Assembly: GCA_016872675.1 (NCBI GenBank)
Contig: VGZG01000035.1
Location: 1-32,685 of the forward strand
Source: Planctomycetota bacterium
GTDB taxonomy: Bacteria; Planctomycetota; UBA1135; UBA2386
DNA length: 32,685 nt
Direction of reading: 5' to 3'
Part shown: positions 1 through 32,685 of the stretch, piece after piece
How positions within the stretch are numbered: position 1 is the first letter of the stretch
Layout: every line of letters starts with the position of its first letter
Notes under the pieces: model-generated
The model's input: the letters and a program-made list of their open reading frames with translations, nothing else
Told to the model about the DNA's origin: nothing
The model's database searches: none
Program-made: the position numbers and the translations under genes

Positions 1-69
1 CAGTGCGCCGCGCACCCGACCGGCCTCGCGATCACCGAGATGCAGTCGATCCAGGTGACCGGCCACTAA
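1..69 (+). CDS. C-terminal end of an unidentified protein (5' truncated by window)
   Basis: Reading frame 1 is open from the first base and ends at TAA 67-69, giving 22 residues that end in QVTGH. No start codon is in the window, so this is only the tail of an upstream gene. The fragment is too short to assign to a family. It is called coding because the frame is open up to a stop and is followed by a long gene-free stretch. A chance open frame cannot be excluded in DNA this GC-rich. Confidence 0.4.
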   Translation, partial: QCAAHPTGLAITEMQSIQVTGH

Positions 70-428
70 GCCGGTTTGCCTGCCCACCGGCGCCGACCGA
101 TCGGCGCCCGCGCCCCGCGCCCGACCCAGCGTCGGGCGCGCGCCGTTTCGGGGCGCGCGATCGCGATCAGGGCCAGCAGCGGCAGGCACATGCGCCGGTC
201 GGCGCACGGCTCGGTGACGATCGGCAGGATCGAGCTGGTCGGCGCCAGCAGCAGGCATAGACAACAAAAACAGGCCCACGGCCCAACCGGCAGAGCCTGC
301 GTGCGAACGCAGATTGCTCGGCGGCGGCACAGCGGACGCCTCGGCGAAGAGGCGCGGCGCGCCTGCCGCGGATTCGTCGGCGGCCAGGGGAGAGTTGCGC
401 GCGCGCAGCGACCGGCGCGGCGAAGAAA
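70..428. other. gene-free stretch between gene tail and tRNA-Pro
   Basis: About 360 bases hold no convincing protein gene. The open frames crossing it are Arg/Ala-rich on both strands, which is typical of antisense and off-frame reading in high-GC DNA. A minus-strand frame encodes a hydrophobic run near 190-290 but has no credible start and would overlap the tRNA. Two structures are visible: a terminator-like hairpin with an A/T tract at 261-284, and a perfect 6-bp stem, CTGCGT (297-302) with ACGCAG (307-312), around a GCGA loop. Both lie downstream of the minus-strand tRNA and may belong to its 3' processing or termination. Confidence 0.5.
261..284 (-). terminator. rho-independent terminator-like hairpin downstream of tRNA-Pro
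   Basis: On the minus strand a GGGCC-GTG-GGCCT hairpin (outer G-U pair) is followed directly by TGTTTTTGTTGT. This is one of the few T-rich tracts in the region. It lies about 145 nt past the 3' end of the minus-strand tRNA-Pro, with no other gene between, so it plausibly ends the tRNA transcript. The stem is short. Confidence 0.45.
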
Positions 429-505
429 TGGTCGGAGCGAGAAGATTTGAACTTCCGACCCCCTGCACCCCATGCAGGTGCGCTACCAGGCTGCGCTACG
501 CTCCG
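429..505 (-). tRNA. tRNA-Pro (anticodon GGG)
   Basis: Read on the minus strand, a full cloverleaf folds. The acceptor stem CGGAGCG pairs with CGCTCCG, followed by discriminator A and an encoded CCA (429-431). The D arm is GCGC/GCGC around AGCCTGGTA. The anticodon stem CCTGC/GCAGG encloses ATGGGGT, placing anticodon GGG at 469-471. The T arm has loop TTCAAAT. Pro-GGG with a C1:G72 pair fits bacterial tRNA-Pro. It reads the CCC and CCU proline codons. The gene stands alone, and a promoter-like pair lies upstream at 553-580. Confidence 0.97.
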
Positions 506-552
506 ACCCGAGTCGAACGATGAAGGCGGTGAAGCCCTCTGGGGAGCCGAGG

Positions 553-580
553 ATGGTAGCGACGCGCTCCGGCGCGGCAA
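553..580 (-). promoter_or_regulatory. possible promoter for tRNA-Pro
   Basis: On the minus strand TTGCCG (575-580) and TACCAT (553-558) are separated by 16 bp, ending about 47 nt before the tRNA 5' end. The hexamers match the sigma70 pattern only in part. The -10 resembles the TANCNT-type boxes in front of several protein genes in this window. Confidence 0.3.
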
Positions 581-654
581 GGGTCGAGGCAGAACGCGCG
601 AGCGCTGCGGGCTGCGGGCTTGCGCTGCTCGCCGCCATCGCGTCGCCTGCGGCG

Positions 655-2010
655 ATGCGCCTCCTGCCGCCACTGCGCGCCGCGCTCGTCCACGCTGTCG
701 CCGTCCTCGCCGCCGTCGTCCGCGCCGTCGCCGCCACCGCAGCGTTCGCGCCCGCCGCAGCGCCGCAAACGCCGTCCGCCACCGCGCCGCACGTCATCAT
801 CCCGGCGTTCACCGCGTACGCGCATCCCGACCCAGCGCGCATGCGCCGCAACGACGACGGCAGCGTGGCCCGCGCGCACGGCGAGCTGCGTTGGTTCGTC
901 GACGTCGCGACACCGGGCGAACTGCGCCTCGCGCTCGCGCGGCTCGCCGACGCGCCGGCAGCGCAGCTGCAGTGGCACGTCGAAGCGGTCGACGCGCCGC
1001 TGGGCGCGCCGACGAACTGGACATCGATCGGCGCCAGCGCCGGCCAGCGCGACGTCGCGCTCGGCGCCGCGACCGTCGCCGCCGGGCCGCATCGCATCGC
1101 GCTGCGCGCCGACGGCGACGCGCCGCTGCTGGCCCTCGCGCGGCTCGACCTGCGCGGCCCCGCGGCCGCCGGACTGCACGCCAACGTCGCCGAACGCCGC
1201 AACGCCGCGTCGATCCACCTCGGCTACGTCGTGCCGCAGTCGCTGCGCGCCGACGTCGCGTGGTTCCACGTCACCGTGACGCCGCGCACCGACCCGCTGT
1301 GGTCGTACTACATGGCGACCGGGTGGCACCGCGGCTACTTCGGCATGCAGGTCAACTCGCCGACCGAACGGCGCGTGATCTTCAGCGTGTGGGACAGCGG
1401 CGACGAAGCGATCGACCGCAAGAAGGTCGCCGCCGCCGACCGCGTGCAGCTGGTCGCCAAGGGCGCCGGCGTGCACGCCGGCGACTTCGGCAACGAGGGC
1501 ACCGGCGGCCGCAGCCACTGGCAGCACCCGTGGCGCCTGGGCGAGACCTTCCGCTTCCTGCTGCACGCGCGCGTCGACGGCAGCGCGACGATCTACACCG
1601 GCTGGTTCTGGCTCGCCGAGACGAAGTCGTGGCGGCTGATCGCGAGCTTTCGCGCGCCCAAGGACGGCAAGCTGCCGCGCGGGCTGTACTCGTTCTCGGA
1701 GAACTTCGCCGGCGAGAACGGCGACGCGCTGCGCGAAGCGGAGTTCGGCGACGTCTTCGTGCGCGCGGCCGACGGCCCGTGGACGGCGCTCGTAGAGGCG
1801 CGCTTCACGCACGATCCGACCGGCGAGTCGATCCGCCGCGACCGCTGGGGCCTCGTGCGCGGCGACCGCTTCGTGCTCGGCCACGGCGGCTTCGCGACGC
1901 CGCCGGCGGGCGCGGCGCGGCGCTACGACGAACGTCTGCGCGCGCCGGTCGCGGCGTGGACGCCGCCGGCCGACGCCACGCTGCCGACGCCGCCGACCAC
2001 GGCGAAGTGA
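655..2010 (+). CDS. secreted DUF3472-domain protein
   Basis: This 451-residue protein starts with a signal-peptide-like segment (MRLLPP followed by a long Ala/Val stretch). The N-terminal half is beta-rich and resembles the DUF5077-type domain often found before DUF3472. The C-terminal half carries DUF3472 hallmarks: WSYYMATGWHRGYFGMQ starting at residue 216, then FSVWDSGDE, EGTGG, and a run of Trp/Tyr-rich strands. Members are exported and thought to bind or act on carbohydrate, but their biochemical role is unknown. The frame is open back through the tRNA; earlier ATGs at 520 and 553 would add basic residues before the signal peptide, so 655 is preferred. It is followed, tail to tail, by the peptidase at 2099. 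Confidence 0.8.
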   Translation: MRLLPPLRAALVHAVAVLAAVVRAVAATAAFAPAAAPQTPSATAPHVIIPAFTAYAHPDPARMRRNDDGSVARAHGELRWFVDVATPGELRLALARLADAPAAQLQWHVEAVDAPLGAPTNWTSIGASAGQRDVALGAATVAAGPHRIALRADGDAPLLALARLDLRGPAAAGLHANVAERRNAASIHLGYVVPQSLRADVAWFHVTVTPRTDPLWSYYMATGWHRGYFGMQVNSPTERRVIFSVWDSGDEAIDRKKVAAADRVQLVAKGAGVHAGDFGNEGTGGRSHWQHPWRLGETFRFLLHARVDGSATIYTGWFWLAETKSWRLIASFRAPKDGKLPRGLYSFSENFAGENGDALREAEFGDVFVRAADGPWTALVEARFTHDPTGESIRRDRWGLVRGDRFVLGHGGFATPPAGAARRYDERLRAPVAAWTPPADATLPTPPTTAK

Positions 2011-2098
2011 TCGGTCCCGGCGCAGCGCACCACGGCCCTGCCGGCAGCGACCCAACCGGCAACCGCTCACGGGTCGCCGCGGCGCGCCTCCCCCGCCA

Positions 2099-4225
<2,127 letters not shown>

Positions 4226-4304
4226 CGGGAGCGGCGCATGTGGCCGCCGACGATGTGACCCGTTCGGTCGTCGCGACGCCAGCGCGGTGGATCCGCGCGA
4301 CCCG

Positions 4305-4703
4305 TCACCACCGCAGATAGGTCACGACCACGCGCTGGCCGTCGACGTCGACGAGGATCTTGGCCGGACGACCACCGCTGCCATGCTCGAGTGACGCGAA
4401 GTCGCCGCCGCGTCGCCGCAGTTCGTCGACGAAGGCGTAGTAGCGGCTCGCGCGGTCGTCGGCGAACTCGCTGCCGACGAGGACATGACGGTCGTAGGGC
4501 ACGCGCGAACCGTCGCTGACGGTGACCGTGTCCGGCCGCGGCGGCGATTGCGCGCTGGCGAGCGCATCGAGGACCAGCTGGCGCGCGTCGCCGCGCAGCG
4601 GCAGCGGTTCGTACGGGCCGCGGGGCGGCGCGGCACACGCCGCGACCAGGAGGACGACGCCGAGCCGCAGCGGCCGGCGAACTGCTTGGCGATGGATCTG
4701 CAT
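4305..4703 (-). CDS. small putative lipoprotein, function unknown
   Basis: This 132-residue protein has a basic start (MQIHRQAVRRPLRL), a short hydrophobic stretch and a lipobox LLVAAC, so lipid attachment is expected. The mature part has a Ser-rich, charged middle and ends in beta-like segments (KILVDVDGQRVVVTYLRW). I do not recognise the family. The ATG at 4703 is chosen over longer in-frame starts because it gives a compact lipoprotein signal. It lies 79 nt upstream of the peptidase gene on the same strand and is divergent from the DUF3332 gene, with 62 nt between the two starts. Confidence 0.65.
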   Translation of the reverse strand: MQIHRQAVRRPLRLGVVLLVAACAAPPRGPYEPLPLRGDARQLVLDALASAQSPPRPDTVTVSDGSRVPYDRHVLVGSEFADDRASRYYAFVDELRRRGGDFASLEHGSGGRPAKILVDVDGQRVVVTYLRW

Positions 4704-4765
4704 GCTTGCGCGACCGGAGCCGTGCGGAGAGTGTTGCGCGCGCCCCCTCACATGCAACAAGCACC

Positions 4766-5059
4766 ATGAACAACCCGACCCGCAAGTTCGCCGCCATTGC
4801 GGCGCTCTTCGCCTGCCTCGTCGCCCCGTCGTGCATCGGCCCGGACAACCTGTACCGCGGCGTCAGCACGTGGAACTCGAAGGCCACCGAGAGCAAGTAC
4901 CTCAACGAGGTCATCTTCCTCGGCCTTCACCTCGTGCCGGTCTACCCGATTGCGATGTTCGGCGACCGCATCGTCTGCAACTCGATCGAGTTCTGGACGG
5001 GCAACAACCCGATCGGCAAGCCCGAGGAGTTCAAGCCGCAGGCGACGGCGGCGAAGTGA
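4766..5059 (+). CDS. DUF3332-family small lipoprotein
   Basis: This 97-residue protein has a short signal (MNNPTRKFAAIAALFACLV) and a lipobox-like LVAPSC. The rest matches the DUF3332 pattern: YRGVSTWN, NEVIFLGLHLVPVYPIA, then NSIEFWTGNNPIG. Two hydrophobic segments surround the VPVYPIA stretch. The role of DUF3332 proteins is not known; they are small envelope proteins. The frame is open upstream to 4706, but the segment before M4766 is basic and would spoil the signal. A TlpA-like gene follows after 51 nt. Confidence 0.8.
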   Translation: MNNPTRKFAAIAALFACLVAPSCIGPDNLYRGVSTWNSKATESKYLNEVIFLGLHLVPVYPIAMFGDRIVCNSIEFWTGNNPIGKPEEFKPQATAAK

Positions 5060-5074
5060 TCGCGCCGCGGGCCG

Positions 5075-5104
5075 TGTGACTATCCTGCAGTGTGCGCCTA
5101 AGCT
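5075..5104 (+). promoter_or_regulatory. putative promoter of the TlpA-like gene
   Basis: TGTGAC (5075-5080) and TAAGCT (5099-5104) are 18 bp apart, and TAAGCT ends 6 nt before the ATG at 5111. With a normal -10 to start-site distance the transcript would begin at or near the A of the ATG. This would be leaderless, which fits the absence of a Shine-Dalgarno sequence. Confidence 0.4.
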
Positions 5105-5110
5105 GTTGCC

Positions 5111-6235
5111 ATGCCCGCTACTGCCATGCCGCGCCCTCGCCGCACCATGCTCGCCTGCCTGTCACTGCTCACTGCCATCGCCGCGCCCGTCGCGGCCCAG
5201 TCTGACTGGTCGCGCGACGCCGCCATCGCCGAGTTGAAGGAACTGGCGCTGACCAAGACACCGATGGCCGAGTGGAAGGCGCGCGACGCCAAGATCGCCG
5301 CGTGGAGCGAGCGCGTCGCCGCGAGCAAACTCGACCTCGGCGACCACCGCTTCCTGCTCGGCGTCGCTGCGTACTTCGGCAAGGACATCGACGGCGCGAG
5401 CGCGATCATGCTCGCCGAACTGGCGGCACGCGACGGCAAGCTGCCGACCAGCGACTTCGACATGATCGTCGGCCGCACGCTGATGAACCGCGTGATCCTC
5501 GCCGCGCGCGTCAAGGACTTCGCCGCCGCGGACGCCGCGCTGGGGCATGCGATGCGGCTGTATCCCGAGCCGGCGATGGTCGCGCGCGCCGTTCGCACCG
5601 TCGTCGGCGACGACGAGACGCCCGCAGCCGTGGCGCTGCTCGACGACGCGCTAGGCCGCCTGTTCGCCGACGCGCGCGTCGAACCGCAGGCACGCGTCGC
5701 CGCGGTCAAGGCGATGTTCACGCCGCGGCAACCTGCTGCTGCCGCCGGCGACAAGGGCGGCGCGGCGGCGGTCAAGCCGTTTTCGGCGACCGACATGGAC
5801 GGCAACGCGGTGTCGCTCGCGGCGATGCAGGGCAAGGTCGTGCTCGTCGACTTCTGGGCGACGTGGTGCGGGCCGTGCCTGCGCGAGATGCCCAACGTCG
5901 TCGCCGCGCACCGCAAGCACGCCGCGGATGGCTTCGCCGTGCTCGGCATCAGCCTCGACGGCGAGCCCGGCCAGGAGCGCGGCAAGCCGGTGATCCCGCC
6001 GGCGAAGGACGGCGAGATGTCGGCCAAGATCCGCGCCAAGGCCAAGGAACTCGGCATGGACTGGCCGCAGGTCTACGAAGGCGGCGGCTGGGAGACGCGC
6101 CTCGCCAAGGAGAACGACATCAAGTCGATCCCGGCGACCTACCTGCTCGACCGCAAGGGCGTGGTGCGCTACCGCAACCTGCGCGGCGAGGAACTGGGCA
6201 AGCGCGTGGCGGAACTGCTGGCCGAGAAGCCCTGA
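5111..6235 (+). CDS. exported TlpA-like thioredoxin-fold protein with helical N-terminal domain
   Basis: This 374-residue protein has a signal peptide ending near PVAAQ. Residues about 35-200 are Ala-rich, helical and repeat-like. A TlpA/AhpC-type thioredoxin domain runs from about residue 225 to the end, with the redox motif WCGPC at 252-256 preceded by VVLVDFWAT. SIPATYLLDRKGVV near the C-terminus carries the cis-Pro. Such proteins reduce or exchange disulfides in periplasmic proteins or cytochrome c apoproteins; the partner here is unknown. M6 (MPRPRR) is an alternative start. The gene has its own promoter-like box and is followed after 108 nt by mqnC. Confidence 0.9.
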   Translation: MPATAMPRPRRTMLACLSLLTAIAAPVAAQSDWSRDAAIAELKELALTKTPMAEWKARDAKIAAWSERVAASKLDLGDHRFLLGVAAYFGKDIDGASAIMLAELAARDGKLPTSDFDMIVGRTLMNRVILAARVKDFAAADAALGHAMRLYPEPAMVARAVRTVVGDDETPAAVALLDDALGRLFADARVEPQARVAAVKAMFTPRQPAAAAGDKGGAAAVKPFSATDMDGNAVSLAAMQGKVVLVDFWATWCGPCLREMPNVVAAHRKHAADGFAVLGISLDGEPGQERGKPVIPPAKDGEMSAKIRAKAKELGMDWPQVYEGGGWETRLAKENDIKSIPATYLLDRKGVVRYRNLRGEELGKRVAELLAEKP

Positions 6236-6325
6236 GCGCCTGCGGGCGCGGGCGGCTCGGGGGCGATGGACGCCGCCGCGGGCCTTCCCCGCCGCTCCGG
6301 CCTTCCGATGCGGCCGGGCGCGGCC

Positions 6326-6331
6326 TACCTT
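6326..6331 (+). promoter_or_regulatory. -10-like box before mqnC
   Basis: TACCTT ends 12 nt before the mqnC ATG. A weak -35 candidate (TTCCGA, 6303-6308) is 17 bp upstream. There is no Shine-Dalgarno sequence, and the box belongs to the recurrent TANCNT-like set in this window. Confidence 0.35.
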
Positions 6332-6343
6332 CGTCACCCCGCC

Positions 6344-7540
6344 ATGACGACCGCCGCACCTGCCGATCCGATCCGCCTCCGCGACCTGGGCCACAAGGCC
6401 GTCGACGGCGGCCGGCTGACCGCCGACGAAGCGCTCGCGCTCTACCGCGGCCTCGACCAGCCGTCGCTCGGCTTGCTCGCGCACGACGTGCGCCTGCGCC
6501 TCAACCCGCCGCAGCCCGACGGCTCGGTGCGCGTCACGTACATCGTCGACCGCAACCTCAACCCGACCAACGTCTGCGTCACCGACTGCGGCTTCTGCGC
6601 GTTCTACCGTTCGCCCGGCGACCCCGACGCGTACGTGCTGCCGCGCGAGGTCATCTACCAGAAGGTCGACGAGCTGGTCAGCAAGGGCGGCATCCAGCTG
6701 CTGCTGCAGGGCGGCCACCACCCCAAGCTCAAGACCGACTGGTACGCCGAACTGTTTCGCGACCTCAAGCAGCGCTACCCGCAGGTGTGGATCCACGGCA
6801 TGAGCCCGCCGGAGATCACGCACTTGAGCAAGATGGAGAAGCGGCCGGTGCGCGACGTGCTCGTCGACCTCAAGGCCGCCGGCCTGCAGTCGATCCCCGG
6901 CGGCGGCGCCGAGATCCTGGTCGAGCGCGTGCGCCAGGTCATCGCGCCGAAGAAGGCGACGACCGCGGAGTGGCTCGAGGTCATGCGCCAGTGGGGCCTG
7001 ATGGGCGGCAAGGGCACCGCGACGATGATGTTCGGCCACGTCGAGACCGACGCCGAGCGCATCGAGCACATGCAGCGCGTGCGCGAGCTACAGGACGAGA
7101 CCGGCGTGTTCACGGCGTTCATCCCGTGGACGTTCCAGCCGGAGAACACCGCGATGGGCGCCAGCATGCTCGCGGACCGCGGCGGCATGAAGACCACCGT
7201 CGCCGAGTACCTGCGCACGCTGAGCCTGTCGCGCCTCTACCTGCAGAACGTGCCGCACGTGCAGTCGAGCTTCGTCACGCAGGGCATGAAGACGTGCCAG
7301 ATCGGCCTGTCGATGGGCGCGGACGACTTCGGCTCGGCGATGCTCGAGGAGAACGTCGTCAGCTCGGCCGGCTGCACGCACCCCACCTCGATCCCGGAGA
7401 TCGAGCGCCACATCAAGGACGCCGGCTACGTGCCGCAGCGCCGCAACATGATGTACGAGCCGGTCGAGACGCCGGCGACCGACAAGTTCGGCAACCCGGC
7501 CGGCGCGAAGAAGGCCGTCGTCAGCAAGGTCGAGGCGTGA
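6344..7540 (+). CDS. mqnC: cyclic dehypoxanthinyl futalosine synthase (radical SAM), MqnC
   Basis: This 398-residue radical SAM enzyme has the [4Fe-4S] motif C78-x3-C82-x2-C85 (CVTDCGFC). It catalyses cyclisation of dehypoxanthine futalosine in the futalosine route to menaquinone. LLQGGHHP with a following WY, IHGMSPPEI and SIPGGGAEIL are typical of MqnC and separate it from MqnE and the CofG/H enzymes. The ATG at 6344 is preferred over an in-frame ATG at 6266 because the added stretch is not family-like and contains the promoter-like box. The C-terminus has a short Lys/Ala tail. It lies 111 nt upstream of mqnE in the same direction. The other pathway genes (mqnA, mqnB, mqnD) are not in the window. 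Confidence 0.95.
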   Translation: MTTAAPADPIRLRDLGHKAVDGGRLTADEALALYRGLDQPSLGLLAHDVRLRLNPPQPDGSVRVTYIVDRNLNPTNVCVTDCGFCAFYRSPGDPDAYVLPREVIYQKVDELVSKGGIQLLLQGGHHPKLKTDWYAELFRDLKQRYPQVWIHGMSPPEITHLSKMEKRPVRDVLVDLKAAGLQSIPGGGAEILVERVRQVIAPKKATTAEWLEVMRQWGLMGGKGTATMMFGHVETDAERIEHMQRVRELQDETGVFTAFIPWTFQPENTAMGASMLADRGGMKTTVAEYLRTLSLSRLYLQNVPHVQSSFVTQGMKTCQIGLSMGADDFGSAMLEENVVSSAGCTHPTSIPEIERHIKDAGYVPQRRNMMYEPVETPATDKFGNPAGAKKAVVSKVEA

Positions 7541-7620
7541 CGGACTCGGCGTGACCGGCTCGTTCCACACGACGCGCTGGTCCCTCGTCGCGCGCCCTTC
7601 CCGCCCCGCCACCGGGGGCC

Positions 7621-7626
7621 TAACCT
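7621..7626 (+). promoter_or_regulatory. -10-like box before mqnE
   Basis: TAACCT ends 25 nt before the mqnE ATG, with a weak TTCCCG (7598-7603) 17 bp further up. This suggests mqnE can be transcribed independently of mqnC with a short leader. Confidence 0.33.
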
Positions 7627-7651
7627 GTTCGCTCCCGCCCCCGCTCCGCCG

Positions 7652-8791
7652 ATGAACGCCTTCCAGTACGCGCACCTCGACGACTCGCTCGCCACCAAGC
7701 TGATCGCCCGCGCCGGGCTCGGCGACATCGACGCCAAGGTCCGCAATCGCGAGCGCCTGAGCTTCGAGGACGGCGTCCGGCTGTACGAGACGCCGCACCT
7801 CGCGGCTGTTGGGTTGATGGCCCACCGCGTGCGCACGCGCATGCACGGCAAGAAGGCCTACTTCAACATCAACCAGCACGTCAACTACACCAACATCTGC
7901 ATCTACAGCTGCAAGTTCTGCGCGTTCGCGGCGAAGGAAGGCGAGGAGCGCGCCTACCTGATGACGCCGGCGATCGTCGAGCAGAAGGTGCGCGAGCAGC
8001 TGCACCACCCGGTCACCGAGGTGCACATGGTCGCCGGCATCCACCCGACGATGCCGTACGAGTACTACCTCGATGTCGTGCGCGCGGCCAAGCGCGCGCG
8101 GCCCGACATCCACGTCAAGGCCTTCACCATGGTCGAGATCGACCACATGCTGAAGATCTCGGGCAAGAGCGAGGACCAGGTGTTCGCCGACCTGCGCGAG
8201 GCCGGCCTCGGCAGTTGCCCGGGCGGCGGCGCCGAGGTGCTGGTCGACCGCGTGCACAAGGCGGTGTTCCGCGAGAAGCAGGGCCCGCAGGGCTGGCTCG
8301 ACACCGCGCGCAAGGTGCAGAAGGCCGGCTTCAAGATGAACGCGACGATGCTGTACGGGCACATCGAGCGCGTCGAGGAGCGCGTCACGCACCTCGTCAA
8401 GCTGCGCGAGCTGCAGGACGAGTGCGGCGGCTTCATGGCCTACATCCCGCTGGCGTTCTGGCCGTACCACACCGACCTCGAGAACTTCGGCCACGTCACC
8501 ACCGGCCACCTCGACCAGCGCTCGATCGCGATCGGCCGCCTGATGCTCGACAACTTCCCGCACATCAAGGCGTACTGGATCATGCTGACCCAGGAGTCGG
8601 CGCAGACGGCGCTGTCGTTCGGCGCCAACGACATGGACGGCACGGTGACCGAGGAGAAGATCACCCACGACGCCGGCACCACCGAGCCGCAGGCGCTCAA
8701 CCCGCAGCAGCTCGCGCACCTGATCCGCGAGGCCGGCTACGAGCCGGTGCAGCGCACGACGGTGTACGAGGAGATCGGCGCGGGGGCGTGA
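7652..8791 (+). CDS. mqnE: aminodeoxyfutalosine synthase (radical SAM), MqnE
   Basis: This 379-residue radical SAM enzyme has C83-x3-C87-x2-C90 (CIYSCKFC). It joins SAM's adenosyl group to chorismate-derived 3-[(1-carboxyvinyl)oxy]benzoate to give 6-amino-6-deoxyfutalosine, the first radical step of the futalosine pathway. Family signs are VHMVAGIHP, YEYYLDVVRAAK, VKAFTMVEIDH and SCPGGGAEVL, followed by IPLAFWP and IKAYWIM. The length is usual for the family. MqnE and MqnC act on either side of nucleoside hydrolysis by MqnB, so their adjacency fits one pathway. It is convergent with the amidohydrolase at 8807, leaving a 15-nt gap. Confidence 0.95.
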   Translation: MNAFQYAHLDDSLATKLIARAGLGDIDAKVRNRERLSFEDGVRLYETPHLAAVGLMAHRVRTRMHGKKAYFNINQHVNYTNICIYSCKFCAFAAKEGEERAYLMTPAIVEQKVREQLHHPVTEVHMVAGIHPTMPYEYYLDVVRAAKRARPDIHVKAFTMVEIDHMLKISGKSEDQVFADLREAGLGSCPGGGAEVLVDRVHKAVFREKQGPQGWLDTARKVQKAGFKMNATMLYGHIERVEERVTHLVKLRELQDECGGFMAYIPLAFWPYHTDLENFGHVTTGHLDQRSIAIGRLMLDNFPHIKAYWIMLTQESAQTALSFGANDMDGTVTEEKITHDAGTTEPQALNPQQLAHLIREAGYEPVQRTTVYEEIGAGA

Positions 8792-8806
8792 GCCCCGCCG
8801 CCCCGC

Positions 8807-10135
8807 CTACCGCGGCGCGCCGACGCCGTACTGCAAGCCGTCGATGACCGTGCCGACGCAGTGCGTCGTGTACTCGAACGGATCGCCGTCGAAGAGCGCG
8901 AGGTCGGCGTCCTTGCCGACGACGAGCGAGCCGACGCGGTCGTCGATGCGCAGCAGGCGCGCGGCGTCGACGGTCAGCGCGCGCAGCGCCTGCTCGGGCG
9001 ACAGGCCGCGGCCGACGGCGACGCCGGCCTCGAACAGCACGACGCGGGTCTTCGGCACGTACGCCTCGTAGCCGCTCTGTAGCGCGAACGGCACGCCGGC
9101 GGTGGCGAGCAGCTTGGGCAGCGCCATGGTGCCGTTCTTGAGTTCGCCGCTCGCGCGCGCCATCGCCGGGTGCGGCAGCACCCAGCAACCGGCGGCCTGG
9201 ATCTCGGGCAGCAGCTCGTAGGCCTCGGCGGCGCCGTCGAGCACGACGTCGACGCCAAACTCCTTGCCGACGCGCAGCGCCGACTGCAGATCGAGCGCGC
9301 GGTGCGCGGTGACCAGCAGCGGAACCTCGCGGTCCAGCGCCTTCGCCGCCGCGTCAAGCGCGAGATCGACCGGGGCATTGGGGTCCTTCGCCCGCTTCTG
9401 CGCGTGCTCGCGCGCCTTCTGCAGGTGCTCACGCAGCATCGCCACCGACTTGGCGCGCGTGCCCGGCGACTTGTTGCCCGCGCTGCGGCCGCCTTCGCCA
9501 AGCGTCACCGCCAGCATCGCCAGCGACTTGACGACATCCGCGTCGGCGCTGCGGCCGTGCAGCTTGACGACCATCGTCTGGCCGGCGACCAGCGCGCCGG
9601 GGCCGTGGCCGGTGTGCGCCGTGGTGACGCCAAAGCCGCGCAGCCAGCCGACCAGCGGGTCGCGCGCGTTGTAAGCGTCGAGCGCGCGCAGTTCCGGCTG
9701 CACCGGCGCGCTGCGCTCGAGCATGTCCTGGTCGTGCGGCACGTTGAGCACGCCGCTGAGGCCGACCGTCGCGTGTGCGTCGATCAGGCCGGGCGTGACG
9801 ACTGCGGCGCGCCGCGCCGGCGTGCCGTCGGGGACATCGACGTCGGCGACCGGGCCGACGGCCGCGATCTTGCCGTCGCGCACCAGCACGACGCCGTCGC
9901 GGATCGGCGCGCCGGCCATCGTCCACAGTTCGGCGGCGAACACCGCGAACGTCGGCGGCGATGCAGGCGCAGTCGCCCCGACGCCGCCAGTCGGAGTGAC
10001 GACGGCTGGCGCGGGCGCGGCGGCCGACGCGGCCGGTGTCTGCGGCGCAGTCGCCACGCCACCGCCACCATGCAGCGCTTCGCACGCCGCCAACCACGCC
10101 GCCGCGAGCGGCGCCAACCGGAGCAGGGCGCGCAT
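8807..10135 (-). CDS. amidohydrolase-like secreted protein lacking the metal-binding residues
   Basis: This 442-residue protein has a signal or lipoprotein-like start (MRALLRLAPLAAAWLAAC) and an Ala/Pro/Thr-rich linker to about residue 55. An imidazolonepropionase-type amidohydrolase fold follows. It is a tandem paralogue of the upstream gene: GDPFEYTTH..GTVIDG matches GDPFSVYTR..QTWVEG, and VGKDADLALF matches VGKDADFVVL. All the usual metal ligands are replaced: HxH is H121-A-T, the upstream HHHTH cluster aligns with TAHRA, LHH aligns with LDG, and HTDDG aligns with QSGYE. It is therefore probably not a metal-dependent hydrolase and may be a binding or structural partner. The ATG overlaps the stop of the upstream gene by one base (TAATG), indicating translational coupling. 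Confidence 0.85.
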   Translation of the reverse strand: MRALLRLAPLAAAWLAACEALHGGGGVATAPQTPAASAAAPAPAVVTPTGGVGATAPASPPTFAVFAAELWTMAGAPIRDGVVLVRDGKIAAVGPVADVDVPDGTPARRAAVVTPGLIDAHATVGLSGVLNVPHDQDMLERSAPVQPELRALDAYNARDPLVGWLRGFGVTTAHTGHGPGALVAGQTMVVKLHGRSADADVVKSLAMLAVTLGEGGRSAGNKSPGTRAKSVAMLREHLQKAREHAQKRAKDPNAPVDLALDAAAKALDREVPLLVTAHRALDLQSALRVGKEFGVDVVLDGAAEAYELLPEIQAAGCWVLPHPAMARASGELKNGTMALPKLLATAGVPFALQSGYEAYVPKTRVVLFEAGVAVGRGLSPEQALRALTVDAARLLRIDDRVGSLVVGKDADLALFDGDPFEYTTHCVGTVIDGLQYGVGAPR

Positions 10136-11451
10136 TACTGGCCTCCCTGCTGCCCGTAGCAGCACAACGACACCGACTGGTCGTCGCTGGCGCCGAAGCC
10201 GCCGTCGGCGAACAACCGGTCCTGCGGGTCGGCGAGGTCGAAGACCTTGTTGCCCTCGACCCAGGTCTGCTCGACGCGCGTGTAGACCGAGAACGGGTCG
10301 CCGCTCAGCACGACGAAGTCGGCGTCCTTGCCGACCGTCAGCGTGCCGATGCGGTCCTGCAGGTCGAGCATGCGCGCGTTGGCGATGGTCAGCGCCGCGA
10401 GCGCCTTGTCGCGCGGCATGCCGGCGCGCACGGCGAGCGCCGCCGAGCGCAGGAACAGCCGGCTGTCGGTGATGCCGTCGTCGGTGTGGAAGCCGACCAG
10501 CACGCCGGCGGCGTCGAGGATCGCGCCGGTCTGCAGCGACAGGTTGGCGGCCTCGAGCTTGCCGCCCGGCGAGTCGATGACGATGACCGAGCACGGCACG
10601 TTGGCGGCGGCAATCTCCTTGGCGGCGAGCCATCCTTCGCTGACGTGGTGCAGCACGCAGCGGAAGCCGAACTCCTGCTGCAGCCGCAGCACCGTGAGGA
10701 TGTCGTCCTGCCGGTGCGTGTGGTGATGCACGACGCGCTTCTTCTCGAGCACTTCGACCAGCGCTTCGAGACCGAGGTTGCGTTCAGGCGTCTTGCTCGG
10801 ATCGTCCTTCGCCGCAGCGAGCTTCTGCTGGTGGTCGCGCGCCCGGTGCAACTGCGCGCGCATCAACGCCGCCGCCTTGCCGCGCGTGCCGGGGAACGGC
10901 GCGTCGCGCTGCGGGTTGGTGCCGTTCGCCATCTTGATGCCGCCAGCGACGCTGCCGTCCTCATTGCGGATGGCGAGCTCTTCGACCGTGCGCACGTCGC
11001 GCAGCTTGCAGTACAGCGTCTGGCCGGACAGCAGGTGGCCCGAGCCTGGCATGATGTTGACCGCGGTGATGCCGCCGGCCTGCGCCTTCTGGATGCCGGG
11101 GTCGCGCGGGTTGATGCCGTCGAGCGCGCGCACCTCGGGCTGGATCGGGCCGCTGCCGTCGGCGCCGGCGACCGAGCCGATGTGCGAGTGGCTGCAGACG
11201 AGCCCCGGCACGATCGTCTTGCCGGCGCAGTCGATCGCGATCGCGCCTTCGGGTCGCGGCGTCGACGCCGGGCCGACGGCGACGATGCGCCCGCCCACCA
11301 CGACGAGCACGCCCTGCTCGATCACTGGTCCGTCGACCGGCTCGATGCGGGCGCCGAAGAACACCAACGGAGCGTCCTGCGCCGCCGCGACCGCGGCCAG
11401 CAGGCCGGACAGCAGCAAAGACGCGAACGACGAAGGGAAGCCGCGCAGCAT
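10135..11451 (-). CDS. exported amidohydrolase (imidazolonepropionase-like), metal site intact
   Basis: This 438-residue protein has a signal peptide (MLRGFPSSFASLLLSGLLAA, then AQ). It shows the amidohydrolase core PGLVCSHSHIG with H88 and H90, a His cluster HHHTH at 242-246, H268-H269 and HTDDG with H322, D324 and D325. These supply the normal set of metal and catalytic positions. C-terminal VGKDADFVVLSGDPF is the usual second half of the composite beta-sandwich. Exported members hydrolyse cyclic amides or dipeptide-like substrates; the substrate is unknown. The C-terminal tail is Ser/Cys/Gln-rich (LCCYGQQGGQ). It is the first gene of a coupled pair with a degenerate paralogue downstream, which suggests a heteromer. 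Confidence 0.9.
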   Translation of the reverse strand: MLRGFPSSFASLLLSGLLAAVAAAQDAPLVFFGARIEPVDGPVIEQGVLVVVGGRIVAVGPASTPRPEGAIAIDCAGKTIVPGLVCSHSHIGSVAGADGSGPIQPEVRALDGINPRDPGIQKAQAGGITAVNIMPGSGHLLSGQTLYCKLRDVRTVEELAIRNEDGSVAGGIKMANGTNPQRDAPFPGTRGKAAALMRAQLHRARDHQQKLAAAKDDPSKTPERNLGLEALVEVLEKKRVVHHHTHRQDDILTVLRLQQEFGFRCVLHHVSEGWLAAKEIAAANVPCSVIVIDSPGGKLEAANLSLQTGAILDAAGVLVGFHTDDGITDSRLFLRSAALAVRAGMPRDKALAALTIANARMLDLQDRIGTLTVGKDADFVVLSGDPFSVYTRVEQTWVEGNKVFDLADPQDRLFADGGFGASDDQSVSLCCYGQQGGQ

Positions 11452-11457
11452 CGCCGC

Positions 11458-11463
11458 AGGCTA
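11458..11463 (-). promoter_or_regulatory. -10-like box before the amidohydrolase pair
   Basis: On the minus strand TAGCCT ends 6 nt before the ATG at 11451, inside the 38-nt gap after the epimerase stop. This spacing fits a leaderless transcript for the two-gene amidohydrolase unit. Confidence 0.35.
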
Positions 11464-11489
11464 CGCGCGCGCGCCGGCGCGGTCGACGT

Positions 11490-12614
11490 TCACTTGCTAG
11501 CCAGCGCCTTGACCAGGCGCACCAGCTCGGCCTCGCGCTCGGCCGGCAGGCCGGTGCGCGCAAACGACTTGTCGCCGCGCTCCGCCTTGGCCCACTGCAG
11601 CGTGTCGCGCACGGTGTCGGCGATCGGCCGGAAGCGCAGGCCTTTGCCGATCGCCGCCGAGCAGTCGACGACGCTGCGGCCGTCGCGCGGGATCCACAGC
11701 GGCATCTGCATGTACGGTTGCACCTTGTGCTCGGCGAGGAACTCCTCGGGCGCCCACACCAGCTCGACCGAGCTGCTGGTCGCGCACTTGCACGCGCCGA
11801 GCACTTCCTGCATCGACACGCGGCCGTGGAAACCGGTCACGTTGTAGACGCCGGCGATCTGCTCCTCGACGCAGCGCAGCATGAACGCGGCGAGGTCGCG
11901 CGCGTCGACGAACTGCACGTGGCCGTCGCGGTCGCCGGGCGCCAGCACCGCGCCGCCCCGGTCGCAGCGCACCGGCCACCACGTGAAGCGATCGCTGGTG
12001 TCGAGCGGGCCAACGATCAGGCCGGGGCGCACGTTGCTGACCCGCCCGGGCATCGCCGCCTCGGCGGCCGCTTCGCAGCGCGCCTTCATCGGTCCGTAGA
12101 ACGGCATCGACTGGCGGATCGTGTTGACCTTGGCGACATCCTCGTCCTTCACCACGCTGACCGGCGTCGCCTCGTTGATGGTGTCGGGCCGCTCGCCGAA
12201 GCTGCCGTAGACCGAGATCGTGCTGATGAACTGGTAGTGCGCCGCCTTGTCGGCCAACAGCTTGGCCGTCGCCTCGACGTGCGCCGGCACGTAGCCCGAG
12301 GTGTCGACGACGGCGTCGAACGTGCGGCCCTTGAGCGACTCGAGGTCGCCCTTCTCGCGGTCGCCGCGCAGCTGCTCGAGGTCCTTGAAGAGCCCCGGAT
12401 TGGTCTTGCCGCGGTTGAACAGCGTGACCTCGTGGCCGCTCTGCTGCGCGGCGCGGACGAAGTGCGGCCCCAGGAACGCCGTGCCGCCGAGCACGAGGAT
12501 CTTGCGCTTGCGCGGCGCACCGCGCGGGGCGGCGACGAGCGGGGTCGCCAGCGGCGCGGTGAACGGAACGGCCGCAGCGGCGGCCAGGAAGGAACGGCGC
12601 GACGAATCGGTCAT
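11490..12614 (-). CDS. Tat-signal NAD-dependent epimerase/dehydratase family protein
   Basis: This 374-residue protein starts with a twin-arginine signal (SSRRSFLAAAAAV). The Rossmann entry KILVLGGTAFLG lies near residues 38-49, of the GGTxFLG type seen in atypical extended SDRs, followed by FNRGKTNP. ISTISVYGS and YGPMKARCE cover the usual Ser/Tyr/Lys region, with YGPMK corresponding to the YxxxK motif. NVRPGLIVGP and VQFVDARDLAAFM complete the extended-SDR pattern. Such proteins probably bind NAD(P) and a nucleotide sugar or similar ligand, but the substrate is unknown. Export of a folded, cofactor-loaded SDR by Tat is consistent with the signal. The ATG at 12614 gives the Tat signal; an earlier in-frame start at 12647 adds unrelated residues. 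Confidence 0.88.
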   Translation of the reverse strand: MTDSSRRSFLAAAAAVPFTAPLATPLVAAPRGAPRKRKILVLGGTAFLGPHFVRAAQQSGHEVTLFNRGKTNPGLFKDLEQLRGDREKGDLESLKGRTFDAVVDTSGYVPAHVEATAKLLADKAAHYQFISTISVYGSFGERPDTINEATPVSVVKDEDVAKVNTIRQSMPFYGPMKARCEAAAEAAMPGRVSNVRPGLIVGPLDTSDRFTWWPVRCDRGGAVLAPGDRDGHVQFVDARDLAAFMLRCVEEQIAGVYNVTGFHGRVSMQEVLGACKCATSSSVELVWAPEEFLAEHKVQPYMQMPLWIPRDGRSVVDCSAAIGKGLRFRPIADTVRDTLQWAKAERGDKSFARTGLPAEREAELVRLVKALASK

Positions 12615-12668
12615 GGCGGGAGGATGCCACACGCGCGCTCCGCGCACGAACTCCGGACGCCGCGGCCG

Positions 12669-12893
12669 TCAGGTGACGGCGCCTGGGCCGTCGCCGCGCC
12701 CCGCGCGCGCCAGCCGGCGAGCCCGCCGCGCGCACAGCGCCGCCGCGACGAACCAGCCGGCGGCGAGCAGCCAGCCGGTCCGCGCGGTGCCGCCCAGCGC
12801 CACGGCGACGACGTCGGCGGTGCCGAGCGTGGCGAGCGCCAAGGCGGCGATCTTCCAACGGCAGGCGGACGAGTTCGGAACGAGAGCAGTCAT
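12669..12893 (-). CDS. small two-helix membrane protein, unknown
   Basis: This is a 74-residue frame starting MTALVPNSSACRWK. Two hydrophobic segments (about residues 15-34 and 40-57) are separated by a short Gly/Thr/Arg turn and followed by an Arg-rich tail. That is the topology of a small inner-membrane protein. I do not recognise a family. It lies 54 nt upstream of the epimerase gene on the same strand and is divergent from another tiny membrane protein at 13021. The coding call rests on hydrophobic pattern and position only. Confidence 0.5.
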   Translation of the reverse strand: MTALVPNSSACRWKIAALALATLGTADVVAVALGGTARTGWLLAAGWFVAAALCARRARRLARAGRGDGPGAVT

Positions 12894-13005
12894 CGAGCAA
12901 GGGGTGGCGCGCCGGACTTCCACGGCGCGCCGTGCGTTCGCTACGAATGCCCGATCGCGCTCGACACCGCAAGGCTCCGATTCGCGACGGCACGCCCGCC
13001 GCAGC

Positions 13006-13011
13006 TATCGT
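13006..13011 (+). promoter_or_regulatory. -10-like box before the 45-residue membrane protein
   Basis: TATCGT ends 9 nt before the ATG at 13021, in the context GCTATCGT. The same octamer context recurs in the promoter of the zinc-ribbon gene (31438-31445). Confidence 0.33.
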
Positions 13012-13020
13012 GCGGCCGCC

Positions 13021-13158
13021 ATGACCTACCCCGACCGCACGCCGCTGCGCACGGAACTGCGCTGGCTCGCCGCCTTGGCGCTGGCCGCCGCGGCGGCCAA
13101 CGCCGTCGGACTGTGGCTGCTCTGGCCGTGGCTCCGCGCGCTGCTGCTGAAGACCTGA
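13021..13158 (+). CDS. 45-residue single-span membrane protein, unknown
   Basis: A very short frame encodes MTYPDRTPLRTELRW, then a strongly hydrophobic stretch rich in Ala and Leu with WLLWPW, ending LLLKT. It could be one long or two short membrane passes. Support comes from the -10-like box 9 nt upstream, the clean amphipathic-to-hydrophobic layout and the exact fit between neighbours: its stop is 4 nt from the convergent gene end at 13163. No family is recognised. Confidence 0.5.
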   Translation: MTYPDRTPLRTELRWLAALALAAAAANAVGLWLLWPWLRALLLKT

Positions 13159-13162
13159 GCCG

Positions 13163-15580
13163 TCAGCGGACGCGGCCGTCGGCGTCGCACTCGTGGTCGA
13201 CGGCGTACAGCCGCGGCGCAACGGCCCCGGCCGCGGCGTTGCGCACCGCCCCCAGCGCCACGGTCATCAGCTGCGCCAGCACCTCGTCGATCAGTTCGGT
13301 GGCGACGCCGTAGAACAGGAAGTTGATCGGCGTCAGCCCGCCCATCGCCAGCACGGTGCGCACGCGGCCGTCATCGCGGAAGGCGAAGCGCCAGCGGTGC
13401 CCGTACAACCGCGCCGTGCGCGGATCGAGCATCTCCTCGACGCAGACATCGACGGCGCGGCCGCCGATGGTCGGCTGCTCGGCGCGCAGCACGCCGTCGA
13501 TCCACTGCATCAGGCCGTGGAACTCGACCTTCTTGGTCGAGCCGCTCGCCAGCACCAGTTGCTCGTGCGGCGACTCGCACAGCCAGCGTTCGACGTCGGC
13601 GCCGCGCAGCACGCTGGCGCCGGTGACGCCGAGCACAAGGTTGGTCTGCAACCAGCGCGCGGCCGGAACCTCGGCGAACGTGCGCACGGCCGCACAGTGC
13701 GCCGCGACCTCGCCGGCCCGCAGGTCGACGCCAAACAGCTGCTCGTCGGGCAGGTCCAGCCGGCCGCCGAGATGACGCACCAGCTCGCCGCCGATCGCGC
13801 CGACGCAGCCGAGCACCAGCGCGCTGCGGCGCGCCAGGATGCGCCCCTCGGCGTTGAGCACCGACTCGACAGCGTTGAGGATCGATGCAGCGACCTCACG
13901 TGACTCGACGAGGCGCTTGAGCCGCGAGACGGCGATCGAGTAGCTCGGCACGGCGAGCCGGCCATGTCGCTGCGCGACCTCGACCAGCTTGTCGTTGCCG
14001 TTGCGCGTGTGCTCGACGGTCGCGAGCAAGCGCCGACCAAGGACGTCGGCCAGCGGGCGCTGATCATCGCTGGCGGCGCCTAGCCCCTGCGCGAACGCCG
14101 CCACCGTCTGGCCGCGCAACAGCGCGTCCTGCGCCACCGGCGCGATGTAGCCGCCGTCTTCGACCAGCAGCACGCGTTCGCCGGCAGCTTCGGCGCGCTG
14201 CAGCAGGCGCAGCAACGGCACGATCGCCGTCGCGCGCATCGCCGACAGGTAGGCACCGTCGCGCCCGCGCAGCGCCGCCGCGATCAGGGGCGCATCGTCG
14301 AGGTGCGAGTAGTGCTCGGACAGCCGGTAGTGGCCTTCGACGTGGCCGCGCGACGGCACGTTGACCAGCGCGAGCGCCGTGAACTCCTCAGGTGGCAGGT
14401 CGAGCACCGCGTCGAGGTAGCTCGCCGGCGGCTCGCCGGCGTACGTGACGAACAGCGTGACGAGGTCGCGGCAGCCGAGCGCACGCAGCGCGGCGATCGT
14501 GCCGACGATCTCGGCGGTCATGTGATGCACGAGGAACACGCGCACCCCCCGCAACGGCTGCGCGCCGGATGCAGCGGCCGCTTCGACGACCGCAGTCAGC
14601 GCCGGCATGCGTTTGAGGAACGCCCCGCAATCGAGGCTCTCGCGGCGGTGGCCGAGCGACAGCTCGAGCACGCGACCCAGTTGCGCGAGGTCGAGGTAGA
14701 CGGACATCGGCCCGGCGTCGATGCGCACGACCTCGCGCGCGGCGAGGAGGTCACGGACCTGCCGGTCCTCGCAGGCGAGCAGCACGCGCTTGAGCAGGTG
14801 CGCGACCTCCTTCGGCTCGCTCTCGATCAGGAACGACTGCGCCGACTCCGACCACTGCAGCGAGACGCGTTGCAGCTGCTGCAGACCGGCCTGGTCGAGC
14901 TGCTTGAACAGGTGGCTGTGCGGCGAGCGGCCTTCGCGGAACGACCGGCGGCCGCGCTCGGCCTCGCGCCGGCACGCCTCGGCCCAGGTCTCGGCGATGC
15001 GCGTCGAGCCGGCGAGGAACTGGCGGTTCTCGATGTCGGCGATGACGACGTGTGGCAGGCGCGCGAGGTCGAGGCGCGCGGCGGCCGCGCTGGCGACGGT
15101 GATGCGGAACGCGCTGGCCTCGCCGTCGCGGCGGACGATGTGCTCGAGCAGGAAGCGCTGGCGGCCGCCGTTGTCGCCAAACTCGGCAACCAGCGCCTTG
15201 GCAGCGACGCGGCGCGCGGGCAACAGCACTTCGCGCAACTGCGCTCGCTGCAGGCTGCCAAGCAGCGCGCGTAGCCGGCGCTCGAACAGGTCAGGCTGCC
15301 GCAGGATCGCGTCAACGACCTCGGGCTCGACCGCGAGTCGCACCAGCTCGATGCCATGCGCTTCGACGAGCTCGGGATTTTCGCGCGCGCGCAGCTTGCG
15401 CTCGATGACGACGTCGAAGCGTTCGGCGCGCGCGTGCTGCACGACCATCTCGCCGAGCGCGCGCGCCAGCACGGATAGGCCGTGCACGATCGCGAGCGAG
15501 GCGAGGTCGAGCGCCCAGACGTCGCCGTCGCGGACGAGCATCGGGCCGAGCGAGGTCGGCAATGGCTTTGTGCCGCTCAT
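13163..15580 (-). CDS. large protein with a divergent S-adenosylhomocysteine hydrolase-like C-terminal half
   Basis: This protein has 805 residues. The first ~335 match nothing I recognise; they are helical and charged. From about residue 345 the order of SAHH motifs can be followed: a HMT motif (H352-H353-M354-T) with GTIAALRALG, then LLVEDGGY, then VEHTRNG (E523, matching the EETTTG position), then SYSIAVSRLKRL (K555, matching the NAD-proximal SAHH lysine; the adjacent Asn is not kept), then a Rossmann loop VLGCVGAIGG near 590-600. SAHH splits S-adenosylhomocysteine using bound NAD; altered residues and the extra domain mean the substrate is unknown. The start ATGA overlaps the stop of the upstream dehydrogenase, so the two are coupled. 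Confidence 0.75.
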   Translation of the reverse strand: MSGTKPLPTSLGPMLVRDGDVWALDLASLAIVHGLSVLARALGEMVVQHARAERFDVVIERKLRARENPELVEAHGIELVRLAVEPEVVDAILRQPDLFERRLRALLGSLQRAQLREVLLPARRVAAKALVAEFGDNGGRQRFLLEHIVRRDGEASAFRITVASAAAARLDLARLPHVVIADIENRQFLAGSTRIAETWAEACRREAERGRRSFREGRSPHSHLFKQLDQAGLQQLQRVSLQWSESAQSFLIESEPKEVAHLLKRVLLACEDRQVRDLLAAREVVRIDAGPMSVYLDLAQLGRVLELSLGHRRESLDCGAFLKRMPALTAVVEAAAASGAQPLRGVRVFLVHHMTAEIVGTIAALRALGCRDLVTLFVTYAGEPPASYLDAVLDLPPEEFTALALVNVPSRGHVEGHYRLSEHYSHLDDAPLIAAALRGRDGAYLSAMRATAIVPLLRLLQRAEAAGERVLLVEDGGYIAPVAQDALLRGQTVAAFAQGLGAASDDQRPLADVLGRRLLATVEHTRNGNDKLVEVAQRHGRLAVPSYSIAVSRLKRLVESREVAASILNAVESVLNAEGRILARRSALVLGCVGAIGGELVRHLGGRLDLPDEQLFGVDLRAGEVAAHCAAVRTFAEVPAARWLQTNLVLGVTGASVLRGADVERWLCESPHEQLVLASGSTKKVEFHGLMQWIDGVLRAEQPTIGGRAVDVCVEEMLDPRTARLYGHRWRFAFRDDGRVRTVLAMGGLTPINFLFYGVATELIDEVLAQLMTVALGAVRNAAAGAVAPRLYAVDHECDADGRVR

Positions 15581-17010
15581 CGCGGCTCCTGGGCGACGAC
15601 CGCCTTGATGCATCCGCGCGAGCGCGCAGTCGCGAACGCCTCCGCCAACTGCTCGCCGCGGAAGCGGTGCGTCACCAGCCGGTCGCCGATGCGCGCCAGT
15701 TCTTGGTCGCTCGCCAGCAGCGCCAGCGCCGGCGCGAAGTCGCCGCAGCGCGAGGTCGATAGGCGCAGGCCGCGGCGCGCCACCGCGTCGAGTAGCGGCG
15801 CGTCGGCGGTGACCGTCTGCGGATGCAGCAGCACGAGGCCGCGTGGGCGCACCAGCGGTTCCTCGCTGCCGGCGCGCGGGCGCACCGCGGCGTCGACGCC
15901 GGCGGCGCCGTCGGCGACGGCGACGTCGGCGCGCGGCAGACCAGCCTGATCGGCGGCGAACTGCGCGGCTAGCTCGGCGGGCTCGCCGCAGCGCACGTCA
16001 GCGCGCGCCAGCAGCCATGTCGGCGGGCGCGACTTCGCCAACCACGCGACGCGCGGCCGGCGGCCGGTGCACAAACGATCCCAGTCGGCGGCGCCGGCCG
16101 GCGGCTCGTTCGCCGGGAACGCCGCAAGGCCGAGTTCGTCAACGACCATCTCGGTGAGATGGCGCAGGCCGCCAGCCGGCTGGCCGTGCGTCGACTTGAG
16201 ATGCACTTCGCGGCGCGCGAGGCGCAACGCCGTCAGCAGTCCGTCAGGATTGCCAGTGGTGTCGACGACGACGTCGAACGATGCGTCGGCGACGCCATCG
16301 CCGAGCAGGCGCCCCTCGGTCGCGCCGAACTTCGCCGCCAGCGGCAGCAGCGCCGGATCGCGCACCACGGCGGCAACGGCGAAGTCCTCGCCGCGCGCGC
16401 GCATGTTGGCGCGCACGCCGGCCAGCGCGGCGACCGCGAGCATGCCCAGGCGCCGCGGGCCAAGCACGGCGATGCGTTCGCCGGACTTGGGGTCAACCAT
16501 GCGCACCCCGTGCAGCGCCGCCGCGAACGGCTCGATCAGCACGGCGGCCGCGTCCGGCACGTTGACCGGGACCGGCAGGCAGGCCGCGATCGGCGCCAGG
16601 ATCCACGGGCCGAAGCCGCCAGGCAGGTCGTGGATGCCGAGCGTGATGCGTCGCGGACAGTGCGTCGGCAGGCCCGCGCGACAGAAGGCGCAGCCGTCCT
16701 TGAGCCCGCGCGCGTGGCACGATGCGTTGATCTCGACGACGTAGCGCCGACCGCGCTCGTCGACGGCGAGCACTTCGTGGCCGATGAGCTGCGGCAGCGG
16801 GAACGGCAAGCGATGGCGCGCGAGATCAGTGGAGCAGACGCCGCACTCGCGCACGCGCAGCAACCGGTAGCCGGGGCCGAGGCGCAGCAGCTCCGCGCCG
16901 TCGCGCTGGACCGCCCAGCCATGCCGCTCGTCGCCGACGTAGCGGTAGCGAGCCGGTGCGAACGTCTGGTCGGCGCGGTAGTCCAGGGCGTCGAAGGCGA
17001 GGTCGGTCAC
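15577..17010 (-). CDS. zinc-type medium-chain dehydrogenase with a large internal insertion
   Basis: This 477-residue MDR protein has the catalytic zinc ligands C59 (CGVCSTD) and H78-E79 (GHE). The structural zinc cysteines are C98, C107, C110 and C118. The Rossmann loop reads VLGPRRLGML, replacing the usual GxGxxG pattern. The C-terminus LVTHRF....EAFATARSRGCIKAVV is the normal MDR end. Typical members have 340-360 residues; about 120 extra residues lie between the cofactor domain and the C-terminal catalytic piece. It probably oxidises an alcohol or sugar with NAD(P). The GTG at 17010 is chosen because the family-like sequence begins there and a -10-like TATCCT lies 9 nt upstream. Its stop overlaps the start of the SAHH-like gene (ATGA). 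Confidence 0.82.
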   Translation of the reverse strand: MTDLAFDALDYRADQTFAPARYRYVGDERHGWAVQRDGAELLRLGPGYRLLRVRECGVCSTDLARHRLPFPLPQLIGHEVLAVDERGRRYVVEINASCHARGLKDGCAFCRAGLPTHCPRRITLGIHDLPGGFGPWILAPIAACLPVPVNVPDAAAVLIEPFAAALHGVRMVDPKSGERIAVLGPRRLGMLAVAALAGVRANMRARGEDFAVAAVVRDPALLPLAAKFGATEGRLLGDGVADASFDVVVDTTGNPDGLLTALRLARREVHLKSTHGQPAGGLRHLTEMVVDELGLAAFPANEPPAGAADWDRLCTGRRPRVAWLAKSRPPTWLLARADVRCGEPAELAAQFAADQAGLPRADVAVADGAAGVDAAVRPRAGSEEPLVRPRGLVLLHPQTVTADAPLLDAVARRGLRLSTSRCGDFAPALALLASDQELARIGDRLVTHRFRGEQLAEAFATARSRGCIKAVVAQEPR

Positions 17011-17019
17011 GGCGCGCAC

Positions 17020-17025
17020 AGGATA
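17020..17025 (-). promoter_or_regulatory. -10-like box before the dehydrogenase/SAHH-like operon
   Basis: On the minus strand TATCCT ends 9 nt before the GTG at 17010, in the 191-nt gap after the kinase gene. It suggests the two-gene operon has its own, nearly leaderless transcript. Confidence 0.35.
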
Positions 17026-17201
17026 TCGGACTGCGACGCGGTCGGGCGCAAGAGCTGTGAGATGACCGCGTGCCGACCGCCAAAGGACGTGCGGCCGACG
17101 CGCGACCACGGCCGGCGCCGAGCGCTCGGATCGACCGCGCGCCGACGGGCGTCGCCGGCAGGCACGACGACAAGACCCGACGCCATCGGATGCTCGCCCA
17201 G

Positions 17202-18386
17202 TCAGTCCAGTTCGACCGGGCCTGTGCCGTTTCGCAACAGGTAGAACGTCGGCTCGGTCCCGAAGCGGGAGCGGTACGCAGCCGCGGCCGACGCCTGCAC
17301 GGCCTCGGCGGTTCCCGGCCGCAGCAGCGCGATAGCGCAGCCGCCGAAACCGGCGCCGACGAGCCGCGCGCCGTACACGCCGGCGCAGGCGCGCGCCGCG
17401 TCAGTGATGACGTCGAGCTCGGCGCAGCTGACCTCATAGTCGATGCGCGTGCTGGCGTGACTCTGGTCGAGCAGCGCGCCTAGCGCGCGGAAGTCGTGCG
17501 CGCGCAGCGCCACCGCGGCATCGCGGGTGCGCTGCATCTCGGTCAGCACATGCCGACTGCGGCGGTAGTGCAGGTCGTCGAGCTTTGTCCGCACGCGCTC
17601 GAGGTCGGCGACGTCGTAGTGAGCGAGGTGCGGCAGGTCCTTGCCACTCGCGCGTAGCGCCGCGTGCACCGTCGCGCACTGCGCGACGCGCTCGTTGAAA
17701 CCGCTCTTGGCGAGGTGGCGCGGCTTCCTGGTGTCGAGGACCAGCACCTCGCCCGCGGACGGATCGAATGGCAAGTGCTCCCACGTCGGCCCGGCACAGT
17801 GCAGCAGCAGCACGTGGCCGACACGGCCGAGCGCGGACGCATACTGGTCCATGATGCCGCAGCGCACGCCGACGAAGTCGTTCTCGGCGCGGTGCGCGAG
17901 CAACGCGAGCTGCTCGCCGCCGAGCCGCGTGCCGTGCAACGCATCGAGCGCGAGCGCGGTGACCACTTCGATGGCCGCCGACGACGACAAGCCGCTGGCG
18001 ACCGGCAGGTCGCCGGCGAAGACCGCGTCGAAGCCGCGGGCGCAGCCGGTGGCGGCGTGGAAGCCGCGCCAGACGCCGAGCGGATAGCCCGCCCAGCCGA
18101 GCGCTGGCGTCGTGCGTTCGCCAACGGCGGCGGCGGCGATCTCCACCACGCGCTCGAAGTCGAGGCTCTGGAGGCGCATCACGCCGTCGTCGCGCGGACG
18201 GATGGCGAGGTAGATGCCGCGGTCGACGGCCATCGGCAGCACGTCGCCGCCGTTGTAGTCGAGGTGCGCGCCGACGAGGTTGATGCGGCCCGGCGCGAAG
18301 AAGCGCCGCATGGGGCCCGGCCCGTACGCGGCACGGAAGCGCGCGGCGAGGGCATCGAGCAGGGCGGCGCGCTTGGTCTCTAGCAT
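17202..18386 (-). CDS. galK: galactokinase-family GHMP sugar kinase with altered sugar-binding motif
   Basis: This 394-residue GHMP kinase shows all three family motifs: PGRINLVGAHLDYNGG near residues 30-47, SGLSSSAAIE (ATP loop) and VGAGFGGCAIALL near the C-terminus. The catalytic Asp is D180 in CGIMDQYASALG. The galactokinase signature is GEHxDY; here it is G-A40-H41-L-D43-Y, so the Glu that contacts the sugar in galactokinases is Ala. From memory, plant galacturonokinases also have GAH there, so galacturonate or another sugar is possible. It phosphorylates C1 of a sugar. No galT or galE lies nearby; the MDR and SAHH-like genes follow on the same strand. The ATG at 18386 gives the normal length, and an upstream TTG at 18434 is less likely. 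Confidence 0.85.
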   Translation of the reverse strand: MLETKRAALLDALAARFRAAYGPGPMRRFFAPGRINLVGAHLDYNGGDVLPMAVDRGIYLAIRPRDDGVMRLQSLDFERVVEIAAAAVGERTTPALGWAGYPLGVWRGFHAATGCARGFDAVFAGDLPVASGLSSSAAIEVVTALALDALHGTRLGGEQLALLAHRAENDFVGVRCGIMDQYASALGRVGHVLLLHCAGPTWEHLPFDPSAGEVLVLDTRKPRHLAKSGFNERVAQCATVHAALRASGKDLPHLAHYDVADLERVRTKLDDLHYRRSRHVLTEMQRTRDAAVALRAHDFRALGALLDQSHASTRIDYEVSCAELDVITDAARACAGVYGARLVGAGFGGCAIALLRPGTAEAVQASAAAAYRSRFGTEPTFYLLRNGTGPVELD

Positions 18387-18483
18387 CGGGGCGTTGGGAC
18401 GGCGCAGTGGAACCCCGCTCAAGGCCACGCGCAAGCCGGCGATGAGCGCAGACGCACGGGGTTACACGGTAGCGGCCGCGTGC

Positions 18484-18491
18484 TATAGGCT
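18484..18491 (+). promoter_or_regulatory. -10-like box before the parvulin gene
   Basis: TATAGGCT lies 26 nt before the ATG at 18518 and can be read as TATAGG or TAGGCT. It is in the divergent region between the kinase and the prolyl isomerase. No clear -35 is seen. Confidence 0.3.
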
Positions 18492-18517
18492 GCGCTCGCC
18501 ACCTTCCGCACCCCCGC

Positions 18518-19612
18518 ATGCCGTCGCCCACGCCGTCCGTCCTCGCCGCCTTGCTGTTCGTCGCCGCGGCCATCGCCCAGGATCCGCCGACGCCGCCGAC
18601 CCCGCCCTCGCCGCCCGCCGACGCGCCGCCGGAGGCGCCGGCGAAGCCGCACTTCGTCGTGCGGCGCTGGCCGCAGGACAAGGACGCAGTAGTCGCCATC
18701 GTCGGTCCGCGCGCAATCTCGCTCGCCGACCTCGTCGACCACCTCGACGCACGCCACTACCCGGGCTTCCGCAACGCGCTCGGCAAGCGCCCCGAGATCC
18801 AGCGCATGCTGACCAGCGACCTCGTGGCGCCGTGGGTCCGGCACCTCGCCGACCTCGAGGCGATGCGCCAGACCTACGCGGCGGAGATCGACGAGAAGGC
18901 GCTCGGCGAAGCGCAGAGCGAGGCGCTGCGGCAGAGCTTCCAGCGCTGGCTCGATGCCTACGTCGAAGGCAAACGCAAGGCCGGCCGGCCGGACGAGCTG
19001 ACCCAGGCGCAGGTCAACCTGCACCTCGCACGCTTCCAGCTCGAACAGGGCCTCGCCGCCGAGGCGCAGGGCATGCTCGACTACCTCGAACCGGGCAAGT
19101 TCAACCGCCAGCAGCTGCAGAACTTCTTCAACGCCAACGCGCGCGCGTTCGGCGGCCAGGTGACGGCGCAGCACGTCCTGATCCAGCACCGCGACGGCGG
19201 CACCGGCATCCTGCTCGACAGCGAAGCGTACGGCCTCGCGTCGGCGCGCCTCGCCGACGTCAAGGCGCGCATCAAGCCCGACGGCAGCAACTTCGACGAG
19301 GTCGTGCCGCGTTCCGACGATCAGCGCACGGCCAGGGATCGCGGCCTGCTGCGCGGCCTGCACCGCTACGACGACCGGATGCCGGCGGCTCTCTGCCGCG
19401 CCGCGTGGGCGCTGCGCGACGGCGAGGTCAGCGACGTGGTCGAGACCCCGTACGGCTGGCACATCCTGCGGCGCGTCGAGTTCCAGCAGCAGGTGTTCGT
19501 GCTGTTCACCGACGACGCCATCCCGACCATCACGCAGGTGATGCGCCGGGCCCTGCAGGAGGAGCGGCTGTTCCAGGCGCGCGCCAAGGCCGGCGTGCAG
19601 CTCAAGCTGTAG
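18518..19612 (+). CDS. exported parvulin-type peptidyl-prolyl isomerase
   Basis: This 364-residue protein has a signal peptide (MPSPTPSVLAALLFVAAAIA, then Q). A Pro-rich linker at about 25-45 is followed by a helical SurA/PrsA-like N-domain. The parvulin domain starts near residue 215: QHVLIQHRDG, then ARDRGLLRGL, and GWHILRRVE near its end. Parvulins isomerise peptidyl-prolyl bonds and assist folding of exported proteins, which fits a genome rich in secreted proteins. The domain stops soon after GWHIL, leaving a ~45-residue helical tail. The threonine ammonia-lyase gene follows after 42 nt but has its own promoter-like elements, so co-transcription is possible but not required. Confidence 0.88.
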   Translation: MPSPTPSVLAALLFVAAAIAQDPPTPPTPPSPPADAPPEAPAKPHFVVRRWPQDKDAVVAIVGPRAISLADLVDHLDARHYPGFRNALGKRPEIQRMLTSDLVAPWVRHLADLEAMRQTYAAEIDEKALGEAQSEALRQSFQRWLDAYVEGKRKAGRPDELTQAQVNLHLARFQLEQGLAAEAQGMLDYLEPGKFNRQQLQNFFNANARAFGGQVTAQHVLIQHRDGGTGILLDSEAYGLASARLADVKARIKPDGSNFDEVVPRSDDQRTARDRGLLRGLHRYDDRMPAALCRAAWALRDGEVSDVVETPYGWHILRRVEFQQQVFVLFTDDAIPTITQVMRRALQEERLFQARAKAGVQLKL

Positions 19613-19618
19613 CGCGGT

Positions 19619-19646
19619 TTGGCGGCGCGGCCGCGCGCGCTACGCT
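19619..19646 (+). promoter_or_regulatory. putative promoter of the threonine ammonia-lyase gene
   Basis: TTGGCG (19619-19624) and TACGCT (19641-19646) are 16 bp apart, and TACGCT ends 8 nt before the ATG at 19655. There is no Shine-Dalgarno sequence, so a leaderless mRNA is likely. The element fills the short gap after the parvulin gene. Confidence 0.4.
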
Positions 19647-19654
19647 GCGCCGCG

Positions 19655-20863
19655 ATGCCGGTCACGCCCCAGGACGTCCTCGCTGCGCACGGCGCCATCC
19701 AGGCGCACATCCAGCGCACGCCGACCATCGCCGCGCCGCGCCTGTCCGAGATGCTCGGCGCGCGGCTGTTCCTCAAGCTCGAGAACCTGCAGTTCACCGG
19801 CTCGTTCAAGGACCGCGGCAGCTGCCTCAAGCTGCAGCGCCTCGCGCAACTGCCCGACCCGCCCGCCGGCGTCGCCGCGGCGTCGGCCGGCAACCACGCG
19901 CAGGGCGTGGCGTTCCACGCGCGGCGCCTCGGCATCAAGGCGCTGATCGTCATGCCGCTGACGACGCCGTTCTCCAAGATCGAGCGCACCGAGGGCCTCG
20001 GCGCCGAGGTCGTGCTGCGCGGCGAGTCGGTCGCCGAGTCGACCGTGCACGCCAAGGAACTCGCGGCGCAGCGCGGCTACGCCTTCGTGCATCCGTACGA
20101 CGACCCGCTGGTCGTCGCCGGGCAGGGCACGGCCGCGATCGAGATGCTCGCCGACCAGCCGCAGCTCGACGCGCTGGTGGTGCCGATCGGCGGCGGCGGC
20201 CTGTGCGCCGGCATGGCGCTGTGGGCCAAGCACCACAAGCCGTCGCTGCGCGTCTACGGCGTGCAGCTGGCCGCGTGCCCGTCGATGCACGCCAAGCTCA
20301 AGGGCCTGCCGACGCCGGCGCTGCACACACACACCATCGCCGACGGCATCGCGGTGAAGACGCCGGGCGAGATCCCGGCGGCGATCCTGCAGTCGCGCCT
20401 CGAGGACGTGCTGCTCGTCGACGAGGTCGACGTCGAGACCGCCGTACAGGTGCTCGCCGCGCACCAGAAGGTCGTCGCCGAGGGCGCCGGCGCCGCCGGC
20501 GTGGCCGCGGTGATGCGCCACTCCGAGCGCTTCGCCGGCCAGGACGTCGGCGTCGTCGTCTGCGGCGGCAACATCGATCGGCGTATGCTGTCGACGGTGC
20601 TGCTGCGCGGGCTCAAGCGCGACGGCAAGGTCGCCAAGCTCCGCATCTCCATCCAGGACGTGCCCGGCGTGCTCGCGCGCGTCACGCAGATGATCGGCGC
20701 CGCCGGCGCGGACATCATCGACATCGAACACCAACGCCTGTTCACCGGCCTCGCGCCGCGGCAGGCCGAGCTCGACGTCGTCATGGAGACGCGCGGCAAG
20801 ACGCACGTCGACCAGATCCTCGCCTCGCTGCAGGGCGCGGGTTTTCCCGCTCAGGCGCTGTAG
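19655..20863 (+). CDS. ilvA: threonine ammonia-lyase (PLP-dependent, with ACT domain)
   Basis: This 402-residue enzyme deaminates L-threonine to 2-oxobutanoate, the first step to isoleucine. The PLP lysine is K52 in FTGSFKDRG. ASAGNHAQGVA is the substrate/cofactor loop, and VPIGGGGLCAG is the phosphate-binding glycine loop. Residues about 325-402 form a single ACT domain (RISIQDVPGVLARVTQMIG). The ~400-residue, single-ACT layout matches the shorter (TdcB-like/IlvA1) form, not E. coli IlvA with its longer regulatory end; feedback control cannot be read from the sequence. The ATG at 19655 is preferred because an earlier in-frame start (19619) would place promoter sequence inside the gene. Confidence 0.95.
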   Translation: MPVTPQDVLAAHGAIQAHIQRTPTIAAPRLSEMLGARLFLKLENLQFTGSFKDRGSCLKLQRLAQLPDPPAGVAAASAGNHAQGVAFHARRLGIKALIVMPLTTPFSKIERTEGLGAEVVLRGESVAESTVHAKELAAQRGYAFVHPYDDPLVVAGQGTAAIEMLADQPQLDALVVPIGGGGLCAGMALWAKHHKPSLRVYGVQLAACPSMHAKLKGLPTPALHTHTIADGIAVKTPGEIPAAILQSRLEDVLLVDEVDVETAVQVLAAHQKVVAEGAGAAGVAAVMRHSERFAGQDVGVVVCGGNIDRRMLSTVLLRGLKRDGKVAKLRISIQDVPGVLARVTQMIGAAGADIIDIEHQRLFTGLAPRQAELDVVMETRGKTHVDQILASLQGAGFPAQAL

Positions 20864-20884
20864 CGCGTGGTGCCGGGCGGGCGC

Positions 20885-20900
20885 GAGCGCGGGCGCGCTC
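20885..20900. terminator. hairpin between convergent genes, possible bidirectional terminator
   Basis: A perfect stem GAGCGC (20885-20890) / GCGCTC (20895-20900) with loop GGGC sits in the 43-nt gap between the ends of the threonine ammonia-lyase and DUF1028 genes. There is no T tract, so termination is inferred from position and structure only. Confidence 0.4.
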
Positions 20901-20906
20901 AGCGAC

Positions 20907-22997
20907 CTACAGGTACGTGTAGGTGCGCGTCGTCTGGCAGCCGTTGGCGTTGCGGATCACGACGGTCGCGACGCCCGGCGTGCCCGGCGGCGCGTTGCCG
21001 ACGATCGCCGTCGCGTTGCTGTTGGTGATGGTCATCAGCACGCCGTTGAACGTCACCGTCACGCCGGACAGGTTCTGGCCGGTGAAGATGATGAGGCCCC
21101 CGCCCGCCGCCGGACCGCTCGTGTACGGCATCGACGACACGACCGGCGTGCCGTTGATCACGCGCGAGGCCGACGTGGTATTGAGGTTGGTCAACGTCAG
21201 CGTCGCGTCGCACGGCACGCCGGCCGGCATGACGAACTGCGCCTGCGTCGGACCGTTGACCTGGATGGCGATCGGCGCGCCGGCGAGCGTCGCTTGCAGG
21301 CCCTGGAACAGGTTGGTCCCCGTGACGACCGCCGTCTGGCCCGGCGTCGGCGAAGCCGGCGCCACGAGCGTGATCGTCGGCGGCGGCAGCGGCAGGACGC
21401 GCAGCAGCACGGCGTTGGTCGCGGCGATCGCGCCGTTGGGGTCCGTCATCATCACGCCTTGCAGCGCGATGTCGCCGAGCGCGGCGAAGTACGGGATCGT
21501 CACCTGCCACGGCGCGGTCGGCGCGTAGATCAACCCGCCGGCGCCGAACGAGTCGGCGAGCAGCAAGGTCGGCGCGCCCGAGAACGGCGCTGGCGTGTAG
21601 CACAGCGCGCCGGCGCCGAGGCCGAGCGGCAGCTCCGTGCCGACCGCCGGCCGACCGAGGTGCGCCCACAGGCCGAAGAAGCCTGCCGGCGGCGTCGGTG
21701 CGCCGCTGCCCGGCGCCTGCAGCGAGATGGTGAATGGCTGGCCGAAGCCGACCGAGGTCACGCGGTTCACGCCGGCCGTCCCGTCGACGCGCAACACGTC
21801 GACGACGCCGCCACCGCTTCCCGGCACAGCACCGCTGCCGCACGGGCCAAAGAAGTCGAGCACCTGCACGCTGGGCTGCGGCCAGATGCCGACGCGGCCG
21901 AAGCCGTCGGTCGTGGCGACGTCGACGACCGCCGTGCCGGCGCCGAGGTTGCCCTGCATGCTGAACGTGTACGCGCCGTTGGCGGTCGGCGTGACCGGGC
22001 TGAAGGTCACGCCGCTCGCCGTGCTGCCAGCACGCAGCGACACGGTCACCGGTCGCGTGTTGCCGAGCGGGTTGCCCGCGGCGTCGCGCAGCACGACCGT
22101 GCCGGTCAACGTGTCGACGCCATTGGCGCGCAGCGAACTGCCGCTCATCGTCACCGTCGACTGGTAGTGGTCGGGCCGACCGACCTGGTTCTGCTTCCAC
22201 GTCGTGTACAGCGCTTGCAGTTGCAGCACCGGGTCGAGCGCCGTCGCCGGCTGGTTGGCGACGTTGAGGTCCATCCAGTAGTTGCCGGCGCCGCAGCCGA
22301 ACGTGCCGTTGCACGGCAGATCGACGTCGCTCGGCCGGCTCCAGATCATCAGGCCGATGTGCGCCGACTTGGTGAAGCTCGCGGGCGGCGCGCCGCACGC
22401 GGTCGGCTGGTTTGGGTTGCACGAGCAGCGGCCGTCGCCGCCCATCAGGCGCGCAGCGTCCATCGCCGCCATCAGCTTGTCGCCGATGCTTCCCGGCGTG
22501 TTGAGGATCGCCTGCTCGGCGGCGAGGTTGACCGCCTGCCCGGTGAGCACGTTGCCCTGGATCGTGTAGCGCAGGTTGCCGACCTGGCCGACGAGGTCGC
22601 CGGCCCACGCGCCCGCCCCGTTGCCGGTGAAGGCGATCTGCCCGCCGAACACGCTCGCGATGCCATACTGGCGCGACTGATGGCCTTGGTCGGCGGCAGC
22701 GAGCTGACCGAGGATCACGCTCGCCGGCGTGCCGGCGAGGAAGCCCGCGCGGATCAGTTCGCGCAGCGACAATGGCCCGACGTACGACTGCGCCGCAGCG
22801 ACGCCGTAGCCCGGCACGACGACGACGGTGTTGGGCTTGAGGTCGAAGCCGGTCAGGCACGTCGCGATGCCGATGGCGACCTCGCCGGTGACAACGTCGA
22901 TGATCAGGATCGACCACGTCGCCGCGGCGGGCGCGGCGAGGCTGCAGAGCGCGAGCAGGAACGCGGCGGCAAGGCGGAGGAGCGGCATGCGAGGCAT
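20907..22997 (-). CDS. secreted DUF1028 protein with Ig/IPT-like C-terminal domains
   Basis: This 696-residue protein has a signal peptide ending at APAAA. A DUF1028 domain begins at T27 (TWSILIIDVVTGEVAIGIA) and shows PGYGVAAAQSYV and, further on, FTGNGAGAW; it ends near residue 250. A middle Ig-like stretch contains DTLTGTVVLRDAAGNP. Near residues 535-696 there are one or two IPT/TIG-like segments (PTPGQTAVVTGTNL and AGGGLIIFTGQNL). DUF1028 is regarded as an Ntn-hydrolase-like family; in cytosolic members Thr follows the initiator Met, and here signal peptidase could expose the same Thr. The function is unknown, probably an extracellular hydrolase. M4 (22988) is an alternative start, and CACAAT at 23001-23006 is a possible -10. 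Confidence 0.85.
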   Translation of the reverse strand: MPRMPLLRLAAAFLLALCSLAAPAAATWSILIIDVVTGEVAIGIATCLTGFDLKPNTVVVVPGYGVAAAQSYVGPLSLRELIRAGFLAGTPASVILGQLAAADQGHQSRQYGIASVFGGQIAFTGNGAGAWAGDLVGQVGNLRYTIQGNVLTGQAVNLAAEQAILNTPGSIGDKLMAAMDAARLMGGDGRCSCNPNQPTACGAPPASFTKSAHIGLMIWSRPSDVDLPCNGTFGCGAGNYWMDLNVANQPATALDPVLQLQALYTTWKQNQVGRPDHYQSTVTMSGSSLRANGVDTLTGTVVLRDAAGNPLGNTRPVTVSLRAGSTASGVTFSPVTPTANGAYTFSMQGNLGAGTAVVDVATTDGFGRVGIWPQPSVQVLDFFGPCGSGAVPGSGGGVVDVLRVDGTAGVNRVTSVGFGQPFTISLQAPGSGAPTPPAGFFGLWAHLGRPAVGTELPLGLGAGALCYTPAPFSGAPTLLLADSFGAGGLIYAPTAPWQVTIPYFAALGDIALQGVMMTDPNGAIAATNAVLLRVLPLPPPTITLVAPASPTPGQTAVVTGTNLFQGLQATLAGAPIAIQVNGPTQAQFVMPAGVPCDATLTLTNLNTTSASRVINGTPVVSSMPYTSGPAAGGGLIIFTGQNLSGVTVTFNGVLMTITNSNATAIVGNAPPGTPGVATVVIRNANGCQTTRTYTYL

Positions 22998-23041
22998 CCG
23001 ATTGTGGCGCGGCGCAGCAGGCCGTCCAGGGGGGGCCGATC

Positions 23042-23071
23042 TTGGTGCCGTCGCCGTTCGCACCGTAGCAT
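23042..23071 (+). promoter_or_regulatory. putative promoter of the double jelly-roll protein
   Basis: TTGGTG (23042-23047) and TAGCAT (23066-23071) are 18 bp apart, and TAGCAT ends 10 nt before the ATG at 23082. There is no Shine-Dalgarno sequence. It lies in the 84-nt divergent gap with the DUF1028 gene. Confidence 0.4.
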
Positions 23072-23081
23072 CGCCGCCTGC

Positions 23082-25151
23082 ATGCGCCGCCGTCCCGCCG
23101 CACTCCTGCCGCAGTTGCTGCTCGCCGCCGCCGCGACCGCCCAGGCCCCCGCCGCTGGCAAGGACGCTGGCGCCACGGCCAAGGCCGATCCGGTCGCCAT
23201 GGTCGCGCAGGCCGAGAAGCAACTCGGCAAGAAGGACGCCGACGTCGAGGCCGCCGTGATGTTGCTGTGGCAGGCGCTCGACGAACTTGCCGCGGCGCCG
23301 GCGAGCACGGTGCGCGACGCGACGGCGTTGTCGGCGCGCTTCCTGCTGCAGCAACACGATCCGCGCGAGGGCGAGCGGCGCAAGGCGCACGCGTCGATCG
23401 CCAAGCAGCAGCTGGACCTGGCGACGGCGTATCGCCTCAAGAAGTGGCTCGACACCGCGACGACGCGCGTCGACGCCGCCGAGCGCTTCGAACGCGACGC
23501 CGGCAGCAAGGAGCGGGCGGCGATCGCGGCAGCGCGGCCCAAGGACAAGCCGGCCACCGGCAAGCCGGCGAGCGCGCCGGCGAAGCCCGCGTCCGCCGCG
23601 CCTTCGTTGTTGCAGAAGGCGCAGGCCGAGTTCGCGGTCGGCTCGTGGACCGAGATCGACGGCGGCGTGCGGCTAGCGCCGCTGACGCCCGACGCGAGCA
23701 CGATCAACGAGTGGGTCTCGCGCGCGACGCACGCCGACCACGAGGTGGCGCTCGAGTTCCGGCCGCTCGAGGCCGGCCGCAAGTTCGACGTCGCGCTCTG
23801 CGTCGGTCTCGGCATCCTGCCGGACAGCAACGTCTACAGCGGCGTTCGGCTGCACCTCGCGTACGACCCCGAAGGCGACCAGATCGGCGTGCAGACGATC
23901 CAGCTGGTCCGCGGCGCGCACGCGGCTCTCGCCGACGTGTGGCATCCGGCGACGAAGACCGCCGACGGCTGGCGGCGGTTGGCGGTGCGCGTCCAGGGCG
24001 AGTCGCTGCGCGTGTTCGTCGACGAGACGGACTACGGCGCGAGCACGGCGAAGGGCGACGTGCGCGGCAAGATCGGCATGATGAACGGCATGTCCGGTCG
24101 CACCACCTGCGGCCTGGAGATACGCAACCTGCGCATCGCGCCGCTGCCCGCCGACGCGCCGACCGACGCCGAGCTCAAGGCCAAGGCCGCGGCCGACGAC
24201 CGCGACGCGATCACGCGCCTCGTCGACGAAGGCAAGGCGCTCGCCGACAAGAAGCAGCCCGAGGCCGCGGCAGCGAAGCTGCGCGAGGCGCTGACCCGCA
24301 TCGACGCGATGGACGCGGGCGTGCTGCGCGACGCGCTGCGCAGTGGCGTCGAACCGCAGCTCGACAAGGCGGACCCGCTGTCGCCGCGGCGGCGCAAGAC
24401 CGCGCAAGCGATCGCCACCGAGCTGATCGCGCTCGCCGACCAGTACGCCACCGCCGGTTGGGCGCGCGCCGCCGAGCAGGTGGTCGCGCAGGCCGCGGCC
24501 TTCGATCCCGTCGGCACGTCGCCGCGCGCCGACGCCGCGCGCACGGCGGTGCAGCAGTGGAACCTCGCGCAGGCGACCGCGCGCGCCGCCGAGCTGCAAC
24601 CGCCGAGCGACGACGGCGCCGTGCTGCGCGAGTGGTTCGCCAAGGGCCGCAAGCTCGACACCAGCGCCGGCGGCTTCGCCATCGACGGCGCCGCCGCGCG
24701 CGTCGACGTGCTCGAGCCCGACGCGCTGGCGGCGTGGCTGCCGCACCCGCTGGCGCCGAAGGCCCAGCAGGCGGCGCTCAGCGTTCGCCTCGCGGCGAAC
24801 GAGACCAGCGCCGGCCTCGTCGTCGACGCCGTCGACCAGACCAACTACACGATCGCCGTGGTGACGCGCCGCAAGGCCGGCCTGCAGCTCGCGGTCTACC
24901 GCTTCGCCGGCCGCGCGTGGACGACGCTCGCGCGCCGCGACGTGCCGCTCGACGCGTGGCGGCTCGACGGCTGGCACCGGCTGAGCGTGACGTCGAACGC
25001 CGTCGGCATCACCGCGCGCATGGGCGACGCCGAGGTGAAGGTCGCGCGCGCCGTGTGCGGCCGCGCCACTGGGCTGATCGGCCTATTCGCTAGCAACAGC
25101 GGCGCGCAGCCGGTCGCGTGCGAAGTGCGCGCGTTCGAGGTCGGGACGTAG
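23082..25151 (+). CDS. secreted protein with two concanavalin-like (DUF1080-type) domains
   Basis: This 689-residue protein has a signal peptide (MRRRPAALLPQLLLAAAATA, then QA). An Ala/Lys-rich helical region (about 25-175) is followed by a jelly-roll-like domain (about 185-360) with SGVRLHLAYD, GWRRLAVRVQGESLRVFVDE and GKIGMMNGMSGRTTCGLEIRNLRI. A second helical part (about 365-520, TPR-like spacing) precedes another jelly-roll domain to the end, with GWHRLSVTSNAVGITARMGD and GLIGLFASN. This is the DUF1080/3-keto-disaccharide hydrolase style of fold, common in planctomycete secreted proteins, and carbohydrate binding is likely. Catalysis cannot be claimed. The frame is open far upstream (to 21294), but that part is antisense to the DUF1028 gene. 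Confidence 0.82.
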   Translation: MRRRPAALLPQLLLAAAATAQAPAAGKDAGATAKADPVAMVAQAEKQLGKKDADVEAAVMLLWQALDELAAAPASTVRDATALSARFLLQQHDPREGERRKAHASIAKQQLDLATAYRLKKWLDTATTRVDAAERFERDAGSKERAAIAAARPKDKPATGKPASAPAKPASAAPSLLQKAQAEFAVGSWTEIDGGVRLAPLTPDASTINEWVSRATHADHEVALEFRPLEAGRKFDVALCVGLGILPDSNVYSGVRLHLAYDPEGDQIGVQTIQLVRGAHAALADVWHPATKTADGWRRLAVRVQGESLRVFVDETDYGASTAKGDVRGKIGMMNGMSGRTTCGLEIRNLRIAPLPADAPTDAELKAKAAADDRDAITRLVDEGKALADKKQPEAAAAKLREALTRIDAMDAGVLRDALRSGVEPQLDKADPLSPRRRKTAQAIATELIALADQYATAGWARAAEQVVAQAAAFDPVGTSPRADAARTAVQQWNLAQATARAAELQPPSDDGAVLREWFAKGRKLDTSAGGFAIDGAAARVDVLEPDALAAWLPHPLAPKAQQAALSVRLAANETSAGLVVDAVDQTNYTIAVVTRRKAGLQLAVYRFAGRAWTTLARRDVPLDAWRLDGWHRLSVTSNAVGITARMGDAEVKVARAVCGRATGLIGLFASNSGAQPVACEVRAFEVGT

Positions 25152-25163
25152 CGCGGCGTGCAG

Positions 25164-25183
25164 GCCGAGCGAAGGCGCTCGGC
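25164..25183 (+). terminator. terminator-like hairpin after the jelly-roll gene
   Basis: A perfect 8-bp stem GCCGAGCG (25164-25171) / CGCTCGGC (25176-25183) with loop AAGG starts 12 nt past the stop at 25151. It can be extended by an outer GCAGG/CCTGC pairing with a small bulge. A short T run (CATTTTC) follows about 20 nt later. The structure is clear; its role is inferred. Confidence 0.5.
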
Positions 25184-25278
25184 GAACCTGCGATCGACTG
25201 CATTTTCAGCACGATCGACTTCCTGACGTCCATCGACCTGGCGACGATCGAGCGACGCATGGCGCGCCACTTCGGCGC

Positions 25279-26094
25279 GTGTCCGTCGACGCCGTGACCA
25301 GCCAGCCGCCGCCCATCGCCCCAATTCACGGTCCCCTCGCGCACCTGCGCGCGTGGCGCCGTGCCATCTGCTTGCTGGCCGTCACCGGGGCCATGGTGAC
25401 GGCGTGGCTCGTCGGCGCGCTGCCGCTGCTGCCGAGCCGCGCCGCGCGTTCGCGCTGGCGGCGCGTCTGCATGCGCGGCTGGTGTCGCGGCGTGCTGTGG
25501 GCGCTCGGCGGGCGGCTCGCCGTGCGCGGCGCGGTCCCGACGAGCGCGCGCTTCCTCGTCTGCAACCACCTCAGCTACATCGACATCGTGGCGCTCGGCA
25601 GCGTGCTGCCGGTCGCCTTCGTAGCGCGCGCCGACGTCGCTGGCTGGCCGCTGATCGGACCGCTCGCGCGCGCCTTCGACACGGTCTTCATCACGCGCGA
25701 GGTGAAGCGCAAGCTGCCGGAGGTCAACGCGATCGTCGCGCGCCGCATCGCCGACGGCTGCGCGCTGGTCGTGTTCGCCGAGGGCACGACGACCGCCGGC
25801 GACCGCGTGCTGCCACTCAAGCCGTCGCTACTGGAGCCGGCGGTCGCCGCGGGCGTATCGGTGCAGGCAGCGTGCCTCCACTACGTGACGGAGCCGCCCG
25901 ACGCGCCGGCGTCGGTGGCGGTGTGCTGGGTCGACGACGTGTCGTTCATGCGGCACGGTTACGCGCTGCTGGCCCTGCGGCGCATCGACGCCGAGCTGAC
26001 GTTTGCGCCGACTGCGCGCACGGCGAGCGACCGCAAGGAACTCGCCGCCGCGCTCGACGCCGACGTGCGTGCGATGTTCTCACCGATGGCGTGA
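25279..26094 (+). CDS. plsC: 1-acyl-sn-glycerol-3-phosphate acyltransferase family protein (PlsC-like)
   Basis: This protein of about 271 residues carries the acyltransferase motifs H97-x4-D102 (NHLSYID), FITRE (motif II region) and E168-G-T (FAEGTTTAG, where the family usually has EGTRS). A hydrophobic segment near residues 30-50 (AVTGAMVTAWLVGALPLL) anchors it in the membrane. PlsC-type enzymes acylate lysophosphatidic acid to phosphatidic acid in phospholipid synthesis; HxxxxD relatives also acylate ornithine lipids or lipid A, so the acceptor is uncertain. The GTG at 25279 is tentative, since no Shine-Dalgarno or TANCNT-like box clearly marks the start. Confidence 0.85.
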   Translation: MSVDAVTSQPPPIAPIHGPLAHLRAWRRAICLLAVTGAMVTAWLVGALPLLPSRAARSRWRRVCMRGWCRGVLWALGGRLAVRGAVPTSARFLVCNHLSYIDIVALGSVLPVAFVARADVAGWPLIGPLARAFDTVFITREVKRKLPEVNAIVARRIADGCALVVFAEGTTTAGDRVLPLKPSLLEPAVAAGVSVQAACLHYVTEPPDAPASVAVCWVDDVSFMRHGYALLALRRIDAELTFAPTARTASDRKELAAALDADVRAMFSPMA

Positions 26095-26125
26095 TCGCGG
26101 TCGCGACAAGCGCGCGCGATGGCGC

Positions 26126-26824
26126 TCAGAAGCTCACGAACATCCAGATCGTCGCGCAGTGGTTCATCTTGTCCTCGCCGGGGCGATCAACCCACTGGTT
26201 GAGGTAGCCGACCTCGATCGACAACTTCCTGGCGTCGTCGAGGAACCAGCCCGGGCCGACGAACGCGCGGTTCTGGCGGAAGCCCTGGCGCTGGCCCCAG
26301 TCGGTGTCGTCGAGGTCCCAGAACATCTCGTCCCAGACGCTCGCGAACGTGCGCTTGTCGGCGGCGAGCGGCACCGTGGTCTTGAACATCTGGCGCAGGC
26401 GCCAGCCGGTGTCGCCGTCGGTCTCGACGAAGCGCTGCTCCAGGCGCGTGCGCGACTGCACGGTCAGCTCGCCGACCGGGATGTTCCAGGTCAGCTGCTG
26501 CCACGGCCGGCTCTCGTACTGCTCTTCGCGATTGGCGGGATCGGTCCAGATGCCGGCGTAGCCGGCGAACACCGTGACGCGGTCGCTCAGCGCGTAGCCC
26601 AAGCCAGGTCGCACGATCGCGGTGTCGAAGTGCTCGCCGTCGTCGCGCTGTCGTTCATGCAAGTCGAGCCACAGCCGCCAGCGCTCGAGCGGCGTGTCCT
26701 TGGCGCCGAGCTTGCCTTGGATGATGGCGGCGGACCAGATCTGGCCGTCGTCCTTGGTCTGGGCAACGAGCGGTGCAACGAGCAGGAGCGGGACAACGAC
26801 AGCGGACGACGCGCGATGCGACAT
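26126..26824 (-). CDS. DUF2490-family outer-membrane beta-barrel protein
   Basis: This 232-residue protein has a signal peptide (MSHRASSAVVVPLLLVAPLVAQ). A chain of alternating short amphipathic strands follows, as in DUF2490: RWRLWLDLHER, RPGLGYALSDRVTVFAGYAG, PWQQLTWNI, SRTRLEQRF and RQNRAFVGPGWFL, finishing in ATIWMFVSF. The terminal Phe fits Bam-dependent barrel insertion. DUF2490 proteins are predicted outer-membrane barrels of unknown function. It is convergent with the PlsC-like gene (31-nt gap) and divergent from the DJ-1 gene. No promoter-like box is obvious in the 225-nt upstream region, which holds no gene I can support. Confidence 0.85.
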   Translation of the reverse strand: MSHRASSAVVVPLLLVAPLVAQTKDDGQIWSAAIIQGKLGAKDTPLERWRLWLDLHERQRDDGEHFDTAIVRPGLGYALSDRVTVFAGYAGIWTDPANREEQYESRPWQQLTWNIPVGELTVQSRTRLEQRFVETDGDTGWRLRQMFKTTVPLAADKRTFASVWDEMFWDLDDTDWGQRQGFRQNRAFVGPGWFLDDARKLSIEVGYLNQWVDRPGEDKMNHCATIWMFVSF

Positions 26825-27049
26825 GCGGCGATGGTGCTCCGGTTGGTCCGTGATCACCACGTCGAATCCGACACGCGACGAGGAAGTGACCATCGCGCCT
26901 GCGTCGGCGCTCGGCGTCGCGCCACGACGCGTCGGCGGCTGGGGAAGCGCCCTGGCTCCCGCCGCTCGCTGTCCTCGACGGCCACGGGCAAGCGTCGGCG
27001 CGAGCACGACGCGGTGGCGCGAAGGCGCGCTACCGCGCACGATCGCGGC

Positions 27050-27574
27050 ATGAACGACGCGATCCTGATCTTCGTCGGCGACGACTACGAGGACCTCGAA
27101 GTGCACTACCCGCGACTGCGCTTCCGCGAAGCCGGCCTGCGGGTCGTGCTGGCCGGCGCGCGCGCTGGCGAGCGCTACCGCAGCAAGCACGGCTACCCGG
27201 CGATCAGCGACGCCGCGATCGCCGACTGCCGCGCCGACGACTTCGCCGGCGTGGTCGCGGCCGGCGGCTGGATGCCCGACAAGCTGCGCCGCGATCCGCA
27301 CGTCAAGGCTCTGCTCGCCGCGTTCGACCGCCAGGGCAAGCTCGTCGCCAGCATCTGCCACGGCGGCTGGATGTGCGTCTCGGCCAACATCGTGCGCGGC
27401 CGCGAGTACACCGGCTCGCCCGGCATCCAGGACGACCTCGTCAACGCCGGCGCGCGCTTCCGCGACGCCGAGGTCGTCGTCGACGGCCACCACGTGTCGT
27501 CGCGCAAGCCCGACGACCTGCCGGCTTTTTCGCGTGCGTGCCTGGGCGTGCTGGCGGCGCGGGCGAAGGGCTGA
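27050..27574 (+). CDS. DJ-1/PfpI family protein
   Basis: This 174-residue protein has the nucleophile elbow ASICHGGW with C103. VGDDYEDLEVHYP supplies the acidic residue usual before the first strand, and AGGWMPDKLRRD matches the GG-P-D region of the PfpI group. This subfamily includes deglycase/protease-like and stress proteins; the substrate is unknown. The length fits (about 170-190). The ATG at 27050 is chosen because the family sequence starts there, although the frame is open for another ~350 codons upstream, antisense to the DUF2490 gene. TACCGC (27031-27036) lies 13 nt before it as a weak -10. Confidence 0.92.
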   Translation: MNDAILIFVGDDYEDLEVHYPRLRFREAGLRVVLAGARAGERYRSKHGYPAISDAAIADCRADDFAGVVAAGGWMPDKLRRDPHVKALLAAFDRQGKLVASICHGGWMCVSANIVRGREYTGSPGIQDDLVNAGARFRDAEVVVDGHHVSSRKPDDLPAFSRACLGVLAARAKG

Positions 27575-27859
27575 GCGAGGCGCCGCTCCTCCTCTGCCCG
27601 ACTCACCGCGCGAGCGGAAACTCGAAGCGGCGCGTCACCCGCCGGTCGGCGACGCGGTAGCCGGCGGCGGCGACCAGCGACGCGGCGCACGCCGCGCCAC
27701 GGGAGCGAATCGCGCAGATCCTCGAACCGACGCCGCAGGCGCGTCTTCCTGCTCGGGGGCACGGGTCGCGGGCTCATGGTCGAGGCGGGCGAGGAGCGCC
27801 CACCTCGGCACGATGCGCCGGCTGCCGGCGCGCGTCACTCGGGCCCCGAGCCCGCCGTG
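27575..27859. other. gene-poor gap with a possible broken small gene on the minus strand
   Basis: This 285-nt gap has no intact gene. On the minus strand one frame starts at ATG 27777 (MSPRPVPPSRKTRLRRRFEDL), and a different frame ends at TGA 27603 after SLVAAAGYRVADRRVTRRF. A single frameshift near 27670-27690 would join them into about 58 residues, which might be a decayed or sequencing-broken small gene. The composition is Arg-rich, so chance is also possible. No other signal was found. Confidence 0.3.
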
Positions 27860-29482
27860 CTACTGCGCGCCGACGACCATCAGCACGCCGTTGCTGGCGA
27901 TGAAGCCGAGCGGCGTGAGCGGCGGGCTCGCCGACAGCGACTGCGCGCCGACGGGCAGGCCGATCAGCGCAGTGTTGCTGGGCACCACGAGCGGCACCTG
28001 CGCGGTGGCGACCGGGTTGAGCCACACCTCGTTGACGCCCCCGGAGACGTGCGCAAAGCACGTCGGCATGCCGATGACCGCGAGGTCGATCGGCGCGGGC
28101 GTCGGCGTCAGCGACAAGACGGTGACGCCGAGCGGCGTGCCGGCCGGGATGCCGGTCGTGGTGATCTGCGCCGTCGTGCCGAGCACCGGGCGCGTCGCCG
28201 TGAGACCGAGGCCGAAGCAGCCCGTGCCGAGCGTCGCGACGCTCGCCGACAGCGCCCCGTTGGGCACGTCGCTGGCGACCGTCACCGACAGGGCGCCGGG
28301 GCCGATGCGCGCCTGGTCGATCACGACCGAGCCCGCCGTCGGCGCGACATTCGAGTCGAACCAGACGTTGTAGATGCTGTTCCAGTCGAGCGAGTTGTTC
28401 GCCGACGCGAGGAACGACAGCTCGCCGCCGCTGCGCGACAAGGCCCAGTCGTTGAGCACGTTGCCGTCGATGTCGCGGAAGCCGACCGCCGTCAACTCGG
28501 CCGACGGGTGCAGCGGGATCTTCAGCGACGCGCCGCCACGGGCGTTGTCGATGTTGTGGACGGCGTACTCGTAGTGGTAGAGGCCGTTCACCGGGCCGGT
28601 GACCTTCGCGGCGACGAGGAAGCGGCCGTCGTCGAGGCCGTTGCCCGCCGTGTTGCGCGTCGCGCCGACCCAGCGGTTGAGCACGGAGCCGGCGACCGGG
28701 CCGCCGGCGTTGCTCGTCGACCACGCCGTGCCGCTCCAGGTGAAGTTGAGGCGCTCGGACAGCAGATTGTCGCCACGCGCCGCGAGCGGCTCGCCTTCGC
28801 AGACGAGGTGGACCTGGCCGTAGAAGGTGCCCGGCTGGCTGAGTTCGCTCTCCGGCACGGTGACGCGGTTCTTGACCGTGTCGAACGTGAGGACCTGCGC
28901 GCTGGTCAGCGACTGCACGCCGTCGTTGGCGGCGGCGCCGGCGACCATGGGGTCGCCGCGGTCGAAGTAGCTGCCGACCGGATTCCAGCTGCCGGTCCAC
29001 GGATCGATCTCGCTCGCCGGGCCGAGGTTGAAGCGGTCGCCGTTGAAGCCGGTGCTGTAGGCGTCGTAGCAGCCGATGCGGAAAGTGCTCGCCGGGCCCG
29101 TCTGGCAGGTGCCGCACTGGCTCGAGCCGAGGTTGTAGGTCACGCGCGAGTGCTTGACGTAGCTGTTGGGCAGCGAGACCTGGACGATGCGGCCGTTGCT
29201 CTCGCGCGCCAGCAGGAACGCGATCTTGAAGTGGATGTCGGTCATCTGGCCGCTGGTCGTCGGCGACGTCTGCCACGGGATGTGCACCGTGCCCTTGTTG
29301 CAGAACGCATGGCCGAAACCGATGCCGACCTCGCCGTTCGGGTAGGCGGGGCCGCGACGGCCGTAGATCGTCGAGTTGCTGACGTCGTAGAGGTAGACGT
29401 CGGTGCCGGGAACGGCGTTGGACTGGGCGGCGCCGACGGACGCGGCACCGACCAGGACGAGGGCGAGGCGAGGTAGATGCAT
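27860..29482 (-). CDS. large secreted planctomycete-type protein, unknown function
   Basis: This 540-residue protein has a signal peptide (MHLPRLALVLVGAASVGAAQ). The body (about 30-425) is beta-rich with Cys pairs (CGTCQTG) and a Tyr/Asp-rich tract resembling secreted surface proteins. The last ~115 residues (from GTGCFG through GMPTCFAHVSGG to PLGFIASNGVLMVVGAQ) form a compact domain whose 'PLG..ASNG' end recurs, from memory, at the C-termini of many extracellular proteins of deep-branching planctomycetes. It may be a sorting or anchoring domain. TACCCG ends 4 nt before the ATG. No enzyme motif is seen. Confidence 0.8.
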   Translation of the reverse strand: MHLPRLALVLVGAASVGAAQSNAVPGTDVYLYDVSNSTIYGRRGPAYPNGEVGIGFGHAFCNKGTVHIPWQTSPTTSGQMTDIHFKIAFLLARESNGRIVQVSLPNSYVKHSRVTYNLGSSQCGTCQTGPASTFRIGCYDAYSTGFNGDRFNLGPASEIDPWTGSWNPVGSYFDRGDPMVAGAAANDGVQSLTSAQVLTFDTVKNRVTVPESELSQPGTFYGQVHLVCEGEPLAARGDNLLSERLNFTWSGTAWSTSNAGGPVAGSVLNRWVGATRNTAGNGLDDGRFLVAAKVTGPVNGLYHYEYAVHNIDNARGGASLKIPLHPSAELTAVGFRDIDGNVLNDWALSRSGGELSFLASANNSLDWNSIYNVWFDSNVAPTAGSVVIDQARIGPGALSVTVASDVPNGALSASVATLGTGCFGLGLTATRPVLGTTAQITTTGIPAGTPLGVTVLSLTPTPAPIDLAVIGMPTCFAHVSGGVNEVWLNPVATAQVPLVVPSNTALIGLPVGAQSLSASPPLTPLGFIASNGVLMVVGAQ

Positions 29483-29486
29483 GGGA

Positions 29487-29492
29487 CGGGTA
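29487..29492 (-). promoter_or_regulatory. -10-like box before the planctomycete-type secreted protein
   Basis: On the minus strand TACCCG, in the context TGCTACCCG (an extended -10 TGn), ends 4 nt before the ATG at 29482. This again suggests a leaderless transcript. Confidence 0.33.
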
Positions 29493-29592
29493 GCATGTCC
29501 ATGGGGCACGAGGCAAGTCAAGGAGGTGGGCGGCGACGCCGCAGCGCCCGCAGTCGGCGGCGGCGGCGCTCACTACGGCCCCGCGCCAGCGC

Positions 29593-30297
29593 TCAGCCTG
29601 TCGGCTGCGGCGGAACAGCGACCACCAGACTGCGCCCCGCGCGGCCGTGGTCCAGCCACCGGAACTCATACGCATTGGCGAGGAAGAACGGCGGGTAGCT
29701 GTACCAGAGCGTGTTCGGGCTCGGTTGATCGTACTGCACCCAATAGGCCGGGCCGATGCGCCGACCTTCCTGCAGCCAGAACGGCGCCGGCTCGGGTCGG
29801 CCGCCGGTCCAGTACACCGGTTCCGTCGTCACGAAGACGCAGAACCTCTGCGCGGACAAGCGCGGATGCGAGCCCGCCGCGCGCATGCGCTCGAGGCGAT
29901 GCATGTCCTTCAGGACGGCGTACCCGTAGACGTCGGACTTCCGCTCGGTGACGTACTTCAGCTCGAGCGGGATCGCTTCGTCGCCGCGCCGCCAGAGCAA
30001 GTCGAGCTTGGCGCCGCGCGCGCATGGATCCTTGCCTTCGGGCGGCAACGCCTTGGGCGGCTGTGCTCGCGCCAGCGCCTCGATCGCCGAACTCGGCGGC
30101 CGCTTGGGCGGCAACCGGGGCGCGTCGAACGACGCCGCCAGTTCGCGCTCGACCGAGCCGAGCGCTTCCGCGAGCGCAGCCTGGAAACGGTCTTCGTCGG
30201 GAAACCTCGCACCGCCAGCCAAGACCGAGGCGAGGGCGCGCTGCAGATCGGAGAGAACGTTGTTCATGGTCGTCGGGGGAAGCGCTGCCTGGCGCAT
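29593..30297 (-). CDS. PD-(D/E)XK nuclease-like protein
   Basis: This 234-residue protein shows a nuclease core: D99 in AKLDLLW, then E112-x-K114 in PLELKYVT. The spacing of 12 residues between D and E is normal for PD-(D/E)XK folds. Helix-rich DVYGYAVLKDMHRLERM and the strand AQRFCVFVTT follow, as in restriction-like nucleases. The C-terminal half is Trp/Tyr/Pro-rich (WVQYDQ, LWYSYPPFF). It would cut DNA or RNA in a metal-dependent way; the target is unknown. ATG 30297 overlaps the upstream stop (TGATG), so it is translated with the HhH gene; M11 (30267) is an alternative. It is the last gene of a three-gene unit with defence- or repair-like content. Confidence 0.78.
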   Translation of the reverse strand: MRQAALPPTTMNNVLSDLQRALASVLAGGARFPDEDRFQAALAEALGSVERELAASFDAPRLPPKRPPSSAIEALARAQPPKALPPEGKDPCARGAKLDLLWRRGDEAIPLELKYVTERKSDVYGYAVLKDMHRLERMRAAGSHPRLSAQRFCVFVTTEPVYWTGGRPEPAPFWLQEGRRIGPAYWVQYDQPSPNTLWYSYPPFFLANAYEFRWLDHGRAGRSLVVAVPPQPTG

Positions 30298-31043
30298 CAG
30301 GCGCGCTCCGCGCGCGCGTACCAGATGATCTGATCGAGCTCGAACGGGTGCATGCCGAGCGCCGTGCCGGCGTCAGCCAATCGGCGCAACATCTCGTCGA
30401 CGGGCGCGTCCTTGGCGATGCCGCAGGCCTCGCTGACCACCGCGCGCACGTGCGTGTCGAGCTTCGGCCGCAGATGGCCGACGTTCATGAGGACGTTGGA
30501 CGTGAGCGCCTCGCCGAGGCCGGACGTCGTCAGCAACGCGTGCTCCATCCGCGCCCGCCGCGCTGCGTCCTGGGCCCATGCGTGGGCGTCCGTCGCCGAA
30601 GTCACGCCGAGCGCGAGCAGTCGTTGGCACGCCGCGAGGATCGTCCGCACGCGCCCTTCCGTCGACAGGTGGTTGTGGCTCGGCGCCGCCGGGTCCTTCG
30701 GCGGCTTGCCGAACGTGCCCTGGAAGACCGTCGTCCACGGCTGGCGGCAGAACTCGGCCAGCGACGCGCGACCCCACGCCGCCGCGAAGGGGCGCACGTG
30801 GTTGAGCACGGCGGTCCGGTAGATCTTCTGTTTGCTGAACACGGCGTCCGCGACCGCCACGTGCAGCGTCTGGAAGCGGCCGCTGCGCCAGCGCTGCAGT
30901 TCCCGGACACCGACCTCGCGCGCCGTCACGATGTGGCCGGTGAGCGCGCTGGCGCGACCCTCGATGTAGTCGTCCCAGTTCGTCCAGTGCACCCGCGTGG
31001 CGGCGAGGCGGCGGATCTCGTCCGCCAGACGTTGCGCCGTCAC
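30297..31043 (-). CDS. helix-hairpin-helix (endonuclease III/HhH-GPD-like) protein
   Basis: This 248-residue protein carries a hairpin-like SGLGEALTSNVLMNVG followed by RPKLDTHVRAVV, with D196 at the position of the catalytic Asp of HhH-GPD glycosylases (endonuclease III has VDTH). The Lys of bifunctional glycosylases is replaced (Ala or Leu), and there is no four-Cys iron-sulfur cluster. It may be a monofunctional glycosylase-like or simply DNA-binding protein. It ends LGMHPFELDQIIWYAR, which I have seen in HhH-type proteins of unknown role. The GTG at 31043 overlaps the upstream stop (GTGA), so translation is coupled; the frame is open further upstream but runs through the small gene. It lies between the small beta-rich and nuclease-like genes. 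Confidence 0.72.
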   Translation of the reverse strand: MTAQRLADEIRRLAATRVHWTNWDDYIEGRASALTGHIVTAREVGVRELQRWRSGRFQTLHVAVADAVFSKQKIYRTAVLNHVRPFAAAWGRASLAEFCRQPWTTVFQGTFGKPPKDPAAPSHNHLSTEGRVRTILAACQRLLALGVTSATDAHAWAQDAARRARMEHALLTTSGLGEALTSNVLMNVGHLRPKLDTHVRAVVSEACGIAKDAPVDEMLRRLADAGTALGMHPFELDQIIWYARAERA

Positions 31044-31345
31044 GACGACTGCTCCCCGACGATCGTCGGTGTCACGGTGACCGCAGCGCGGACTTCGCTG
31101 CCGTGGTCGAGGCCGAGGCCCCGCAGCGTGGCGGTGATGATCCGGTTGCTGCTCGCCGTCGTCGGGCCGAGCCAACAGGTGGAGCCCTTGGTGCGCACGA
31201 GCCCGCGCACCGCGGCCTTGCCGCCGAGGTCGAGTTCGACGGCCGTGCGCTCGCCGAGTTGGAGGGTCTCCAGCTCGCGCCGGCAGAGCTGGATGTAGAG
31301 GGTGTCGCCGAATCGGCTGAGGCGACGGATCTTGCTGGTCAGCAT
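31040..31345 (-). CDS. 101-residue beta-rich protein, first gene of the nuclease operon
   Basis: This small protein starts MLTSKIRRLSRFGDTLYIQL and looks all-beta, with RTAVELDLGG, RGLVRTKGSTCWLGP and a final LRGLGLDHGSEVRAAVTV. The start resembles an AbrB/MazE-type DNA-binding strand pair. The stretch from RTAVELDLGG to the end resembles the beta region of the divergent zinc-ribbon protein (RLLLGAP, then SRAKNTPTYFL, then LNELGYTERDDVLLERV). A role in DNA or nucleotide recognition, or autoregulation, is inferred only. It has a real Shine-Dalgarno (AAGGA, 4 nt before ATG), unlike most genes here, and an inverted repeat 17 nt upstream. Its stop overlaps the next start. Confidence 0.7.
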   Translation of the reverse strand: MLTSKIRRLSRFGDTLYIQLCRRELETLQLGERTAVELDLGGKAAVRGLVRTKGSTCWLGPTTASSNRIITATLRGLGLDHGSEVRAAVTVTPTIVGEQSS

Positions 31346-31349
31346 GGTG

Positions 31350-31354
31350 TCCTT
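31350..31354 (-). promoter_or_regulatory. Shine-Dalgarno sequence of the nuclease operon
   Basis: On the minus strand AAGGA lies 4 nt before the ATG at 31345. Most genes in the window lack such a site, so this operon's first gene is probably made from a transcript with a proper leader. Confidence 0.6.
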
Positions 31355-31362
31355 GGTGATTT

Positions 31363-31381
31363 GGCGCCCAGGTCGGGCGCC
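31363..31381. repeat. perfect inverted repeat (operator candidate)
   Basis: GGCGCCC (31363-31369) and GGGCGCC (31375-31381) form a perfect 7-bp inverted repeat around AGGTC. It sits 17 nt before the start of the small beta-rich gene, in the divergent control region. It could be an operator bound by a dimer (the small protein itself is a candidate) or an mRNA hairpin in the leader. Confidence 0.5.
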
Positions 31382-31391
31382 TCGCTAAGCT

Positions 31392-31443
31392 GCCCCCGCT
31401 ATCCGCCCCTGTCACCTTGTTCCCTTCGCTAGCCCCCGCTATC
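31392..31443 (+). repeat. direct repeat GCCCCCGCTATC, two copies 40 bp apart
   Basis: The 12-mer occurs at 31392-31403 and 31432-31443, each preceded by CGCTA. The 40-bp spacing is about four helical turns, so two protein copies could bind one DNA face. The second copy overlaps the -10 of the zinc-ribbon gene promoter (TATCGT), which makes a repressor or activator site plausible; a duplicated promoter is the other reading. Confidence 0.5.
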
Positions 31444-31445
31444 GT
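31417..31445 (+). promoter_or_regulatory. putative promoter of the zinc-ribbon gene
   Basis: TTGTTC (31417-31422) and TATCGT (31440-31445) are separated by exactly 17 bp, the best sigma70-like pair I see in the window. The leader to the GTG at 31481 would be about 28 nt and has no clear Shine-Dalgarno. The surrounding ~130 nt are less GC-rich than the genes. Confidence 0.5.
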
Positions 31446-31480
31446 TGTTAGTTGGGACTTAGCCGTCCTTCCCTCCGAGC

Positions 31481-32685
31481 GTGCCTCCAACCGACCCCGC
31501 AGGCTGCAACGTCTTCTGCCGCCGGTGCTTGCGCACCGAAGGTCGGCTCGTGACCGGCGGCACGTACTGCCCGCACTGCCGCGACGAACTCGCCCCACTA
31601 CCTCCCCGCTTCCTCGCCCAACTAGCAGATTGGACCGAGGAAGAACTCACCCACCGGCCCGCCGCCGCATCGTCCGGGGTCGCCGGCGACGCGCGTGAAC
31701 CCATCCGCGGTCGCACGCGCCGCGCCCCGTCCGGCAAGCATGGCTACGCGCCGCGGCTCGAGCTCATCGTGCCGAACTCGCAGGGTGGCCTGCTGCTGCC
31801 CGGCCCGCGCCAACCGTTCCGGCTGCTGCTGGGCGCACCCGGCCGGGAGACCGAGGTCATGGCTTCGGTCAGTCGTGCGAAGAACACCCCGACGTACTTC
31901 CTCGCCTCGGTCCAGAAGCAGGGCGCGCGCGCGAAGCTGAGCGACGAGCTCAACGAACTCGGCTACACCGAGCGCGACGACGTCCTGCTCGAGCGCGTCG
32001 AAGATGGCGCTGCCTTCGCCATCCGTCCGACGGCGCGACCGAGGGAGCAAACGACCCTGATCGCGCGACCGGGACTGCGCGACGAGCCGAAGCTCGCGCG
32101 CGCGACGACGCCGACCTGGTCGCCGGCGGAACTGCGGCGACTCGTCGCCGAGTACGACGCCGGCTCGTGGCGCGGCAAGGGCAACGTCGAGCTCGATCGC
32201 ACGGCGTACAGGCTGTTCGCCGCCGGCCTCGCCGTCGACACGGCGCGCCTCGTCGACATGCTGGCGCACGTCGGCGAGTTCTACGGTGGCGCCTACCGAC
32301 CAGAAGGGCCGGTCCGCGAACAGGCCGCGAAGCTGGCCGCGAAGATCGAGCTACAGCGCGCCAAGCTGGCGGACCTGCTCCGCGCACAGGCGCCCTTGGT
32401 CGACCGTTTGCCCAACGTCGACCACGTCGTCAACCTGCTGCAGCCGTTTCACACCGAATCGAAGACATGGTTCGTCTGGGGCGCGAAGTTCCTGCACTTC
32501 CTGCGGCCCGACACCTTTCCGATCATCGACCGTCGCATCGAATTGGCGCTCGGGTTGCGCCAGCGCGTCAGCAACACGCCGGGCTACCTCGTGGCGTTCT
32601 GCAAGGTCGTTCGCAAGGTCGTCGTCGCGAACCACGACGCGCTGTGGCAAGCGCGCCGCGAAGGCCCAGAACACGCCGAGCCGAG
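31481..32685 (+). CDS. zinc-ribbon protein with beta-rich and HhH-like domains (3' end outside window)
   Basis: An open frame runs from GTG 31481 (in-frame stop at 31460-31462) off the window edge, at least 401 residues. The N-terminus is a zinc ribbon: C13-x2-C16 and C30-x2-C33 (FCRRC, YCPHC). A linker to about 85 is followed by a beta-rich part (about 90-170) resembling the small 101-residue protein across the promoter. A helical stretch leads to TWFVWGAKFLHFLRPDTFPIIDRRIELALGL near 330-358, which resembles the HhH-like domain found near restriction and defence genes; D350 is at the place of the glycosylase Asp. Zinc-dependent DNA binding is inferred. It is divergent from the nuclease operon and probably functionally linked. 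Confidence 0.75.
   Translation, partial: MPPTDPAGCNVFCRRCLRTEGRLVTGGTYCPHCRDELAPLPPRFLAQLADWTEEELTHRPAAASSGVAGDAREPIRGRTRRAPSGKHGYAPRLELIVPNSQGGLLLPGPRQPFRLLLGAPGRETEVMASVSRAKNTPTYFLASVQKQGARAKLSDELNELGYTERDDVLLERVEDGAAFAIRPTARPREQTTLIARPGLRDEPKLARATTPTWSPAELRRLVAEYDAGSWRGKGNVELDRTAYRLFAAGLAVDTARLVDMLAHVGEFYGGAYRPEGPVREQAAKLAAKIELQRAKLADLLRAQAPLVDRLPNVDHVVNLLQPFHTESKTWFVWGAKFLHFLRPDTFPIIDRRIELALGLRQRVSNTPGYLVAFCKVVRKVVVANHDALWQARREGPEHAEP

What the first reader, a model, noticed from the sequence alone, without database searches (positions are those of the whole stretch)
29593..32685. Divergent four-gene DNA-targeting module of unknown type
Three minus-strand genes with overlapping start/stop codons (GTGA, TGATG) encode a small beta-rich protein, an HhH-GPD-like protein with LDTHV, and a PD-(D/E)XK-like nuclease (D99, E112, K114). 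A divergent zinc-ribbon gene shares the control region. Seen: the overlaps and motifs. Known: HhH glycosylase-like and PD-(D/E)XK proteins act on DNA and are common in defence islands. Inferred: together they recognise modified or foreign DNA and cut it, or take part in a repair pathway. I know no named system with this set.
Basis: partly seen in the sequence, partly recalled or inferred. Interest (0 to 1): 0.75.

Follow-up and report, generated by a model that had tools for sequence, protein, structure and literature searches.

The report
Glycosylase-fold and nuclease gene pair
A bacterium carries, side by side, a gene for a protein shaped like DNA-base-removing repair enzymes and a gene for a small DNA-cutting enzyme whose relatives sit inside known virus-defence gene clusters and mobile DNA; the pair probably helps destroy foreign DNA, but it was not found together in any other genome examined here.

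Summary
In detail: three overlapping minus-strand genes and a divergent zinc-ribbon gene, the latter cut off by the contig end. All four look coding and have no Pfam, NCBIfam or PADLOC assignment. P0001 has the PD-(D/E)XK layout; D99, E112 and K114, plus E35, are invariant in relatives from bacteria and archaea. Those relatives lie beside type I restriction genes, inside two BREX-5 loci, in prophages, on plasmids and, in this same genome, in an integron cassette. P0002 is predicted to fold like HhH-GPD DNA glycosylases (EndoIII, OGG1, MutY), keeps the catalytic Asp (D196 in LDTHV), and lacks the lyase Lys and Fe-S cysteines. Its one close relative lies in a restriction-modification island. The four-gene set is not conserved: relatives of P0001 and P0002 were never found together, and P0003 and P0004 are orphans. 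Best reading: a defence-type DNA-targeting operon built from two independently moving parts, a base-recognising or base-excising protein and a stand-alone nuclease. Joint action is inference. The nearest functional analogues, Brig glycosylases and restriction glycosylases, have different folds.

The parts
29593..30297 (-). P0001, 234 aa (224 aa if it starts at Met11, base 30267): PD-(D/E)XK nuclease; E35 at 30193-30195, D99 at 30001-30003, E112 at 29962-29964, K114 at 29956-29958
   Evidence: active-site residues invariant in 5 diverse relatives; predicted alpha-beta-beta-beta-alpha-beta core; nuclease hits in PDB fold search (weak)
30297..31043 (-). P0002, 248 aa: HhH-GPD (DNA glycosylase) fold protein; hairpin G175-L-G177 at 30513-30521; LDTHV with D196 at 30447-30461
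   Evidence: best model pLDDT 89.5; top PDB folds EndoIII-3, MutYX, OGG1; D196 aligns with the catalytic Asp of the host's own Nth/MutY, A179 stands at the lyase Lys position
31040..31345 (-). P0003, 101 aa orphan, first gene of the operon; AAGGA just before its ATG
   Evidence: coding-like GC3 of 0.92, no significant relative
31346..31480 (.). 135-nt intergenic region shared by the two divergent units
   Evidence: no sigma-70-like promoter or terminator found by consensus scan
31481..32685 (+). P0004, at least 401 aa, truncated by the contig end: N-terminal CX2C-X13-CX2C zinc ribbon, C-terminal region weakly like DUF6308
   Evidence: PF19827 E=0.0073, below its cut-off; no other relative

Best explanation
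The minus-strand genes form a small operon of the DNA-targeting defence type. P0002, an HhH-GPD fold protein that keeps the activating Asp but lacks the lyase Lys, scans DNA and flips out, and probably excises, an unusual or foreign base (monofunctional glycosylase). P0001, a PD-(D/E)XK nuclease, cuts the DNA, either at the abasic sites so made or independently. P0003 and the divergent zinc-ribbon protein P0004 would be regulators or accessory DNA-binding parts. Shown here: gene layout, both folds by prediction, conserved active-site residues, defence and mobile-element neighbourhoods of the relatives of both proteins. Inferred: that the two act together, that P0002 excises a base, and what base or sequence is recognised.
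For: Operon layout with overlapping genes. P0001: invariant E35, D99, E112-L-K114 and a Y-x2-LKD-x2-R-x-E helix across a Planctomycetota-type genome, its integron paralogue, Paracoccus and Halorarius; PD-(D/E)XK topology with RecB, MGME1, HincII and cap-snatching endonucleases among the fold hits. Relatives: 53 bp downstream of hsdM-hsdS-hsdR and next to McrC in G140; beside HsdR in G454; inside BREX-5 loci of Halorarius and Halocatena; in prophages of Paracoccus and Peptoclostridium; on plasmids; in an integron cassette of the same genome with attC-type hairpins and a TIGR02249 integrase. P0002: HhH-GPD fold, D196 matched to the catalytic Asp, relative in a restriction-modification island of G169. 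The host has three ordinary HhH-GPD genes elsewhere, so P0002 is not its housekeeping glycosylase.
Against: P0001 and P0002 relatives do not co-occur, so joint action rests on one operon in one genome. In G169 the P0002 relative overlaps a different, 413-aa gene. Fold matches do not reach E=0.001 (best 0.027 for P0002, 0.067 for P0001), and four of five P0002 models were poor (pLDDT 59-68). No PADLOC hit. No experiment.
Confidence: 0.42

Rival explanations
1. Independent neighbours: P0001 is a stand-alone mobile restriction-type nuclease that acts by itself, and P0002 is an unrelated defence or repair gene that happens to be upstream in the same island.
For: P0001 relatives are single genes in integron, prophage, plasmid and BREX settings; the integron paralogue lies in a single-gene cassette; no P0002 relative in those genomes or records.
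Against: In the window the genes are tightly packed, with stop-start overlaps, in one direction, which usually means co-transcription.
Confidence: 0.3
2. P0002 is a catalytically inactive HhH-GPD fold used as a DNA-recognition subunit that brings P0001 to its target; no base is excised.
For: No lyase Lys (A179 at that position) and no Fe-S cysteines (sequence); in the wider family only a few residues such as K194 and D196 stay invariant.
Against: The Asp that defines monofunctional members is kept in every relative, as is expected of an active enzyme.
Confidence: 0.15
3. A small base-excision repair operon for an unusual lesion: P0002 removes the base and P0001 nicks at the abasic site.
For: Fold of P0002; DNA composition of the region equals that of the rest of the window, so no sign of recent import.
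Against: Sparse distribution: no P0002 relative in the other genomes of the class (154 searched) and one convincing relative in 382 of the phylum; P0001 relatives lie in defence loci and mobile elements, not repair operons.
Confidence: 0.1

Closest known systems
Brig1/Brig2/Brig3 anti-phage DNA glycosylases (PMC11078745, PMC13160076)
   Same: A DNA glycosylase-type protein outside housekeeping repair, in a defence-like setting, expected to be monofunctional
   Different: Brig1 and Brig3 belong to the uracil-DNA-glycosylase superfamily; P0002 has the HhH-GPD fold. Brig1 acts alone; here a nuclease gene follows.
PabI-family restriction glycosylases (PMC10273834)
   Same: Idea of restriction by base excision followed by strand breakage, which AP endonucleases enhance
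   Different: HALFPIPE fold and known sequence specificity; none of that in P0002; no methyltransferase gene in the window operon
HhH-GPD DNA glycosylases (Nth, MutY, OGG1, AlkA)
   Same: Predicted fold and Asp in a DTHV-type motif
   Different: No PF00730 match, no lyase Lys, no Fe-S cluster ligands; long different N-terminal half
Unnamed ~210-aa PD-(D/E)XK family of BREX-5, type I RM, prophage and plasmid loci (e.g. WP_255153069, WP_229774415, UBL09587 'putative nuclease')
   Same: P0001 shares E, D, ELK, Y-x2-LKD-x2-R-x-E and YW motifs
   Different: P0001 and its two closest relatives carry an extra 'RP...LPEGKDPC' stretch before D99 and lack the insert after ELK that ends in QGA(Q/H)D

Membership tests
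PD-(D/E)XK nuclease superfamily | D followed by (D/E)XK on adjacent strands of an alpha-beta-beta-beta-alpha-beta core | tested here: met
   D99 on strand 97-104, E112-L-K114 on strand 107-116, helix 123-136, strand 152-157; residues invariant in 5 sequences. Model pLDDT 75.6.
PD-(D/E)XK nuclease superfamily | Significant structural match to a solved member | tested here: inconclusive
   many of the top hits are PD-(D/E)XK nucleases but the best E is 0.067 and TM-scores are about 0.25.
HhH-GPD DNA glycosylases | Overall fold | tested here: met
   the top 11 PDB hits are all HhH-GPD glycosylases (prob 0.87-1.00), TM 0.42-0.48, E 0.027 and above; one good model of five.
HhH-GPD DNA glycosylases | Helix-hairpin-helix followed by a catalytic Asp about 17-20 residues on | tested here: met
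   G-L-G then D196, aligned with the host Nth/MutY Asp; probability 31%, single-comparison E 5e-4.
HhH-GPD DNA glycosylases | Match to the Pfam HhH-GPD profile PF00730 | tested here: not met
   no match at E up to 10. So it is filed as HhH-GPD-like by fold, not as a member of that Pfam family.
HhH-GPD DNA glycosylases | Base excision activity | not testable with these tools
   Needs purified protein.
Known anti-phage systems (PADLOC) | Match of any component to a PADLOC model | tested here: not met
   none at E up to 5; none for the relatives.
Four-gene conserved module | Same genes adjacent in other genomes | tested here: not met
   sampling limited to one phylum, plasmids, phages, viral contigs and one genome-contig scan (of P0001 only).
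Brig glycosylases | Uracil-DNA-glycosylase superfamily fold | tested here: not met
   the credible hits are HhH-GPD enzymes, none of the top 50 is a UDG.

The most novel reading that the evidence does not exclude
A new kind of base-excision restriction: an HhH-GPD-fold glycosylase marks modified or foreign DNA with abasic sites and a dedicated PD-(D/E)XK nuclease from the same operon turns them into breaks.
Probability: 0.17. Interest if true: 0.78.

Novelty: new variant of a known kind. Interest (0 to 1): 0.45.

Why it matters
If the two proteins act together, defence by base excision would extend to the HhH-GPD fold and gain a dedicated cutter; the anti-phage glycosylases in the papers read here have other folds. 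Independently of that, P0001 belongs to an unnamed, widespread nuclease family that moves through integrons, prophages, plasmids, BREX-5 and type I restriction loci, a concrete candidate for defence screens that current models miss.

Tried and rejected
Known-family filing by Pfam, NCBIfam, PADLOC and PHROGs: nothing above cut-off. Idea that P0003 and the middle of P0004 are homologous, and that P0002 and P0004 share a C-terminal domain: rejected, alignment scores no better than shuffles (z 0.85 and 0.46) and pairwise or profile comparison finds nothing. Sub-threshold matches of P0002 to ~600-aa Planctomycetes proteins: read by eye these are prolyl-tRNA synthetases and frame-shadow ORFs, not relatives. 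P0003 matches at E about 0.002-0.009 are not convincing. Viral-contig scans with P0001, P0002, P0004 and two alignments gave no locus. No solved-structure sequence relatives. Recent import of the region: no composition break.

Full report
1. What is there. At its right end three minus-strand genes follow each other: P0003 (31040-31345, 101 aa), P0002 (30297-31043, 248 aa) and P0001 (29593-30297, 234 aa), joined by GTGA and TGATG overlaps. P0004 starts at 31481 on the other strand with a CX2C-X13-CX2C zinc ribbon and runs off the contig. Third-codon GC is 0.85-0.93 in all four, like the neighbours. The TGATG overlap depends on the start of P0001: its relatives begin at the position of Met11, but a GGAG precedes the first ATG.

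2. Family searches. Pfam, NCBIfam, PADLOC and PHROGs give nothing above cut-off for any of the four; the best sub-threshold hit is P0004 to DUF6308, E=0.0073. There is no sequence relative among solved structures.

3. P0001 is a PD-(D/E)XK nuclease. A paralogue with 46% identity lies in the same genome (C26) and a 44% relative in G454. AlphaFold2 on these three sequences gives helix 35-46, strand 49-57, strand 97-104 with D99, strand 107-116 with E112 and K114, helix 123-136 and strand 152-157 (pLDDT 75.6, pTM 0.79), which is the superfamily layout. Foldseek against the PDB finds RecB, AddAB, MGME1, HincII and cap-snatching endonucleases among the best hits, but none is significant. A relaxed tblastn reached Paracoccus (E=7e-5) and Halorarius (E=0.05) proteins; aligned with the others, E35, D99, E112, K114, Y126, L129, D131, R134, E136 and Y162-W163 are invariant. 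The Halorarius protein in turn finds relatives in Halocatena, Peptoclostridium, Rhodococcus, Sphingobium, Natrinema, Actinacidiphila and Prescottella.

4. Where P0001 relatives live. Halorarius and Halocatena: inside BREX-5 loci. G140, same family as the host: N-terminal domain of a 447-aa protein, 53 bp behind hsdM-hsdS-hsdR and next to an McrC gene (hhalign 99.3%). G454: beside an HsdR end. Paracoccus and Peptoclostridium: prophage head modules, between terminase and portal in the latter. Rhodococcus and Prescottella: next to plasmid replication genes. Others (Sphingobium, Natrinema, Actinacidiphila) have no clear defence neighbour within 7 kb beyond an RM-annotated gene and umuDC in Sphingobium. 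Host genome: a one-gene integron cassette, with hairpins of attC type on both sides (DNA fold z -5 to -7) and an integron integrase over its NCBIfam cut-off; the 5' end of the cassette gene is repeated at the contig end, so the array probably holds a second copy. Integron cassettes of unknown function often prove to be anti-phage (as cited in PMC12444791). This is a pattern of mobile elements and defence loci, counted on about a dozen loci without a formal background.

5. P0002 is an HhH-GPD-fold protein. Only one convincing relative was found, in G169 (41% identity, E=1.3e-50). With two sequences AlphaFold2 gave one good model (pLDDT 89.5, pTM 0.84) and four poor ones. Its best PDB matches are D. 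radiodurans EndoIII-3, a MutY relative without the iron-sulphur cluster and OGG1, with AlkA lower down. Profile comparison with the host's own and related Nth/MutY proteins aligns the hairpin and puts D196 on the catalytic Asp; A179 occupies the Lys position (probability 31%, so supporting only). A wider set (Arthrobacter protein annotated heme peroxidase, probability 96%, E=5e-9; weaker in Erythrobacter and Bosea) keeps K194, D196, N187 and W241. Hence: glycosylase fold, monofunctional-type residues, activity untested. The G169 relative lies about 2.8 kb from an Eco57I-type methylase with a convergent nuclease-like gene, and overlaps another, 413-aa gene.

6. Is it a module? No relatives of P0001 and P0002 were seen together: of seven genomes and records with P0001 relatives searched with the P0002 profile only the host has it, G169 has no P0001 relative (the tool warns that an empty answer is weak), and local tblastn over all loci then held agrees. 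P0003 and P0004 have no reliable relatives.

7. Mechanism. Established knowledge: HhH-GPD enzymes flip a base into a pocket and use the Asp for excision; the Lys adds lyase activity; PD-(D/E)XK enzymes hydrolyse DNA with bound metal. Published precedents show that base excision alone can stop phages (Brig1, PMC11078745; Brig3, PMC13160076) and that AP endonucleases promote restriction after base excision (PMC10273834). The simplest joint reading is recognition and probable excision by P0002 followed by cutting by P0001. Everything after 'fold and residues' is inference; the main rival is that the nuclease works alone, as its scattered solo relatives suggest.

8. Verdict. Worth a bench test, and the P0001 family deserves a name.

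Noticed in passing
L002 1-2077 (G000:C26, contig start): Integron in the host genome: integrase (TIGR02249) with a cassette that encodes a P0001 paralogue; the attC-type hairpin and the gene's first bases are repeated at the contig end, suggesting a duplicated cassette.
   Followed up: partly
L070/L072 (G140:C82, 7757-9100 of L072): P0001-type nuclease domain fused to a ~230-aa C-terminal part, directly downstream of hsdMSR and next to McrC.
   Followed up: partly
L033 7663-7740: Degraded copy of the C-terminal end of a P0002 relative about 0.9 kb from the intact gene in G169.
   Followed up: no
L053 7001-7630, L050 7863-8492: P0001 relatives inserted among prophage terminase, portal and capsid genes, a position often used by mobile endonuclease genes.
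   Followed up: no
L066 3572-4234: Arthrobacter plasmid gene annotated heme peroxidase is an HhH-GPD-like relative of P0002; the annotation is probably wrong.
   Followed up: partly
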